Positions 1 to 64,000 of a stretch of 64,000 bases of DNA are shown here, in pieces. Positions within the stretch are counted from its first letter, which is position 1. Each line of letters starts with the position of its first letter. This DNA is from Actinomycetota bacterium. Lineage in GTDB: Bacteria > Actinomycetota > Geothermincolia > Geothermincolales > RBG-13-55-18. Both the position numbers and the translations under genes were made by a program. Below the pieces are notes generated by a model. The model saw only the letters and a program-made list of their open reading frames with translations, had not been told where the DNA came from and searched no databases. The DNA lies in assembly GCA_014360645.1 (NCBI GenBank), contig JACIXD010000004.1:62001-126000 (forward strand), read 5' to 3'.

Positions 1-460
1 CCATAATTGATTCTACCCCCACGCGAAGGGGATAAACGATGAGGTAATGCACGGTCCGAGGGCATCTCGCGTACTCTCCCCGCGCGAAGGGGATCGACAG
101 CCTCGGTGATCTCGCGCGCCACGGCCACTGCCGTACTCTCCCCGCGCGAAGGGGATCGACGAAGTCGTTGATGGACCGTTCCGAACTCCGACAATACTAT
201 CCACGCGTGAAGGGGTTGGAGGGTCCGCCATCCAGGCATGCAGGCTCACCGTTACTCCTGTCCACGCGTGCAGAGATGGGGGGTTTTTCTGTGCATCTTC
301 CCGCTTCCTGATTAATTGTGCCCACGCGTGAAGGGGTAGGGAGTCTGCCATCCAGGCATGCAGGCTCACCGTGACTCCTGCCCATACGTGAAGGGGTGGG
401 GGATATCGACTGACGAGCGGCTCGGGAATCGGACCCCCCACCCCAGCTCGAAGGGGTGGG
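1..460 (+). CRISPR. Degenerate end of a type I-E-like CRISPR array
   Basis: Eight repeat-like units recur every 60-62 bp, with their CGAAGGGG or GTGAAGGGG cores near 24, 85, 147, 208, 269, 329, 389 and 449. The two best copies (71-98 and 133-160) are identical over 28 bases with core CCCCGCGCGAAGGGG; a CCCC/GGGG hairpin followed by GAT is typical of type I-E repeats. That orientation puts the leader to the left, outside the window, and the decay from unit 4 onward fits the old leader-distal end. The stretch between units 4 and 5 and that between 6 and 7 share 26 identical bases (227-252, 347-372). No cas gene lies in the window. Confidence 0.8.
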
Positions 461-1007
461 GCGTCACATGAGGGGTGCCCGGGGACAGCGGGGGAATCAC
501 CATGGAGTTCATGCCCTGGATATCTCACCACGCGGCCAACGCGGGCGCGGAGGCGGTCTTTACTCAACCCCTTTTCTCGTTCTTGAGTTCTTGTTGCCTT
601 TGCCGGGCGCATTCCCTGGCCAGGTAGAAATACGGATGGTTGTTGCAGGAAATGTACGGGCAATCAGCGCACCGGAGGCCGTCCCCCATCAAGCACACGG
701 CGATCCCCCCCTGACGTCGGCCATGTCACATACCAGTCTTCCACCTCACCCCCTCTCTTCCCTTCCGGGAAAAACCGAGGCGCTCGAAGCCCGCCACCCC
801 TATCCGGGCACCGGCGCTTGTACTCATGATCCGGTTCAGGACACATGATCGGGCTCAGGAGACCCCGGGGTTAATGAGCTGGGATGGGGGGGCAGAATAG
901 GCTACAGGATGCGGTTCACCCGCCTCGAGACAAGCCGGTGCCGCCGGCGGCGCGGATCGTTCCAGACGGATCACGGCGGGGAATGCGGGAGAGAAGGAGG
1001 TCGGGGG
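461..1007. other. Intergenic, no gene recognised
   Basis: Both strands hold open frames here, but none has family-like sequence or a convincing ribosome site. The stretch links the CRISPR end to the lipoprotein gene and may include CRISPR trailer remnants. Confidence 0.4.
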
Positions 1008-1401
1008 TTGAAAAAGGCGGTATTGGTCTTGCTGCTCTCTGTGACGCTCACGGCGATGCCGACGCTGTTCCTGTGGGGATGCGGGGGGGTCGTCCGGGAC
1101 GGAAGGGGACGGCGCCGCGGTGACAGAAAAACCCGAGAGCGTCGGGGAAGGCGGGGGCAGGGTCTTCACCCTCACGGAGCTCGCGGAGTTCGACGGCAGA
1201 GGTGGAAAGCCCGCCTACATCGCCGTCGACGGCGTCGTCTACAATCTCTCGGGAAGCGCGATCTGGCCGGAGGGGGAGCATACACCCTGCAACCTGGGAG
1301 CCATGGCGGGCCGCGATCTCTCCCAGGAACTGAAGCAGGCGCCGACAAGCATGCGTGAGAATCTCAAGCGCTTCCCGGCAGTGGGGACGCTGGGAGAATA
1401 A
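1008..1401 (+). pseudogene. Cytochrome b5-like heme-binding lipoprotein, frameshifted at a G7 tract
   Basis: A TTG start follows AAGGAGG by seven bases and opens a lipoprotein signal peptide: LKKAVLVLLL, a hydrophobic core, then the lipobox LWGC at about residue 25. The remainder, a Gly/Ser-rich linker and a compact cytochrome b5-like domain (FTLTELAEFDG, AYIAVDGVVYNLSGS, a CNLGAMAGRD segment), reads in the next frame. The switch falls at seven consecutive G (1083-1089); removing one G gives one continuous protein of about 130 residues with the sequence CGGSSGTEGDG after the lipobox. Such single-domain proteins are usually membrane-anchored heme or small-ligand binders. The break is either a homopolymer sequencing indel or a real or phase-variable mutation. 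Taken alone, the domain could start at GTG 1120, but that start lacks a ribosome site and export signal. Confidence 0.7.
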
Positions 1402-1812
1402 GCGGTTTTCGGGTTCCAATAAAAACGACACCTGCATAAAGATACCGTTCTCGGAAAAAGACCGCCACTGGTATTCGGGTTGCGATGACAGGCACGCCGG
1501 AGATGAGCGTGACGGCGCGGCGCCGAGATCCCTTGATAGCCACGAAATGGTCTTTTACACGCTCCGTATTTTTAAGTGTCGGGTCGTCTCATGGGGATAG
1601 CGCGGCGCCGAATCCTGCGTAACGGCTTTCTTTTCAGGCGAGTCCTGGAAACACGTTGACCCGCAATGTGATGCCGTGGCTGACCCATTAGGCGGGGATG
1701 GTGAAGCGGAAAAGGCGGAGCCGCCGCCCTCCCACGGCTCGTGCCAGATGCGGCCCCCGCGCGCGGCCACGAACAAGCGCCGGGAAATGTCCCATGTCCG
1801 GGGCTGACCCCA
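1402..1812. repeat. Decayed copy of a histidine-kinase 3' end plus a REP-like repeat
   Basis: Bases 1690-1772 nearly repeat 1815-1896, the C-terminal coding part of the adjacent kinase. Read on the minus strand it gives VAARGGRIWHEPWEGGG, against VAAHGGRIWHEPREGGG in the intact gene, then goes out of frame. The phrase 'tgaccc(c)attagg(c/t)gggga' precedes both copies, so a segment of about 122 bp was duplicated in tandem. Nothing else is recognised between 1402 and 1680. Confidence 0.6.
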
Positions 1813-1813
1813 T
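1787..1813 (+). repeat. 27-bp dispersed repeat, copy 1
   Basis: Begins ATGTCCCATG and ends CTGACCCCAT, identical to four other copies in the window. It overlaps the final base of the minus-strand kinase stop codon, so the repeat begins immediately after that gene. Confidence 0.9.
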
Positions 1814-4041
1814 TAGGTGGGGATGGTGAAGCGGAAGGTGGAGCCGCCGCCCTCCCGCGGCTCGTGCCAGATGCGGCCCCCGTGCGCGGCCACGATGCGC
1901 CTCCCGATATAAAGCCCCAGCCCCAGCCCGGGGCCGCTGTGGTGCAGGGCGTCGCTCCCCTGTACGAAGCGCTCGAAGATGTTCTCGCGCTTCTCCTCCG
2001 GCACCCCCTCGCCACGGTCCAGGACGGAGAACTCCAGCCCTTCCCCGGTGCGCCGGGCGCGGAGCTCCACCTCCGAAGCGGGAGGAGAATACTTGACCGC
2101 GTTATCCAGGAGGATGATCAGCAGGTGTGCGAGGCGGTTATGGTCGAGGTGCGCCGTCCCGAGGTCCCCCTCCACCGCGACCTCGATCTTCCTCGTGCCC
2201 GCGCGCGCCCGCATCTCGTTAACCGCCAGCTCCACGGCCTCCATCACCGGGGCCTCGCGCTTGTCCAGGGCGAACAGCCCCCGCTGCAGGCGCGAAACGT
2301 CCAGGAGCTCCTCCACCACGTACACCAGGCGATCGGCGCCGGCCTCGATGGCCTTCAGGGACTCGAACCAGGTATCCCGGTCCATGCGGCCGCCGTGGCG
2401 GGAGATGGTCATTGCGTAGCCCTTGAGCAGGGTGGCGGGATGGCGCAGCTCATGGGCCGCGATGTCCAGGAAGTCCCGGAGCTGCTCTGCGCGCGCCTCC
2501 AACTCGCGCTCGTACAGCTTCTTGTCCGTGATGTCCACGACGGAGATGACGCTGCGCGGGACCTCGGGGATCATGTTCACGCTGACCAAGGCGTTTATGG
2601 GTCTGCCGCTCTTGTGCCTGGCCAGCATCTCGAACTGCATCGGACCCCTTATCTCCCCATTCAGCAGGAGGCGCGAATAGCGCTTCACCCTCTCCACGTC
2701 CTCGGGCATGATGAGGTCGATGTAGCGCATCCTGCCCACCACCTCGTCACGGGTATAACCGAAGATGTTCTCCATCTCGCGGTTGACGTCGACCACCAGG
2801 CCGCCTCTGTCCACCAGGAACATGGCCGTGCCCGTGGCCTCGAAGGTGGCGCGGTACCACGCCTCGCTCTCGCGCAGTGCCTCCTCCATCCGTTTTCTTT
2901 CCGTGATCTCGCGCACCAGGGCTAGGATGCGCCCCTCACCGGCGATGGTTCCCCGTTTGAGGTTAACCTCCACCCAAAAGAGCTCGCCATCTTTGCGCCT
3001 GGCGTGCCACACGAAGAGCTGGGGCTCTCCCGCCGCCGCCTTCCTCACCAGCTCCACCGCCCTTTCCTGGGTGTAGGGATGCACGCCGGAGCTTATATCC
3101 TCCACCCGCAGCGACCGGGCCTCCTCGGGCGTGTAGCCATACATCTCCGTCATCTTGCGGTTGACGTCCAGTATGGCCGCTGTCTCCTGGTCGTGGACGA
3201 AGATGGCGTCGTTGGCGGCGTCGAAGATCTCGCGGTAGGTGGCCTCCGAGCGCCTCAGCTCCTCCTCCACCCGCTTGAGCTGTGATATATCCCGTGCCAC
3301 CCCGATGAAACCCCTCGGGTTCCCCTTCTCGTCGCGGAAGACGGTGGTGCTCATCATGGCCGGGAATACGGAGCCGTCCCTGCGCCGGTGCCCGACCTCC
3401 CCGCTCGCCGCCCCCTCTTCCAGGGCCTTACGGTTGAACGGCGTCACTTCATCGCGCACCTGCTCGGGGGTATGGAATATCTCCAGGTGCTTCCCGATGA
3501 TCTTTCCTTCCACCTCGTGCCTGGCGTAGCCGTGCATCTCCGCCCAGGCGCCGTTAACGTAGATGATCCTCCCCTCCAGATCCGCCACGGCGATGCCGTC
3601 CACAGACTGCTCCACCGCCTGCAGGAGGCGCTTTCGCTCCTCCTCGGCGCGCCTCTGCTCGGTGACGTCGCGGGAGTTGACCACCATGCCCCGCACCAGG
3701 GGATGCTCCAGCAGGTTGTAGGAGTCCGCCTCGTGGACGCGCCAGGAGCCGTCGGCGTGGCGCACGCGCAGCTCCACGGTGCCGGTGACGCCGGGGCGCG
3801 AGAAGGCGAACTCCAGCGCCGCCCTGGCATTCTCCACGTCATCGGGATGGATGAGGGAGAAGATGCTGCTGCCCATGAGTTCCTCGGGCCGGTAGCCGAG
3901 CAGCCTCTCCACGGAAGGCCCCGCGAAGACGATGTTGCCGTCGCGGTCGAGCACCGACACCAGGTCGAGGGCGTTCTCGATGAGCAGGCGGTAATATTCC
4001 TCCCCCCGCCTCGGCTCCTTCTCCGACTCGTCGTACCGCAC
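1813..4041 (-). CDS. Sensor histidine kinase with four PAS domains
   Basis: A 742-residue cytoplasmic-looking sensor kinase with no evident membrane segment. Four PAS/PAC modules run in series, each opening with a segment like YYRLLIENALDLVSVLDRDG and closing with a DVTEQRR or DITDKK linker, covering roughly residues 15-500. The kinase core follows: H-box AAHELRHP with the phosphoacceptor near His530, N-box LLDNAVKYSPP, G1 DRGEGVPEE and G2 GPGLGLGLYIG. It should autophosphorylate in response to a small-molecule, redox or light cue sensed by PAS and pass phosphate to a response regulator; none is adjacent (the nearest is the CheY-like protein about 9.5 kb away). The GTG start follows GGAGG by about six bases. 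The stop abuts a dispersed repeat, and a decayed duplicate of the 3' end lies just beyond. The signal cannot be named from sequence. Confidence 0.93.
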   Translation of the reverse strand: MRYDESEKEPRRGEEYYRLLIENALDLVSVLDRDGNIVFAGPSVERLLGYRPEELMGSSIFSLIHPDDVENARAALEFAFSRPGVTGTVELRVRHADGSWRVHEADSYNLLEHPLVRGMVVNSRDVTEQRRAEEERKRLLQAVEQSVDGIAVADLEGRIIYVNGAWAEMHGYARHEVEGKIIGKHLEIFHTPEQVRDEVTPFNRKALEEGAASGEVGHRRRDGSVFPAMMSTTVFRDEKGNPRGFIGVARDISQLKRVEEELRRSEATYREIFDAANDAIFVHDQETAAILDVNRKMTEMYGYTPEEARSLRVEDISSGVHPYTQERAVELVRKAAAGEPQLFVWHARRKDGELFWVEVNLKRGTIAGEGRILALVREITERKRMEEALRESEAWYRATFEATGTAMFLVDRGGLVVDVNREMENIFGYTRDEVVGRMRYIDLIMPEDVERVKRYSRLLLNGEIRGPMQFEMLARHKSGRPINALVSVNMIPEVPRSVISVVDITDKKLYERELEARAEQLRDFLDIAAHELRHPATLLKGYAMTISRHGGRMDRDTWFESLKAIEAGADRLVYVVEELLDVSRLQRGLFALDKREAPVMEAVELAVNEMRARAGTRKIEVAVEGDLGTAHLDHNRLAHLLIILLDNAVKYSPPASEVELRARRTGEGLEFSVLDRGEGVPEEKRENIFERFVQGSDALHHSGPGLGLGLYIGRRIVAAHGGRIWHEPREGGGSTFRFTIPT

Positions 4042-4532
4042 GCCGTCCTCCGCCTATCGTCTCATCTGTTGGGAAGATATGGCATGATGCATCGAAGCAC
4101 CGTCACGCGACAGCCCAACACGTCAGTAATATTCTAACACCTCCGGCGGGACTTCAGATTTGACCCTCTCGGAGTGCGACCAGGTCGAAGGATTTCGCCG
4201 ACGGTCCCTATGGCCCGAGCTGCAGACGGCTCCGCGGATCGCAGGGCACGGGATGTGGATGCAGGATGCAGGTCAGTCCCCTGACGGTTCCCTATGGGTC
4301 GCACACACCCTTTTCCGCGCCTCCTGGGAACCGGTTTAGCCGTTCTATGCCATTTCATCATGCCGTTTCTTTTTCACATACCCGGGAAACCGGCCATCAA
4401 GTGGTCCCGGAAAGGCGGCTCCATCATCTCCCTCGCCCTCGGGGAAACCGGAGCTGGCCTCGGCCGCGTTTCAGGGGAATAATGGATGAAGACGCGGACG
4501 CACGGCGACGGCGAAATCTCGTGGAGGTAGAG
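4042..4532. other. Divergent intergenic region between kinase and small ORF
   Basis: No gene is recognised. It must hold the leftward kinase promoter and the rightward promoter for the small Cys-containing protein. A fragment resembling a repeat terminus (cttcagatttgaccc) lies near 4151-4165, too weak to call. Confidence 0.35.
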
Positions 4533-4766
4533 ATGGCGGAGGACTTTCCCGCGTTCACGCGGAAAGCACGCGAGATACTGGAAGGAGCTTCCCGCCTCGA
4601 GGATATCGAGGACTACCGGGAACTGCTGTGCGGAGACTGCCCTTTTTACCATCACGGCGAGGAGGAGAACGAGGAGTGCGGCAGCTTTCGTCTTCTGAAG
4701 GCGCTGCTGGAAAGAGACGCCTTCGACCTCGAGGGCGCCCTGCGGGAGCTCGCGGGGGGCGATTGA
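4533..4766 (+). CDS. Small conserved-looking protein, function unknown
   Basis: A 77-residue acidic, soluble protein. It begins MAEDFPAFTRKAREIL and has a short Cys segment, CGDCPFYH, followed by EECGSFRLLKALLE; the three cysteines and the histidine could bind metal. The chosen ATG has GGAGG five bases upstream. An in-frame ATG 51 bases earlier (4482) has only a weak site and would add 17 charged residues. No family is recognised. It lies upstream of the radical SAM gene on the same strand, but more than 400 bp and a duplicated element separate them, so a shared operon is doubtful. Confidence 0.55.
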   Translation: MAEDFPAFTRKAREILEGASRLEDIEDYRELLCGDCPFYHHGEEENEECGSFRLLKALLERDAFDLEGALRELAGGD

Positions 4767-4796
4767 CGGCGGCCACCTCTTAGTGCTTGAACCACC

Positions 4797-4992
4797 GTCA
4801 TCATGCAAGTGAGGGGAGCGACATCCGCCTCAATGGCGCCCACAGGAGCTTGTGGGGGTGGTTGACGTCGCTCACCGCTCAAGCGCTTCGCCCGCTGCCA
4901 TCATGTATATATGAAGGTATAAGGGGAGCTGGAGGGAGCGCCGTCCGGCTCCGTGGCGCCCACGGAAGCCGGCGAGGGGCGGTTGAGCGGGC
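4797..4992 (+). repeat. Two diverged copies of a structured 5' element upstream of the radical SAM gene
   Basis: A block of about 53 bases starting GGGAGCG at 4814 recurs exactly 120 bases later at 4934, including TGGCGCCCAC and GG(T/C)GGTTGA, with roughly 70% identity. Copy 1 can fold: GCGAC pairs with GTCGC and CCCACA with TGTGGG. Copy 2 has different bases at those positions but can pair GCCCGCT with AGCGGGC around it. Tandem conserved folds ahead of a gene suggest a leader RNA, yet no known riboswitch class is recognised. It may simply be another intergenic tandem duplication. Confidence 0.45.
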
Positions 4993-5168
4993 ATATTACG
5001 GCCGTCCGCGGCTCGACGGGAACGGGAAAGAGGTTCGGGTGGTCTACGTGCTCACATGCCGTCTTGCGGCGGGTAGAGGCGGGGTCACGAGGCGGGAGCA
5101 TGAGGAGAAAAGCCGTCTTCCAAGACGCCGCGCGGGGGCGGAGGACGGCAGCGAAAAGGAGTTGCGGT

Positions 5169-6347
5169 ATGAGCGCTGGTGAGCGGCCATATACGGAGCG
5201 GGATCTCCTGAGGCTCGCGGACGGCTGCTTTCTCAAGCGCCTGGAGACACCGTGCGTGTACAACGCGGCGCGGGACGAACTATACGAGCTCTCAGAGGAA
5301 GCCCTCGACTTCCTGGCCCGCTGCGACGGAACCCGCACCGTGGAGGAGCTGCGGCCCGAGGGCGCCTTTCTCTCCTACTGCCTCGAGGAGGGGCTGCTGG
5401 TGTCGGGGCAGGATATCGGGTCCAGGGAGATGAGCATCGGGGTCAACGAGGTCCCTTCCCTGCGCTATCTCATGGTTGAGGTCACCGAACGCTGCAACCT
5501 GCGCTGCCGCCACTGCTACCTCGGCGACGCGGGTTCCTCAGACCTGGACTTGCAGCTGCTCATGGCCCTGCTGGACGAGTTCGACGAGCTGGGCGGCCTG
5601 AGGCTCATGGTCACGGGCGGGGAGCCCCTGCTCTACCCGGGATTCCATGCCCTCAACCGGGCCCTGGCAGGGAGGTCCTTCCGTCCCGTGCTCATCACCA
5701 ACGGCATCCTCCTGGGCGGGGAGGACCTCTCTCACCTCAACTTCCTGGAGATCCAGTTCTCGGTGGACGGTCTCGAGGCGGGACACGAATCCCTGCGCGG
5801 CAGAGGCACCTTCACGGAGGTCATGGAGGCCCTGCGGCGGGCCGTCGCGGCGGGCATCGACGTATCGGTGGCCACGGTCATCCACGCGCGCAACCTCGGC
5901 GAGCTGGAGGAGCTGGGCACCCTGCTCTCGGAGATGGGCGTCTCCGCATGGAACCTGGAATATCCGGTGGCCAGCGGTCGTATGGCGGACAACCCCGACC
6001 TGATGCTGGCTCCCGAGGAGGCAGCTCCCTTCTTCGAGCTGGAATGGGGATGGGGCGCCCACGAGGGAGCGCCCGGCTACGCCTGCGGTGCGCACCTGGC
6101 CGCGGTGGAACCGGGAGGACGCCTGGTGAAATGCGGCTATTACCGGGAGGTGAGCGGAGGCCGCCTGGAGAAGGGCCTGCGGCAGGCCTGGCGGGACCTT
6201 CCCAAGCTGAGGCTGGAGGGGGAATGCGCTTCCTGTGAGCTGCTGGCGGAGTGCGGGGGAGGCTGCCGCTACCGAGCGGAATCCGCCTGCGGGGCGGGCG
6301 GCCCCGACCTCCTCATGTGCGCTCGCATGGGACGGCGCCGCGGTTAG
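5169..6347 (+). CDS. PqqD-radical SAM-SPASM peptide maturase
   Basis: A 392-residue protein with the architecture of RiPP-maturing radical SAM enzymes. Residues 8-80 resemble a PqqD/RRE precursor-binding domain (LADGCFLKRLETPCVYN, YELSEEALDFLARCDG). The radical SAM core carries CNLRCRHC at Cys109/113/116 for the SAM-binding 4Fe-4S cluster and TGGEPLLYPG as the SAM-contacting motif. A C-terminal SPASM-type cysteine set follows at about 306, 322, 353, 356, 362, 366, 374 and 384, able to hold auxiliary clusters. The start is the ATG seven bases after AAGGAG; an upstream in-frame extension has no ribosome site. The small Cys-rich gene 278 bp downstream is the natural candidate substrate, from proximity and domain logic. 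A tandemly duplicated element precedes the gene. A SPASM enzyme with another peptide or protein substrate remains possible. Confidence 0.88.
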   Translation: MSAGERPYTERDLLRLADGCFLKRLETPCVYNAARDELYELSEEALDFLARCDGTRTVEELRPEGAFLSYCLEEGLLVSGQDIGSREMSIGVNEVPSLRYLMVEVTERCNLRCRHCYLGDAGSSDLDLQLLMALLDEFDELGGLRLMVTGGEPLLYPGFHALNRALAGRSFRPVLITNGILLGGEDLSHLNFLEIQFSVDGLEAGHESLRGRGTFTEVMEALRRAVAAGIDVSVATVIHARNLGELEELGTLLSEMGVSAWNLEYPVASGRMADNPDLMLAPEEAAPFFELEWGWGAHEGAPGYACGAHLAAVEPGGRLVKCGYYREVSGGRLEKGLRQAWRDLPKLRLEGECASCELLAECGGGCRYRAESACGAGGPDLLMCARMGRRRG

Positions 6348-6368
6348 GCACCGCGCTCCGCACTCTCT

Positions 6369-6545
6369 GCTTTCCCCCCGTCCTTCCCGTTGAACCCCGT
6401 AACATGGGAGTATCTCCAAATCCGGCAAAGGACTCCCCGCTTTCCCCCCTGTCCTCCCCGGTGCACCTTGGAACATAAGATCTAATATGAATCCAGTAAA
6501 GAACCCCTCGCTTTGCCGCTCCTGCCCACCCCGGTGAAGCCGCTT
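6369..6545 (+). repeat. Three imperfect ~70-bp direct repeats between maturase and peptide gene
   Basis: Pyrimidine-rich blocks beginning GCTTTCCCC(C), followed by C-rich sequence and a purine spacer, recur at 6369, 6439 and 6510 (offsets 70 and 71). Copies 1 and 2 match best. They fill the gap before the peptide promoter and carry no convincing reading frame. Confidence 0.55.
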
Positions 6546-6586
6546 TCCGGGTTGACGGTCGAGGTTTATGGCTTGCGCGGCGGGTG

Positions 6587-6592
6587 TATAAT
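6587..6592 (+). promoter_or_regulatory. Likely -10 element of the Cys-rich peptide gene
   Basis: A perfect TATAAT lies 33 bases upstream of the start codon. The expected -35 position (about 6564-6569, GTTTAT) is poor. A good TTGACG at 6552 is 29 bp away, too far for a standard spacer, so an activator or alternative sigma factor may take part. Confidence 0.5.
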
Positions 6593-6625
6593 GTTTACAG
6601 GAACCACTACCAAGGAGGTGGTGAG

Positions 6626-6691
6626 ATGAGGATCACGAAGATCCCCAGACGGAAGGGCGGCACTTGCAAGTGCAATAAGAGCTGCGGTTAG
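6626..6691 (+). CDS. 21-residue Cys-rich peptide, putative RiPP precursor
   Basis: The ATG follows CAAGGAGGTGGTGAG, giving a strong ribosome site. The peptide starts MRITKIPRRK and ends GGTCKCNKSCG: a short basic leader-like half, a Gly-Gly, then a C-terminal half with Cys at positions 14, 16 and 20 (CxCxxxC). A TATAAT box lies upstream and a textbook terminator begins 14 bases after the stop, so this is a self-contained short transcript. Its position after a PqqD-radical SAM-SPASM enzyme suggests a modified peptide (for example thioether or other radical cross-linking), but it matches no precursor family I know. At 21 residues it would be among the shorter precursors. A metal-binding peptide or regulatory leader peptide is the main alternative. 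No dedicated protease or exporter is nearby. Confidence 0.72.
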   Translation: MRITKIPRRKGGTCKCNKSCG

Positions 6692-6705
6692 CACGCCCTA
6701 ACCGG

Positions 6706-6734
6706 GAGGGGGGCTTCCGGGCCCCCCTCTTTTT
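6706..6734 (+). terminator. Rho-independent terminator of the peptide gene
   Basis: A perfect 9-bp stem, GAGGGGGGC/GCCCCCCTC, with a six-base TTCCGG loop is followed by TTTTT. It begins 14 bases after the peptide stop codon. Confidence 0.92.
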
Positions 6735-6743
6735 GGTCTCCCT

Positions 6744-6975
6744 TTCCTGTTTCCTCTCCCTGCCGACGAACCGTGAGGCGCGGAGTCCTGACGGACATGC
6801 GTGCGCTCCCTCTTCCTGTTTCCTGTCCCTGGATCGACCGGGCAGTAATGCCGAGGGGTCCCGCCGGCTACGCCTTCATCTCTTTTGTTTCCTGTCTTTG
6901 GGAAGAACGAGCCACGAGGCCGACGGACCCCATGTTTCGCGCGCTCGTTACCCATTCCTGTTTCCTGTCCACGGT
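6744..6975 (+). repeat. Four pyrimidine-rich repeats at ~70-bp spacing
   Basis: Copies of about TTCCTGTTTCCTGTCC are aligned by their central G at 6749, 6818, 6887 and 6960 (offsets 69, 69 and 73). The intervening sequences are unrelated, giving a CRISPR-like regular spacing, but the repeat is short, has no dyad and the period is too long for the array at the left end. From 6976 to about 7220 nothing further is recognised. Confidence 0.6.
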
Positions 6976-7222
6976 AACGCATCCCGGGCCCCGGCCGATA
7001 TGGTAAACGGGCGCGCTTCAGGATCTGCGGATCAACAACCGGGAACAAGGACCGGCTTGGAGGCGAATCCCCGACCCCGAAGAAGGCGTTGGAAGAGGTC
7101 GGGCCCGATCCGCGACCTTCTCCATCCTTCCCGGTGGGTCATCGAAGACGAATCCCCCGTCCCCGTCCGATTCGGCAAGAAGGGTCGGCCCAGGCATCTG
7201 GCAGCTTTCCATATAAATACCC

Positions 7223-7252
7223 TTGCGATGTTCACATATTGCATGTTATAAA
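7223..7252 (+). promoter_or_regulatory. Probable promoter of the secreted hydrolase
   Basis: TTGCGA (7223-7228) and TATAAA (7247-7252) are separated by 18 bases, about 75 bases before the start codon of the downstream gene, in locally AT-rich DNA. Confidence 0.5.
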
Positions 7253-7326
7253 TATCGCGAGTAACAAAGAGGGGTTGCCGGGGGATATAGGCTCCCGCCG
7301 CGCCTCGTCGTCTGAAGGGGGTAACG

Positions 7327-9246
7327 ATGACGAGATCCTTCCGCATTCGAGTGACCATGCTCCTCGCCCTGGCCATGGCATCCCTGCTCATGGTCCTCTC
7401 GCTCGCTCCGGTTGCGGGCGCGGGCACACGGACGTCCGAGGCGGATACCGGCGGCGGGGACGTCGCCGCTTCCTCCGCTCCCGGATCATCCCTCGAGGTG
7501 GCCAGGGTGGACGAACACTGGACCATGGAGGACGGGGTGAAACTACCCGTATCGGTGTTCTACCCTCTTGCTGCCGGGGGACCGGGCGAGGCAGCCGTGG
7601 ATTACCCGCTCATCGTCTTCGTTCATCCCTGGGACTGCGACAAGCTCATCTTCGAGAAGATGGCCAGAGAATACGCGGGGGACGGTTACGTATCCGTCAC
7701 CTTTACCATGCGGGGATGGTACGGCGCGGAGGGCCAGATAGGGTGTATGGATCCCGAAAAGGAGATACGGGATGTGCGCACCATCATCACCCTGGCATCC
7801 GAGGACGAGCGCTTCCCGGTGCTCCGGGACGAAAAGGGCCCTGTGGTGGGGATCACTGGCTATTCCATGGGCGGATGCACCTCCTTCCTGGCGGCACCGC
7901 GCAAGGACCCCAGGCCTGGCGACCCCGGCGACCCGCGCATACGCGCCGTGGTGCCCATGCACGGGGGAGCGGACCTGCAGTTCTCCATACTTCCCAACGG
8001 GGCCGCTAAGGCGCTGTGGGGGGTCTTTCTGGCCGCCGGAGCCTATATCGGCAATCTCTCCGGCCTTCTGATGCATGTCCTCGCCATCGTGCAGAGAAGC
8101 GACCTGAACGCCTTGCAGAAACTGCAGGCCGCCATAGATGCCTTCTGGAAGGCCATGCCCCCGGTGAACAACGTCACCGACATGCTGTTGTGGATCACGG
8201 GGGCTGCCATGGAGCGGCGGGTCGAGGACGTGGAAAAGGGGCGCCAATACCTCCGGGAGCGCTCCGCCCGCTACTGGTGCGACGGGGAATACGACGGGGT
8301 GGTAGAACATCCCCTCGTGGCTCCCACCCTCATCCTGGCGGGCTGGAACGACGACATCTTCTACGCCAACGAGGGACTGCGCATCTTCTCCACCGCCATG
8401 GCTGCCCCCGCGCGCATGATCATCACCAACCACGGCCATATCGGGGGCATGGGGGGCAACTTCTTCATCGACCTCCCAGAAAGCCCCGAATCCCGGTGGA
8501 TAAACGGGCAGATCAAGGCGTGGTTCGACCGCTTCCTCAAGGGCGTGGACAACGGTGCGGACAGGGAGCCGCGCCTCATCTTCTACCGCGGCCAGGACCC
8601 TGACAACTACGGCCGGGCGGACTCCTATCCCCTGCCGGGCACACAGGCCGTCTCCTATTACCTCAACGCGTCAGGCAGTAACCTGGTGCTCACCAGAAGC
8701 AGGCCGCGGGGCAGCGCCGATTTCGAGCTGCTGGTGAACACGGGCATCACCGGCTCCATCTCCCTTCCCTACTACCAGGACGTGCCCAACATGGTGGGCG
8801 GTGAGACCATGCAGGTGCCCTCGAGGATAAAGCTGCTGGGCATCCCCTTCACCGAGCGCTGCTATCTCTCGCCCCCCCTGACCCGCGACCTCACCATCAT
8901 GGGCGCGCCGCAGCTCGAGCTGTTTTACAAGAGTTCCCAGCCCTTCACGCAGCTCATCCCCTGGATATACGAGGTGGCGCCGGACGGCACGGAGACACTG
9001 GTGAGCCGGGGCTATTACGAGGGCTACAACCCCGAGGTATGGAGCATGTGCGACACCGCGGATCAGCCGGTGGAGATGCAGGCCTGCTACCATCGCTTTT
9101 CCCGGGGAAGCCGCATCAAGCTGGAGATATCCACCGCCGACCTGCTGATGACCTGGCCCGTCTTCGGCCTCACCTTCATCCAGCTCCAGCGCAACCGCAC
9201 CGCGGCCTCGCGGCTCATCCTGCCGGTGGTGCCCAACAGCTACTGA
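7327..9246 (+). CDS. Secreted CocE/NonD-type alpha/beta hydrolase
   Basis: A 639-residue serine hydrolase. A Sec-type signal peptide of about 32 residues (RIRVTMLLALAMASLL, ending near AGAG) implies export. The catalytic domain has the nucleophile elbow GYSMGG with Ser180, an acid candidate in LAGWNDDIFY (about Asp342/343) and a His in NHGHIGG (about 369-371). The C-terminal 200 residues resemble the beta jelly-roll of X-Pro dipeptidyl-peptidase S15/CocE proteins. Family members cleave esters, amides or N-terminal X-Pro peptides; the substrate cannot be told. The ATG has AAGGGGG five bases upstream. The gene appears monocistronic, with its own promoter and a long gap after it. Confidence 0.9.
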   Translation: MTRSFRIRVTMLLALAMASLLMVLSLAPVAGAGTRTSEADTGGGDVAASSAPGSSLEVARVDEHWTMEDGVKLPVSVFYPLAAGGPGEAAVDYPLIVFVHPWDCDKLIFEKMAREYAGDGYVSVTFTMRGWYGAEGQIGCMDPEKEIRDVRTIITLASEDERFPVLRDEKGPVVGITGYSMGGCTSFLAAPRKDPRPGDPGDPRIRAVVPMHGGADLQFSILPNGAAKALWGVFLAAGAYIGNLSGLLMHVLAIVQRSDLNALQKLQAAIDAFWKAMPPVNNVTDMLLWITGAAMERRVEDVEKGRQYLRERSARYWCDGEYDGVVEHPLVAPTLILAGWNDDIFYANEGLRIFSTAMAAPARMIITNHGHIGGMGGNFFIDLPESPESRWINGQIKAWFDRFLKGVDNGADREPRLIFYRGQDPDNYGRADSYPLPGTQAVSYYLNASGSNLVLTRSRPRGSADFELLVNTGITGSISLPYYQDVPNMVGGETMQVPSRIKLLGIPFTERCYLSPPLTRDLTIMGAPQLELFYKSSQPFTQLIPWIYEVAPDGTETLVSRGYYEGYNPEVWSMCDTADQPVEMQACYHRFSRGSRIKLEISTADLLMTWPVFGLTFIQLQRNRTAASRLILPVVPNSY

Positions 9247-9582
9247 GTATCCCGGGGATGGGAACCCGCGCGAGCGAGGGGGTTCGCGAGGGTTTACGCC
9301 CCGGGGGCGCCACGACTTACAGCGAGCGGCGGGGCCGTATCGGGTCACGGGGGTCTCCCGCGCCATCCCGGCAGGGCTCCGTTTCCCCACAAGCCCCGCG
9401 GCACGGGCTTCCCGGGTTGCTCCAACTGCATGACCCGACATCTCTCGGGCATGAGCTTCCTCGGGCAAAAGCTTCCTCTGTAGCCGGGGGTTGCGCCTTT
9501 CCGCCACCGCGATGACCTCGAAATAAGCCGCCTTCATAAACCAACACGGCACCCGGTCTACATCACCAGACAGAGGTAGGCT
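9247..9582. other. Convergent intergenic region
   Basis: It lies between the stops of two convergent genes. GC-rich, with no clear terminator, repeat or gene recognised. Confidence 0.35.
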
Positions 9583-10890
9583 CTAGAGCTCGCCGGTGGC
9601 GCTGGTCATGGCATCGTCGGCAGCCACGCCGCAGGTCTCCATCCCGAAGAGGGCCATCTGTCCCTGCCCCATCCGTCCCCCTGCCTCGCGGCAACGGGTC
9701 GTCATCCCCCTTCTTATCTCCTCTCCGCTCAGACGCGACCCGGAGTAATACCTTCCCCGGCAGGTGATGAAATAGCGCGCCCGCTTCAGCACCACACCGA
9801 TCCTTTGCAGGTCCTCGAAATCCAGGGAATGGAAGCGCCTGGCCGCCATGATACGGCGCGCCGTACGCACCCCCAGCCCCGGCACGCGCAGCAGGGTCTC
9901 ATAATCGGCGCGGTTCACCTCCACGGGGAAGAACTCGGGGTGCCGGATAGCCCAGGCCGACTTGGGGTCCAGCTCCTCGTCGAGCTGAGGATGCTCCTCG
10001 TCCAGGATCTCGCGGCAGGTGAAGCGGTAGTGGCGGATGAGCCAGTCGGCCTGGTAGAGACGGTGCTCGCGCAGCAGGGGCGGGCTTTCCAGACGGGGCA
10101 GGCGGGGGTCGTCCGAGACCGGCACGAAGGCGGAGTAGTACACCCGCTTCAGCCCGTAGCGCCGATAGAGCCCCTCCGCCAGCTCCACGATGCGCAGGTC
10201 GCTCTCGGGGGTGGCCCCCACGATGAGCTGGGTGCTCTGACCCGCGGGGACGAAGGCGGGGGCTCTGCGGAAGCGCTTCCTCTCCTCCCGGTTGGCGGAG
10301 ATGCCCTCCGCCAGGTCTCCCATGGGGCCGAGGATGTCCTCCTTTCTTTTTTCCGGCGCCAGCAGACGCAGGCTGCTCTCGGTGGGCAGCTCGACGTTCA
10401 CGCTCATGCGGTCGGCGTAAAGGCCCGCCCGGCGGATGAGTTCCGGGCTGGCGCCGGGGATGGCCTTGAGGTGGATGTAGCCGTTGAAGCCCTTCTCCTC
10501 CCGCAGCAGGCGCGCCGTGAGCAGCAGGCGCTCCATGGTGTGATCCGGGCTCACCCAGACCGCAGAGCTCAGGAAGAGGCCCTCGATGTAGTTGCGCCGG
10601 TAGAGATCCATGGTGAGGTCCGCCAGCTCCCGCGGGGTGAAGGAGGCGCGCGGCCGGGACACCGACGCCCGGTTGGCGCAGTAGGCACAGTCGAAGATGC
10701 AGCGGTTGGAGAAGAGCACCTTGAGCAGGGATATGCAGCGGCCGTCGTCGGACCAGCTGCGGCAGACGCCGAAACCCACGCCGTCGCCGAGCTTTCCGAC
10801 GCGGGCCGGCCTCCTCACCCCGCTGGAGGAGCAGGAGACGTCGTAGCGGGCCGCGCCGCCGAGGATCCTCAGCTTCTCCTCCAGGTCCAT
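9583..10890 (-). CDS. Putative DNA modification/repair radical SAM protein
   Basis: A 435-residue protein of the COG4277 type. The cluster motif is CIFDCAYC at Cys64/68/71, followed by CANRASVSRPRASFTP, which is characteristic of the family. A helix-hairpin-helix DNA-binding segment near residues 328-355 (VNRADYETLLRVPGLGVRTA) supports action on nucleic acid. Members are usually encoded beside a second DNA-metabolism protein, often carrying a uracil-DNA-glycosylase domain; no such partner is seen on either side, so this copy is an orphan within the window. The ATG start follows a purine-rich AAGGGGACGG. The chemistry is not established for the family as far as I know, so the repair role is family-level inference. 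Confidence 0.88.
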   Translation of the reverse strand: MDLEEKLRILGGAARYDVSCSSSGVRRPARVGKLGDGVGFGVCRSWSDDGRCISLLKVLFSNRCIFDCAYCANRASVSRPRASFTPRELADLTMDLYRRNYIEGLFLSSAVWVSPDHTMERLLLTARLLREEKGFNGYIHLKAIPGASPELIRRAGLYADRMSVNVELPTESSLRLLAPEKRKEDILGPMGDLAEGISANREERKRFRRAPAFVPAGQSTQLIVGATPESDLRIVELAEGLYRRYGLKRVYYSAFVPVSDDPRLPRLESPPLLREHRLYQADWLIRHYRFTCREILDEEHPQLDEELDPKSAWAIRHPEFFPVEVNRADYETLLRVPGLGVRTARRIMAARRFHSLDFEDLQRIGVVLKRARYFITCRGRYYSGSRLSGEEIRRGMTTRCREAGGRMGQGQMALFGMETCGVAADDAMTSATGEL

Positions 10891-10951
10891 GGCTCACCGT
10901 CCCCTTGCTCGCGCGCTCATCCATGCTCATTATGAAGGGCCGCGGTGACAT

Positions 10952-11274
10952 CTCATGGTGGGGGGAGCGGTGACATCGCTACCGCGCCGGGAGGGGAAAG
11001 GCATCGACGGCGACGGCCCCTGTCCCGGGCGGGGGGACGGACAAGGCGGCCCGCTTGAGGTATTACATCAAGCTGGGACTGCCTGGCTTGAACGGGTTGC
11101 GCTGCGGGATGTGCGTCGCCGCCTGCCCCGTCCACCGCCCGCGCTTCAAGGCGGGGTCGTAGTATCGATCTTCGGTGGCCTCCATGAGCCCGGTAGGGCG
11201 TACAGCCTCAAGTGGACGGCGGGTTGCCGCTCTCGGTGGCCATCGAAGATCGAAGATAGTGTCATATGGCACAG
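10952..11274. other. Intergenic with a ferredoxin-like relic and an inverted repeat
   Basis: From 11055 to about 11162 a plus-strand frame gives LRYYIKLGLPGLNGL then CGMCVAACPVHRP and a stop. This is a 4Fe-4S-like cysteine motif with no proper start, probably a gene remnant. ATCGATCTTCGGTGGCC (11163-11179) and GGCCATCGAAGATCGAAG (about 11236-11253) form an inverted pair of the same family as the TGGGGTCA-bounded repeats farther right. The downstream membrane-protein gene ends inside a related GACCTGACCCCA (11281-11292). Confidence 0.45.
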
Positions 11275-12054
11275 CTATAGACCTGACCCCACGATCACGG
11301 AGGATTGGGGATCCAAGGGGTTCATACGCACCGCGAGGGAAAAGAGGTAGGGGTAGTTGTTCTTGAGGTGTTCCAGATAGACCAGCCATTCCTTGAGCAG
11401 CAGGCTGTAGGCTCGCGCGATGTCGCTGCACAGGTGCTCGTGGTCGGTATCGGGAAGGCCTTCGATGAGATAGCGGTACTTCAGCTCCTCTGTGAGGTGG
11501 AAGACCGCCCACAGGAGGTCGGTGAAGGTCTCGTGCTCGAGCAGGGTCGGGTTCTCCAGCAGGGTGAGGAGAAATTCCCGCTTCTCCAGGAGGTATTCCC
11601 GCATCTCCTCCAGGAGCCTGTCGTCCCTGCCGATGGCGCACTTGTACTCCTCCACCTTCCAGCGAGCGCGGCGGAAGTCGTCCTCTTTCCATTCCGGACC
11701 GGCGGCCAGGCAGTCCTTTATCTCCCTGCAGGCGGCGTCGAACTGCGAGAAGGCGCGCAGCAGCTGCATGCCCATCTCGCTGAAGAAAGCGCCGATGACC
11801 ATGTTCAGCTTCTCCATCCTCGTCTTTTTTTCGCGCGCGTCCAGGATGCGGTGCACGATGATCGCCACCAGCAGCACCTCTATGGGCATGAAGGCGATAT
11901 CCCCGAGCAGGTAGATGAAGATATGGTGGGCATCTCGGAAGATGGCGTAGTGGACCAGGTAGAGGACGGCCGAGCCGATTAGCAGGATGGCGCCCAGGAT
12001 CACATACCAGCTCTCATACCATCTGCTTCCATATCCCTCTTTCCTCCCAGCCAA
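11275..12054 (-). CDS. Two-helix membrane protein, function unknown
   Basis: A 259-residue protein. Two N-terminal hydrophobic helices (WYVILGAILLIGSAVLYLVHYA, about residues 16-37, shown here in part as its extent, and a second around 45-67 with YLLGDIAFMPIEVLLVAII) are followed by a long helical, charged cytoplasmic-looking domain containing FSEMGMQLLRAFSQFD. This resembles uncharacterised bacterial membrane proteins with no assigned role. A TTG start follows GGAGGG at short spacing. The last residues, after about NPLDPQ, are encoded by repeat-like DNA, so the original C-terminus may have been altered. It is divergent from the sigma-factor gene. Confidence 0.68.
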   Translation of the reverse strand: MAGRKEGYGSRWYESWYVILGAILLIGSAVLYLVHYAIFRDAHHIFIYLLGDIAFMPIEVLLVAIIVHRILDAREKKTRMEKLNMVIGAFFSEMGMQLLRAFSQFDAACREIKDCLAAGPEWKEDDFRRARWKVEEYKCAIGRDDRLLEEMREYLLEKREFLLTLLENPTLLEHETFTDLLWAVFHLTEELKYRYLIEGLPDTDHEHLCSDIARAYSLLLKEWLVYLEHLKNNYPYLFSLAVRMNPLDPQSSVIVGSGL

Positions 12055-12601
12055 ATCGCCCTCCTCTCCCCTCGTCTTTTTTCTGCCACGCGTTTTTCTA
12101 AACAGATTCTACAGCATGGAGCGGCGGGAACATGCGGACGCCGTCATCCTCCGCGCGGAGAGGATCTCCGAAGCGCTTCCGACACCCTGTGAAAGCCCAA
12201 AGTCGCAAGGGGTTGCTCAGCCCTTCGAACACGAAGCCACCTGGATCCCCGTCCGGGTTGGTTAGGGCAGGTGCGCGCGAGCCGCATCCAAAGCCTGCGC
12301 GGAGGCGAGAGGTATGACCGCGATAAAAAACGCGGCCGCCTTTGCATGCAGCACCTTCCGGCATATAACCCCGGAGGGGAAGGACGCCGCCTCCCTTCAG
12401 CGCCCGGCATGAATACGCCCGAGAGACGGGTCATCCCCTTCGAACCCCGACCGGAAGGCGTTGCGGGAGCCGCGCCGGGACGCGCACGCTTCATCACCCG
12501 GACGGCGAGCGGTTATCGCCCGCGCGCCCTATGTGGGTCGGACCTCCATCATCCGAGGACGCTAGCGAGAGAGAAAAGGGAGGCGAGATAAGGACACGAG
12601 G
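12055..12601. other. Divergent intergenic region, about 550 bp
   Basis: Separates the membrane protein from the sigma factor. No gene, tRNA or repeat is recognised. Promoters for both genes should lie here but none is clear enough to mark. Confidence 0.35.
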
Positions 12602-13357
12602 ATGGGAAAGACCAGGACCAGGAGCGGCGAGCTCACGAGGGAAGGCGAGCAAAGGCGGGAAGCCCTGGTCCTGCGCTATGCCCCGCTTGTACGCGGCGCC
12701 GCACGCTATTACCGCCTCCGAGTGTCCCCCCACGTGGAGTACGCCGACCTCGTGGGTTATGGGTTTCTCGGCCTGCTGGACGCCATTGACCGCTTCGACC
12801 CCGAGCGGGGCGTGGACTTCGAGGCCTACGCGCGCATCCGCATCAACGGCGCCATCAGCGACGGCATCCGCTCCGAAGCCCGCCTGCCACGTTCCCTCCA
12901 GGAAAAGGTGCGCAGGGTCAATCACGCCTACGAGGTGCTCTGCGCGGCCCTCAGCCGGCTGCCGACCCAAAAGGAGCTGGCGGATTACCTGGAGATGGAC
13001 CCCGCCAGGCTGCGGCAGTTGCTGGCGGAGGTGGACCAGACCTTCATCTTCTCCCTGGACGACACCTCGCTGATCTCCAATCATGAGGGAGGAGATCTAA
13101 GCCTCCTCGACACCCTGCCCGACGACGGCTCCTTCGACCCCTCCGTGCTGTCAGAGACGCGGGCCACGGAGGAGATGGTGCGCGCGGCGGTAAACGAACT
13201 GGCGGAAAAGGAGAAGCTGGTGTTGATCCTCTACTACTTCGAGGAGCTAACCATGCGCGAGATCGGCGAGGTGATGGGGATATCGGAATCGCGGGTGAGC
13301 AAGATCCATTCCACCGCCCTCAACCGCCTCAGGTCCCGCCTCGCAGCGGCGGTATAG
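12602..13357 (+). CDS. RNA polymerase sigma factor, FliA/WhiG type
   Basis: A 251-residue sigma-70-family protein. Region 2 is seen in EYADLVGYGFLGLLDAIDRF and FEAYARIRINGAISDGIR; region 3 in SRLPTQKELADYLEMD; and a region 4 helix-turn-helix in LTMREIGEVMGISESRVSKI. The RINGAISDGIRSEARLPR stretch and overall length match the FliA/WhiG/SigD group, which direct motility or developmental genes. No flagellar gene or anti-sigma factor is adjacent, so the regulon is unknown. The gene ends about 50 bases from the stop of the convergent CheY-like gene. Confidence 0.92.
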   Translation: MGKTRTRSGELTREGEQRREALVLRYAPLVRGAARYYRLRVSPHVEYADLVGYGFLGLLDAIDRFDPERGVDFEAYARIRINGAISDGIRSEARLPRSLQEKVRRVNHAYEVLCAALSRLPTQKELADYLEMDPARLRQLLAEVDQTFIFSLDDTSLISNHEGGDLSLLDTLPDDGSFDPSVLSETRATEEMVRAAVNELAEKEKLVLILYYFEELTMREIGEVMGISESRVSKIHSTALNRLRSRLAAAV

Positions 13358-13405
13358 ACGGAGCCGCATTCCCGGGTCCCGACTCGCCGCGGCGGTCCAG
13401 AGGGA

Positions 13406-13768
13406 TCAGGAAAGGACGCGGTCGACCACCTCCATGACCTTTGAGGCCTGGAAGGGCTTGGTGATGAAGTCCTTGACCCCGGCCTCCAGGGCCTCCATCA
13501 TGAGCTGTTTTTCACCCAGGGCGCTGCAGATGATGATGCTCGCGCCGGGGTCCAGGGCCAGGATGTTCCTCACCGCGGTCATGCCGTCCATCTCCGGCAT
13601 ATTGATGTCCATGATCACCAGGTCCGGCTTCCAGCGCTCGTAGGCCCAGATGGCCTCCGCCCCTGTCTCCGCCTCCACGATGGCCGTAAAGCCGTGCTCG
13701 GAGAGGATGTTGCGCAACAGCATGCGCGTGAACAGCGCGTCATCGGCGATGAGTATGGTCTTGGTCAT
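13406..13768 (-). CDS. CheY-like single-domain response regulator
   Basis: A 120-residue receiver domain with no output domain. The phosphorylation site is Asp54 (VIMDINMPEMDG), with acidic pocket residues Asp9/Asp10 (LIADDA), Ser82 (IICSALG) and Lys104 (FITKPF). It accepts phosphate from a histidine kinase and probably acts by protein-protein contact, as CheY and stand-alone regulators do. The split sensor kinase upstream on the same strand (338 bp away) is a plausible partner by position only. Confidence 0.93.
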   Translation of the reverse strand: MTKTILIADDALFTRMLLRNILSEHGFTAIVEAETGAEAIWAYERWKPDLVIMDINMPEMDGMTAVRNILALDPGASIIICSALGEKQLMMEALEAGVKDFITKPFQASKVMEVVDRVLS

Positions 13769-14106
13769 CTTCCTTTTCCACCGTTCCCGTCCGCAAACCC
13801 GTACAATCTGCCGCCGGAAGCTCCGCGAGACGTCACTGACTCATGGCGACGTCTTATGTATCGGTATGGACGCGGGCATAATTGATAAGGGTGGGCCGAA
13901 GACACCTTTCCTTTCCGGAAAGGCGGCGCGTCGTGCGGACGGCCGCAGCCTGCGAGCCGGGACATTCAGCATCCCCCGCGCAGTTGAGATCAGGCGGTTC
14001 GCCGGCTCGCCCCGCAAGCACCGCCTCGCCGCAACCAGCACCGCTCCGCATGCCTGGACGGCATATGCCCCGCGGACAAACAAAGGCCATTCTTGCTGCG
14101 TGGTCC
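13769..14106. other. Intergenic, 338 bp
   Basis: Lies between two minus-strand genes. No gene, clear terminator or known repeat is recognised. Confidence 0.35.
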
Positions 14107-16115
14107 TCAGCCGCCTTGCGGGATGAGGAATCTGAAGACCGTGCCTCCCCCCTCCCTGGCCTCGCACCAGATCCTTCCTCCGTGGGCCTCGACTATCTCC
14201 CTCGCGATATACAGTCCGATGCCCATCCCGGGCGTGGAATGGTGGAGGGCGTCCTCCACTTGGTAGAAACGATCGAAGACCTTTTCTCTCTCCTCCTCCG
14301 GGACGCCGAAACCCCGGTCCATGACCGAGAAAAGAACCCCGTCCTCCACCTCTCTCACCTCCAGGTCTATGACCGACCCCGGGGGTGAATACTTGGTCGC
14401 GTTGTCCAGCAGGATGGAGAGGAGCAAGGAAAGGCGGTCTCTGTCCGCCTTGACCTTCTCCGCGCCCCCTTGCGAGACGACGTTCACGCGGTTGGGGTAA
14501 CCGCGGTTGGCGAGCTCCTCCGCTGCGCCCGAGAGGAGGTCGTTCACCTCGACCTCCTCGCGACGCAGAGGGAAATATCCCCTCTCGATGCGCGAGACGT
14601 CCAGGAGCTCCTTGACCAGCCGCTCCAGGCGGTCGGCGCCGTGCTCCACCGCCGCCAGCAGCTCCTCGCGCCTGGCGGGGGACAGCTTTCCCCAAAACTC
14701 ACGCAGCGTCTGGGCGTAGCCTTTGATCACGGTGATGGGGTGCCGCAGCTCATGAGAGGCCACGTCGATGAAATCCTTGAGCTGCTCCTCGCGGTCCAGG
14801 CGCTCCTGTTCCACCGATAGGGCCTGGGCGAGCATGCCGGCGATCTCTACCTCCTCCTCCGTCCACTGCCGGGGGCGTCGTCGAAGCAACCCAGGCATCC
14901 CACCGTCCTCCCCTCCACCACCACCGGGTAAAAAATACAGGACTTCAGGGCGTACCTGCCCACCATGGGATCACTGACAGCATGGGGATGGCGCCCGAGG
15001 TCTGGAGCGACCAGGGGAGTCTTGCTCCTGCCGGAGATAAAGGCATGGCAGGCATAGTCCTGCATGTCCGAGGTCACGGTGAATCCCTCCTCGCCGGGAG
15101 CGGTGGTGAGGATGGACAGCCGCCCGCCCACCAGCAGGCAATACGAGGCCAGCCGGCACTCGAGGATCTCCTCGGCGCCCCTCAGTACTGTCTCCATGTT
15201 CTCCAGGATGTCGGCGCCCAAGCGCATGAACACCGCGTTGAGCTTCTCGCGCCTCTCCTGGGCACGTCTTGCCGCCACGATGTCCGTGATGTCCAGGGCG
15301 AACTCGAACCTCACGTCCCTGCCGTCCGGCCACCTTATCAGGCGGTCCACGATGAGGTAATCGCGTTCGAGGATGGGATTGCGGTATTCCCATACATATG
15401 CCTCCTCCGGGTGCTCGAGCAGCACGGGGTTGGTGCAGAAGGGGCAGGGGGCGTCAAGACCTTGGAACTCGCGGTAGCATATCCCGCCCGTGGGGTCCTT
15501 TCCGAAGGCATCCCTCACCGCCTTGTTGACGTAGAGGATCTCGTAGGAGCGCGGGTCCGAGACGTAGATCACCTGGTCGATACTCTCGAAGATGGCGATG
15601 ACCTGCTCCCATTCCTCCCTTATGGCCTGCTCGGCCCTCTTTCGCTCCGTGATGTCCAGGGCGGTGAAGACGGTCCCGGCCGAGGGGTCGTCCGGGTCAG
15701 CCCAGGCGGAGCTCAGGAGCACCTCGATGATCGTGCCGTCCTTGCGCCTCCAGCGCGTCTCCACCGAGCCCACGCCTGCCTCCGCGATGCGGGCGTATTT
15801 ATCTCGCCCCACGAACTCGAAATCCTCCCGGGAAGGATAGAGGATCAGGGCGCTGTGTCCCACCAGCTCCTCTCGTGCATACCCCAGCATGCGGCACATG
15901 TACTCGTTGACCTCCAGCAGCACGCGGTCGGGATCCACCTTTCCGATGGCCAGGGGAGCCGCGCGCATGATGCTCTCGAGCAAGGCGCGCTCGCCACCGC
16001 CCTCGGCAAACCCCTGCCTGGACCCCGGTATGCCCCGGCTGGGGAGGGCCGTCTCAGCAGGGGACTCGTCCTCGTGTCGCGGCCCGCTTCCTTTATCTTC
16101 CTTTCTTTCCGACAC
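14107..16115 (-). pseudogene. PAS-PAS-GAF sensor histidine kinase, frameshifted at a C5 tract
   Basis: Two adjoining frames make one kinase of about 670 residues. The N-terminal frame (start at 16115) has two PAS modules (about residues 45-165 and 165-290) and a GAF-like domain ending FYPVVVEGRTVGCLGCFDDA. The next frame resumes PRQWTEEEVEIAGMLAQALS, the natural end of that GAF domain, then the kinase core: H-box ASHELRHPITVIKGYAQ, N-box LLDNATKYSPP, G1 DRGFGVPEEE and G2 GMGIGLYIA. Adding one C to the CCCCC run on the coding strand (14871-14875) joins them exactly. The second PAS contains CPFCTNP in a cysteine-bearing insert. With the poly-G break at 1083-1089, an assembly homopolymer error is likely, but a genuine mutation cannot be excluded. 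Confidence 0.82.
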
Positions 16116-16425
16116 CGGACATCACCACCCAGACCGGGATCCGGAAAGGCCCCTCTCCACCACCTGGTTCCCCACTTCCTCATTCTATTATTCCAACGCG
16201 ACGTCCGCATTAATCCCGTGGGCTCCCGCGCCTGTTCAAATCCTACGCGATCAGGTGAAGATGGTGCCAGGGCATACTCAGCGAAAGGCTTAAAGGCTTA
16301 GGAAGTAAAACCCGCATTAACCCCGTGAGCTCCCGCACCTGTTCGGGGCATACGCCATTAGGTTAAAATAGTGTCAGGGCGTACACGGCGACAGGCCTCA
16401 TTCGGAGCGGCATGGGAGGTACCGG
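16116..16425. repeat. Intergenic region with an imperfect 84-bp direct repeat
   Basis: The block beginning CCGCATTAATCCCGTG at 16205 recurs at 16312 (offset 107), ending GCGAAAGG and GCGACAGG. About three quarters of positions match and most differences are transitions. No gene is recognised; it precedes the next kinase gene. Confidence 0.65.
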
Positions 16426-17970
16426 GTGAGGAAAGGGAGCTGCAAGGGGAAGGGGAAGAAAGACGCGGAGACACGGGCGGCAGTAGGTTGCCATCCCGAC
16501 CGCGGCTGGGGATGCGAGGCACCATCCGCGCCGCACAGCGAGGATTTCTACCGCCTGCTGGTCGAGAACACCCTTGACCTCATCGCGGTGCTGGACGCGG
16601 AGGGCAGAATAACCTACAGCAGCCCTTCCATCACTCCCCTGCTGGGATATGAACAGGACGAGCTCCTGGGCAGGATCGGCTTCGATTTCGTGCACCCAGA
16701 GGACCAGGAGAGGATCCATGAGATATTCACCCGCGGCATCGAGAGCGGCGAGCCCACGAAACCGGCATTCTACCGCTTCCTTCACAAGGACGGCTCCTGG
16801 AGGCATTTCGAATCCGTGGGCATCGGCATGTTCGACAACCCCTCGGTGCGTGGCATGGTCATTACCTCGCGCGAGATAACCGACCGCCTGCGCGCTGAGG
16901 CAGAGCTCAAAGAGTCGGAGGAGATGTACAGGACGCTGGTCCTGACCTCGCCGGACGCGGTGACCATCTCCGATCTGCAGGGAAGGCTGATCTACGTCTC
17001 GCCCTATGCCCTGAAGATGAACGGGTACGAGGACGAGGACGAGGTCCTGGGCAAGAACGCCTTCATCTTCATACACCCCCGCGACCACGACAAGGCCATC
17101 GAGGCCTGGAAAAGGGTGATCTCGGAGGGGACGGTGCACAACGTGGAGCTCACGGGGATCCGCAGGGACGGGAGCGATTTCGCCGCGGAGCTAAACGCCG
17201 CCCTGATCAGGGACGCGGCGGGCGAGCCCAAGAGACTGGTGGCCTTCATCCGCGACATCAGCGCGCGCAAGCGCATGGAAAAGGAGCTGCAGCAGCGCAA
17301 CGAGGAGCTGGAGGCCTTTGCCCACACCATCTCCCACGACCTGCTCACTCCCGTGGCCATCGTGGAGGGCTACGCCAAGGCGGCCCTGGAGGCGGACGCC
17401 GAGGGCAGGGCGGAGGCGGAGAGGGAGTGCCTAGAGGCCATCGCCCGCGGAGCGCAGCGCATGAGCGACCTCATCAACTCCCTCCTGCAGTACGCCCAGG
17501 CGGGACACACAATGCTTGAGGAATGCCGCGCCGACGCCGAGGAGGTGCTCATGGAGGTGCTCATGGACCTCGAGGAACACCGCCGGGAAAGACGCGTGCG
17601 CGTCGAGAGCGGAGACCACCTCCCCGCGGTGAGGGTGGACGGCGTCAAGTTGCGCCAGGTGCTCTTCAACCTCATCGGCAACGCCATCCGGCACATGGGC
17701 GAATGCGACGACCCCTGCGTGAGGGTTTCCGCGGAGACCCAGGGGGACAAGGCGGTCTTCTGCGTGCAGGACAACGGCATCGGCGTCCCCCTGGACCTGC
17801 AGGAGAAGATCTTCGAGCCTTTCCGCCACTACTCGGTATCGGGTTCGCCGGGACTGGGCATAGGGCTCTCCACCGTCAAGCGCGCCGTCACCGCCTGGGG
17901 CGGACGGGTGTGGGTGGAATCACGACCCGGGGAGGGCGCCGCCTTCTTCTTCACCGCCCCCCTCGCCTGA
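16426..17970 (+). CDS. Sensor histidine kinase with two PAS domains
   Basis: A 514-residue soluble sensor kinase. PAS modules at about residues 40-155 (FYRLLVENTLDLIAVLDAEG) and 165-285 (TLVLTSPDAVTISDLQG) are followed by a dimerisation helix with His304 in TISHDLLTPVAIVEGYAK. The ATPase domain shows the N-box LIGNAIRHMG, G1 VQDNGIGVP, and G2 GLGIGLSTVK. The His-Asp-Leu-Leu-Thr-Pro box places it in a different subfamily from the two Glu-Leu-Arg-His-Pro kinases to the left. The GTG start has GGGAGG seven bases upstream. No regulator gene is attached. Confidence 0.92.
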   Translation: MRKGSCKGKGKKDAETRAAVGCHPDRGWGCEAPSAPHSEDFYRLLVENTLDLIAVLDAEGRITYSSPSITPLLGYEQDELLGRIGFDFVHPEDQERIHEIFTRGIESGEPTKPAFYRFLHKDGSWRHFESVGIGMFDNPSVRGMVITSREITDRLRAEAELKESEEMYRTLVLTSPDAVTISDLQGRLIYVSPYALKMNGYEDEDEVLGKNAFIFIHPRDHDKAIEAWKRVISEGTVHNVELTGIRRDGSDFAAELNAALIRDAAGEPKRLVAFIRDISARKRMEKELQQRNEELEAFAHTISHDLLTPVAIVEGYAKAALEADAEGRAEAERECLEAIARGAQRMSDLINSLLQYAQAGHTMLEECRADAEEVLMEVLMDLEEHRRERRVRVESGDHLPAVRVDGVKLRQVLFNLIGNAIRHMGECDDPCVRVSAETQGDKAVFCVQDNGIGVPLDLQEKIFEPFRHYSVSGSPGLGIGLSTVKRAVTAWGGRVWVESRPGEGAAFFFTAPLA

Positions 17971-18046
17971 GCGCGGGCACGGACACCGGCCAGGCCAGCG
18001 CCATGCCACGAGCACCCCATGACCGCGCATGATCGCCCGCGGGAGC

Positions 18047-19708
18047 TCAGAAATTGAAGCCCTCGGCGAACATGAGGGTGGCGGGGCTCATCACTTTGGG
18101 GTCGGTGAGCACGTTGACGCAAGCCGGCCCGCCGTGTTCCAGCGCCCTGCGCAGGGCGGGCAGGATCTCCGCCTCCCTCTCCACCATCTCGCCGTATCCC
18201 CCCAAGGCCTCGACGATCCTCTCGTAACGCACCACTCCCAGCTCCGTCCCGCACACGCGGCCCTCGTCGTAGCAGAGCTCCTGGTGGTGCTTGACCATCC
18301 CCCAGGCCTGGTCGTTGCAGATGACCGCAAGGATGGGAAGCCCGTGTCGGCAGGAGGTCTCCATCTCCATGGCGTTGAGGCCGAAGGAGCCGTCGCCGGT
18401 GACCAGCACCACCTGCTTTTCCGGCCGGGCGGCCTTGGCGCCGATGGCGAAGGGCACGCCGGTGCCCAGGCATCCGAACAGGGTGCCGCTGCCGATGACC
18501 CCGGACATCTCCTTTGCCCGCAAGCCCATGAGCCCGAAATAGACCGTGTCGCCGCCGTCGACGACGAAGATGGCGTCGTCCCCGGTAGCCTCCCTTATCA
18601 CCTGCATGAGACGGAAGGGATGGATGGGATCCGCGGGGGTCTCCCTCGCCTGCCTCTCGCCCTCCGTGAGGGTGGCAAAGGTGCTATTTAGGGTCGCCAG
18701 CCATCCCGAGCGGTCTCTCTGCTCTATGCCGCGGGCCAGCCGCCGGATGACCGCCCCGGCGTCCCCCACCAAGGCTATGTCTGCCCTGCGGTTGCGGTCC
18801 ACCTCCGCGGGATCGATGTCCACGCGGATGACCCTGGCGTTGGCCAGGGTATCGCCGTAATTGAGCACCCAGTTGAGCCGGATGCCCACGGCCAGCACCA
18901 CGTCGGCCATGGAGGTAGCCGCCAGCATTCCCATGAGGCCGCCGTCCCAGAGGGAGAGAGGATGCTCGTCAGGTATGGCGCCGCGGCCGTTGTCGAAGAG
19001 GAGGGTGGGGATGGAAGCCCTTTCCACCAGCTCCCGCACCTCGTCCGCGCAGCGGCTGTGGGCGATGCCGCTCCCCCCGATGAAGAGGGGTCTCTCCGCC
19101 GCGTTGAGGAGCTCCAGCGCCCGGGCCAGTTCGTCCTCCTCGGGGAGCACGCGGTGCTTGCGCGCCCCCGCGGCGGGGTACTTCACCTCGGACTCCTCCA
19201 TGGTGAGGTAGAGGGACTCGGTGGCGAACTCCAGAAAGACCGGGCCGGGCCTTCCGGAAACGGCGTTGCGAAAGGCCATCTCCAGGTACTCGGGGATGCG
19301 CTCAACCTGGTGGCAGCGGGCCGCCCACTTGACCACCGGCTTGACCATCCCCTGCTGGTCCATATCCTGCAGCGCCCCCCTGTCCAGGTCCCGCAGGGGG
19401 ACCATGCCGCTCAACACCACCACCGGGACGTTCTCCAGGTAGGCGTTGACCACGCCGGTGAGGGAGTTGGTGAACCCGGGGCCGGCGGTGACCAGGCACA
19501 CCCCCGGCCTGCCGGTGAAGATGGACCAGGCGTGGGCCATCATCACCGCCGCCTGCTCGTGTCGCACGTCTATGAGGCGTATGCCGTGGTCCAGGCAGCC
19601 GTCGAAGATGGGCGCTATATGCCCTCCCGAGAGGGCGAAGACGGTGTCGACGCCCTCGACCTCCTTGAGATATTCCGCTACGATATGCCCGCCGTGCACC
19701 CCAGCCAT
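18047..19708 (-). CDS. Thiamine-diphosphate-dependent acetolactate synthase-like enzyme
   Basis: A 553-residue three-domain ThDP enzyme. The N-terminal pyrimidine-binding domain has the catalytic Glu in LIDVRHEQAAVMMAHAW, and the C-terminal domain has the metal/ThDP motif GDGSFGLNAMEMET. The family spans acetolactate synthase, oxalyl-CoA decarboxylase, 2-hydroxyacyl-CoA lyase and benzoylformate decarboxylase. No small regulatory subunit gene (ilvN) is adjacent, so a biosynthetic ilvB role is unproven. The ATG chosen has AAGGGGAG six bases upstream; an in-frame longer start at 19780 lacks a ribosome site. The epimerase upstream on the same strand (125 bp away) may be co-transcribed. Confidence 0.85.
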   Translation of the reverse strand: MAGVHGGHIVAEYLKEVEGVDTVFALSGGHIAPIFDGCLDHGIRLIDVRHEQAAVMMAHAWSIFTGRPGVCLVTAGPGFTNSLTGVVNAYLENVPVVVLSGMVPLRDLDRGALQDMDQQGMVKPVVKWAARCHQVERIPEYLEMAFRNAVSGRPGPVFLEFATESLYLTMEESEVKYPAAGARKHRVLPEEDELARALELLNAAERPLFIGGSGIAHSRCADEVRELVERASIPTLLFDNGRGAIPDEHPLSLWDGGLMGMLAATSMADVVLAVGIRLNWVLNYGDTLANARVIRVDIDPAEVDRNRRADIALVGDAGAVIRRLARGIEQRDRSGWLATLNSTFATLTEGERQARETPADPIHPFRLMQVIREATGDDAIFVVDGGDTVYFGLMGLRAKEMSGVIGSGTLFGCLGTGVPFAIGAKAARPEKQVVLVTGDGSFGLNAMEMETSCRHGLPILAVICNDQAWGMVKHHQELCYDEGRVCGTELGVVRYERIVEALGGYGEMVEREAEILPALRRALEHGGPACVNVLTDPKVMSPATLMFAEGFNF

Positions 19709-19833
19709 CGCCATCTCCCCTTTCTCTCCCTCTCCGCTCTCATATCGGAGGCCTTTATTCCCGGCACCCGGCCGAAACAACTCGCCTTCCAGGCGTTCTG
19801 CATCCTACCCTCCCCCGCGTTTCACTCCCGCCT

Positions 19834-20820
19834 TCATCTCGGAGGCCGGTACTCCTCGCGCACCCAATCCGCGATGGCAGATCTTGCCTCCTCCCAGGTT
19901 ACCCTGGTCCTCCAGCCCAGCTCCTCCCTGGCGCGGCGAGTGCTGGTATCGAGGTCACGTCCCATTATCCCCACCGCCTGGACGGTGATGGGAGGGCGGA
20001 CGCCGAAGGGCAGGAAGGCGGTCTGCACCGCCCAACCCAACCTCCAGGCGAGGCCAAAGGGAAGGGACCCCCGGGGCCTCTTTCCCACCAGGGATCCCAG
20101 CCACCGCAGGTATTCCCCCCAGGTGACCCGATAAGCGTCACGCAGGTTGTAGGTGCGCCCCCTTGCCGCTTCGGAATCCATGGCCGCGAGGATCCCGTCC
20201 ACCAGGTTCTCCACGAAGACAAGGCTCGCGCTCCACCTACCGCCGTCCACGAGCGGCAGGGGGCCCCTGTGCATGACGTCCAGGACCTCCTTCACCCATA
20301 CGCTCCCCGGGCCGGTGACGTTGGTGGGGCGGATGACCGTGGCATCAAAGGCGCCCCTGGCCGCGTAGGAACCCACCATCTGCTCCGCCTCGGCCTTGGC
20401 GTCGCCGTAATGGATGCCCGTCTTGACCAGGGGGATGTATTCGTCGAAGTCCTTCATGTGCACGCCCAGCCCGTAGGCGGCCACGGAGCTGAGGAAGACG
20501 AACCGCTCCACCTTTCCTGCGCATTCCTCCATGAGGTTGCGCGTGCCGTCCACGCCTATGGAATAGAACTGCCTGCGCGTGCCCCAGTCGATAGTACGGT
20601 TCGCGCAATGGATCGCCCTGCGGCAGCCGTCCGCTATCCCCCTCAGGCTGGCGGGATCGGTGAGGTCTCCCCGCACCACCTCCATCCCCGCCGCCTCGAG
20701 CCCGCGGTCGGCCTCTCCGGGCATGAGCAGCCCGCGCACCTCGTCTCCCCGCTCCAGGAGCCTGCGCGAGACATGGTAACCGATGAAGCCGGCGGCGCCG
20801 GTAACGAGCACCTTCGCCAC
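19834..20820 (-). CDS. NAD(P)-dependent epimerase/dehydratase (extended SDR)
   Basis: A 328-residue extended short-chain dehydrogenase. The nucleotide-binding GxxGxxG appears as VTGAAGFIGYHVSRRLLERG, and the catalytic Tyr-Lys pair as YGDAKAEAEQ after FLSSVAAYG. Members act on nucleotide sugars, sterols or other hydroxy/keto substrates; the HMKDFDEYIPLVKTG and GRWSASLVFVENLVDGI segments are closer to the 3-beta-hydroxysteroid-dehydrogenase-like group than to UDP-glucose epimerase, an inference. The GTG start eight bases after AGGAGG is preferred over a GTG that overlaps that site. It probably forms an operon with the ThDP enzyme downstream. Confidence 0.85.
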   Translation of the reverse strand: MAKVLVTGAAGFIGYHVSRRLLERGDEVRGLLMPGEADRGLEAAGMEVVRGDLTDPASLRGIADGCRRAIHCANRTIDWGTRRQFYSIGVDGTRNLMEECAGKVERFVFLSSVAAYGLGVHMKDFDEYIPLVKTGIHYGDAKAEAEQMVGSYAARGAFDATVIRPTNVTGPGSVWVKEVLDVMHRGPLPLVDGGRWSASLVFVENLVDGILAAMDSEAARGRTYNLRDAYRVTWGEYLRWLGSLVGKRPRGSLPFGLAWRLGWAVQTAFLPFGVRPPITVQAVGIMGRDLDTSTRRAREELGWRTRVTWEEARSAIADWVREEYRPPR

Positions 20821-21348
20821 GAAAGCCACCTCCTAGACCCAGAGAAGATGCCACCATCTCTGAATATACTATCATCTCGAGGGCTCGGCTCCTCTCTTCG
20901 GGATCTGCCATCGCATGGATATCGCCACAGTCCCGGCGAAGAATACTTATACCGGGCGTATATCGGGCGTGTAGAGGGCCCGCCGTGTACCCGGTACGGC
21001 GATCTCACGTGAGGCCGCCTCTCCTTCCCGTTGCATGTCGCGATGTCCGCAGCGTGAGCCGGCAAAGAGCCCAGGGTTCGGGGAGGCCGGTCGGTACCTG
21101 GAGGGTTTTCCGGCCGCCGGAGAGGGTTCGGCTTCGCCGCCGTTCATGGGGATGGGAGGCGGGCCATACCATGCGTCTTCCCCGCCGGGGCAGGGGAGCA
21201 TGCCCCGGGCCGCGGGGACTCGCGGTTGACCGGAGAGGGCCTAGGAAATATCCTTTAGTGGTCCAGGTGTCGATAATGTCTACCGTGTTATGGCAATATA
21301 TGGTTGATCATCAAGAGTCCGGAGGCCTGAACCGGCGGGGAGGGGAGG
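20821..21348. other. Divergent intergenic region, about 530 bp
   Basis: No gene or known repeat is recognised. The last 100 bases before the next gene are AT-richer (around 21260-21310) and may hold its promoter. Confidence 0.35.
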
Positions 21349-21840
21349 ATGGACGCGGAGATCAGGAGGATGATGAGGCTGGCGGCGGCCAGCGAGGAGG
21401 AGGTCGACGCCTTCATAGCGTGGCTGAAGAAGAGGGACCTCACCTCGGGAAGGCTGGACCGCAGACTCAAGAGGGCCCTCAACCGGGCCATGGCCGAGCT
21501 CGACTGCACGCGCTGCGCCCGCTGCTGCAAGGAGGCCTACGTGGTGCTGCAGAACGAGGACATCGGACGCCTCGCCGACCGCCTGGGCATGAGCCGCGCG
21601 GATTTCCGGGCTAGGTACGTGGGCAGGAACGAGGACGGCGACACCTGCCTCAACCGCCGCCCGTGTCCTTTCCTCAAGAAGAACCTCTGCACCCTCTACG
21701 AGGACCGTCCCGACTGCTGCCGGGAGTACCCGCAGTCTCTGGCCTCGGAGGCGGCCGACAACCTGGACAACATCGGAGCCAACTACCTGGTGTGCCCCGC
21801 CGTCTTCCAGGCTCTGGAGCGCCTGCGGGACATCGTCTAG
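21349..21840 (+). CDS. YkgJ-family cysteine-cluster protein
   Basis: A 163-residue protein of the zinc- or iron-binding YkgJ type. The defining cysteines are CTRCARCCKEAY near residue 53, RPCPFLKKNLCTLYEDRP and DCCREYPQ. A helical N-terminal extension of about 50 residues precedes the cluster. The family is widespread and its role is not firmly established; metal-centre protection or assembly is often suggested. It stands alone. A shorter relative lies after the tRNA-Lys gene at 50.9 kb. Confidence 0.85.
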   Translation: MDAEIRRMMRLAAASEEEVDAFIAWLKKRDLTSGRLDRRLKRALNRAMAELDCTRCARCCKEAYVVLQNEDIGRLADRLGMSRADFRARYVGRNEDGDTCLNRRPCPFLKKNLCTLYEDRPDCCREYPQSLASEAADNLDNIGANYLVCPAVFQALERLRDIV

Positions 21841-22215
21841 CGACGACCGGGGCCCCTGCCGCGGCCCCGGGAGCCCGCGCCACGGTCGCCATGAGATCAA
21901 CAAGAGGCTTAATGGTCGTATCGTAACCTGCCGCGGCTCCGGGAGCCCGCGCCACGGTCGCCGTGCGCGTAACGGCCTGAAGGCTGCGGCCCTCCCCCGT
22001 TCTCACCTCCAAGCGGCAGCACCGCGTGGTCAAGGCGATGAACGTAACCCGGCTGTGCAGGAACTGATCGCGCCGCCTTTATCCTGGGCGGCAGCTCTGC
22101 AAGGTCACAGCGATGAACGCAACGGCCCCGGCGGCGCGGGAACGGGCGGAGTCTCCACGTTACGGCACCCCTGAGGCCCTGGAAAAACGCGGGGCGTCCG
22201 CTCCTTCAGCCCACA
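21841..22215. repeat. Intergenic with two pairs of imperfect direct repeats
   Basis: A 36-bp block CCTGCCGCGG...CACGGTCGCC occurs at 21855 and 21927 (offset 72) with a single clear mismatch. A second pair, GCGGCAGC...GCGATGAACG, occurs at 22013 and 22088 (offset 75). No gene is recognised. Confidence 0.65.
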
Positions 22216-22246
22216 TAAAAACGTCCCCCGGCACTGGCCGGGGGAC
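22216..22246 (-). terminator. Rho-independent terminator of the acyl-CoA ligase gene
   Basis: A perfect 10-bp stem, GTCCCCCGGC/GCCGGGGGAC, with an ACTG loop; on the minus strand it is followed by a short T-rich tract. It lies 16 bases past the ligase stop. Confidence 0.88.
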
Positions 22247-22262
22247 GCCGCGTATCCCTGCC

Positions 22263-24014
22263 TTACTTCACGTCTTTCATCATCTCCTTGAGCTCGCGCT
22301 TGAGGATCTTCCCCACCCCGCTGGTAGGCATCTGGTCCAGGAACTCGATCCTCTTGGGCACCTTGTAGGGGGCCACTTTTTCGCGCAGGTAGGAGATGAT
22401 CTTCTCCTTTTCCTCCTCGCTCTTCTCCACCCCCGGCTTGAGGACGATGGCGGCCATGACCCTCTCCGATCCCGGCCGCTCGGGGTCGGGGATTCCGAAG
22501 GAGGCCGCCAGTTCCACGTCCGGATGCTTCATGATCACGTCGTCCAGCTCGCGCGTGAATACCTTGAACCCGGAGACGTTCACCATGTCCTTCACGCGGT
22601 CCACGATGTAGAAATAGCCGTCCTCGTCCATATAGGCCACGTCGCCGGTGTACATCCAGCCGTCGCGGATGGCGTTGGCCGTCTCCTCCGGCTTCTCGTA
22701 ATAGCCGTCCATGAGCTGCGGACCGCGCACCGCTATCTCCCCCGTCTCTCCCTGGGGCACCACCTCTCCCGTCCCGGGGTCCACGAGCTTGAACTCGGTG
22801 TCGGGGAGGGGCATGCCGATGGAGGCCGGCTTCTTCTTGCCATAGCGCGGGTTGCAGCAGGTGACCGGCGAGGTCTCGGTCATGCCGTAGAGCTCGATGA
22901 AGCGGTTCTCCCCGATCACGCTCTCCAGCTCGCCGATGCTCTCGGGCGGGAAAGGCGCCGCCGCGCTGAGGCAGAACCAGATGTTGCTGAAATCGAGGGC
23001 CTTGAACTCCTCGTTCTTCATGAGCTCGAAGAAGACGGTGGGGACGTTGACGATGATGTTTGGCCTGTACTTCTTGATGCACTCGATGAGGAAATGGGTG
23101 TCGCGGGGGTTGGGCACGCAGATCTGAGTGGCGCCGTTGGTCAAGGAGAAGCCGCCCAGAGCCAGGCCCGCGATGTGGAAGAGCGGGAAGGCGGAGAGCG
23201 CCACCGTCTCCGGCGTCAGGTCGAGGTGGGTGAGGGTCTGCTGCCGGTTGCACATGTAGCTGCGCTGGGTGAGCATGGCCCCCTTGGACGGACCCGTGGT
23301 CCCTCCCGTGTACATGAGGAAGATGAGGTCGTCCATGCTCCGCTTGACCTCGACGCGCTCCGTGGGCATGCCCTTGATGGCATCCTCGAAGCGGACCACC
23401 GTCTTGCCCGGGAGGGGCTGCACCTCCACGCTGGGTATGGAGCTGAGTTTCTCGTTCAGTTTCTTGACCTTCTTGAGGAGCTTTCCGAGGGCGGTCTGCC
23501 GGAGGTACGCCTTGGCCAGCTTCTCCTTGATCCCCGGCAGGAAGTCGGCGATCTCGGAATAGATGACGGTGGTGAGCCCGGTCTTGTCCGCCACCGCCGC
23601 CACGCTGCCGAAGAGCAGGTCCACGGTGATGACCACCTTTACCTTGGCGTCGTTGATCTGGTGCTCCATCTCGTGGGGGGTGAGCAGCGGGCTCAGCCCG
23701 GTGGAGGCCGCGCCCGCCTTCTGCACCGCGATAATGCTGATATAGTGCGCAGGGATGTTGGGCATGCACAGCCCCACCACCTCGCCGGGCTTGACGCCGA
23801 TCTTGATGAGATAGGCGGCGAGCTGGTTGGCATACGCGTCCAGCTGGCGGTAGGTGATGTGGTTCTCCATGTAGATGATGGCCGTCTTGTCCGGGTACTT
23901 CTCGACGATCTCCCGGAACTTCTCCGCGAAGGTCTTGTTCTCGTACTCCAGCGACGGCGGCACGTGGTCGTCGTAGTTCTTCAACCACGGCTTTTCGGCG
24001 TAGACGTCACCCAT
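22263..24014 (-). CDS. AMP-forming long-chain acyl-CoA ligase
   Basis: A 583-residue ANL-superfamily enzyme. The P-loop-like motif is YTGGTTGPSKGA, the adenylate motif YGMTETSPVT, the hinge region DGWMYTGDVAYMDEDGYF with VDRVKDMV, and the C-terminal catalytic lysine lies in TSGVGKILKREL. It activates a fatty or other carboxylic acid to acyl-AMP and then the CoA thioester. Chain-length preference cannot be read. The ATG immediately after AAGGAGGGAG is chosen over an in-frame start 63 bases upstream without a site. It ends in its own terminator, so it is probably monocistronic. Confidence 0.92.
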   Translation of the reverse strand: MGDVYAEKPWLKNYDDHVPPSLEYENKTFAEKFREIVEKYPDKTAIIYMENHITYRQLDAYANQLAAYLIKIGVKPGEVVGLCMPNIPAHYISIIAVQKAGAASTGLSPLLTPHEMEHQINDAKVKVVITVDLLFGSVAAVADKTGLTTVIYSEIADFLPGIKEKLAKAYLRQTALGKLLKKVKKLNEKLSSIPSVEVQPLPGKTVVRFEDAIKGMPTERVEVKRSMDDLIFLMYTGGTTGPSKGAMLTQRSYMCNRQQTLTHLDLTPETVALSAFPLFHIAGLALGGFSLTNGATQICVPNPRDTHFLIECIKKYRPNIIVNVPTVFFELMKNEEFKALDFSNIWFCLSAAAPFPPESIGELESVIGENRFIELYGMTETSPVTCCNPRYGKKKPASIGMPLPDTEFKLVDPGTGEVVPQGETGEIAVRGPQLMDGYYEKPEETANAIRDGWMYTGDVAYMDEDGYFYIVDRVKDMVNVSGFKVFTRELDDVIMKHPDVELAASFGIPDPERPGSERVMAAIVLKPGVEKSEEEKEKIISYLREKVAPYKVPKRIEFLDQMPTSGVGKILKRELKEMMKDVK

Positions 24015-24521
24015 CTCTCCCTCCTTGTCTCTTGTGCCGGCGAAAACCCCTGCAACCGGCATGCCTCCGTGCGGCACGCCGCTCCCGAAACCGAACAGAA
24101 TAACCGACCGAACCTCCTATATGATAACAGAACGGCGCCCCTCCGCTCAAAAGGCATTCTCGCGCCGTGCCGCCCGGGCCGGGAGCACGATGGGGCGGAG
24201 CCGCGCCGCAATCTCCCCGCACGGGGCGGAAGCTTCCCCGATACTCGCAGCGGCATGTCGATCATCCCGCGCCGTCCTACGACGCCCCTCCAACATTACT
24301 TGTTAGTAATTTCCAAAATGCATGTAACCAATCTCACGCTCGGATGTTGCTGATGGTTGAGAGCCGGGAGAGCGGCGCGCCGTCAATATGGTCCTACCGG
24401 CGCCAGCAGGGTATCGATATCATTGCATACCAAAGATACCATAATTTGGCATGCTCGTCACCCGCGCGTTCTGGCCTGCGCAAGCGCGTGGAGACATCGG
24501 ACATCGGGAGGTCTGCGGATC
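24015..24521. other. Divergent intergenic region ahead of the lipid cluster
   Basis: No gene is recognised. AT-rich patches near 24110-24125 and 24290-24315 are likely promoter zones for the leftward ligase and rightward accA cluster. The phrase CG(G/A)CGCCCCTCC occurs at about 24132 and 24280. Confidence 0.35.
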
Positions 24522-25364
24522 ATGGAGGCCTGGAAGGAGGTCGTTCTCTCTCGCCATCCCGCGAGGCCTATGGCGGCCGATCTCATCGCCCTGGCATGCG
24601 ATTACTTCTTCGAGATCAGGGGTGACCGTACCGGCACCGATGACCCGGCGGTGATCACCGGCCTGGCGACGATGGGCGGCGAGCGCATCGCCGTGGCCGG
24701 ACATCACAAGGGACGGAGCGCCGCGGAAAGGAAGCGCTGCAACCTCGGCATGCCGGGACCCCGCGGCTTCGGGAAAGCGCGAAGGCTCTTCAGGCTGGCG
24801 GAGAAGCTCTCCCTGCCCGTGCTCTGCCTCGTGGATACACCGGGCGCGTTTCCCGGTCCGGAGGCCGAAGAGGGCGGTCAGGCCTGGGCCATATCCGCCA
24901 ACCTCGCCGTCCTCGCCTCCCTCAGGACCCCGGTGGTCGTCGCGCTTATCGGGGAAGGAGGGAGCGGGGGGGCACTGGCGCTGGGCATCGGCGACGTCGT
25001 GCTGATGATGGAGCACGCCACCTTTTCGGTCATCAGTCCGGAGGGTTGCGCTTCCATCCTGTGGAAGGACGCGGGGAAGGCTCCGGAAGCGGCCCGGGCG
25101 CTGCGGCTGACCTCGCGGGACATGCTGGAACTCGACCTTGTGGATGCCATCGTGCCCGAAGGCCCCGGGGGAGCCCACCTCTGCCCTTCGCTGGCTGCCG
25201 GCAATCTGGCGGAGGCGGTCCTGGAACATCTGCGCGCCATCGCCGCGCTCCCCACTTCCTCTCTTCTCACGCGGAGAAGAGAGCGCTACCTACGCCTGTC
25301 CTTCCACCTCGAGGCGGCGGGCGAGATCGGCCGCGGGCGAACACCGGCAGGCAGCCGGCCGTGA
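24522..25364 (+). CDS. accA: Acetyl-CoA carboxylase carboxyltransferase, alpha subunit
   Basis: A 280-residue crotonase-fold subunit that, with AccD, moves carboxyl from biotin to acetyl-CoA to make malonyl-CoA. Family signatures are PARPMAADLI, FFEIRGDR, GMPGPRGFGKARRLF, VDTPGAFPGPEAEEGGQ, IGEGGSGGALALG and EHATFSVISPEGCASILWKD. It is slightly shorter than typical AccA (about 310-320) because the N-terminal helix is reduced. The ATG is about ten bases after GGGAGG. It begins the fatty-acid cluster; AccD is seven genes downstream, not fused. Confidence 0.95.
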   Translation: MEAWKEVVLSRHPARPMAADLIALACDYFFEIRGDRTGTDDPAVITGLATMGGERIAVAGHHKGRSAAERKRCNLGMPGPRGFGKARRLFRLAEKLSLPVLCLVDTPGAFPGPEAEEGGQAWAISANLAVLASLRTPVVVALIGEGGSGGALALGIGDVVLMMEHATFSVISPEGCASILWKDAGKAPEAARALRLTSRDMLELDLVDAIVPEGPGGAHLCPSLAAGNLAEAVLEHLRAIAALPTSSLLTRRRERYLRLSFHLEAAGEIGRGRTPAGSRP

Positions 25365-25388
25365 ACGACCCGCCGACGCGATCTAGAG

Positions 25389-25883
25389 ATGACGAGACAC
25401 GGGAAATGGACCAAGAAAAAGAGGGGGTTGAGGAAGGTGACGAAAGATACGGACCGGATGGTTGACCAAATGCAGGGCGTGGTCGCCGGTCTCATGCGCT
25501 GCCGGCTGGTGGAGGCCGTCCTGCAGGAGCCGTCCTGCCGCCTGGAGATGAGGCTCCTGCCCGGCGATCCATCTCCCCTCGGGCAGGACCGGGAGAGCCG
25601 ACATGGTCTCCGTGCAGATGGGGAACGGCCCCTGCCATCATCCGGGGGGGAAAGCAGGCGCTGTCTGCTCCTGCGCTCTCCGGCCGTGGGGACCTGGTGC
25701 CCCTCGGATCGGGGCAACGTTCCCGGAGGGGATAACCGCGCTCCCTCCGCGGGAACGGTGCATACTCTCCTCGGCGACGAGGAGGTCATCCCCTCGCGCA
25801 GGGGAAGGTTGCTCCTGGAGCTTGCGGAGAGACACTCCCTGGTAGGCTTCGGCACACCTCTGGCGCTCTGGGAGGTGACCTGA
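25389..25883 (+). CDS. BCCP-like protein lacking the biotinyl-lysine motif
   Basis: A 164-residue protein that I read as a diverged biotin carboxyl carrier relative. Its N-terminal half resembles the AccB dimer segment (MQGVVAGLMRCRLVEAVLQE), and its C-terminal half begins like the biotinyl domain (LRSPAVGTWCPS) and ends VGFGTPLALWEV. Where AccB has Glu-Ala-Met-Lys there is GDEEVIPS, with no lysine to biotinylate, so it cannot carry carboxyl in the usual way. It lies between accA and fabD in an apparent operon. A structural or regulatory ACC subunit is plausible; simple decay of a duplicate is the alternative. The start is uncertain: ATG here has a poor site, and GTG 25437 or ATG 25458 are possible. 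Confidence 0.55.
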   Translation: MTRHGKWTKKKRGLRKVTKDTDRMVDQMQGVVAGLMRCRLVEAVLQEPSCRLEMRLLPGDPSPLGQDRESRHGLRADGERPLPSSGGESRRCLLLRSPAVGTWCPSDRGNVPGGDNRAPSAGTVHTLLGDEEVIPSRRGRLLLELAERHSLVGFGTPLALWEVT

Positions 25884-25884
25884 G

Positions 25885-26787
25885 ATGCGCACCGCCTTCG
25901 TGTTTCCCGGGCAGGGAAGCCAGCGACCCGGCATGGCGGGCGAGGTCCTCGGGGCGGGAGACGGGGCCAGGGAGGTCTTCGTGCTCGCGAACGAGATATG
26001 CGGCTCCGATCTGGTGGAGCTGTGCGACAAGGGAGACCCGCTGCTGCTGTCCCGTACCGATTATTGCCAGATCGGCGTGGCCGCCACCTCCCTCGCATGG
26101 CTGGAGCTGCTCCGCCGACGGGGGGAGAAACCCCATGCCGTGGCCGGCCACAGCCTGGGCGAATACTGCGCCGCCTGCGCCGCAGGCTGCATGAGCGTGG
26201 AGGACTGCCTGCGGTTGGTTTGGCGTCGGGGCAAGGCCATGCTGGAGTGCTCGCGCGAGACGCCCGGGGGGATGCTCGCCCTGGTGGGTGTGGGATGGGA
26301 AGCGGCGCGAGAGCTCCTCGAGGAGTCTGGGGAGGAAGGCCGCGTGGCCTTCGCCAACCTCAACAGCGCAACCCAGGTGGTCCTGGCGGGCGACCCGGAT
26401 GACCTGCGGAACACGGCGGCAAGGCTGCGTGCGCGGGGGATCCGCTCCGTACCCCTGAAGGTCAGCGGAGCCTTTCATACCCCGGCCATGGCGAGAGCGC
26501 GTGAAGTGGTGGCGAGGTGCCTGGAAACCATGCCCCTGCGCGATCCCTCGCTCACCTTCTTCTCCGCCTTCACGGGAGAGCGGGTACGCACCGCGTCGGA
26601 GGTGGCGGAATGTCTCTCGAGCGGCATCACTTCCCCGGTGCGCTGGCTCGAGGTCCAGAGCAGACTGGTGGAAAACGGCACCGAGCGCCAGGTGGAAGTG
26701 GGGCCGGGAGACGTCCTCAGCCGCATGGGCAGCGTCGATCACCCCCATGTGCTCTTCGTGCGCGCGGCGGAGGTCACGAGTGGATAG
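25885..26787 (+). CDS. fabD: Malonyl-CoA:ACP transacylase
   Basis: A 300-residue enzyme that loads malonyl from CoA onto ACP. The N-terminal FVFPGQGSQRPGMAGE, active-site GHSLGEYCA (Ser in GHSLG), the malonyl-binding Arg segment VWRRGKAM, and the catalytic His in VSGAFHTPAM are all present. Length is standard. Its ATG is one base after the stop of the BCCP-like gene, so the two are translationally close. Confidence 0.96.
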   Translation: MRTAFVFPGQGSQRPGMAGEVLGAGDGAREVFVLANEICGSDLVELCDKGDPLLLSRTDYCQIGVAATSLAWLELLRRRGEKPHAVAGHSLGEYCAACAAGCMSVEDCLRLVWRRGKAMLECSRETPGGMLALVGVGWEAARELLEESGEEGRVAFANLNSATQVVLAGDPDDLRNTAARLRARGIRSVPLKVSGAFHTPAMARAREVVARCLETMPLRDPSLTFFSAFTGERVRTASEVAECLSSGITSPVRWLEVQSRLVENGTERQVEVGPGDVLSRMGSVDHPHVLFVRAAEVTSG

Positions 26788-26913
26788 AGGGATGGATCAC
26801 GCCCTACCGGGATCCGGGTCCGCCGCGGTCCGGAGGAAGGCCGCATCTCGGGACTCCGCCGAAGCGAGTGTGGGGGGCGCGGCCGATGCCTTCCAGAGTG
26901 AGAGGAGAACCCG

Positions 26914-28260
26914 TTGTTCAGGCGCGTGCTCATAGCCAATCGGGGCGAAGTCGCCCTGCGCATCCTGCGCACCCTCAGGGAGATGGACGTGGAGGGGGTT
27001 CTGATATGCTCCGAGTCGGACGCCCGCTTTTCCATGCCCCACGCGGTGAAGATGCTCTGTATCGGCAGCGATGACCCCGCCCACAGTTACCTCAACCCCT
27101 ACCGCATCATCAACGCGGCGGTGGCGGCGGGAACGGACGCGGTGCACCCGGGGTACGGCTTTCTCTCCGAGGACGCCACTTTCGCCCGCCTGTGCCTGGA
27201 GATGGGCCTCGCCTTCATCGGTCCCTCGCCCGAAACCCTGCGGAGCCTCGGGGACAAGGCCAGTGCCTGCAGGCTTGCGTCCGAGGTAGGCCTGCCAACC
27301 CTGCTCATGGGGGTGGCGCACGGCGAGGAGGAGGTCGCAAGGATGATGGAGATGGCTTCATGTCCCGTGGTCCTCAAGCCGGTGATGGGAGGCGGCGGGA
27401 AGGGAATCCGCGTCGTACACCGCCCCGAGGACGTGGAAGAGGCCTGGCGCCAGGCGCGCAAGGAGTCGGCCACCGGTTTCCGCGACGGCGGTATTTACGT
27501 CGAGCGCTACCTCGTCGGCGCCCGCCACCTCGAGGTCCAGGTGGCGCGCGACGCGCGGGGCAACGTCATCTCCTTCCCCCTGCGGGAATGTTCCATACAG
27601 CGCCGTCACCAGAAATGGGTCGAGGAGAGCCCCGCCCCCTCCTGCCCGGAACATCTCGAGAAAGCGCTGCGAGACGGAGCGGAAGGCCTGGCCGGGGCGT
27701 GCGGGCTGGTGGGGATAGCCACGGTGGAGTTCCTGGTGCGCGGGGAGGAGTTCTTTTTCCTGGAGGTCAATCCCCGCCTGCAGGTCGAGCACACCGTCAC
27801 CGAGATGCTCTGCGGCATGGACCTGGTGCGCGAACAGGTGCGCATCGCCTGCGGCGAGGAACTGGAAAACATCCCCATTCCCAGGGGCCACGCCATGGAG
27901 TCGAGGGTCTACGGTCACCCCCGGGGCGCGGGAGCGTGCCGACTGGACCTGCCGGGCGGAAACGGCATCCGCGTGGATGCGCCGCCGGCGGGGGCGCTCG
28001 CCGCCTCGGCGAGGTATGACGGCATGCTGGCGAAGATCTGCTCCTGGTCGCCCACGCGGGAGATGAACGTGCGCCGCATGCAGCGGGCGCTCGAAGAGAC
28101 GGAGGCCGACGGCCTGCGCACCAACCTGCCCGAACTGCGCTCCCTCCTGGAAAGCACCGCCTTCCGGCGCGGGAGATACGACCTCTCCACCCTCGAGAAG
28201 GCGGCCGGCGATGGGCCGGCCGGCCCCCTGCCGGATAAACGGTCCGCGCGGAAAGCGTGA
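26914..28260 (+). CDS. accC: Biotin carboxylase subunit of acetyl-CoA carboxylase
   Basis: A 448-residue ATP-grasp enzyme carboxylating the biotin of BCCP. It starts FRRVLIANRGEVALRI; the ATP-binding Gly-rich loop is KPVMGGGGKGIRVV; and the active-site segment FFLEVNPRLQVEHTVTE carries the family's Glu and Arg residues. A TTG start has GAGGAG eight bases upstream. The C-terminal 15 residues (after KAAGDG) are low-complexity and may be non-functional. It is not fused to a carrier domain, which agrees with separate BCCP genes on both sides. Confidence 0.95.
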   Translation: MFRRVLIANRGEVALRILRTLREMDVEGVLICSESDARFSMPHAVKMLCIGSDDPAHSYLNPYRIINAAVAAGTDAVHPGYGFLSEDATFARLCLEMGLAFIGPSPETLRSLGDKASACRLASEVGLPTLLMGVAHGEEEVARMMEMASCPVVLKPVMGGGGKGIRVVHRPEDVEEAWRQARKESATGFRDGGIYVERYLVGARHLEVQVARDARGNVISFPLRECSIQRRHQKWVEESPAPSCPEHLEKALRDGAEGLAGACGLVGIATVEFLVRGEEFFFLEVNPRLQVEHTVTEMLCGMDLVREQVRIACGEELENIPIPRGHAMESRVYGHPRGAGACRLDLPGGNGIRVDAPPAGALAASARYDGMLAKICSWSPTREMNVRRMQRALEETEADGLRTNLPELRSLLESTAFRRGRYDLSTLEKAAGDGPAGPLPDKRSARKA

Positions 28261-28453
28261 GAGGTGACGGGCGAACATGGCGGTCTTGACCGGTGGGGCG
28301 AAGCCATCGAGGACGAGAAAGAGCCGGGGGCTCGCCACGCGTTTTCGGCGGGCCGGTCTTTCCGCCGCGGGGTATCCTTCGCCCGCGGATAAGGGCCCGG
28401 AGTGGGGCGGGGACGGGGCGGGGATCGCGGCCGGATCGGGAGTGGCCTGAGCC

Positions 28454-28849
28454 ATGGACTTCCTGGAAGGCGTGGGAGAGTTCATGGCCCGGGAGGGCAT
28501 CCTGGAGCTGGAGATCCTGGACGGGGACCGCGTCATCCGGCTGCGGCGCGGCTCCCTGGAGAAACCGCCGCCCGGGGAGCAAGGGGATACGACGGTGGTC
28601 CGCGCCCCCATGGCCGGGATCCTGCGTCTCACGCCCCTTCCCGGCCAAGCGCCGTACGCTCCCGCGGGCGAGACCAGGAAGGAGAGGGAGGTGCTCTTCT
28701 GTATCGAGGCGATGAAACACCTGAACGAAGTGAGGGCCGACGGCCCGCTCCTGGTGGAGGAAGTGCTGGTCAAGGACGGTGATACGGTGCATGAAGGGCA
28801 GGCGGTCATGCGCGTGAGGATGTTGAGCCGGGAGATGGAAGAAGGGTGA
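28454..28849 (+). CDS. accB: Biotin carboxyl carrier protein
   Basis: A 131-residue carrier. The C-terminal biotinyl domain has VRAPMAGILRL and the biotin motif IEAMKHLNE, with the acceptor at Lys88. The conventional EAMKMMNE is altered to EAMKHLNE but the lysine and flanking Ala-Met are kept. The N-terminal helix and strand (MDFLEGVGEFMAREGILELEI) match AccB. It is the only canonical biotin acceptor in the window. A GC-rich gap of about 190 bp precedes it; fabH follows within five bases. Confidence 0.9.
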   Translation: MDFLEGVGEFMAREGILELEILDGDRVIRLRRGSLEKPPPGEQGDTTVVRAPMAGILRLTPLPGQAPYAPAGETRKEREVLFCIEAMKHLNEVRADGPLLVEEVLVKDGDTVHEGQAVMRVRMLSREMEEG

Positions 28850-28853
28850 GGAC

Positions 28854-29927
28854 ATGGACGGAATAACCATCGCGGCCTGCGGCAAGGGCATACCCCGCCA
28901 CTCCCTCCACAACCGGGACCTGGAGGGATTCCTGGATACCAGCCACGCCTGGATACTGTCGCGCACGGGGATCGAGGAGCGCCGGGTGGCGGATCCGGAG
29001 GAGGACAACATCTCCCTCTCCCTGGAGGCATGCCGCATGGCGCTCGAGCGGTCCGGTCTGGACGGGGGGGACGTGGACCTCATCGTCGTGGCCACCGCCA
29101 CCCCTGACCGCCTGGTGCCCTCCCTCGCCTGCACGCTGCAGCGGGAACTGGGTTCTCGAGGGCCGGCCCTGGACATCAACGCCGGGTGTTCGGGATTCGT
29201 CTACGCCCTGGTCATCGCCTTACAACTCATGCGGGGAGGGCTGGCGTCTCGCGCCCTGGTGGTGGGCACGGAGACCCTCACGCGCATCGTGGACTGGAGG
29301 GACAGGTCCACCTGCGTGATCTTCGGGGACGGGGCGGGGGCGGCGCTGCTGGCTCCCTGTCCCGCCGGCGAGGGCATCATCGCCTCCTCCCTGGACGCTC
29401 AGGGTGGAGGGGACCGGCTCATCCGCGCCGAGGGAGGCGGCGCACGTATGATGGCCTCCCTGATGGGCGGCCTCCTGCGCGAGGTTTCCTCGCTCCCCCC
29501 TCCCCTGCCCGATATCCCGCGTAGCTGGGGGGACGCTTACCCCTTCATCCGCATGGACGGCAGAGAAGTGTTCCGGTTCGCGGTCAACAAGCTGTGCGCC
29601 ACGGTGCGGGAGCTCTGCGCCGCCGCCGGGGTGAGGATGGACGACATAGCCCTCGTCATACCCCACCAGGCAAACCTGCGCATCCTCAACGCCTCCGCCG
29701 AAAGGCTCGGCTGCCCGCCGGACATCTTCTTCACCAACATCCACCGTTACGGCAACACCTCCTCCGCCTCCATCCCCATCGCGCTGGAGGAGGCCCTGCA
29801 TGCCGGCCTCATCGGGGAGGGAGACCTGGTGGTGCTGGCGGCTTTCGGGGCGGGCATGACCTGGGGAGGGGTGCTGCTGCGCTGGCACCGAGGAACGGCG
29901 ACCGGGACGGGGAGGGAGAAGGTATGA
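28854..29927 (+). CDS. fabH: Beta-ketoacyl-ACP synthase III
   Basis: A 357-residue initiating condensing enzyme joining an acyl-CoA primer to malonyl-ACP. The catalytic triad is visible: Cys112 in NAGCSGF, His271 in PHQANLRIL and Asn301 in YGNTSSASIP. It is longer than the usual 320 or so owing to an insert around residues 190-225. Its stop overlaps the fabG start (ATGA), indicating translational coupling. Confidence 0.95.
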   Translation: MDGITIAACGKGIPRHSLHNRDLEGFLDTSHAWILSRTGIEERRVADPEEDNISLSLEACRMALERSGLDGGDVDLIVVATATPDRLVPSLACTLQRELGSRGPALDINAGCSGFVYALVIALQLMRGGLASRALVVGTETLTRIVDWRDRSTCVIFGDGAGAALLAPCPAGEGIIASSLDAQGGGDRLIRAEGGGARMMASLMGGLLREVSSLPPPLPDIPRSWGDAYPFIRMDGREVFRFAVNKLCATVRELCAAAGVRMDDIALVIPHQANLRILNASAERLGCPPDIFFTNIHRYGNTSSASIPIALEEALHAGLIGEGDLVVLAAFGAGMTWGGVLLRWHRGTATGTGREKV

Positions 29928-30667
29928 GCGTGCGGGAGAGAACGGTCCTGGTGACGGGCGGCTCGCGCGGCATCGGCCGCGCCGTCGCCCTCGCCCTCGC
30001 GGAGGAGCATGGCCGGATAGCCATAAATTACCATGGCAACGACGTCGCGGCCGAGGAATGCCTCGAGCTGCTGCGCGCGAAGGGGGCGGAAGGCATGCTG
30101 CTGAAAGCGGATGTCGGCGACCCCTCGCAGGTGGATAAGATGTTCGGTCAGATCAGGGAAGCGTGGGTAGGGGTGGATATCCTGGTCAACAACGCCGGGG
30201 TACGCAGGGACGGGCTCGCCGTCAGCATGGGAGACGAGAGCTGGGAGGAGGTCATGGGGACCAACCTGCGGGGAGCCTTCTACTGCACCCGCGCCGCGTT
30301 GAGGTCCATGCTGCGCAGACGGTGGGGACGGATCATCAACATCTCCTCCGTGGCGGGGCTCAGGGGGGTCAGGGGACAGGCGAACTACTGCGCCTCCAAG
30401 GCAGGGCTCATAGGGTTGACGCGCAGCCTGGCGCAGGAGGTGGCCGGACGCGGCATCACCGTCAACGCCGTCGCCCCGGGCCTGATCGTCACGGAGATGA
30501 CCGAGGACCTGCCGCGGGAGAGCCTGGACCTCATCCTCAAGGCGATACCCATGCAGAGGGCCGGCAGGCCCGAAGAGGTCGCCGCCGTCGTAGCCTTCCT
30601 GGCCTCCGACAGCGCCTCCTACCTCACCGGGCAGGTGATCTGCATCGACGGAGGGATGCTGGGTTGA
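29924..30667 (+). CDS. fabG: 3-oxoacyl-ACP reductase
   Basis: A 247-residue short-chain dehydrogenase reducing 3-ketoacyl-ACP with NADPH. Motifs: VTGGSRGIGRAVA (cofactor), LVNNAGVRRDG, catalytic Ser in INISSVAG and YCASK for Tyr/Lys. The start overlaps the fabH stop by four bases, with GGAGGGAGAAGG upstream. It ends 17 bases before accD. Confidence 0.95.
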   Translation: MSVRERTVLVTGGSRGIGRAVALALAEEHGRIAINYHGNDVAAEECLELLRAKGAEGMLLKADVGDPSQVDKMFGQIREAWVGVDILVNNAGVRRDGLAVSMGDESWEEVMGTNLRGAFYCTRAALRSMLRRRWGRIINISSVAGLRGVRGQANYCASKAGLIGLTRSLAQEVAGRGITVNAVAPGLIVTEMTEDLPRESLDLILKAIPMQRAGRPEEVAAVVAFLASDSASYLTGQVICIDGGMLG

Positions 30668-30684
30668 GACGGCTGGGCCACGGC

Positions 30685-31500
30685 ATGGCGGAAAGGGGTC
30701 GGGGGGCCGGGACGGCATCCCTGCGCGAGCGTGCCCGCGGATTATGGACGAGGTGCGGCGGGTGCGGCCTGGAGGTGGAACGCGCGGTTCTGGAAACGGC
30801 TTTGGGGGTCTGCCCGCACTGCGGCTACCACCACCGCATGGGCGTGGGCGATCGCGTGGCCTATCTCTTCGACCCGGGGTCCTTCCTCGCCGACACAGAC
30901 GAGGTCCGCACCTCTGATCCCATATCTTTCCAGGAGGGAGCGTATCTGCGGGAGGCCCTCTCCCTTACCGGGGAAGCCATGCTCTTCGGGGAGGCCGCGG
31001 TGCTGGGAAAACCCTGCGTTGCCGCTCTCATGGACTTCTCCGTCTTCGGGGGCTCCATGGGGATTGCGGTGGGCGAGCTCTTCCGGCGCGCCTGCGCACG
31101 CAGCGTGGAGCGCGGATATCCCCTTCTGGCCGTGGCCTGTTCCGGCGGAGCGCGTGTCCAGGAGGGGACCCCGGCACTGCTGCAGATGGCCCGGGTCATG
31201 TTCGCCCTCGCCCAACTGTCCGAGGCGCGCCTGCCCTTCATATCCCTGCTCTGCGATCCCACCTCTGGGGGCGTGGCGGCGAGCTTCGCCACCGCGGCGG
31301 ACGTGATCCTGGCGGAACCCGGAGCGCTCATATGCTTCAGCGGACCCAGGGTGGTGGAGCAGACGCTGGGCATCAAGCCGCGCCCTGATTTCTCCCGCGC
31401 CGAGTCCCTCCTGGAGAGAGGGCTGGTGGACATGGTGGTGCCCCGCCGGCGACAGCGCGAGGTGATCGGGGGCCTGCTGGCATTTTTCGAAAGGAGGTGA
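30685..31500 (+). CDS. accD: Acetyl-CoA carboxylase carboxyltransferase, beta subunit
   Basis: A 271-residue partner of AccA. The N-terminal zinc ribbon is intact (Cys24, 27, 43, 46; CGGC...CPHC), followed by FDPGSFLADTDEVRTSDP, the oxyanion-hole region DFSVFGGSMGIAVGE, and GGARVQEG. The ATG is near the end of fabG; an alternative start is not needed because the zinc ribbon begins at residue 24. Stop TGA follows an AAGGAGG that belongs to no gene. Confidence 0.94.
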   Translation: MAERGRGAGTASLRERARGLWTRCGGCGLEVERAVLETALGVCPHCGYHHRMGVGDRVAYLFDPGSFLADTDEVRTSDPISFQEGAYLREALSLTGEAMLFGEAAVLGKPCVAALMDFSVFGGSMGIAVGELFRRACARSVERGYPLLAVACSGGARVQEGTPALLQMARVMFALAQLSEARLPFISLLCDPTSGGVAASFATAADVILAEPGALICFSGPRVVEQTLGIKPRPDFSRAESLLERGLVDMVVPRRRQREVIGGLLAFFERR

Positions 31501-32036
31501 GAGCGGCAGAGCAAGACGTGTGCCCGGCCCCCATGCGGACCGGCAGCGCGGGCGGCGAGGAAAGTGGGGAAGAGCCGTAGATCCCGCTCCCTCCCTTTTG
31601 CGGAGCTGCCCCGCCCCCCCATGGCGGCGCACTCGCCAGGCCTCCTGCCGGGGACGGTGACGGATGAAAACGGCACCGGGGCATGAAAGGCACCCGGAGA
31701 GCGTTCCGTCGAGAGCGGCGGATGACAAAGGCGATCGGGAGAAAGGGATGCGTCCGCCGCTCGAGATCCATGGCTCCGGCGAGATCCCCGGAATCGGCGT
31801 ATCCGGCCGGTGGGATAAATCCCTCTCGACGGGTGCGGACGGGGCACGGGCGAGAGCGCACGGGACGGATGTATCCCGGATGAAACGCACCGGTCCCGGC
31901 GAGCGGCCAAAGAGATGACCGGGCGAAGACGCATGGGACGGACATGACGCGGACGAGACCGCTGCAGGAAAGGGACGAGACGATGGCGGCCGGGTCCGGA
32001 TCGAGCCCGGCAAGCTCATAGCAGGGAGGTGGAAAG
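31501..32036. other. 535-bp gap between accD and acpP with degenerate periodic sequence
   Basis: GAGAGC/GAGATC-led blocks near 31711, 31781, 31852 and 31924 are spaced 70-73 bp apart and share scattered matches, strongest between the last two. Short phrases such as GATGAAA(A)CGCACCGG also recur (31662, 31878). The open frames here are low-complexity and unconvincing. An AGGGAGGTGGAAAG ribosome site for acpP is at the right edge. Confidence 0.4.
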
Positions 32037-32288
32037 ATGGACGAAAAAGAGGTGTTCCGGAGGGTAAGGGAGATGCTCGCGGGAAGGCAGGCCGTACCCG
32101 CGGAAGAGATCGCCTGGGACACGCGCCTGAAAGAGGACCTCGAGGTGGACTCCCTCGACCTGGTGGAGCTTTCCATGCTGGTGGAGGAGGAGTACGGCAT
32201 CGAGCTCTTCGACGAGCAGATCGGCGCCGTGAGCACGGTGGGAGACGTGGTGCGCCTGATCCTGGATAACGTATCCGCGCGGGACTGA
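32037..32288 (+). CDS. acpP: Acyl carrier protein
   Basis: An 83-residue acidic four-helix carrier. The 4'-phosphopantetheine site is Ser39 in EVDSLDLVELSM; LKEDLEVDSLD and EEEYGIELFDE are classic ACP signatures. It carries the growing acyl chain between the fab enzymes encoded around it. The ATG has GGGAGGTGG upstream. Confidence 0.96.
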   Translation: MDEKEVFRRVREMLAGRQAVPAEEIAWDTRLKEDLEVDSLDLVELSMLVEEEYGIELFDEQIGAVSTVGDVVRLILDNVSARD

Positions 32289-32608
32289 GGTCATCCCCAG
32301 CAGGCGGGCGAGCGGCTCGGCGGCGCGGGATGTCCCCGCCGCCCGCCGCTCTCCCACGGACCTCTCGCGTACGGCCCTCCGCCGGGATGGAAGAGTACGG
32401 GACGGGGTCGAAATGCGTCCCCGTCTTCCCGGCCCGTGGGAGGTTGGGACAACGACGGGACAACGGAGTGAAGGGAGAGAAGGTGAGGCGCATTCCAGCG
32501 CGGTGAGGGCGATATCGCGGGAGCACGGGTCTTTGGCGAGCGCGTGGAAGAAGGTGAGACGTATCCCTGCCCGGTGAGGGGAGGGGTATCCGAGAGAAGG
32601 GAAGGAAG
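32289..32608. repeat. Gap before fabF containing duplicated start-like minigenes
   Basis: AAGGTGAG(G/A)CG-type blocks at 32480 and 32551 (offset 71) resemble the AAGATGAGACGC of the real fabF start at 32606. Each opens a GTG minigene of seven codons (32483-32506 and 32554-32577), both reading MRRIPAR then stop, with differences at synonymous positions. Nothing is recognised in 32289-32460. Confidence 0.6.
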
Positions 32609-33919
32609 ATGAGACGCAGGGTGGTGATAACCGGACTGGGACCGGTCACCTCGCTGGGCATAGGAACGGAGGCTTTCTGGGCAGCCCTCAAGGAGGGGCG
32701 TTCGGGCATAGCGCCCATCTCCTCCTTCGATCCCGACGGGCTACCCAGCCGTATCGCCGGCGAGGTGTCCTCCCTCGAGATGAACGAATACATGGACGCC
32801 AGGGCGGCCCAGCGCATGGACCGCTTCTGTCACTTCGCGGTGGCCGGCGCACGCCTCGCCCTGGAGGACGCGGGACTCACGGCGGGGAAGGAGCTGGAGT
32901 GCGCGGGAGTGGAGCCCTCGCGTGCGGCCATCATCGTGGGCTCGGGAATCGGGGGCATGTCCACCTTGGAAAGCCAACACCGGGTGCTGATGGAGCGCGG
33001 GCACGCGCGGGTAAGCCCCTTCACCATACCCATGATCATCCCCAACATGGCGGCGGGAATCCTCGCCATCATGCTGGGATTCACGGGACCCAACCTATGC
33101 ACGGTCACCGCCTGTGCCGCCGGGGCCCACGCCATCGGCATGGCTTTCCAGCTCATCGCCGGCGGAACGGCCGACCTGTGCCTGGCGGGAGGATCCGAGG
33201 CCAGCATCACGCCGCTCTCCGTCGCCGGTTTCTGCTCCATGCGCGCCCTTTCCACGCGCAACCAGGAACCGGAGAAGGCCAGCAGGCCTTTTGATGCCCA
33301 CCGCGACGGCTTCGTCATCGCCGAGGGAGCGGGGTTGCTGGTGCTGGAGAGCCTGGAGGGAGCCCTGGCCAGAGGGGCGAGGATCTACTGCGAGCTGGCG
33401 GGCTTCGGCATGAGCTGCGATGCCCACCATATCACCGCCCCGGACCCGGAATCGCGAGGCGCGGCCCGGTGCATGCAGGAAGCCATGCGCTCCGCGGGCC
33501 TGGATCCCGGAGATATAGGCTATATCAACGCCCACGGCACCTCCACTCCCTACAACGACCGCAGCGAGACCCTGGCCATCAAGAAAGCGCTGGGGGAACA
33601 TGCCTACTCGGTCCCGGTCTCCTCCACCAAGTCCATGACCGGGCATCTGCTGGGAGCGGCTGGCGGCGTGGAGGCCATCGCCACGGCGCTGGTCCTGCAC
33701 GAGGGGGTGATCCCTCCCACCATCAACCTGGAGACGCCGGACCCGGAATGTGACCTCGATTACGTACCCGGCGAGGCGCGCGAGGTGGAGGTGGGAGCGG
33801 CGCTGAGCAACTCCTTCGGATTCGGCGGACACAACGCCTGCCTGGCCTTCAAGGCCATGGGGTCAGCCCCGGACATGGGACATCTCTCGCCCACCACCGG
33901 CACCGGTCGGGGCCTATAG
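32609..33919 (+). CDS. fabF: Beta-ketoacyl-ACP synthase II with a repeat-derived C-terminal tail
   Basis: A 436-residue elongating condensing enzyme. The triad is Cys169 (TACAAGAH), His309 (NAHGTSTPYND) and His346 (MTGHLLGAAGG). The family normally ends shortly after GFGGHNACLAFK; here the frame runs straight into the 27-bp dispersed repeat, which encodes MGSAPDMGH, and then 14 further residues to a stop. About 22 non-native residues are therefore appended. The core is intact, so activity is likely retained. It closes the fatty-acid cluster; fabZ and an enoyl reductase are absent from the window. Confidence 0.95.
   Translation: MRRRVVITGLGPVTSLGIGTEAFWAALKEGRSGIAPISSFDPDGLPSRIAGEVSSLEMNEYMDARAAQRMDRFCHFAVAGARLALEDAGLTAGKELECAGVEPSRAAIIVGSGIGGMSTLESQHRVLMERGHARVSPFTIPMIIPNMAAGILAIMLGFTGPNLCTVTACAAGAHAIGMAFQLIAGGTADLCLAGGSEASITPLSVAGFCSMRALSTRNQEPEKASRPFDAHRDGFVIAEGAGLLVLESLEGALARGARIYCELAGFGMSCDAHHITAPDPESRGAARCMQEAMRSAGLDPGDIGYINAHGTSTPYNDRSETLAIKKALGEHAYSVPVSSTKSMTGHLLGAAGGVEAIATALVLHEGVIPPTINLETPDPECDLDYVPGEAREVEVGAALSNSFGFGGHNACLAFKAMGSAPDMGHLSPTTGTGRGL
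33857..33883 (-). repeat. 27-bp dispersed repeat, copy 2, inside the fabF frame
   Basis: An exact copy, in reverse orientation on the plus strand. It replaces the expected fabF stop region and supplies codons to the tail. Confidence 0.9.
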
Positions 33920-34425
33920 CTCCGATCCCGTGAGGGATCGCGGCTTCCATTGCAGTTGCGGCCTTGTCTGCAAGGTCGGAGGCTTCGAACCTGACCCCCT
34001 TCAAACCTCGTGTCTTGACAAGTACTGCCGAATAAAAATGATATGCGTGCATGCCCCGGAGGGTTTGCCCAGCATCGAGGTAAGGCGACCCCCCTTGAAG
34101 CTGAAAACGTGATCTCTTTATAGGAACCTTTGGCCACACTCGCGCGCGGGAAGCTCTCGGTTCTCGAAGAATGAAGCTGTGCCCCCGCTCTTTATCAGTT
34201 TCAATGCTCTACGCCACCACCTTTTTCCCGAGTTAAAGGTCCTCCTGATGTGTTAGGATGAGAGCCGACGAAAAAGAACCGGTTGTGCGAATGAAAAGAG
34301 ATGCTATGAGCTTTTGAATCCATCGTCGTCCTGGCCCTTGTGGCTGCAGGATGCCGCTGACACACCCGCAAGAAGTCATGTAGAGAACGTTTCTATCCGT
34401 TTCCGCAGCAAGGAGGTTTTCCGCA
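33920..34425. other. Intergenic, about 500 bp
   Basis: No gene is recognised. GCTTCGAACCTGACCCCCTTC near 33984 resembles the end of the TGGGGTCA repeat family. The right part is AT-richer than its surroundings and ends in AAGGAGG ahead of the methyltransferase. Confidence 0.35.
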
Positions 34426-35172
34426 TTGGATATTCCACGGATCTTCGAGATCGCCGAAAGCGCTCACCGCATCCATAACCCGTTCACGCCCGAAAAGCTC
34501 GCCACCCTCGGCGCGGCGCTGCGCCTGGAAAGGGGGACCCGAGTGCTCGACCTCGGCAGCGGTTCGGGAGAGATGCTGTGCACCTGGGCCCGCGATCACG
34601 GAGTCGTCGGAACCGGCATCGACATGAGCCGGTTGTTCACCGAGCAAGCGAGGCTCCGCGCGGAAGAGCTCGGTGTCGCCGATCGGGTCAAGTTCATCCA
34701 TGACGATGCCGCAGGCTACGTCTCCGCGGAAAAGGTCGATGTGGCAGCCTGTCTCGGCGCCACGTGGATCGCCGGGGGAGTGGCCGGCACCATCGAGCTC
34801 CTGGCGCAGAGCCTTCGCTCCGGAGGGATCATCCTCATCGGCGAGCCCTACTGGCGCCAGTTACCGCCCACGGAAGATGTCGCCAGAGAGTGTGATGCCG
34901 GCTCGATCTCCGACTTTCTCACCCTTCCGGGACTTCTCGCGTCTTTCGGCCGCCTCGACTACGACGTCGTGGAGATGGTCCTGGCGGACCAGGACAGCTG
35001 GGACAGATACGAGGCGGCCCAATGGCTCACCATGCGCCGATGGCCTGAAGCCAATCCCGACGACGAGTTCGCGAAAGAGGTTCGAGCCAAACTGGACACG
35101 GAACCCGAGCGCTACGCCGCCTACACGCGTGAATACCTGGGCTGGGGCGTCTTCGCGCTGATGAAGCGGTGA
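34426..35172 (+). CDS. Class I SAM-dependent methyltransferase
   Basis: A 248-residue enzyme with the SAM-binding motif VLDLGSGSGEML, the acidic strand end GIDMS, and a post-I motif VAACLGATW. The C-terminal part (YWRQLPPTEDVAREC, EYLGWGVFALMKR) resembles small-molecule methyltransferases of unknown substrate. The TTG start follows AAGGAGG by about nine bases. The stop is followed after one base by a TGGGGTCA-type repeat terminus. No neighbour indicates the substrate. Confidence 0.85.
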   Translation: MDIPRIFEIAESAHRIHNPFTPEKLATLGAALRLERGTRVLDLGSGSGEMLCTWARDHGVVGTGIDMSRLFTEQARLRAEELGVADRVKFIHDDAAGYVSAEKVDVAACLGATWIAGGVAGTIELLAQSLRSGGIILIGEPYWRQLPPTEDVARECDAGSISDFLTLPGLLASFGRLDYDVVEMVLADQDSWDRYEAAQWLTMRRWPEANPDDEFAKEVRAKLDTEPERYAAYTREYLGWGVFALMKR

Positions 35173-35173
35173 G

Positions 35174-35438
35174 TGGGGTCAGATCTTCGTGTGGGGAAAA
35201 CCGGCGGTCGTATCTTCGTTTTCCGTCAAGCTCTCAGCTCGATCTAGTTCTTGGCGTTCAAGGGTTCGCTGCTTCGACATTCGGAATTCTCAGGGGCCTT
35301 CGCTCATCGGGGCGAGGATATGGACGAGTTATAGGCCATCGGGACTTTGATAAAGTCGTCCGGCACAATCATGGTGCTGACCTGTTTTAAGAAGCTACGA
35401 TAGGTCGCCTGGGTCGAAGATCGAAGATGTGACCCCAT
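35174..35438. mobile_element. MITE-like element A with TGGGGTCA termini
   Basis: About 265 bp with inverted termini: TGGGGTCAGATCTTCG on the left and, reading inward from the right, TGGGGTCACATCTTCG. No transposase is encoded. Bases 35196-35440 match element B without a mismatch, which implies recent copying or gene conversion. Terminal sequences of this kind are found with REP-associated Y1 (IS200-like) transposases, a family-level inference. Confidence 0.75.
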
Positions 35439-35538
35439 TCCAGCGATACACGTGGCGGCGCGGGGCAGCGCGCGCCGCCGGCAAGCCGCGCGGCTTCCGA
35501 GGTGCCACATCGACGGAAGCCGGGATAAGGAGGGAAAC

Positions 35539-36801
35539 ATGGCACCGGAAGAAGAGGCCAGGGGCAGACGATACGTGGTCGTCGAGGAGGGCGTCATCCG
35601 CCCCACCGACCCCAAACCCTACCGGGTCGTGCCCAGGCTGCCCGGCGACTACCCGCAGGTCCCCAAGGTATACCTCGACGCCGCCCAGGCGCTCTCCAGC
35701 CCCCTGCTCTCCAACCCGCCACTATGCGACGAACTGCTGGCCTTCGTCCAGCACCTGTGGACGGAGGAGGAAGCCTCTCTGGTCCGCCACCTGCATCCCT
35801 TCCGGGGAAGGAGCTGCGCCGAGCTGGCCAGGGCCGAGGGAAGGCCGGTGGCCGAGGTGGAGGGCATCCTGCACCGCCTGGAGACGGAGAAGAGGTCCAT
35901 AGGGAGCAGCGGAAGCGGGGCCAGGAGGCGCTACCGGTTGAAGCGCATCCTGGGCCAGATCTTCGAGGAGACCCTCATGGGGCACGACCCGGAGAACCTG
36001 AGCGACTGGCACAAGCGTTTCATCGTGCTCTGGGAGGACCTCTTCATGACCGGCTGGATGCTCGATTACCAGCGGGCCTACAAGATGGACTCGTCGCGGG
36101 TGGTGCCGCTGAGCGAGACCATCCAGGCCATCCAGTCGGCGATGCCTTACGACAAGCTCGAGACGATCATGGAGCGCTACGACAGGTTCGCGGTCACCAA
36201 CTGCCAATGCCGCATGTCGGCGCAGGTGCTGGGAAAGGGCTGCGGTAAGCCCATCTCCAACTGCCTGGTGATGGGAGAATGGGTGGATAAACGGGTGAAC
36301 GACGGCTGGTACCGGGAAGTGAGCCGCAAGGACGCACTGGAGATAAAGGCCGAGGCCGCCGCGAACGGGCTGGTGAGCTGGGTGATAAACATCCAGGACG
36401 GGAAGGGGCAGGCCTCCTGTTCCTGCTGCGCCTGCTGCTGCTACAGCTTCCGGCTGGTGACGGAGTTCGCCTGCCCGAGCGTCATCGCCCCGCCCCATTT
36501 CATCCCTTCCGTCGACGCCTCGCGGTGCACCTTCTGCGGCAAATGCGCCAAGGCCTGTCCCATCGCAGCCCTCACCGTGGACACCAAGGCCAAGGAGCAC
36601 CGCCGCCTGCCGGAGCGCTGTATCGGCTGCGGGCTGTGCGCGGTGACGTGCGCCAAGGCGAAGGCGGTGACCATGGTGCCGGCCCCCGATCACCGGCGGC
36701 CGCCCAGGAATATGTTCTCGCTGATCGCGGGGCAGGCGCCCGGCATGCTCAAGTCCGCCTGGCAGGTCTCGAGAAAGTACCGGCGCGGAGTGCTCCCCTG
36801 A
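35539..36801 (+). CDS. Cys-rich ferredoxin-like protein with N-terminal winged-helix-like region
   Basis: A 420-residue protein. Residues about 60-160 look like a winged-helix segment (LCDELLAFVQHLWTEEEASL, GRSCAELARAEGRPVAEVEG). The middle carries NCQCRMSAQ and, near residue 295, the unusual cysteine cluster SCSCCACCCYS. Two classic 4Fe-4S motifs follow (CTFCGKCAKACP and CIGCGLCAVTCAKAK). The paralogue at 37.1 kb has the same order of motifs without the winged helix. Together they look like electron-transfer or redox-sensing proteins; the CxCCxCCC cluster may bind a further metal centre. The ATG has AAGGAGGG upstream. The function is unknown; a soluble redox partner protein is a guess. Confidence 0.78.
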   Translation: MAPEEEARGRRYVVVEEGVIRPTDPKPYRVVPRLPGDYPQVPKVYLDAAQALSSPLLSNPPLCDELLAFVQHLWTEEEASLVRHLHPFRGRSCAELARAEGRPVAEVEGILHRLETEKRSIGSSGSGARRRYRLKRILGQIFEETLMGHDPENLSDWHKRFIVLWEDLFMTGWMLDYQRAYKMDSSRVVPLSETIQAIQSAMPYDKLETIMERYDRFAVTNCQCRMSAQVLGKGCGKPISNCLVMGEWVDKRVNDGWYREVSRKDALEIKAEAAANGLVSWVINIQDGKGQASCSCCACCCYSFRLVTEFACPSVIAPPHFIPSVDASRCTFCGKCAKACPIAALTVDTKAKEHRRLPERCIGCGLCAVTCAKAKAVTMVPAPDHRRPPRNMFSLIAGQAPGMLKSAWQVSRKYRRGVLP

Positions 36802-37104
36802 GGGAGGGCCCTTCCCCGCCAGCGAGCTCCGTCGAGAACTTGCGCCGGCTGACGCGCCTAGCGAGCGGGAAGCGCACCTGTTTTTCCGCCCCTAGAAGCG
36901 TCGGGGCCGGACCGTGTTCCTTGCGCCTTCACTTTCCTTGCTGAATGTACGCAGGGCTCGCTGATCGCTTGTCGCTTGTCACATCATCGGACCGCGTCCC
37001 TTGCACCTTCGCTTTCCTCTCCGAAAGCGTTAATCTTGACATGCGGGCGCGAGCTTCCCGTCCGCGGCTGTCGCCCGGGAGGGGTAACCGGGATAGGGAG
37101 GGAG
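36802..37104. repeat. 300-bp gap with a 36-bp direct repeat
   Basis: GACCGTGTTCCTTGCGCC...CTGAA at 36910 recurs as GACCGCGTCCCTTGCACC...CCGAA at 36990 (offset 80), with differences mostly transitions. No gene is recognised. Confidence 0.55.
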
Positions 37105-38037
37105 ATGATGACAAACGCGAAAAAGCTGGCAGGCCTGTCGGCGCTGGCCGCGGCGGGAGCGGGGGCCTTGGTCGTCTCACGCATGAAGCCCTCCACGCGC
37201 GCCTACATCAGGTCGGTGGGGTGGCACCGGCCCGACCTCTGGCTGCACGGCCTGTTCTACTTCGGCCACACCCTGCAGTACATCCGCATTGGCAGGTGGG
37301 CCACGGGCTTCGCCCACCGCATACCGGGCCACGTAAGGAGGCACTACGCCGAAACCTACCACGGCAAGCTGGTGCCCCTGGAGGAGGCCCAGAAACTGGT
37401 AACCGTCTCCGAGGAAATCGAGCTGCGCGACCTGGAGAAGGTGATCCCCTTCAGCATGTGTAGAGACATCGTGCTGGAGAACCCCGACGCCATCCTGGCA
37501 TGCAAGTGCGTATGCCGCATGACCTCTCCCAATCACTGCCAGCCCGATGAGGTGTGCCTGGTCATCGGGGAGCCCTACGTCAGCTATATCCTCGACCACC
37601 AGCCCGAGTTCTGCCGGAGGGTCACGGCGGAGGAAGCGGTGAAGATACTGCGCCAGACGGACGAGGCCGGCTGCCTGCACGCCGCCTTCTTCAAGAACGT
37701 GACCCGGGGCCGCTTCTACGCCATCTGCAACTGCTGCCCGTGCTGCTGCGTGGCGCTGAAGTCGCACCGCTTCCACGGCGTGCCCTTCTACGGCCACTCC
37801 GGGCTGGAGCCCTCGTTTTCCGATGCCTGTAACGGCTGCCGCAAGTGCGTCGAGGCCTGTCTCTTCGAAGCCCTCACCCCCGGCGGCAAGCGCCGACCCC
37901 CCGTCCTGGATCGGGAAGCCTGCATGGGCTGCGGAGCCTGCCGTGCCGCCTGCCCCCAGGGGGCCGTCACCCTGGTGGAGGCCACGAGCCGTCCCGCTCC
38001 CCTCCGCCTGGACGAGCTGCTGGAGAGGCGCCACTGA
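37105..38037 (+). CDS. Cys-rich ferredoxin-like protein, paralogue of the preceding gene
   Basis: A 310-residue protein with an N-terminal hydrophobic stretch (AGLSALAAAGAGALVVS) that could anchor it or be a weak signal. ACKCVCRMTSPNHC and, near residue 212, ICNCCPCCCVAL align with NCQCRM and SCSCCACCC of the upstream paralogue. It then has two 4Fe-4S motifs, CNGCRKCVEACLFEA and CMGCGACRAACPQG. The shared order of motifs argues for duplication of a whole redox module. ATG ATG pairs follow GGGAGGG; either Met could be used. No catalytic partner enzyme is adjacent. Confidence 0.78.
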   Translation: MMTNAKKLAGLSALAAAGAGALVVSRMKPSTRAYIRSVGWHRPDLWLHGLFYFGHTLQYIRIGRWATGFAHRIPGHVRRHYAETYHGKLVPLEEAQKLVTVSEEIELRDLEKVIPFSMCRDIVLENPDAILACKCVCRMTSPNHCQPDEVCLVIGEPYVSYILDHQPEFCRRVTAEEAVKILRQTDEAGCLHAAFFKNVTRGRFYAICNCCPCCCVALKSHRFHGVPFYGHSGLEPSFSDACNGCRKCVEACLFEALTPGGKRRPPVLDREACMGCGACRAACPQGAVTLVEATSRPAPLRLDELLERRH

Positions 38038-38185
38038 CCTCATCCGGATCGGCCCGCGCGAGCGGGGGCTGTGCACCCCCGCCTCTTTTTCCTTGCCTGC
38101 GCCGCCGCGCCGCCGGCAAGTCGTACGGCCGCCAGGCAGTCTAGTAAAATGATTGCGAATCCGTTCCAAGGAGTTGTGATGGCCG

Positions 38186-39019
38186 GTGAGGATCGAAGAC
38201 CGCATGGAAAGATTCCTGCAGGCTTTCGATGAGCTCCTGCGCGCCTCCCGGTCCGCCCTGGCATTCACCGGGGCCGGGGTCTCGGAGGAGAGCGGCATCC
38301 CCACCTTCCGCGGCAGCGGAGGGCTCTGGGAGGAGTATCCCCCCGCCATCTACGGGAACCTGCCCGGCCTGGCCATGGTCTTTCTCCTGCGCCGCCGCAG
38401 GCTGGCCGGCTTCGCCGCCGGGGTCGTCTCCGCCCTGGCGGAGGCGGAGCCCAACCCCTGCCATAGAGCCCTGGCGGCACTGGAGAAGGAAGGACTGCTG
38501 CTGGGGGTGGTCACCCAGAACATCGACGGCCTGCATACCCTGGCCGGCAGCGGCAGGGTGCTGGAGCTCCACGGCAGCGCCTACCGTCTGCGCTGCCTGC
38601 GCTGCCGCGCCACCTACGGGGTCGCGAGGGAAATACTGGAAGAGGTGGTGGAACGACTGAGGCGCCCCCGCGCCACCCGCCGGGACCTCCTCGGCGCCCT
38701 GCGCCGCTACGCGCCCCCCTGTGCGGCTTGCGGTGGCAGGACCCGCCCCGACGTCGTCTTCTTCGGCGAAAGCCTGCCGCCCGGTGTGCTGGACGAGGCG
38801 CTGGAGCTGGCCTCGCGCTGCGACCTCCTCCTCGCACTGGGCACATCCTCGCTGGTGTATCCCGCGGCCATGGTGCCGCGCGCGGCCCTGGACGCCGGCG
38901 CCCGCCTGGTGGAGATAAACCCCCACCCCACCGTCCTCACCCCATCGGCCGAATTGCGCATCCCCCTTCCCGCCGGCGAGTTCTTCGCTTCCTACCTGGA
39001 GCATGCGGGCCGGGAGTGA
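38186..39019 (+). CDS. Sir2-family NAD-dependent protein deacylase
   Basis: A 277-residue sirtuin. It has the NAD motif FTGAGVSEESGIPTFRG, TQNIDGLH, the catalytic His in ELHGSAYRLRC, and a zinc ribbon from CLRC and CAAC. The helical insert after the first motif is longer than in CobB-type enzymes. It removes acetyl or other acyl groups from protein lysines. The GTG start is about 12 bases from AAGGAG; a downstream ATG (38204) is possible. A MITE-like element starts one base after the stop. Confidence 0.9.
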   Translation: MRIEDRMERFLQAFDELLRASRSALAFTGAGVSEESGIPTFRGSGGLWEEYPPAIYGNLPGLAMVFLLRRRRLAGFAAGVVSALAEAEPNPCHRALAALEKEGLLLGVVTQNIDGLHTLAGSGRVLELHGSAYRLRCLRCRATYGVAREILEEVVERLRRPRATRRDLLGALRRYAPPCAACGGRTRPDVVFFGESLPPGVLDEALELASRCDLLLALGTSSLVYPAAMVPRAALDAGARLVEINPHPTVLTPSAELRIPLPAGEFFASYLEHAGRE

Positions 39020-39020
39020 T

Positions 39021-39187
39021 TGGGGTCATATCTTCGATCTTCAACGAGGGTTTGCCCGTGCGAGTTCAGGCGCGCTGCCGGGGCGAAACGGGCTTCTCCG
39101 CTCAGTTGCGCGAGCACATGTTACGCGGGCCAAAGTTCGAAGCCCCCGTAAGCGAAAACGGATCGTAGATCGAAGATCTGACCCCAA
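39021..39187. mobile_element. MITE-like element between convergent genes
   Basis: About 167 bp with nearly perfect inverted termini: TGGGGTCATATCTTCGATC on the left, and TGGGGTCAGATCTTCGATC reading inward from the right. The interior is unrelated to elements A and B. It fills the gap between the stops of the sirtuin and the convergent hydrolase almost exactly, so it may now act as a bidirectional terminator. Confidence 0.7.
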
Positions 39188-39199
39188 TAATTGCTCGCT

Positions 39200-39991
39200 T
39201 CACAGGTCATGATCGCGTAGCCAGTCCAGTATCCTGTCGGCGACGTCCTTCCAGCCTCTTTCCAGCATCATGTCGTGGGCTATGCGCGGGAATACCTCCG
39301 CGCGCAGCCCGTAAGCGGACGCCGTGTCCTCCTCTTCCGCGACGGTGAAGATGTTGTCTCCCTCGGCGGCGAGCAGCAGCATGGGCGTCTTTTTTACCCG
39401 CTTCGGATGCGGAAGGTCGAGCAACAGCATGTCCAGCACGGAGAGGAACGACTCGTTCTGAAGCCTTGCATGGCACCGCGCCACCTTTTCCTCCTCGACA
39501 TCCGGGGAGAAGAACATCTCCCTCACCAGCTCGGGGGTGGAGACGGCTTGATAGGGTTTGAGCGTGGCCAGGAACTTGAGAAAAAGCGCCGGGTGCCGGC
39601 GGGCGACCCGCATCACGAACCCGGCGATGCCCTTCCTGGGCACGGGCGCCAGCAGGACGGCGGCCGGCGCATCGTGCGTCTCGAGATATTTCTGGACCAC
39701 GTGCCCGCCCATGGAGTGACCCACCAGGACGGGGGGCGTTCTCATCTCCCCTACCACCCAGGCGACGTCGTTCACATAGTCCCCGATCCGCGCCCAGAAC
39801 AGGCGCTCATGCCCTTCGCTGTTGCCGTGGCCGCGCAGGCTCACGGCATGGCAGACGTACCCGTGATGGGAGAAATAGGGCAGGAAGGTCTCCTCCCAGC
39901 ACCAGGCCCCGTGCCAGGCCCCGTGGATGAAGAGGACCGGCGTCGGGCGTGCCTCGCCCTTGGGCTCCCTGGTAAGTAATTCCAGCTTCAT
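39200..39991 (-). CDS. Alpha/beta hydrolase
   Basis: A 263-residue alpha/beta-fold hydrolase of the lysophospholipase/esterase type. The oxyanion-hole strand is LFIHGAWHGAWCWE, the nucleophile elbow GHSMGGHV, the acid probably in LLAAEGDNIFTV, and the base in AHDMMLERGW. No signal peptide is seen, so it is probably cytoplasmic. The substrate is unknown. It reads toward the sirtuin gene. Confidence 0.88.
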   Translation of the reverse strand: MKLELLTREPKGEARPTPVLFIHGAWHGAWCWEETFLPYFSHHGYVCHAVSLRGHGNSEGHERLFWARIGDYVNDVAWVVGEMRTPPVLVGHSMGGHVVQKYLETHDAPAAVLLAPVPRKGIAGFVMRVARRHPALFLKFLATLKPYQAVSTPELVREMFFSPDVEEEKVARCHARLQNESFLSVLDMLLLDLPHPKRVKKTPMLLLAAEGDNIFTVAEEEDTASAYGLRAEVFPRIAHDMMLERGWKDVADRILDWLRDHDL

Positions 39992-40070
39992 GTCCGCTAC
40001 CCCCTCCTGATCGATCCCGAATGAATCACGGTTATTCTATCAATTTGTTGGGGGTCGTAGCTTCACCTGT

Positions 40071-40342
40071 AGGGTCACGTCTTCGATCTTCGATGCGGAG
40101 AAAACCGGCGGTCGTATCTTCGTTTTCCGTCAAGCTCTCAGCTCGATCTAGTTCTTGGCGTTCAAGGGTTCGCTGCTTCGACATTCGGAATTCTCAGGGG
40201 CCTTCGCTCATCGGGGCGAGGATATGGACGAGTTATAGGCCATCGGGACTTTGATAAAGTCGTCCGGCACAATCATGGTGCTGACCTGTTTTAAGAAGCT
40301 ACGATAGGTCGCCTGGGTCGAAGATCGAAGATGTGACCCCAT
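40071..40342. mobile_element. MITE-like element B, near-identical to A
   Basis: Bases 40100-40344 repeat 35196-35440 without a mismatch. The left terminus is AGGGTCACGTCTTCGATC. A second right-hand terminus of the same family follows at 40345-40453 (GATCGAAGATCGAAGATGTGACCCCA), giving a solo or truncated copy. Confidence 0.78.
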
Positions 40343-40456
40343 TCTTAGCGTCATCTGGAGTAATATGGAGTGGGCTGGTGCAAACTTGGTGCGATCCCGT
40401 CCCGAGAAGCTGTGACAGGTCGCCAGGATCGAAGATCGAAGATGTGACCCCATGCG
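40343..40456. repeat. Partial third terminus abutting the FAD oxidase start
   Basis: Repeats the final ~50 bases of element B with a few changes and ends TGACCCCA at 40445-40452, four bases before the ATG of the next gene. The gene's native upstream region may therefore have been displaced. Confidence 0.6.
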
Positions 40457-42025
40457 ATGAACATGCGCGCGGAAGAAATAATGAAAAGGCTTGAGGCTGT
40501 CGTGGGGCCGGAATACGTCTCCGTTAATCCGGCGGTGCTGGACGGCTATGCCTTCCAGAGCTTCGGCAACCTGGATCCGACATGCCCGTGGATATCCCGC
40601 CCGGTGGCGGTGGTCCTCCCCTCCTCCACCGAGGAGGTCCAAGCGGTGCTGCGCGCCTGCCGTGAGCTCGGCCTAAGGTTCAAGGCCTTCTCCACGGGAT
40701 GGGGAGCGCACGGTGGTCCCGGGGGCGAAGGGGTGGTGCAGATCGACCTGCGCCGCATGGACCGCATCATCGACATCGATGAGAGGAACATGGTGGCGGT
40801 GGTGGAGCCCTATGTTATCTGCGCCCAGCTTCAAGCGGAGGCGATGAAGCGCGGCCTCAACCTGCACATCATCGGAGCCGGTTGCGGGACCTCCCCCCTG
40901 GCGAGCTGCACCTCCATGGACGGCACGGGTTGGACAGGCCTGAGCACTGGATATAACTGCCGCAACGTCCTCGGGGCGGAGTGGGTGCTCCCGGACGGGC
41001 AGGTGCTGCAGCTCGGCAGCGCGGGAAGCGGCAGCGGCTGGTTCTGCGGGGACGGCCCCGGGCCCTCCTTGCGGGGCGTCATGCGAGGTCTATTCGGCGC
41101 ACGCAGTGCCCTGGGAGTGTTTACCAAATGCGCCGTGAAGCTCTATCCCTGGCCGGGCGATCCGTGCCCCGAGGTTCGCGGCACCCTGCTGGACCTGGAG
41201 ACGTGCATACCGGAGAACTTCAGGGTCTACATGTGCCTCTTTCCATCCTTCGAGTCTTATGCCGATTTCGCCTACGGGGTAGCCGACGCGGAGATCGGCT
41301 TCCTCCTCTGCAAAAACGCCTTGGGCCTCATCATCTCCATCTTCATGCCCCGCCTGCTCAAGAAAATATCCTCCGCGCCCTACCTTAAGGGCGCCTTAAT
41401 GGCCGCCGAGCACGTCTTTCAGTTCATGCTCGCCTCCCACTCCCCCGGCGAGCTGGAATACCAGGAAAAGGTGGCGCGGGAGCTGGCAGAAAGGTGCGGG
41501 GGCCTGCTCCTGGACCTCGGGCTTGCGGCCGGGCTGGGCGGGGCAGTCTGGTGGGGGCTGGTTCGCGGCGCCCTCCCCCCGCTCTCCTTCCGTATGGGAG
41601 GGATGATGGGCACCTCCTTCGGGACCTGCTCGGCCTTCGATAACTGCGTCAACCAGTCCCGCGCGGGGGCGGAGCTGAAGCGGGCTTTCATCGAAAAAGG
41701 GAAGCTCTTCGACGACCTCGCCGACAACGCCTGGGGAGGCATCTACGAGGCCACCGGGCTATACGGGCACCAGGAAGAGCTCTTCCTCTTCGACCACCGT
41801 AACCCGAAACACCGCGATGGGGCGCGCGAATACTCATTGGAGGCCTGCCGTATGATGCGGGAGATGAACTTCGGGGTGGGGCTGGGGGCCTTTATGCTCG
41901 ACGCCATGGAACGGGACCGGTTCTTCGGTCCCTCTACCTGGGACTACCCCTCCTGGCAGAGAAAGATAAAGGAGGCACTTGACCCCGATGGCCTGGGAGA
42001 CTCCCGCTTTTACAGCGCGGAATAG
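40457..42025 (+). CDS. FAD-binding oxidase of the GlcD/VAO type
   Basis: A 522-residue flavoenzyme. The PCMH-type FAD domain is visible in RPVAVVLPSSTEEVQAVLRA, FSTGWGAHGGPGG (diphosphate loop) and GTGWTGLSTGYNCRNVLG, with a C-terminal cap and SRFYSAE at the end. The family oxidises alpha-hydroxy acids, phenolics or similar; the substrate is unknown. The start overlaps repeat DNA (ATG 40452 or 40457) and has no clear ribosome site, so expression may have been altered by the insertion. Confidence 0.85.
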   Translation: MNMRAEEIMKRLEAVVGPEYVSVNPAVLDGYAFQSFGNLDPTCPWISRPVAVVLPSSTEEVQAVLRACRELGLRFKAFSTGWGAHGGPGGEGVVQIDLRRMDRIIDIDERNMVAVVEPYVICAQLQAEAMKRGLNLHIIGAGCGTSPLASCTSMDGTGWTGLSTGYNCRNVLGAEWVLPDGQVLQLGSAGSGSGWFCGDGPGPSLRGVMRGLFGARSALGVFTKCAVKLYPWPGDPCPEVRGTLLDLETCIPENFRVYMCLFPSFESYADFAYGVADAEIGFLLCKNALGLIISIFMPRLLKKISSAPYLKGALMAAEHVFQFMLASHSPGELEYQEKVARELAERCGGLLLDLGLAAGLGGAVWWGLVRGALPPLSFRMGGMMGTSFGTCSAFDNCVNQSRAGAELKRAFIEKGKLFDDLADNAWGGIYEATGLYGHQEELFLFDHRNPKHRDGAREYSLEACRMMREMNFGVGLGAFMLDAMERDRFFGPSTWDYPSWQRKIKEALDPDGLGDSRFYSAE

Positions 42026-42087
42026 GTTGATCGAAGAGCATGGGTAGATGCCGCAGGGTGCAGAAAACACAGAACAGGGAGCCAAAG

Positions 42088-42114
42088 ATGTCCCATGTCC
42101 GGGGCTGACCCCAT
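42088..42114 (+). repeat. 27-bp dispersed repeat, copy 3
   Basis: Exact copy, 63 bases after the FAD oxidase stop. The surrounding 42026-42296 contains no other recognised feature. Confidence 0.9.
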
Positions 42115-42296
42115 GTATGATGTCCTACCGGGGATGTACCGGCCGACGGTTGTGGTTGGTTCCTTTCACCTCCCCTCCGTTATCACAAGCCCTAAGCTAT
42201 GGACCCGGCCTTCCGATGTCTGAAACGTGCCACAGATTTCTATGAGGAGTTAATGATTATGGGTGAAATAGAAAACGGAGAAGCCGAGATTGAGCG

Positions 42297-42692
42297 ATGG
42301 AAAGTCGGTTGAAGTTTGGAAAGCGGCAGGAGTTCGCCGTGATCTCGAGACTGCTGAAAGAGGGCTGCGACGTATACCTGCCTCTTGTGGACGAAAGGGG
42401 AATCGATTGCGTGATCCGCAAAGACAGGGGCAGGTACCTCGATGTACAGATAAAAGCGCGGTCAGGAAACTGCCGACCCGAAAGCATCGCCGGGTTTCCC
42501 GCCTAGAAGGTCGAGGCCAGAAAGGATTACTTGCTCATTTTTTACAGCGAGGAAATGGACAAGTTCTGGGTCGTCCCCTCCACCGAGATCGTTGAGCATG
42601 CATACTCCCCAAGAAGCGGAAAACATGTGGGCGAATATTGTCTAACGCTTGCGAAACCCACAATAAAGGCATCGTATTCGACGAAAACTTAA
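42297..42692 (+). pseudogene. PD-(D/E)XK-like nuclease gene interrupted by an amber codon
   Basis: A reading frame of 131 codons that contains one in-frame TAG at 42504. Before it, FGKRQEFAVISRLLKEGCDV, LVDERGID and YLDVQIKARS match the fold seen in small PD-(D/E)XK endonuclease-like proteins (acidic GID, then QxK). After it the frame continues plausibly (DYLLIFYSEEMDKFWVVPS...HVGEYCLTLAKP) to TAA. The amber falls between strand elements and probably makes this a dead gene. The DNA is markedly less GC-rich than its neighbours and lies beside a tRNA cluster, consistent with horizontal acquisition. Amber readthrough is possible but unsupported. Confidence 0.6.
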
Positions 42693-43049
42693 AAATTCGT
42701 AGACGCATTTGACCTTTTGAAATAGGATGCCTTTTTGCCGCGAGACGACAGTCGGCCAAACCACGGAAATAGAGAGGGAGCGTGGCGTATGTGGCCCGAA
42801 TCCAGAAACGAACCTGTCAGTCCGGCAAAGTGATATGTGCTTTCCTTCAAAGATCAACACGGCAAGCGGAGGGAAAAGGTTGCCGGAAAGAGACGCATGG
42901 ATGCCGAGATGCTAAACGGAGAACGCTCGAAGAGTGATCGCCGGAAACCGTGGTGAGGAAAAAGAGAATCCGAGCTCTGTGGAAACTCATTATGGTAAAC
43001 AGAGTTTTGTGCGTATTTTTTGCGGGGTGACTTTTTGGCATCCTAAACG
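42693..43049. other. Low-GC stretch next to the tRNA cluster
   Basis: Part of the same AT-richer island as the broken nuclease gene. No coding region or attachment-site duplication is recognised. Confidence 0.4.
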
Positions 43050-43089
43050 AAAGACCAAGCCGGGAAACATGTCCCTTGACCTGGTCTTT
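43050..43089 (-). terminator. Probable terminator of the tRNA operon
   Basis: On the minus strand AAAGACCA pairs with TGGTCTTT, extended by AAGGGA/TCCC, followed by TCGTTT. It starts four bases after tRNA-Phe. Confidence 0.55.
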
Positions 43090-43092
43090 TGC

Positions 43093-43168
43093 TGGTGGCG
43101 AGAGAGGGATTTGAACCCCCGACGCCAGGATTTTCAGTCCTGCGCTCTACCAACTGAGCTATCTCGCC
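43093..43168 (-). tRNA. tRNA-Phe (GAA), CCA encoded
   Basis: On the minus strand the molecule begins GGCGAGATAGCTCAG, has the anticodon loop CTGAAAA within a GCAGGA/TCCTG-type stem, the T-arm GGTTCAAATCC, acceptor TCTCGCC and discriminator A, then CCA. Last of three tRNAs transcribed leftward. Confidence 0.95.
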
Positions 43169-43200
43169 GTATATCTCAACTCCCCGGGGGGAGTCATCCC

Positions 43201-43278
43201 TGGCGGAACCGACGGGATTTGAACCCGCGATCTCCGGCTTGACAGGCCGGCGTGTTAACCTGGCTACACCACGGCTCC
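43201..43278 (-). tRNA. tRNA-Asp (GTC), CCA encoded
   Basis: Minus strand: starts GGAGCCGTGGTGTAG, anticodon loop CTGTCAA in a GCCGGC/GCCGG stem, T-arm GGTTCAAATCC, acceptor CGGTTCC with discriminator G and CCA. Confidence 0.94.
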
Positions 43279-43359
43279 GCGTAGATCCCGCGGGGGCGCA
43301 TCAGCCCCTGCGAAATATATTATAGTAACTTTCAAGCGTGAACAATCACGCATTCTTCC

Positions 43360-43435
43360 TGGTGCCCCCAGCGGAATTCGAATCCGCGTCACCGCCTTGA
43401 AAGGGCGATATCCTAGGCCTCTAGACGATGGGGGC
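43360..43435 (-). tRNA. tRNA-Glu (TTC), CCA encoded
   Basis: Minus strand: starts GCCCCCATCGTCTAGAGG, anticodon loop CTTTCAA with GCCC/GGC arms, T-arm GATTCGAATTC, acceptor TGGGGGC with discriminator A and CCA. First of the three tRNAs in the leftward transcript. Confidence 0.95.
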
Positions 43436-43920
43436 ACGTCCTCACGTCGCCTTGCCCTCCCGGGTGCGGCGCCTGTGTTAATAATACCATTGATGCGCCG
43501 CGCGGCCCTGATCCGGGCCATAAAGATTTAAGCATCTCTCCCGCCCCATATCAATCCCCTGCGAGCGCTCACTTCATCCTTGCCCCCCGGCGTCCGGCCG
43601 ATATCCGCCTCGAACGCCGATCCCTGCACCGCCACCCCCGTGCGTTCAACGGCGGTGCTCGGCACGCCTGTGCAGATTCGAGGATCGGACGCATCCGGGT
43701 GGGCATGAGCGCGTTCAATGGAGATGCACGGCACGCCGATAAAGCTATGGGGGAACCCCTGCAAGGGAGCGACGCCGGGCAAGCATGGAAGCAGCGGGAC
43801 TTCCTCAAAGATAGTGTCGGCGGTGAGTCGGTATGGTGCCGGAACCATCCGCCTGGATGAGCCCCTGAAAAGGATTTCCCCTGGAAGGGAGTACCGCCGG
43901 TCGAGCAGAAATGCGGAGCC
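43436..43920. repeat. 485-bp gap with a ~30-bp direct repeat
   Basis: GCGTTCAACGGCGGTGC and GCGTTCAATGGAGATGC, each followed by GGCACGCC, lie 69 bp apart (43642 and 43711). No gene is recognised; the leftward tRNA promoter and the promoter for the HEAT gene should be here. Confidence 0.5.
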
Positions 43921-46077
43921 ATGGAGCAGGCCGAGGAGCGTAAAGACGAGGAACAGGCGGCCGGGGGCGCAGACGCCGAGAAACTCAAGCCGGTGGTGGA
44001 CATCTTCTCGCGCCTCTCGGTGGCATGCAAGTCGCGTTCCCTGTATTCAGCCGACCACCCCGCGGCCAGGGACGCCGTGGCCCTCTTGCACGCGGTGATG
44101 GAGGACTCCCTGGTGCACCTCCCCCGCGTCAGCGTGCAGGTGGTCAAGGACAACCTGGTCTTCGAGGGGCAGGTGGTGGGGAGCGGGTCGGAGAGCCTGC
44201 GCCGCCTCGCCTCCCGCATCCGCTTCCTCAACATCCAGGAGATCTCCCTGGCGGCGGGCGCCTCCCTCGAGGAAGCGGAGGCCTTGGTGGAACTCCTGGT
44301 CACCGACCCCGAGGAGGTGGACGCGGCGGGTGGGCCGGAGGCTTTCCTCATGACCAGGGGAGCGGCGAACGTCGCGGTGGTGGAGAGCGCCTCCGCACGT
44401 GCGGAAGAGGAGGCCCCGGACTCGGCAGGCCTCCTTCCCGCCGTGGAAGCAGAGGAGGACACCAAGGCCCGCGAAACCATCCCGGAGGAGGTCGAGGACC
44501 TGCTGGAACTGCTCCTCTACCCCGAGGAACTGGCGCGCAAACTCATGGGCCTGGGCGACGAGGACGGCTCACCGCTCTCCGGCGCCGAGCTTGCCGATGC
44601 CATCTTCAACTTCCTGGAGGGCGCACTGGCCATGGTGAGCAGGGACTTCCCCCAGCTGGAAGCGACATGCCTGCGCAGCGTGGCGGAATCCATCCTCTTC
44701 CTGCGCGCCGAGGTGCGCAACCTCCTCCTGGTGAGAAACATGTTGCCCCGGCTGAGCGCGAAAAGCACCAGCTCGGCGGTGCTGTTGCAGTTCAGTCCCC
44801 AGGAGATAGCCGATCTCCTCAGCCACTTCTTCCCCTCCGTCCCGGAGCTTACCCCCCGGGCCGGCGCCATCCTCAGGGCGGCGGGATTCCGCGAAAGCGA
44901 GGTACGGAAGGCGCTGCGCCTGCTGCACGAACGGCTGGTGGACCTCGGACAAGTGCCGGCTGAGCTATTGCCATCCCTCCCGGGAGAAAAAGGCGAGGAA
45001 GGGGAGGAGACGCGCCTACGGCTCCCCCAGCTCGACGAGATGCAATCCATCCTCGGCGAATACAGAGAGGAAGAGCTGGAACAGATACAAGCCATCTCGC
45101 GCTTCGATCCCACGGCGGAGATGGCGCAGGAGACCACCCCCATGCTCATCGACCTCCTGCGCCGAGGGGGCAGCCTCCTTAACCCGGGCAAGGCGGTGGA
45201 GCTGCTGCAGCAGAACTTCTGGTCCCTGGCCATGTCGGGCAGGCTGGACCTCGCGGCCATGGCGCTCCAGGGCACCAGCGAGGTCCTGAGTCACGGCGAC
45301 CCGGCGCTGGACCCCTACCGCTCAGACCTGCGGCGCATGATCGAGGAAGCGGCCGCCGAGAAGGTGATGCAGCGCGTGATCCAGCTCGCCTGCGAGAACC
45401 GCGGCGACCCCCGCTCCCTCGAGGGCCTCAAGGACTACATGGCGGTGCTGGGAGAAAAAGGGATCTCGGCCATGGTGGAGGCTCTGGGAGCGGAGGAGGA
45501 CATGTCGGTGCGCAAGTTCATCATCGACACCCTCACCGCGCTGTGCCGTGACCGCGTATCCCTCCTGGGAGCCCATATCAGGGACCCACGCTGGTTCCTG
45601 GTGCGCAACCTAGTCACCGTCATGGCCCGCCTCCACAGCCAAGAGACCCTGCCTTTCCTGCGCGTCACCCTCGAGCACCCCAATCCCAAGGTGAAATACG
45701 AGACCATCCGCGCCCTGGGCCTGACCGGGGGCAGGGAGGCCTCCGACCTGCTGGTGCGGGGGCTGCGCGATCCGGACGAGAAAGCCCGCGTCCTGTGCAT
45801 CCGCTGGCTGGGGCGGCTGCGGGAGACCCGGGCGGTGGGGGAACTGGTGAGCATGCTCGAGGACCGCGAGCCGGGCGCGGAGAGCCCCGCCATCAAGAAG
45901 GAGATCGTCGTCAGCCTGGGAGAGATGGAGGCGCCGGAGACCTTCGAGGTCCTGAAGAAATACCGCACCCGGCAGAAGCTGCTCAACCGTGCCGAATGGC
46001 TGGAGGTCAACCTGGCGGCGGCGGAGGCCATGGAACGCCTGACAGCGAAGTTCCCGCACCTGAGGAGGATGGCGTGA
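43921..46077 (+). CDS. HEAT-repeat protein paired with an HD-GYP enzyme
   Basis: A 718-residue soluble protein. The N-terminal ~120 residues include SVACKSRSLYSADHPAARDAV, also seen in spirit in the next gene (AASIYPPHHEMCLHAFGEF), so both share a small helical module. The C-terminal third has HEAT/PBS-lyase-type repeats (VRNLVTVMARLHSQETLPFL, VKYETIRALGLTGGREASDLL, ARVLCIRWLGRL). It probably acts as a scaffold or regulator for the downstream phosphodiesterase-like protein. Its stop overlaps the next start (GTGA), a strong sign of coupling. Confidence 0.8.
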   Translation: MEQAEERKDEEQAAGGADAEKLKPVVDIFSRLSVACKSRSLYSADHPAARDAVALLHAVMEDSLVHLPRVSVQVVKDNLVFEGQVVGSGSESLRRLASRIRFLNIQEISLAAGASLEEAEALVELLVTDPEEVDAAGGPEAFLMTRGAANVAVVESASARAEEEAPDSAGLLPAVEAEEDTKARETIPEEVEDLLELLLYPEELARKLMGLGDEDGSPLSGAELADAIFNFLEGALAMVSRDFPQLEATCLRSVAESILFLRAEVRNLLLVRNMLPRLSAKSTSSAVLLQFSPQEIADLLSHFFPSVPELTPRAGAILRAAGFRESEVRKALRLLHERLVDLGQVPAELLPSLPGEKGEEGEETRLRLPQLDEMQSILGEYREEELEQIQAISRFDPTAEMAQETTPMLIDLLRRGGSLLNPGKAVELLQQNFWSLAMSGRLDLAAMALQGTSEVLSHGDPALDPYRSDLRRMIEEAAAEKVMQRVIQLACENRGDPRSLEGLKDYMAVLGEKGISAMVEALGAEEDMSVRKFIIDTLTALCRDRVSLLGAHIRDPRWFLVRNLVTVMARLHSQETLPFLRVTLEHPNPKVKYETIRALGLTGGREASDLLVRGLRDPDEKARVLCIRWLGRLRETRAVGELVSMLEDREPGAESPAIKKEIVVSLGEMEAPETFEVLKKYRTRQKLLNRAEWLEVNLAAAEAMERLTAKFPHLRRMA

Positions 46078-47513
46078 ACGAGGAGACGAAACAGGAGGAA
46101 GCGGCCCGCAAGGAAGGGGTACTGGAATACTTCCATTACCGCGGGAGCCTGGAGAGGGCGCGGGAGGTATTGAGGCTCTTCCAGGCCGCGAAGAAGGCCG
46201 CTTCCATCTATCCGCCCCATCACGAGATGTGCCTGCATGCCTTCGGCGAGTTCATGCAGGGATTCCGCGATTTCCTGGCACGGCGCGAGAGCTTCTCCCT
46301 GCAAGTGGTGGGAGAGGAGTTCTTCTTCGAGGGGCGGCTCATGGCGCGGGAGAGCGTCCTCTACTATCCCCTGATCAGGGAGTTCCAGGAAAAGGGAGTC
46401 GGAGGCCTTTACATCTCCGGGGGCCTGGAGGTGCAGGAGTTCACAGACTTCCTCTACCTACTCAACCGCAGCGCCGAGGAGCTGCGCGCCAGGGGCGGCC
46501 TCAAGCGCCTCATGGAAGCCGCGGGCATCGCCAGCATAACCATCGACGATCCGGGGACCTGGAAGGAGAAACCGCCCGAGAGCGTGGAGCGCGCCACGGC
46601 GCGGGAGGAATACTACGAGGCCGTGAACGTCATCCGTGAGCTGGCCGACCAGGTGGTGAGCAACCGGCGCCTCTCCACCGGCAAGGCCAACCGCATGGTG
46701 GGGGTGATGCTGAACCGCGTGGGCGAGAACCGGTCCGCCGTCCTGGGTCTCGCCACCATCAAGAGCTACGACGAATACACCTCCTTCCACTCCGTGAACG
46801 TGCTCATCCTCTCCCTGGCGCTGGGCTCCATGCTCCCCCTCGACCGCAGCGCGCTGATGATCCTGGGCACGGGAGCCCTGCTGCATGATCTGGGAAAGAT
46901 TACCATCCCACAGGGGGTGCTCACCAAGACCGGTCCCCTCACCGCGCAGGAATGGGAGATGATGCGCGACCACCCCGCCCGCGGAGCGGACATCCTGCTG
47001 GCCCAGCCGGGCGTGCATCCCCTCTCGGTGATGGTGGCCTACGAGCACCATGCTCGCTACGACCTTACGGGGTACCCCAGGATCGGCGGCAAGGAGCTCC
47101 CGGGGCTTTTCTCGCGCATCGTGCAGGTATGCGACGTCTATGACGCCATGACCACCACCAGGCCATACCAGAGGGCGCGCACACCCGACCAGGCCATGCG
47201 CGTGCTGGTCAAGGAGATGGGGGCGACCTTCGACCCCCTCCTGGTGAAGGTGTTCATCGACATGATGGGGGTATATCCCGTTGGCACCCTGGTGCGCCTG
47301 GTCACCGGCGAGACGGCGGTGGTCTACGAGGCGGTGGGAGACGACGCCGCCTGGCCGAGGGTGAAGGTGATAAGGGACGCGGAGGGGGGAGAGATCGAGC
47401 CCCGCATCATGGACCTGGCCCGCCTAGCGGAGAAGGTCGGCGAGGGCGGGCGCGCCATCCTGGAATCCCTGCACCCCGAGGACGCCGGCATCAACCCCCA
47501 GGACTATCTTTGA
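46074..47513 (+). CDS. HD-GYP domain protein, probable c-di-GMP phosphodiesterase
   Basis: A 479-residue protein. The N-terminal module (YFHYRGSLERAREVLRLFQ) resembles the start of the preceding gene product. The HD-GYP domain follows at about residues 180-420: HSVNVLILSLALG, HDLGKITIPQGVL, HPARGADILL, and HHARYDLTGYPRIGGKE in the place of the GYP loop, then QVCDVYDAMTTTRPYQ. The metal-binding His/Asp residues are kept. Such domains hydrolyse cyclic di-GMP or act as HD hydrolases. It starts with GTG overlapping the HEAT gene's stop. A TGGGGTCA-like repeat fragment starts a few bases after its stop. Confidence 0.88.
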   Translation: MNEETKQEEAARKEGVLEYFHYRGSLERAREVLRLFQAAKKAASIYPPHHEMCLHAFGEFMQGFRDFLARRESFSLQVVGEEFFFEGRLMARESVLYYPLIREFQEKGVGGLYISGGLEVQEFTDFLYLLNRSAEELRARGGLKRLMEAAGIASITIDDPGTWKEKPPESVERATAREEYYEAVNVIRELADQVVSNRRLSTGKANRMVGVMLNRVGENRSAVLGLATIKSYDEYTSFHSVNVLILSLALGSMLPLDRSALMILGTGALLHDLGKITIPQGVLTKTGPLTAQEWEMMRDHPARGADILLAQPGVHPLSVMVAYEHHARYDLTGYPRIGGKELPGLFSRIVQVCDVYDAMTTTRPYQRARTPDQAMRVLVKEMGATFDPLLVKVFIDMMGVYPVGTLVRLVTGETAVVYEAVGDDAAWPRVKVIRDAEGGEIEPRIMDLARLAEKVGEGGRAILESLHPEDAGINPQDYL

Positions 47514-47550
47514 TCAGCGGGGTCAGATCTTCATTCTTCGGTCACGCTTA

Positions 47551-49056
47551 TCAGGGTCCGCGCCAGAGGATGCGCACGCGGGCGAATAGTACCGCGGACA
47601 ACGCCACGCAGACCATGGCCAGTATCCAGGCGCCGTTATAACTTCCCGCGTGGTCGAAGATGAAGCCCGTGAGGTAAGGGCCCGCGGCTCCTCCCAGCGC
47701 CCCGCCGGTGGTCACCGCCCCGAAGATGGCCCCCATATTGGCCTTCCCGAACACCTCGGCGCAGACGGCGGGGATCACCGGGCCGTAGGCGGCGAACCCG
47801 AAGCCGAAGACGGCGGAGAAGAGCATCAGCGACCAGATATTGCGTACCAGCATCAACGTCACCAGGCCGAGGAAGAGGAAGGCCACGGAGGGATAGAGCG
47901 CCGCCTTTTTCTCCCGCGTGCGGTCCGATAGCCACCCGAAGAAGAACCTTCCCAGGATGGATGTGGCGCCGAACACCGTCACCGACCAAAGCGCCCATCC
48001 CTTGTCTATGCCGCGGTCGGTGGCGTAGGGCACCATGTGGAACTGCACGCCGTAGAGGGCGATGACGATGAGCACGAACCCCGCGAAGAGCAGCCAGAAG
48101 GAGGGGGTGGTGACGGCTTCCCGCAGGGTGAGGCCACCCGGCGCCGTCCCTGGGGCACAGCCTTCTCCCTCCGCCGACACCGGGGCCGGGAGACCTACGC
48201 CCGTCCCCAGCCCGTCCCCGTGCTCCGTTCTGTCGCCGCCCTGCGCCTCTATTTCCCCGGGCGACGGTGGAGCGAGTCCGGGCACTTCCCATTCCCCGAG
48301 CGCCGGGAGTCCGTGTCCCGGGCCTGCTCCCTCCCCCACGCCCGATGGCGTCCGTTCCCGCTCCTCGGCGGGTTGCCCGCCTCCCGCGGACATTCCCTCC
48401 TCCCATGGCGGCGCGGGCACACCGTCCCCTGCGCCGGGCTCCTCTCCCCCGCATTCTCCCGGTATCCCTCCGCGCAGGAGCAGCGCCGCCGGCACCGCGA
48501 GGGCGGCTGCGATATATCCCAGGAACTGGAAAGCGCCCCGCCATCCCCAGTGCGCCTGCACGAGACCCGTGAGGCGGGGCAGCACCATGGTGCCCACGCC
48601 GATCCCCACCGTCGCCACCCCCAGCGCCGTGCCCAGGCGGCGCCGGAACCACATGGCCACCGAGGTGTTGGAAGGCACCAGGCCGATGCCGTTCCCGCCC
48701 ACGCCGAACACCACCCCGAACCAGAAGATAAGGGCGGCGAGGCTCCCGGCGCGGGAGCACATCCACAGGCCAGCGCCGGAGACCAGGGCGCCTCCGGCCA
48801 TCACCCAGCGCGGCCCGTAGCGGTCCACCAGTCTCCCCGTCACGGGGGCCAGGAAGGCGTAGATCATGATGCACACCAGGAAGGGGAGGGAGACGGCCCC
48901 GCGCCCGATGCCGAGGTCATCGGCGACCTCCTTCACGAAGATCGTCTGGGTGCCGCGCACGCCGTAGTTGACGAACATCACCATGAAGGCGACGCCTACC
49001 ACCACCCAGCCGTAATAGAGGCCTCTGCGGGCTCTTTCCACCCTCTCCCCTCTCAT
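47551..49056 (-). CDS. MFS transporter with a long central loop
   Basis: A 501-residue major facilitator with 12 predicted membrane helices, in the group resembling oxalate/formate-type and monocarboxylate MFS carriers (YYGWVVVGVAFMVMFVNYGV, RLVDRYGPRWVM, GFVLIVIALYGVQFHMVPY, FFGWLSDRTREKKAA). The loop between helices 6 and 7 is about 110 residues, rich in Gly, Pro and Glu, and looks disordered. It overlaps the CoA-ligase gene by four bases (ATGA) and is probably co-expressed with it: uptake of an organic acid coupled to its activation would be a reasonable guess. Confidence 0.88.
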   Translation of the reverse strand: MRGERVERARRGLYYGWVVVGVAFMVMFVNYGVRGTQTIFVKEVADDLGIGRGAVSLPFLVCIMIYAFLAPVTGRLVDRYGPRWVMAGGALVSGAGLWMCSRAGSLAALIFWFGVVFGVGGNGIGLVPSNTSVAMWFRRRLGTALGVATVGIGVGTMVLPRLTGLVQAHWGWRGAFQFLGYIAAALAVPAALLLRGGIPGECGGEEPGAGDGVPAPPWEEGMSAGGGQPAEERERTPSGVGEGAGPGHGLPALGEWEVPGLAPPSPGEIEAQGGDRTEHGDGLGTGVGLPAPVSAEGEGCAPGTAPGGLTLREAVTTPSFWLLFAGFVLIVIALYGVQFHMVPYATDRGIDKGWALWSVTVFGATSILGRFFFGWLSDRTREKKAALYPSVAFLFLGLVTLMLVRNIWSLMLFSAVFGFGFAAYGPVIPAVCAEVFGKANMGAIFGAVTTGGALGGAAGPYLTGFIFDHAGSYNGAWILAMVCVALSAVLFARVRILWRGP

Positions 49057-50432
49057 CTCGCCCGGCGCAGGCTGAAGTCGCGCAGCACCGCGGCGGCGTC
49101 CACCGCTTCCTCGGCGTCGTCGAAGATGGGGAGGCTCACGGTGCGCCGGGCGTTGTAACGCACGTCCCCCGTGGCCAGGAGGCTGAAGACCAGGGGCTTG
49201 TCGTGCTTGCGGACCAGTGCCTCGAGGTCGGGGAGGATGTTCTTGCGCAGCCCGTGGATGCCCCCCGTGCTTACCTCGCCGGAAGCCATGCGTGAGATGA
49301 GGAGCATGATCACGCCGTCGATGAAATCTTGCTCCATGAGCCGGTCCACGATATACACCCTGGCCTCCGCGTCATGCACGTCGCCGAGGTCCACGGGGTT
49401 GGTGATGTCTATGACCCCCGCCCGTAGGTGCTCCTTGATATCTGCGACCAGTGAAGAGGGCAGGGGCGGGAAGACGAAGCCTCGGCGCGCGCACTGGTCC
49501 GAGGCCAGCACCAGTATTCCCCCGGTGGGCGAGACCAGGGCGACGCGGTTGCCGCGCAAAGGAGGAAGAGAGAAGACCTTGGCATATCCTGCCAGCTCCG
49601 CCAGACGCCCCACGCGCCTGATGCCCGCCTGGCGCAGGGCTCCGTCGAGCACCGCGTCGTCGTTGGCGAGGGCTGCGGTGTGGGAGCGGGCGCTCTCCCG
49701 CGTCAGGGGCTCCACGTTCGCCTTGTAGAGGAGGACCGGCTTGTCGATACCGCGCGCCGTCTCCAGCAGCTCCCTCCCCCGCTCCACGTCCTCGAGGTAC
49801 ATGCAGATGACCCGGGTGGCGGGATCGCGCCCCAGGTACTGGAGGTAATCCACCTCGTCCAGGTCCGTCTTGTTCCCTATGCTCACGAACTTTGCGAAGC
49901 CGGTGTTCTCGTCCTTGAGGCGGGCGAGGAGATCGAGCCCTATGCCCCCACTCTGGGCTATTATGCTCACGCTTCCGCGCGGGAGGTCGGGGGGGATGGG
50001 CACGAAGGGCAGGCATAGCCCGGTGTGGGCGTTGATCACCGTGAGGCAGTTGGGACCGACGAAACGGATGCCGTGCCTGCGCGCCGCTGCCACCAGGGCA
50101 TCGCGCAGTTCGCTCCCTCCCTCCGCGAACTCCTCGAAGCCCCCCGAGGGGATGGCGAGTCGGGTGATGCCCCTGCGGCCGCACTCCTCCACGATGCCCG
50201 GGACCGCCGGGGCGGGCACGATGACCACCCCCAGGTCCACCGGCTCCGGGAGGTCCGAGACGGAGGTATAGAGACGGTGGCCGTAGGCCTCCCCTCCTTT
50301 GGGGTTGACGCAGTAGATGCGCCCTCCGTATTCCCAGGCCATGAGGTTCTGGAGGATGTAACCGCCGAGGTTGCCGGGACGTTCGGAGACTCCGACTACG
50401 GCTACGCTCTGCGCCTCGAATATCCTTTCCAT
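49053..50432 (-). CDS. ADP-forming acyl-CoA synthetase alpha-type protein
   Basis: A 459-residue CoA-binding, succinyl-CoA-synthetase-like protein: SVAVVGVSERPGNLGGYILQNL (Rossmann CoA domain), IPSGGFEEF, GPNCLTVINAHTG, IAQSGGIGLDLLA and the ARSHTAALAN segment with the candidate phosphohistidine. This matches the alpha subunit of nucleoside-diphosphate-forming acetate-CoA ligases. No ATP-grasp beta domain is fused or adjacent, so a separate partner must exist or it is a regulator. The gene overlaps the MFS carrier. Confidence 0.85.
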   Translation of the reverse strand: MERIFEAQSVAVVGVSERPGNLGGYILQNLMAWEYGGRIYCVNPKGGEAYGHRLYTSVSDLPEPVDLGVVIVPAPAVPGIVEECGRRGITRLAIPSGGFEEFAEGGSELRDALVAAARRHGIRFVGPNCLTVINAHTGLCLPFVPIPPDLPRGSVSIIAQSGGIGLDLLARLKDENTGFAKFVSIGNKTDLDEVDYLQYLGRDPATRVICMYLEDVERGRELLETARGIDKPVLLYKANVEPLTRESARSHTAALANDDAVLDGALRQAGIRRVGRLAELAGYAKVFSLPPLRGNRVALVSPTGGILVLASDQCARRGFVFPPLPSSLVADIKEHLRAGVIDITNPVDLGDVHDAEARVYIVDRLMEQDFIDGVIMLLISRMASGEVSTGGIHGLRKNILPDLEALVRKHDKPLVFSLLATGDVRYNARRTVSLPIFDDAEEAVDAAAVLRDFSLRRAR

Positions 50433-50773
50433 GGCGCATAAATTATAGCATCGCGGGGGACCTCCACCGCGCGGGAGGGCGGATCATGCGTGACGGCAGG
50501 CATCCGTGAGGAAGCACCCACCCTGCACCCGGCCGCAAGACCCATTCCATCGGAGTCCTGCCTCCCGGCCTCCTGAGAGTTTTCTTCCCAGATCGCGAAG
50601 ATCCGCTTCGTAACCGTCGCCCGGGGGCAGCGAATGCCTTTTCCCGTTCCGGCCACGACCACCACCCCTCAGGCCGCGGGGTGTATCCGGCGCCGGGTTG
50701 CACGGGGGCCCCTGACGTCTCCTGTCCGGCCATACCGCTTTTTCGCCGCCGCTCCCGGCTATATAATGTATGT
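50433..50773. other. Intergenic before tRNA-Lys
   Basis: A TATAAT at 50762-50767 lies just upstream of the tRNA. No gene is recognised. Confidence 0.4.
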
Positions 50774-50849
50774 GGGCCGTTAGCTCAGTCGGTAGAGCAC
50801 CGGACTTTTAATCCGGGTGTCCTGGGTTCGATTCCCAGACGGCTCACCA
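50774..50849 (+). tRNA. tRNA-Lys (TTT), CCA encoded
   Basis: Starts GGGCCGTTAGCTCAGTCGG, anticodon loop CTTTTAA in a CGGA/TCCGG stem, T-arm GGTTCGATTCC, acceptor ACGGCTC with discriminator A and CCA. Confidence 0.95.
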
Positions 50850-50935
50850 GTAAAAGACCAGGTCGTGGCACAGGTGACCCGGCCTGGTTTTGCTTCCATC
50901 GTGATTCTGGCACGGCAGGTGCGGGAGGTCAGGGC

Positions 50936-51160
50936 TTGGAGTGCCGCAAGTGCGGGGCGTGCTGCATCGCCCTCTCCATATCCTCCCTCGACAAGCCCGC
51001 GGGCGTAAGGTGCGAGCACCTGACGACGCAAAACCTATGTGGGCTATGGGGAAAGCCGGAGCGGCCCGAGGTTTGTGCCGTTTACCGGCCGGACCCCCTG
51101 TTCTGTGGCGGCTCCTTCCGGGAGGCCATGGAACTGATGCAGGCCTTGGAGGAGGGCTAG
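50936..51160 (+). CDS. Short YkgJ-like cysteine-cluster protein
   Basis: A 74-residue protein: LECRKCGACCIALS, then CEHLTTQNLCGLW, then PEVCAVYRPDPLFCGGSF. The eight-cysteine pattern is that of the compact YkgJ/CXXCXXCC group, without the N-terminal extension of the copy at 21.3 kb. The TTG start has GGGAGG eight bases upstream. It immediately follows tRNA-Lys. Its 3' third is duplicated perfectly just downstream. Confidence 0.75.
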   Translation: MECRKCGACCIALSISSLDKPAGVRCEHLTTQNLCGLWGKPERPEVCAVYRPDPLFCGGSFREAMELMQALEEG

Positions 51161-51307
51161 CGGCGGCACGCGGCGTCATGGGGACCGAAAGGAGCGGCCC
51201 GAGGTTTGTGCCGTTTACCGGCCGGACCCCCTGTTCTGTGGCGGCTCCTTCCGGGAGGCCATGGAACTGATGCAGGCCTTGGAGGAGGGCTAGCGGCGGC
51301 ACGCGGC
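51058..51307 (+). repeat. Perfect 117-bp tandem duplication of the gene's 3' end
   Basis: Bases 51058-51174 and 51191-51307 are identical and separated by 16 bases. The copied unit covers the last 34 codons, the stop and 14 bases beyond. The second copy lacks a start, so it is a non-coding relic. Perfect identity means a recent event. Confidence 0.9.
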
Positions 51308-51745
51308 ATTGGACGGGGGGTCAGGGCGGAGAGGTTCGAGGGGTGGTCCGACTACCGGACGGATAAGTGGGGCGCCGCTTGCCGCCTCATGGCGGACAAG
51401 ATATCGATACGAACCTTTCGGAAGACGCCTGGCATGGCATCGGGTCTTCTGCGGCATCGTGCGTCTGTCAAGGCATCGTTCGAATACGGCAGAAGAAGCG
51501 CGGCACGATGCCGGTCTTCATACAGCGCCAAGCAGCGGACACGATGCAGATATGTCCCATGTCCGGGGCTGACCCCATTGTCCCGCTTTCGGTGGATATG
51601 AATCTCTGTCTGTATTATCCTGGTGATACCGTAGCATAGTGACAGCTCCGCTCATAACCTCGATACACTACCGCAACGCCGCAGCACCGACGCCGGAGAC
51701 ATATCCACCCGCCCCGGGGCGGGACGTTAGGAAGGGAGGGTGAGC
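51308..51745. other. Intergenic, about 440 bp
   Basis: Contains a dispersed 27-bp repeat and an inverted pair GGCATCGTGC / GCACGATGCC (about 51450 and 51503). No gene is recognised. Confidence 0.4.
51552..51578 (+). repeat. 27-bp dispersed repeat, copy 4
   Basis: Exact copy, about 170 bp before the acyl-CoA ligase start. Confidence 0.9.
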
Positions 51746-53605
51746 ATGAGCGTCACGGCCGAAAAGAGCCTCTCCGGCCTCTTGAGGGCGCTGCCGCCGC
51801 TGCTGCGCATGGAGGAGACCAGGGGCCTGGGGCGCACCTTCAAGCAGCAGTGGGGAGGAGGGCGCAACACCTGGCTCATCGTATGGAAGATCCTCTCAGG
51901 CGGCCAGGGGCTCCTGAAGAACCTGCGAGACCTGGGTAAGGTGAAGGTGGGCAAGGTCGTCCCCAACTGGTCCCTGGGCATGTGGGAGGTGTTCGGCGAC
52001 CGCGAAGCCGTGGTGGACGGCGAGCAACGGTATACCTACCGCGAGCTCAAGGACCGCGTGCTCAGGCTCGCCAACGCCCTGCAGGCGCTGGGGGTCAAGC
52101 CCAGAGACCGCGTGGCGGTGATGATCCATAACGGCGCCCCCTTCCTGGAGATCCTCAACGCCACCAGCCTCATCGGCGCCCCCATGCCCTTCGTGAACTG
52201 GCACCTCAAGGGCGAGGAGCTGCTCAAGACCATCAACCTCAGGAAACCCCGGGCGTTCATCTTCGACGCCGATTTCCTGCCCGAGGTCATGGGCATCCGC
52301 GAGGGCCTGGAGGGGGTAGAGCACCTGGTGGTCATCGGGGGCGAGGCGCTGCCGGATACGCGCTCCTACGACACGCTCATCGCCGGCTATCCCGCCACGC
52401 GTCCGGAGATGAACTTCCTTGCCTCCCTCAACCCCTACACCGGGGGCACTACCGGCATCCCCAAGAGCTCCAACCTCTACGACAGCCTGAGCTTCGCCCT
52501 CTCCGACCTGGCGGAGGCGCCGCGCGAGACCTTCGAGAACTTCCTCCCCTATACCTCGCGCGCCTTAAGCTATTTCTATTGGTTCGGTGGAGACCGTATA
52601 TGCGACCCCGTCTCCAGGAACATCCGCACCCTCATCGCCACCCCCGTCTACCACGCCGGCACCGCCGCAGGATGGGCTCCCTGCTTCCTGCTGGGAGCCA
52701 CCGGGGTCTTCATGCGCAGGTTCGACGCCGAGGAGTGGCTGCGCCTCATCGACACGGAGCGCATCAACTGGGCCTTCGTCGCCCCCACCATCCTCCAGAG
52801 GGTCCTCGCCCTGCCGGACGAGGTGAGGAGGAAATACGACCTCTCGCACATGCGCTCCCTCATCTGCGCCGCCGCCCCCTGCCCCCCGCAGGTAAAACGG
52901 GACATAAACGCCCTGTTCATGCAACAGGGAGCGCCGGGGCCCGTGTTCAGCGAGTACTACGGGAGCTCGGAGACGGCCATCATCACCATCCTGTTACCCC
53001 AGGACTACGAGGAGAAGCCGCAGCGCATCAACAGCGTGGGCAAGGCGCGCTGTGGTGACCTGGGCATCTATATCGAGGAGGAAGGCAGGTGGGCGAAGCC
53101 CCAGGAGGTGGGCAAGGTGATGGGGCGCACCGCATCCACCCTCACCCTGCGCTATCCAGGCTCCGAGGAGAAGCTGCACGAATCCTTACGCATCATCGAT
53201 GGAAAGGAATGGTACGACGACGGGCTGCTCGGGTACCTGGACAAGGACGGTTTTCTCTACCTCACGGGCAGGCTCAAGGAGATGATCATCACCGGCGGGG
53301 TGAACATCTATCCCCTGGAGATAGAGGGGGTGATCCTGCGTTACCCCGCCGTCTTCGACGCCGCGGTGGTGAGTATGCCACACCCCGACCTGGGCGAGGT
53401 AGCGGTAGCCTGTGTGCAGCTGCACGAGGGGGCGGAGGCGAGTGAGGAGGAGATCCTGGCTTTCTGCCGCGAGTATGGCCTGCACGGCTACCTGCTCCCG
53501 GCCAAGGTGGAGATACTGGAGGAGCTCCCGCGACACATCGACGGCAAGATCATCAAGCGGGAGCTGGAAAAACGCTACTGGAAGGACGTGGAAAGAAAGG
53601 GCTGA
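51746..53605 (+). CDS. AMP-forming acyl-CoA ligase
   Basis: A 619-residue ANL enzyme. Motifs: YTGGTTGIPKSSN, EYYGSSETAIITI in the adenylate-binding position, DDGLLGYLDKDGFLYLTGR, and IDGKIIKREL with the terminal lysine. It has an N-terminal extension of about 60 residues compared with short-chain ligases, typical of FadD/very-long-chain type proteins. It activates a fatty or related acid to its CoA ester. The ATG six bases after GGGAGG is preferred over GTG 51740. The thiolase gene follows 20 bases later, suggesting an operon for beta-oxidation-type metabolism. Confidence 0.92.
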   Translation: MSVTAEKSLSGLLRALPPLLRMEETRGLGRTFKQQWGGGRNTWLIVWKILSGGQGLLKNLRDLGKVKVGKVVPNWSLGMWEVFGDREAVVDGEQRYTYRELKDRVLRLANALQALGVKPRDRVAVMIHNGAPFLEILNATSLIGAPMPFVNWHLKGEELLKTINLRKPRAFIFDADFLPEVMGIREGLEGVEHLVVIGGEALPDTRSYDTLIAGYPATRPEMNFLASLNPYTGGTTGIPKSSNLYDSLSFALSDLAEAPRETFENFLPYTSRALSYFYWFGGDRICDPVSRNIRTLIATPVYHAGTAAGWAPCFLLGATGVFMRRFDAEEWLRLIDTERINWAFVAPTILQRVLALPDEVRRKYDLSHMRSLICAAAPCPPQVKRDINALFMQQGAPGPVFSEYYGSSETAIITILLPQDYEEKPQRINSVGKARCGDLGIYIEEEGRWAKPQEVGKVMGRTASTLTLRYPGSEEKLHESLRIIDGKEWYDDGLLGYLDKDGFLYLTGRLKEMIITGGVNIYPLEIEGVILRYPAVFDAAVVSMPHPDLGEVAVACVQLHEGAEASEEEILAFCREYGLHGYLLPAKVEILEELPRHIDGKIIKRELEKRYWKDVERKG

Positions 53606-53624
53606 GAGAAAAGGGGGAGGTTAC

Positions 53625-54863
53625 ATGGAGCTCAGGGAAGTGGTGGTGGTTGAGGCGGTGCGCACGCCCACCGGCAGATCCGGCTGGGCGGGGGCGGCGA
53701 AGGGCGGGGCGTTCTCCAACGTTTCGGCCCAACACCTGCTGGCGACCGCCCTGCGCGGGCTGGTGGACCGCGTGAAGGAAAGGGCCCCGGGCTTCGAGGA
53801 GGCGTCCATCGAGGACGTGGCGGTGGGCTGCCTGAGCCAGATCGGCGAGCAGGGCCTCAACGTGGGCCGTATCGGGGTACTCGCCGCCGACCTCCCGGAG
53901 GAGGTGGCGGGATGGACCTGCAACCGCTACTGCAACGCGGGACTGCAGGCCATCAACTCCCAGGCCCACGCCCTCATGTGCGGCGCGGGGGACATCGCCA
54001 TCGCCGCCGGCGTGGAGAGCATGAGCCATTACGGCATGGGCTCGGACTTCCAGGTGGCGCTGCAGGCAGGCCTCCCGGTTTCCATCCACCCCCGGGCAAT
54101 GGAAAGGGCCGCCCTCGCTCCCATGGGCGTAAGCGCCCAGATGCTCGCCGACCGCTACGACCTGAAACGCGAGGATATGGACCGCTTCGCCCTCTGGAGC
54201 CACCAGAAGGCGGTGCTGGCCATGCGCGACGTGGAGGAATACCGCAAGCGCGTGGTGCCGGTGGAGGTGGAGGGCGAGGATGGCGAGAAGAGGCTGGTGG
54301 AGTTCGACGAGCCTCCTCGCGCCCAGGCGGTGGACGACCCAGAGGCGGCGCTGGAGAAGATACGCTCCCTGCCGCCGCGCTTCCGCGACGACGGCACGGT
54401 CACCGCGGCGACATCGTCGGCCATCGTGGACGGGGCGGCGGCCACCATGCTCATGACCGCCGAGAAGGCCGAGGAGTTGGGGCTCGAGCCCATGGCCCGC
54501 ATCGTCTCCACCGCCGTGGCCGGGTCGGAGCCCCTGATCATGCTTCTCGGCCCGGTCCCCGCCATGCGCAAAGCCCTGGAGAGGGCGGGCATCACCATGG
54601 AGGACGTGGGCGTCTTCGAGCCCAACGAGGCCTTCGTCTCCCCCGTGCTGGCCTTCTGCATAGAGTTCGGACTGGAGTTCGACGACCCGCGCATCAACCC
54701 CACCGGAGGGGCCTGCGCCATCGGGCACCCCATCGGGTGCACGGGGGTGCTCTACTTCACGGAGATGGTACACTACATGCGCCGGCATGGGGCGAGATAC
54801 GGCCTCCAGACCCTCTGCGGAGGCGGCGGGGTGGGCATCGCCACGGTGGTGGAGAGGCCGTGA
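53625..54863 (+). CDS. Acetyl-CoA acetyltransferase-type thiolase
   Basis: A 412-residue thiolase. The nucleophile is Cys103 (NRYCNAGLQAI), with the second Cys near 398 (LCGGGGVG), His in GHPIGCTGVLYF and Asn in EPNEAFVSPV. It starts VVVVEAVRTPTGRSGWAGA, as in thiolases that cleave 3-ketoacyl-CoA or condense acetyl-CoA. The adjacent ligase makes a degradative role more likely. ATG follows AAGGGGGAGG. Confidence 0.93.
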   Translation: MELREVVVVEAVRTPTGRSGWAGAAKGGAFSNVSAQHLLATALRGLVDRVKERAPGFEEASIEDVAVGCLSQIGEQGLNVGRIGVLAADLPEEVAGWTCNRYCNAGLQAINSQAHALMCGAGDIAIAAGVESMSHYGMGSDFQVALQAGLPVSIHPRAMERAALAPMGVSAQMLADRYDLKREDMDRFALWSHQKAVLAMRDVEEYRKRVVPVEVEGEDGEKRLVEFDEPPRAQAVDDPEAALEKIRSLPPRFRDDGTVTAATSSAIVDGAAATMLMTAEKAEELGLEPMARIVSTAVAGSEPLIMLLGPVPAMRKALERAGITMEDVGVFEPNEAFVSPVLAFCIEFGLEFDDPRINPTGGACAIGHPIGCTGVLYFTEMVHYMRRHGARYGLQTLCGGGGVGIATVVERP

Positions 54864-55076
54864 AAGGCGGTGCAACGGTCGCATAAGAACGATTCTCCAC
54901 ATAGACGGCCTTCAGTAAGGCGACCAGGGCCCAAAAACCGGGGCGGAACCGCCTCGTAAGGCATATTCTCTACCGTCGTTTTTGCATGGACTCCATGCAT
55001 GGGTCGCCCATGCCGGGGAGATACAGCAACCACCGCACGGTCCGCTATCGCGGGCAAGGCGTGGGGACCTCCCGGT

Positions 55077-55412
55077 TCAGAGCGCGAAATGGTGGAAGGT
55101 GCAGGAAAAGACGGGTATGGTGTCCCCTCCCCCCGAGGCCACGACATAGGATCCCGCGCGGTCGGCGGGGCATACGGGTATTTCCTGTACGTAATCGGGG
55201 TAAAGGTCCGAGACCGAGGCGGGATAGGATCCGCATGAGGCGCCATAGGCGGCGGCCGCCGACTTCATGGTCCTGAGATTGGCCTGACAGACCTTGCTCT
55301 CGCTCGAATCGCGCGCGCTCAAGAACACGGGCACGGCGATGCCCACCAGGATGCCGACGATCAGGATGACGATCATCAGCTCTACGAGCGAAAAAGCGCC
55401 CTCTCTGTTCAT
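55077..55412 (-). CDS. Type IV pilin-like protein with an A|F cleavage site
   Basis: A 111-residue prepilin. The class III signal is REGA|FSLVELMIVILIVGILVG: the position before cleavage is Ala instead of the usual Gly, and Glu follows at +5. A hydrophobic N-terminal helix is followed by a small domain with CQANLRTMKSAAAAYG and two or more Cys residues. Such proteins build pili or secretion pseudopili. No assembly gene is adjacent. The ribosome site is weak. Confidence 0.8.
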   Translation of the reverse strand: MNREGAFSLVELMIVILIVGILVGIAVPVFLSARDSSESKVCQANLRTMKSAAAAYGASCGSYPASVSDLYPDYVQEIPVCPADRAGSYVVASGGGDTIPVFSCTFHHFAL

Positions 55413-55762
55413 CTGCCCATGCCGGTAGCAGGAAGCTCCTCCATCGAGTTATTGCATGTATCGGCAGCCGCGGCATGCAAATAAAGACCATCCCTGTCGA
55501 CCTGTATAAACTCCCCGCAAGATCCCCTGCCGAATGCCGTCGGGATGCGCCCGGGTCCCTTTGACCATCACGGAAAAGCCATGTAAGAGCGGAGCGAGGG
55601 CGGCGTACCGCTCTCCCTTCGGCATTTGAGAGGCGGTGGCGTCCTCCCCACCCGGGTTAAACGGAGACAAAGGTGATATGATATGTCCGTTGATCGGAGC
55701 CGCCGTTTTCCTGAAGAACCCGTAAAAAGAATGTCCCATGTCCGGGGCTGACCCCATTGAGG
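55413..55762. other. Divergent intergenic region between pilin and trp leader
   Basis: No gene is recognised. It includes the 27-bp dispersed repeat directly before the trp promoter. Confidence 0.4.
55731..55757 (+). repeat. 27-bp dispersed repeat, copy 5
   Basis: Exact copy that ends five bases upstream of the trp -35 box. Confidence 0.9.
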
Positions 55763-55791
55763 TTGACAGGGGGCGGGGCTTGCCTTAAAAT
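55763..55791 (+). promoter_or_regulatory. trp operon promoter
   Basis: TTGACA (consensus) and TAAAAT with a 17-base spacer. The expected start of transcription is about 55798, a few bases before the leader ATG. Confidence 0.85.
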
Positions 55792-55801
55792 CCCCATCAC
55801 T

Positions 55802-55849
55802 ATGAACGGATCTATGCGCGACCTCCGATGGTGGTGGAGCCCCTCGTAG
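55802..55849 (+). CDS. trpL: trp leader peptide with three consecutive Trp codons
   Basis: A 15-residue peptide, MNGSMRDLRWWWSPS, followed by TAG. The run of three Trp codons and its position between the trp promoter and trpE identify it as an attenuation leader. Stalling at the Trp codons when charged tRNA-Trp is scarce would favour antitermination. There is no obvious Shine-Dalgarno site; with a start of transcription near 55798 the first ATG would be almost leaderless, and the inner ATG (55814) would give MRDLRWWWSPS. Confidence 0.88.
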   Translation: MNGSMRDLRWWWSPS

Positions 55850-55980
55850 AGAGGGCTCCGGTCGTCGCGTACCATCACTCACACGTCAAGCAGGCCGTGA
55901 ACCCTCTCTAGGGGTCACGGCCTCGGTCTTTCCCACCCTCACCAGGCCGTGTACCCGGGGTGCACGGCCTGAAATTTTAT
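55836..55980 (+). promoter_or_regulatory. trp attenuator region
   Basis: GGAGCCC/GGGCTCC spanning the leader stop (55836-55859) can form the pause hairpin. AGGCCGTGA...TCACGGCCT (55892-55923) is a stable hairpin, and AGGCCGTGTACCC...GGGTGCACGGCCT (55944-55970) is a second, nearly alike, followed by AAATTTTAT: the presumed terminator. The similarity of the two hairpins lets their arms swap partners (antiterminator). Folding and pairing here are inferred from sequence. Confidence 0.75.
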
Positions 55981-56001
55981 CGGGAGGTCAAGGAGGTAAA
56001 G

Positions 56002-57558
56002 ATGGCGGACAAAAGCATCGCTCGAAACGGCAGAGTGGGCGGCAGGGGGATCTACCGCCCGAGCGAGGAGGAATTCGTGTCCCTGGCGCGGAGCCACCGC
56101 GTGGTGACGGTATCCCGGACGGTGAGCGCCGACACCGAGACGCCGGTGACGGCGTTTCTCAAGCTGGCCCGCGGAGAGCACGCCTTCCTCCTGGAGAGCG
56201 CGGAGGGGGGAGAGCGCTGGGGACGGTATTCCTTCATCGGCCGCGAACCCCAGATGGTGATGAGCTTCCGGGAGGGCGCCCTCGAGCTGCCCCGGGGAAA
56301 GGGGTCTCCGCTTGAGGGCGTCAACCCCGTCTCCTATCTCTGTGAGCTCATGGCCGGCTTCGGCTCCGCGTGGTGCGGGGAGGAACTTCCCTTCGCGGGA
56401 GGCGCGGTGGGATATCTCGCCTATGACCTCCTCCCCTACCTGGAAAACATAGAGCTGCACGCGCGAGGCGGCCTGGACGTGCCGGAGATGATGTTCATGC
56501 TCACGCGTTGCTGCGCCGCCTTCGACCATCTCACGGGGCGCCTGATCCTCCTGTGCAACGTGCATGTGGAGGAAGGAGGCCGCGACGACGTGCTGCGGGA
56601 GGAATACCGCCGGGCTATATCGGACCTGGAATCCATGGCACGGGACCTGGGCGCCGGCCCGCCGCACCGCGGCGCCGCGGAGGTCTACTTCCTCTCCGAG
56701 GAAGCGGATTTTAATGACGCGAGCTGCAACTTCTCCCGCGCCGAGTACGAGGCCGCGGTGGAGCGGGCGCGTGAATACATCCACGCCGGCGAGGCCTTCC
56801 AGGTGGTGCCCTCGCAGCGTTTCACCGTGCCCCTGCGCTGCTCCCCCTTTTCCGTCTACCGCAGCCTGAGGTCGGAGAACCCCTCCCCTTACATGTTCTT
56901 CCTCCGCTTCGGAGACCTGTACCTCATCGGCTCCTCGCCCGAGCCCATGGTCCGCCGCCGCGGAGACCGGGTGGTGATCCGCCCCATCGCCGGGACCAGG
57001 CCCAGGGGAGCGACGCCCGACGAGGACCGGAGGCTCGAGGAGGAGCTGCTGCGCGACGAGAAGGAGCAGGCAGAACACGTCATGCTCGTGGATCTCGCCC
57101 GCAACGACCTGGGTAGAGTGTGCGCCCCGGGATCGGTGCGCGTGGAGCGCATGATGGAGGTGGAGAGGTTCTCCCACGTCATGCACCTGGTGAGCGAGGT
57201 CAGCGGCCGGCTCCGTCCCGGCTGCGGCAACTTCGAGCTCCTGCGCGCCACCTTCCCGGCCGGCACCGTCTCGGGAGCGCCCAAGGTCCGCGCCTGCCAG
57301 ATCATCGACGAGCTGGAAAAGGACCGGCGCGGCCCCTACGCGGGAGCGGTGGGGTACATATCCTACGGCGGAGACTTGGACACCTGCATAGCCATACGCA
57401 CCATCGTGGCCAGGGGCGGCCTCGCCCACGTGCAGGCGGGAGGCGGGGTGGTGGCGGACTCCGTTCCCGCCCGGGAATACGAGGAGAGCCGCAACAAGGC
57501 CCGGGCGCTCCTCCGTGCCATACGCCTCGCGGAAGCGAGGGAGGGGGTGCTGGTATGA
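56002..57558 (+). CDS. trpE: Anthranilate synthase component I
   Basis: A 518-residue chorismate-using enzyme that, with TrpG ammonia, makes anthranilate. The feedback/Trp site includes LLESAEGGERWGRYSF. Catalytic-domain motifs: PIAGTRPRGATPDED, EHVMLVDLARNDLGRV, and TFPAGTVSGAPKVRACQIID. The ATG follows AAGGAGG by about six bases and lies 32 bases after the attenuator. It overlaps trpG (ATGA). Long form with an N-terminal tail. Confidence 0.97.
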   Translation: MADKSIARNGRVGGRGIYRPSEEEFVSLARSHRVVTVSRTVSADTETPVTAFLKLARGEHAFLLESAEGGERWGRYSFIGREPQMVMSFREGALELPRGKGSPLEGVNPVSYLCELMAGFGSAWCGEELPFAGGAVGYLAYDLLPYLENIELHARGGLDVPEMMFMLTRCCAAFDHLTGRLILLCNVHVEEGGRDDVLREEYRRAISDLESMARDLGAGPPHRGAAEVYFLSEEADFNDASCNFSRAEYEAAVERAREYIHAGEAFQVVPSQRFTVPLRCSPFSVYRSLRSENPSPYMFFLRFGDLYLIGSSPEPMVRRRGDRVVIRPIAGTRPRGATPDEDRRLEEELLRDEKEQAEHVMLVDLARNDLGRVCAPGSVRVERMMEVERFSHVMHLVSEVSGRLRPGCGNFELLRATFPAGTVSGAPKVRACQIIDELEKDRRGPYAGAVGYISYGGDLDTCIAIRTIVARGGLAHVQAGGGVVADSVPAREYEESRNKARALLRAIRLAEAREGVLV

Positions 57559-58133
57559 GCAGGGTGCTGCTGGTGGACAACTACGACTCCTTCACCTACA
57601 ACCTCGCCCAAGCGCTGGAGGTTCTGGGAGCCGAGGTGGTGACGGTGCGCAACGATGCCGTTCCCGCCGGGGAGCTCCCCTCCTTCTCCCCCACCCATCT
57701 CGTCATCTCTCCCGGACCGGGGATACCCGCGGGATCGGGCGTCACCCTGGATGCGGTGCGGCTCTTCGCGGGACACATCCCGGTGCTGGGGGTCTGCCTA
57801 GGGCACCAGGCCATCGGCCAGTGCTTCGGGGCGCGCCTGGTTCGGGCTCCCCGGCCGGTCCACGGCAAGGTCTCCCTCATCGCCCACGACGGGGAGACCA
57901 TCTTCCAGGGGCTGGCAAATCCCTTCCAGGCCACGCGTTACCACTCCCTGATGCTGACGGAGGTACGGCCTCCCCTTACGGTCAGCGCGCGTTCGGAAGA
58001 CGGCTTGGTCATGGCGGTGAGGCATCGCGACCTCGGCATCGAGGGAGTGCAGTTCCATCCCGAATCCATCCTCACGCCGGAGGGCGGAAAGCTCCTGGCC
58101 AACTTCATCGCCATGGAGGTGAACGGAAGATGA
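57555..58133 (+). CDS. trpG: Anthranilate synthase component II (glutamine amidotransferase)
   Basis: A 192-residue class I amidotransferase: the catalytic Cys in GVCLGHQAIG, the His and Glu in GVQFHPESI, and the N-terminal LLVDNYDSFTYNLAQAL. It supplies ammonia to TrpE. Start overlaps trpE and stop overlaps trpD by four bases each. Confidence 0.97.
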   Translation: MSRVLLVDNYDSFTYNLAQALEVLGAEVVTVRNDAVPAGELPSFSPTHLVISPGPGIPAGSGVTLDAVRLFAGHIPVLGVCLGHQAIGQCFGARLVRAPRPVHGKVSLIAHDGETIFQGLANPFQATRYHSLMLTEVRPPLTVSARSEDGLVMAVRHRDLGIEGVQFHPESILTPEGGKLLANFIAMEVNGR

Positions 58134-59206
58134 TCGCCGAGACCATCGCCAGAGTGGTGGCGGGGGAGCGCCTCAGCCGAGAAGAGGCCTATGCCGCCAT
58201 GCTCCATCTCATGCGGGGAGAGGCCACCGACGCACAGATCGCAGCTCTCCTGACCGCCCTGCGCATGCGCGGAGAGTCGGCGCAGGAGCTCGCGGGCTTC
58301 GCCCGCGCCATGCGCGATTCCGCCACCGCCATAAGCCCCTCCGCGGCGCCGCTGGTGGATACCTGCGGCACCGGTGGGGATAGGCTCTGTACCTTCAACA
58401 TATCCACCGCCGCCGCTCTGGTCGCCGCCGGAGCGGGGGTGTTCGTGGCCAAGCACGGGAACCGCGGCGTCTCCTCGGCCTGCGGGAGCGCGGACGTGCT
58501 GGAAGCCCTGGGCGTGAACATAGAGATGGAGCCCGGGGAGGTGCAGGAATGCATCGAGACGGTGGGGATAGGCTTCCTCTTCGCGCCCCGTTTCCACCCC
58601 GCCATGCGCCACGTCATGCGCGCCCGCCGCGAGATGGGCATACCCACCGCCTTCAACCTCCTGGGTCCGCTGGCCAATCCCGCGGGCGTGCGCTCGCAGG
58701 TCCTGGGAGTGGGGATGGAGGGCAGGGCTCCCCTGGTCGCGGAGGCCCTGGCGGAGATGGGGGCGCGAAGAGCCATGGTGGTGCGGGGCGAGGACGGTAT
58801 GGACGAGCTCTCGATGACCTCCCCGAGCAGGATATGGGAGGTGAGGAACGGGGAGGTGCATGACTATGCATGTGATCCGCGCGAGCTGGGGATGGAGCCC
58901 TGCACCCTCGCTGACTTGGCGGGAGGAAGCGCTCTGGAGAACGCCCGCATCATCAGGGACGAGGTCCTGGCAGGCGTGAAGGGGCCGCGGCGCGACGCCG
59001 CGGTGCTCAACGCGGCGGCCGCCCTGGTGGTGGCAGGGAGAGCCGGGGACCTGGAGGAGGGCGTTGAGCTGGCGCGAAGGTCCATCGATTCCGGCGCGGC
59101 CCTGCAGGTGCTGGAAAAATGGATAGAGTTCGGGGAATCCCGCGCCTCTCGGGCAGAACATGCCGGCGCAGCGGGCGGGGAAGGGGGCCGGGATGTTCCT
59201 GGATAG
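58130..59206 (+). CDS. trpD: Anthranilate phosphoribosyltransferase
   Basis: A 358-residue enzyme that joins anthranilate to PRPP. Signatures: DTCGTGGDRLCTFNIST, VAKHGNRGVSSACGSADVLEALGV, FLFAPRFHPAM and NLLGPLANPAGV. Translation couples to trpG (ATGA). The C-terminal 20 residues (after ESRASRAE) are low-complexity and precede trpC, whose start lies inside this gene's 3' end. Confidence 0.97.
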   Translation: MIAETIARVVAGERLSREEAYAAMLHLMRGEATDAQIAALLTALRMRGESAQELAGFARAMRDSATAISPSAAPLVDTCGTGGDRLCTFNISTAAALVAAGAGVFVAKHGNRGVSSACGSADVLEALGVNIEMEPGEVQECIETVGIGFLFAPRFHPAMRHVMRARREMGIPTAFNLLGPLANPAGVRSQVLGVGMEGRAPLVAEALAEMGARRAMVVRGEDGMDELSMTSPSRIWEVRNGEVHDYACDPRELGMEPCTLADLAGGSALENARIIRDEVLAGVKGPRRDAAVLNAAAALVVAGRAGDLEEGVELARRSIDSGAALQVLEKWIEFGESRASRAEHAGAAGGEGGRDVPG

Positions 59207-60095
59207 AGCGGCCGCCCTCGCGAGGGAGCGCGTGGAGGCGGCCATGCGCCGATCCCCTCCTCGCCTCCTGCGGGAAGCCTGCGAGGAGCTGGAAAGTCCT
59301 CCCTCGCTCGCCGCGGCGGTGAGAAGGAGCGGCGGCGAGGGGGTAGGGGTCATCGCGGAGGTCAAGCGCTCCTCCCCCTCCAGGGGCTCCATCAGGCCGG
59401 GGCTGATGGTGGAGGAGCTGGTGAGGGCATACGAACGGGGCGGGGCGCGCGCCCTCTCCGTCCTCACCGAGCCCGTTTTCTTCGCGGGCAGCATGCGCGA
59501 TCTGCATGAAGCGGTGCGCGCATCGAGACTTCCGGTGATGCGCAAGGATTTCATCGTACATCCATACCAGCTCCTGGAAGCCCGCGCCGCGGGGGCGAGC
59601 GCGGTGCTCCTCATCGCCGCTCTGCTGGACGAGAAAGGGCTGGCGCGCATGCTGGACGAGACCCGGCTCCTCGGGCTCGAGGCGCTGGTGGAGGTGCACG
59701 ACGAGCGCGAGGCCGAACGCGCCCTGCGGGCCGGCGCGAGCATGCTGGGGATAAACAACCGCGACCTTCGTACCCTGCGCGTCGACCTGGATACCACCCG
59801 CAGGCTGGCCTCTCTGATACCCGCGGAGGCAGTGCTGGTCAGCGAGAGCGGCTATTCGCGCGCGGAGGAGTTCGCGGGCCTCGCAGAGCTGGGTGTGGAC
59901 GCGGTGCTGGTGGGGGGACACCTGGCGGGCAGCGACGACCCCGAGGCCGCGCTGCGGGAGCTGGTGCGTCCCGCGCCCCCGTCCCCGTCCGACCCCTTCT
60001 CCGGAAGAGGCGGAGAGCGCCCGGGAGAGGCGGGCGCGCCAATCCGCGAGATCCGCGCTCCGGCGCGGCGGGACCATGGAGGTGAAGCGAGATGA
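59193..60095 (+). CDS. trpC: Indole-3-glycerol-phosphate synthase
   Basis: A 300-residue (beta/alpha)8 enzyme. Conserved: VIAEVKRSSPSRG, AYERGGARALSVLTEPVFF, LPVMRKDFIVHPYQLLEARA, GINNRDLRTL and VLVSESGY. The ATG after AAGGGGG is preferred to an earlier ATG (59160). The C-terminal 45 residues (after ELVRPAPP) look disordered and are longer than usual. Overlaps trpF by four bases. Confidence 0.96.
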   Translation: MFLDRAAALARERVEAAMRRSPPRLLREACEELESPPSLAAAVRRSGGEGVGVIAEVKRSSPSRGSIRPGLMVEELVRAYERGGARALSVLTEPVFFAGSMRDLHEAVRASRLPVMRKDFIVHPYQLLEARAAGASAVLLIAALLDEKGLARMLDETRLLGLEALVEVHDEREAERALRAGASMLGINNRDLRTLRVDLDTTRRLASLIPAEAVLVSESGYSRAEEFAGLAELGVDAVLVGGHLAGSDDPEAALRELVRPAPPSPSDPFSGRGGERPGEAGAPIREIRAPARRDHGGEAR

Positions 60096-60829
60096 GGGGA
60101 GACCTGATAAAGGTGTGCGGCATCACCCGCCCCGAGGACGCGCTGGCGGCTGCCGAGGCGGGCTTCCACGCCGTGGGTATGGTCTTCGCGGAGAGCCCGC
60201 GTCGCGTGGACCCGCGCATCGCGAGGAAGATCTCCTCCCTCCTCCCTCCCTCCGTGTACAGGGTGGGGGTATTTCTGGGACAGACGCACGCCGAGGTAAG
60301 GGGATTGATGGAATACTGCGGACTCGACCTGGCGCAGATCCACCGGGCGGAAGACACCGCCCTGCCCGAGCTCCTGGGGGAACGGGCGGTGGTTGCGCTG
60401 CGCCCACGCCGCCCGGAAGAGCTGGAGGACCTGGAGAGGTACCGCGGTTCGTACGCGGTGCTCATCGACGCCTGGCACCCCGAGCTAGCGGGAGGCACCG
60501 GCATACCCTGCGACTGGGAACTCGCGGCCCGGGCCGCACGCGAGGCGCGGGTCATCCTGGCCGGCGGGCTGAGTCCGGACAACGTGGCCGAGGCCATTGC
60601 CCGCGTGCGCCCTTTCGGGGTGGACGTCTCCAGCGGAGTGGAATCGTCGCCGGGCGTAAAGGACCCCCTCCGCCTCCGTCGCTTCGCACGCGCCGCCGGG
60701 GAGGCGTTCGCGACCCTGCAGGAGGAAGACCAACGGGAGAGGGAACCGAAGGGACGTGAAGGTGGTGGTGAAGGAAGGCGCGGCACCGCGCCGGACGCGA
60801 GGGGCGAGGGGCTCGCGCCCGCGAGATGA
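60092..60829 (+). CDS. trpF: Phosphoribosylanthranilate isomerase
   Basis: A 245-residue TIM-barrel isomerase: [15 protein letters not shown] (catalytic Cys), [10 protein letters not shown], and [14 protein letters not shown] with the C-terminal [17 protein letters not shown]. The catalytic Asp lies in [14 protein letters not shown]. The last 30 residues are low-complexity and overlap the possible trpB N-terminal extension. It comes between trpC and trpB. Confidence 0.95.
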
Positions 60830-60887
60830 GGCCGTAGAGGAACGGAAAGAGCGGCGAAGTGGGGGTGAACTCTCAGGCCTGAGGGCG

Positions 60888-61005
60888 GCGGGGTCGGGCG
60901 GAACGGAAGGACATGGCGAAGAGGAGGAGGGGTTCGCGGCCCTGGGGCATAGAACCCTCGGGGCGGCGGGGTGGGGCGGAACGGAAGGACAGCGTGAAGA
61001 GGATA
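60888..61005 (+). repeat. Imperfect 73-bp tandem duplication at the trpF-trpB junction
   Basis: GGCGGCGGGGTCGGGCGGAACGGAAGGACA... at 60888 recurs at 60961 (offset 73), including GAAGAGGA at the ends. The frame through it reads low-complexity Gly/Glu ([16 protein letters not shown]). Confidence 0.65.
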
Positions 61006-62237
61006 TGAAAGGTCGTGGAAGGACGATGCAGACGGGAGAGAAAGAGAGGCATGAAGGCCTTGATTCGCGGGGGTGCTTCGGGGAGTTCGGGGGGAGGTTC
61101 GTGCCCGAGACGCTGATCGCCCCCCTGGTGGAGCTGGAAGAAGCGTACCTGCGAGCCCGGGAAGATGCCGCGTTCCAGCGCGAGCTCCACCTCTACCTAC
61201 GGGATTACGCCGGCCGTCCCACCCCTCTCTACGAGGCACGGCGCCTCTCGCGAGAGCTGGGAGGAGCTACCATCTTCCTCAAACGCGAGGACCTGTGCCA
61301 TACCGGATCCCATAAGATCAACAACACCCTCGGGCAGTGCCTGCTCGCCCGGCGCATGGGGAAACGACGGGTGATAGCAGAGACGGGGGCCGGCCAGCAC
61401 GGGGTGGCCACCGCCACCGCCGCCGCCCTCCTCGGCCTGGAGTGCGAGGTTTTCATGGGAGAGAAGGACATGGCGCGCCAGGAGCTCAACGTCTTCCGCA
61501 TGGAACTCCTGGGCGCCCGGGTGAGACCGGTGCGCGCCGGCTCGCGCACCCTCAAGGACGCGGTCAACGAGGCCCTGCGGGACTGGGTGTCCACCTCCGA
61601 CCATACTCACTACTGCATGGGATCGGTGGTGGGACCTCATCCCTTCCCCTCCATGGTGCGCGACTTCCAGTGCGTGATCGGGCAGGAAGCGCGGGAGCAG
61701 CACCTGCAGCGCTGCGGCCGCCTGCCCGACTGCCTGGTGGCGTGCGTGGGCGGCGGGAGCAACTCCCTGGGCCTTTTCCATCCCTTCCTCCCCGACGGCG
61801 TGCGCATGGTGGGGGTGGAGGCGGGAGGCACCGGGTCGGGGCCGGGGAGGCACGGCAGCACCCTCTGTCTCGGCTCGCCCGGGGTGCTCCACGGCGCCCG
61901 TTCCTACCTGCTGCAGGACGAGGACGGCCAGGTGCTGGAAACACATTCCATCTCCGCGGGGCTGGATTACCCCGGCGTGGGCCCGGAGCACTCCTTTCTC
62001 AAAGAGAGGGGGCTGGCGGAATACGTGAGCGTGGACGACCGCGAAGCCCTGCGTGCCGTGGAGCTCCTCTGCCGCTGCGAGGGCATCCTGCCCGCCCTGG
62101 AGAGCGCCCATGCCGTGGCCTACGCGGCGGCGCTGGCCGCCGCCATGCCCAAGGACTCCTCGTTGGTGGTCTGCCTCTCAGGGCGCGGCGATAAAGACGT
62201 TGGCACGCTCATTACGGCGAGGGGGTGTGCGGGATGA
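61005..62237 (+). CDS. trpB: Tryptophan synthase beta chain
   Basis: A 410-residue PLP enzyme. The PLP lysine is in [13 protein letters not shown], with [15 protein letters not shown], and the PLP-phosphate loop [23 protein letters not shown]-like [11 protein letters not shown] ends the fold. It starts near [16 protein letters not shown] after a short tail. A longer frame open from 60756 would add about 80 low-complexity residues through the duplicated junction. Starts at 61005 and 61026 are equally plausible. Its stop overlaps the first of three trpA-like starts. Confidence 0.95.
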
Positions 62238-62399
62238 AGCGCGTGGAGACGATGGCCGCAGTGGCATCGATCGTCAATGCCGTTCAGGGAGCAAGGGGGT
62301 ACGCGGGATGAAGCGCGTGGAGGCGGCTCGCGGTTACGGCGACCGTCCGGACCGCATGTCGGACGAAGGGGTGCGCGGGATGAAGCGCGTGGAGGCGGC
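62234..62399 (+). repeat. Triplicated trpA start region
   Basis: (C/G)GGGATGAAGCGCGTGGAG occurs with ATG at 62234, 62308 and 62380 (offsets 74, 72). Copy 1 reads [10 protein letters not shown] then a 25-residue peptide ending in TGA that overlaps the second ATG. Copies 2 and 3 are in frame with trpA. Confidence 0.85.
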
Positions 62400-63171
62400 C
62401 TTTCGCGCCGCGCGAGGAAAGAGAGCCCTGCTCATCGGGTATGCCACGGCGGGTTTTCCGGACCTCGAGACCTCGCGCCGCATCTGCTCGTCCCTCCTCG
62501 AACACTGCGACCTCCTGGAGTTGGGCATACCCTTCTCCGACCCCGTGCTCGACGGCCCGGTGATCCAGGAATCCTCGAGCCGTGCCCTGGAAGCGGGATT
62601 CCGGGTAAGCGACGCCTTCGACCTGGCGAGGGAACTGCGTGAAAGGACGGAAAAACCCCTGCTGGCCATGACCTATTACAACCCCGTGCACCGCATGGGA
62701 CACGAGGCGTTCGCGGAACGGGCCGCGCGGGCCGGGTTCGACGGCCTGCTGGTCCCGGACCTTCCCCTGGAGGAGGCGGGGGGCCTGCGGGCGGCGGCCG
62801 ATTCCCGCGACCTCGCGGCCGTGCTCTTCGCCTCCATGAGCACTCCCGACGACCGCCTGCGCGACATCGCCGGGGCGACGCGCGGCTTCCTCTACTGCTT
62901 CGCGGTGAAGGGGACCACGGGCCTGCGGGAAAGTCTGTCCGCCGGGCTCGCTCCCTTCACGGCCAGGGTGCGCTCCCTCTGCGATATCCCCATCGCGCTG
63001 GGACTGGGCATCTCCAGCCCGGGGCAGTGCCGAGAGGCGGGCGAGCTGGCGGACGCGGTGGTGGTGGGAAGCGCACTGGTGAAGGCCTGCCTGGACGCCC
63101 TGGACAGCGGAGCCGACCCTGCCGCCGCCGCGGGCCGCCTGGCCGCCTCCCTGCGCGAGGCCCTGGGCTGA
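62380..63171 (+). CDS. trpA: Tryptophan synthase alpha chain
   Basis: A 263-residue TIM barrel that cleaves indole-glycerol phosphate. The catalytic Glu is in LLELGIPFSDPVLDGPVIQ (Glu near 48) with Asp following, then YYNPVHRMG, LLVPDLPLEEAG, and GLGISSPGQC. The third repeated ATG is taken as the start; the second ATG (62308) adds 24 residues in frame (MKRVEAARGYGD...), and either could be used. Last gene of the trp operon. Confidence 0.94.
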   Translation: MKRVEAAFRAARGKRALLIGYATAGFPDLETSRRICSSLLEHCDLLELGIPFSDPVLDGPVIQESSSRALEAGFRVSDAFDLARELRERTEKPLLAMTYYNPVHRMGHEAFAERAARAGFDGLLVPDLPLEEAGGLRAAADSRDLAAVLFASMSTPDDRLRDIAGATRGFLYCFAVKGTTGLRESLSAGLAPFTARVRSLCDIPIALGLGISSPGQCREAGELADAVVVGSALVKACLDALDSGADPAAAAGRLAASLREALG

Positions 63172-63504
63172 GAGAGGGGATGTGGACGTGCCCCGAGAGC
63201 TCAGCAGCGACAGGCGGGACAGCGCCTCCGCAGAACATCCGGGAGGGAGAACGCAAGCGCGGTCCGGGAACCCGGACGGCGCGAGCTCGCCTTGCTCCGC
63301 TCCTTCCCTCCACCTCCGCCGGCGGCACGGCAGACAGGCCGCCCGTAAGACTCCGCTCGCAATAAAGGCGTGGAAGGCGCTGCGGGGAGGGCGTGTGCCC
63401 GTGTGTTACCCGCCCGCCCCTGTGGTGCTCCCTGCCGTGGAACCGCGGGAGGTACGGAGGCTTCCTAAGAACGGCGGCCTTCGCAAGGGGCCGGCCGAGT
63501 GCCT
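63172..63504. other. Intergenic after the trp operon
   Basis: GC-rich, with no recognised gene. It is where the N-terminal Rossmann domain of the next gene would lie, but none of its sequence is seen. Confidence 0.4.
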
Positions 63505-64000
63505 GTGATCGGCTCGGTCCAGTGCGCGCAAGGTGCTCGGCGGCGCGGAACCCCATGGTCTCCGACGCCTGCTTCCTTTAACCGCGGCGAGCTCGATATA
63601 CTGGAGGTGGCCGGCGAGGAGGGAGCCATCGGCCAACCGCTGAACATTCGCATGCGCTCGCTGGCGGGATCGGCGGCGGGCGGCTGGGAGGTCCCCCTGG
63701 ACGCCTGGGCCTGGCGGCTCGACGAGCGCACCTGCGGGGGCGGCCCCTTCGTCTTCGACGACGGCTACCACAAGTTCTCCATCGCCCTCTACCTGCTGGG
63801 CGAGGCGGAAAAGGTCTTCGCCTGGATGGAGGCCCTGCCCCTGGGAGACGGGTTGTGCATGGACGCGCCGAGCATCTGCATCTGGAAGCACAAGGACGGC
63901 GCCCGTTTCGGCAGCATCGACTTCACCTGGGCCTACGACCTTTTCATCAGATCCGATTACTACTCCGCCGACGACCGCGTCGAGGTCACCGGCACCGAGG
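63505..64000 (+). pseudogene. 5'-truncated Gfo/Idh/MocA-type oxidoreductase, running off the window
   Basis: From about 63590 the frame gives LDILEVAGEEGAIGQPLNI, GGWEVPLDAWAWRLDE, GGPFVFDDGYHKFSIALYLL, FAWMEALPLGDG and IRSDYYSADDRVEVTGTE, matching the C-terminal substrate domain of Gfo/Idh/MocA oxidoreductases. The N-terminal NAD-binding domain (about 110-130 residues) is missing; only 390 bp separate trpA from the preserved part and no Rossmann motif is present in any frame. The first in-frame GTG (63505) gives 30 non-family residues before homology begins. A gene fusion or rearrangement deleted the 5' end, or the enzyme is a truncated remnant. The 3' end lies beyond the window. Confidence 0.65.

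Follow-up and report, generated by a model that had tools for sequence, protein, structure and literature searches.

In the PQQ and mycofactocin pathways, a tyrosine of the precursor becomes the redox group of the product. The precursor of the PQQ pathway (PqqA/PqqD/PqqE) averages 23 aa (PMC3023750) and has a conserved glutamate and tyrosine, while mycofactocin (MftA/MftB/MftC) combines a strongly conserved precursor C-terminus with a radical SAM–SPASM enzyme and no transporter (PMC3023750). In the streptide (SuiB/SuiA) and sporulation killing factor (SkfB/SkfA) systems, a maturase with the domain order RRE–TIM barrel–SPASM adjoins a small precursor.

The locus described here lies within a 64,000-nt stretch of a 3.38-Mb actinobacterial genome (G000:C4:62001–126000), hereafter the window, and resembles each of these systems in part. 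It shares with the PQQ pathway a similar precursor length, a PqqD-like domain, a SPASM enzyme and wide taxonomic conservation, and with mycofactocin the conserved precursor tail, the radical SAM–SPASM enzyme and the lack of a transporter (PMC3023750). However, tyrosine is absent from all 41 peptides compared, the precursor ends in CKCxxSC(G) rather than CGVY, the RRE is fused to the enzyme, and the maturase stays far below the cut-offs for PqqE (55.4 vs 381.35 bits) and MftC (73.9 vs 265 bits). SuiB and SkfB have the same domain order as the maturase, give a near full-length fold match and likewise adjoin a small precursor, although sequence identity to them is merely 15–18%. In contrast to their systems, the whole precursor here is 20–21 aa long and near-invariant across phyla, conserved export or immunity genes are absent, and an additional small Cys protein is present.

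All NCBIfam equivalogs shown for the maturase were far below cut-off. The best match, GeoRSP (TIGR04303), scored 92.7 bits where 400 are required and aligned best over the radical SAM core only; scores were also far too low for the sactipeptide/ranthipeptide families StsB (77.9 bits vs 625) and, with the Desulfocarbo ortholog, AlbA (45.7 bits vs 850). The peptide and the small Cys protein are covered by no curated family, and none of the curated families searched describes the pairing of the peptide with the maturase, in agreement with the first-pass annotation of this DNA, which had recognized no known precursor family. The open-licence literature, with incomplete coverage, yielded no earlier description of this system, whether by motif or by taxon; a Desulfarculus baarsii peptide in PMC4289311 was considered but proved to be a 111-aa NHLP/Nif11-type precursor instead.

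Gene organization and predicted fold of the maturase

The maturase and the tiny peptide gene proposed in the first-pass annotation were both confirmed (Table 1). Judged by its conserved position, a small Cys protein that had been missing from that account belongs to the conserved unit as well, making three genes.

Table 1. Features of the locus, in window coordinates.
Feature	Position	Strand	Basis
Small Cys protein, 77 aa, MAEDFPAF...LCGDCPFYHHGEEENEECGSF...	4533..4766	+	conserved directly upstream of the maturase
PqqD-like/RRE + radical SAM + SPASM maturase, 392 aa	5169..6347	+	motifs, AF2 model, fold matches
TATAAT -10-like element of the peptide gene	6587..6592	+	sequence; same place kept across the window's order
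Short hairpin CACTACC-AAGGA-GGTGGTG enclosing the ribosome site	6605..6623	+	conserved in the order
Candidate precursor peptide gene, MRITKIPRRKGGTCKCNKSCG, 21 aa	6626..6691	+	homologs beside maturase orthologs in two phyla
Rho-independent terminator of the peptide gene	6704..6735	+	12-pair stem (6704-6731), then TTTTT; -23.8 kcal/mol

The radical SAM motif CxxxCxxC of the maturase is formed by C109, C113 and C116, and its SPASM region contains seven cysteines (C306-x10-G-x4-C322, C353-x2-C356-x5-C362-x3-C366 and C384). The three motif cysteines as well as C306, C322, C353, C356, C362 and C366 are invariant in 46 maturase sequences, and C384 is invariant in the 16 sequences of the window's order. 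The eighth SPASM-region cysteine counted in the first pass, C374, is present in the window but unconserved in relatives. Two conserved cysteines also lie inside the RRE domain: C52 (5322–5324), invariant in all 46 sequences, and C71 (5379–5381), conserved in at least 90%.

AlphaFold modeling of the maturase from 46 sequences gave a pLDDT of 93.1 and a pTM of 0.91. The model aligned with SkfB from residue 18 (Z 26.5, 320 aligned residues, 4.4 Å) and with SuiB carrying its bound precursor from residue 13 (Z 25.9, 355 residues, 3.8 Å), whereas enzymes matched over the barrel and SPASM alone gave about 280–290 aligned residues; the fold match therefore includes the N-terminal leader-binding domain. 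A further match was the sactipeptide enzyme CteB (Z 23). In addition, a profile of the N-terminal domain aligned with a genuine PqqD encoded elsewhere in this genome (hhalign E 1.2e-5, probability 81%). The Pfam PqqD model did not match this domain, and since it misses this maturase, a missing Pfam hit is not read as a missing domain. The PqqD-like N-terminus claimed in the first pass is thus upheld by predicted fold and profile comparison, though not by Pfam.

The small Cys protein, with the motif LCGDCPFYHHGEEENEECG, stands directly upstream of the maturase at the loci with sequence there. In nine Desulfomonile/Syntrophaceae-type loci (L064–L069, L073, L074, L076) the two form one protein, with the small Cys part at the maturase N-terminus, a fusion that links them functionally. 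Thermodesulfobacteriota versions contain two Cys-rich repeats, and Actinomycetota versions a single one, which aligns with the first. Searches of Pfam, NCBIfam and PHROGs returned no match, and comparison of its sequence with the PDB returned nothing significant; a PDB fold search with the fused model matched the maturase part alone, barely probing the small Cys domain. We propose that the protein is an accessory, metal- or cluster-binding partner of the maturase.

In a different reading of the same neighborhood, the peptide, whose CxCxxxC is invariant, would bind metal or serve in redox without being modified, and the maturase would modify another substrate, for example the adjoining small Cys protein. 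However, its fusion to the enzyme in nine loci makes that protein a poor candidate for a substrate, and the enzyme, equipped with a leader-binding domain, aligns with peptide maturases along almost its entire length; this explanation is therefore improbable. Although the maturase could act on another substrate, we infer that its substrate is, very probably, the short peptide.

Distribution and linkage of the peptide and the maturase

The motif pattern of the peptide, run over 396 genomes of the phylum, matched 17 genomes, 16 of them from the window's order, while the reversed pattern used as a control matched 2; the occurrence of the motif is far beyond chance. Fourteen of the 16 matches in the order lie downstream of an orthologous maturase and are near-identical in sequence, and the other two are close to a contig end (G007 and G008, the latter with a transposase-like gene after the maturase). 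Maturase orthologs were found in 17 of the 18 genomes of the order, with 54–79% identity where complete; one is divided between two contig ends, and the genome without an ortholog is only 79% complete. Among named organisms, Candidatus Solincola MAGs carry the maturases closest to that of the window (for L089, 79% identity).

A scan of one genome per GTDB species, keyed on short conserved maturase stretches so that distant members will be missed, revealed 44 maturase orthologs, nearly all in two phyla, Actinomycetota and Thermodesulfobacteriota/Desulfobacterota (several of the latter labelled merely 'Deltaproteobacteria'). The genomes compared are mostly MAGs, with Desulfocarbo indianensis SCBM (L084) as a named carrier strain, and the carriers of the peptide, the maturase and the small Cys protein are anaerobic bacteria. 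One isolated motif match (L032 in G056), in which the front half of the peptide is missing, was rejected as a family member.

Peptide and maturase are closely linked across these genomes. In a Desulfarculales-type order, the maturase is present in 18 of 21 genomes and the peptide in 17 of those 18, the remaining maturase being cut by a contig end; the peptide was found in none of the three genomes lacking the maturase. The window's class has the maturase in 22 of 31 genomes and the peptide in 19 of those 22. The pattern matched none of the nine maturase-free genomes of the class, a weak negative, as it is blind to the divergent version of the peptide. Nearly all maturase orthologs with intact flanks have a 20–21 aa peptide homolog close by. 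Orthologs without a detected peptide have a contig edge on the expected side, with the exception of G003, in which the maturase is broken across two contigs and no such peptide occurs in 1.5 kb downstream. Short CxCxxxC peptides beside maturase homologs in relatives, which the first-pass annotation had suggested looking for, are thus kept across two phyla, and the outcome it had named as refuting, a peptide not conserved at that place in relatives, did not occur. The maturase is single copy, with no second match at E<=1e-50 in either the class or the Desulfarculales-type order.

In the maturase tree, the window's order (support 97/97) and a sister actinobacterial group (100/99) are joined with 100/99 support. 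One long-branched Desulfuromonadaceae row adjoins these clades, its placement being unsure, and under midpoint rooting every other row falls on the far side. The topology fits mostly vertical inheritance of the maturase inside each phylum. An association of the system with acetyl-CoA synthase was considered and rejected, since the CdhC domain does not discriminate: every one of the 31 genomes in the class has it, the nine maturase-free ones among them.

Conservation, expression signals and genomic context of the peptide

Across 41 peptides from different genomes, I3, K5, C14, K15, C16, S19 and C20 are invariant besides the start, and limited variation is seen at positions 6 (I/V/L), 8 (K/R), 12 (G/S) and 13 (L/T/M); the length is 20–21 aa throughout and the CKCxxSC tail is almost constant. 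Codon differences within the family are synonymous in 348 of 451 cases (77%), against 20% expected for random single changes, which indicates selection on the peptide itself.

The position of the gene differs among groups. In Thermodesulfobacteriota/Desulfobacterota, where the typical peptide is MKI[RKQ]K[IV]...[RK]G[LM]CKCxxSC, the gene usually precedes the maturase by 0.4–1.5 kb; the window's order has it downstream of the maturase; and in the sister group within the window's own class, where the peptide is MRIVKVAKKASSTCKCSKSC, it is divergently placed. One Desulfarculus genome (L080) has tandem peptide genes at 5317–5379 and 5502–5564, encoding MKIRKIVRTQRGLCKCKSSC and MKIKKIVRTQRGLCKCHSSC.

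A short ORF with clustered Cys codons adjoining a terminator is also what a cysteine-codon transcription attenuator would look like, the ORF being a regulatory leader whose peptide product is irrelevant, and in Desulfobacterota the ORF does precede the small protein and the maturase, from which a hairpin separates it. Such a device is highly improbable, however, since the non-Cys residues I3, K5, K15 and S19 do not vary, unlike the synonymous codons, the ORF co-occurs with the maturase, and it is located downstream of the maturase in the window's order and divergently in the sister group, i.e., it heads no constant gene.

The peptide gene is preceded by a strong AAGGAGG ribosome site. This site, the TATAAT element and the terminator, with its 12-pair stem and T tract, all stand as described in the first pass, whereas no consensus -35 paired with the TATAAT was found upstream of the gene. 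The hairpin enclosing the ribosome site has a fold energy of -11.1 kcal/mol (z -2.25), and family f2 retains its stem with one compensatory pair (C-G to A-U). Together, the conservation of the hairpin and this compensatory pair are a modest sign of controlled expression of the peptide. Scanned with Infernal/Rfam, the region gave no match to a known RNA. Imperfect short direct repeats occupy the intergenic stretches 4814–4978 and 6744–6973, one of 45 nt occurring twice and TTCCTGTTTCCTSTCCCTG three times.

No transporter, immunity or protease gene common to the loci was found; the lack of a nearby exporter or protease, pointed out in the first-pass annotation, is real and extends to relatives. 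An S15 peptidase 0.6 kb downstream was rejected as the processing protease, being beside the unit in only two relatives. These observations bear on whether the product is an exported sactipeptide- or ranthipeptide-type bacteriocin that leaves the cell via general export machinery. SkfB, a sactisynthase, and CteB, which acts on sactipeptides, are among the top fold matches, and the tail of the peptide is Cys-rich, both in keeping with such a product. Yet besides the missing transporter, protease and immunity genes, there is a single maturase per genome, and the peptide is near-identical among genera and recognizable between phyla, whereas bacteriocin cores usually diversify. We therefore consider a bacteriocin unlikely.

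Other neighbors are of limited distribution. A multi-PAS histidine kinase gene (1813–4041), on the opposite strand, precedes that of the small Cys protein; a homolog is near the unit in most same-family relatives and confined to that family, and it may be a regulator of the unit or merely syntenic. In L086, L087, L088, L090 and L091, the gene of a DUF192-type protein separates the peptide gene from that of the small Cys protein (assigned by a Pfam match for L086 and by comparable reading frames in the other four), and in 14 Desulfobacterota loci the maturase is followed by a cupin-like protein of 117 aa. As both occur in only some Desulfobacterota loci, they were not retained as parts of the unit. 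About 12 kb away and outside the window, a second RiPP-like operon on the minus strand (G000:C4 about 50.4–54.9 kb; L095 6416–10868) encodes a radical SAM/SPASM protein, a true Pfam PqqD, Transglut_core3 (lasso B2-like), NTP_transf_5 and a 342-aa ORF that matches nothing in Pfam.

Proposed pathway and its significance

On computational evidence, the elements of a RiPP pathway are found together at the locus, namely CxxxCxxC with a seven-Cys SPASM, a PqqD-like RRE and an adjacent conserved short precursor gene. We consider it likely that the genes form a minimal RiPP-type pathway of a 20–21 aa precursor, an RRE–radical SAM–SPASM maturase and a small Cys accessory, with a conserved and probably intracellular product.

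RREs in general bind the leader peptide as an added strand. In the proposed pathway, the basic, strand-like front of the precursor (M-x-I-x-K-I/V/L-x-K/R) would be bound in this way by the N-terminal PqqD-like domain, and the tail, G/S-x-C-K-C-x-x-S-C(G), would reach the active site at the SAM radical, where the 5'-deoxyadenosyl radical, with the SPASM clusters as electron acceptors, would modify it oxidatively. The modification would be Cys-centered, most likely a thioether cross-link from Cys to a neighboring carbon; thioether chemistry on this peptide is a tentative guess, to which we give slightly less than even weight. The first-pass annotation had suggested that the three cysteines are cross-linked; the bond may instead involve K15 or S19, the sole invariant residues of the tail besides C14, C16 and C20, or the cysteines may serve as metal ligands. 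The small Cys protein would probably deliver electrons, metal or a cluster, or shield thiols.

The leader would either stay attached or be trimmed from the precursor by general proteases. Since the loci have no conserved partner for cleavage or export, the product is probably used within the cell, in the manner of a cofactor or metal ligand and not as a secreted bacteriocin. An intracellular cofactor or metal role is a guess that we marginally favor; with no conserved client enzyme or cofactor user found among the loci, the cofactor role rests on the conservation of the peptide and the absent export genes. Against it counts that the peptide has no tyrosine, the residue from which PQQ and mycofactocin derive their redox groups. 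The original proposal of mycofactocin as an electron carrier used the same no-export argument (PMC3023750). More speculatively, the product might be a new ribosomal intracellular cofactor or metal ligand of anaerobes, PQQ- or mycofactocin-like in kind but based on the thiols or thioethers of a CKCxxSC tail, and made by a leader-binding radical SAM enzyme of its own with the aid of a dedicated Cys-rich protein.

Precursors this short usually go unannotated, and therefore whole pathways go unnoticed. In the case described here, the substrate is so small that its direct synthesis and assay are possible. To our knowledge, few ribosomal peptides with a housekeeping role are known. That this peptide has stayed frozen in two phyla, with a single maturase in each genome and no genes for export, speaks for a housekeeping product and against a weapon, and suggests an undescribed ribosomal, enzyme-modified peptide with a basic intracellular role, not a one-off antibiotic.
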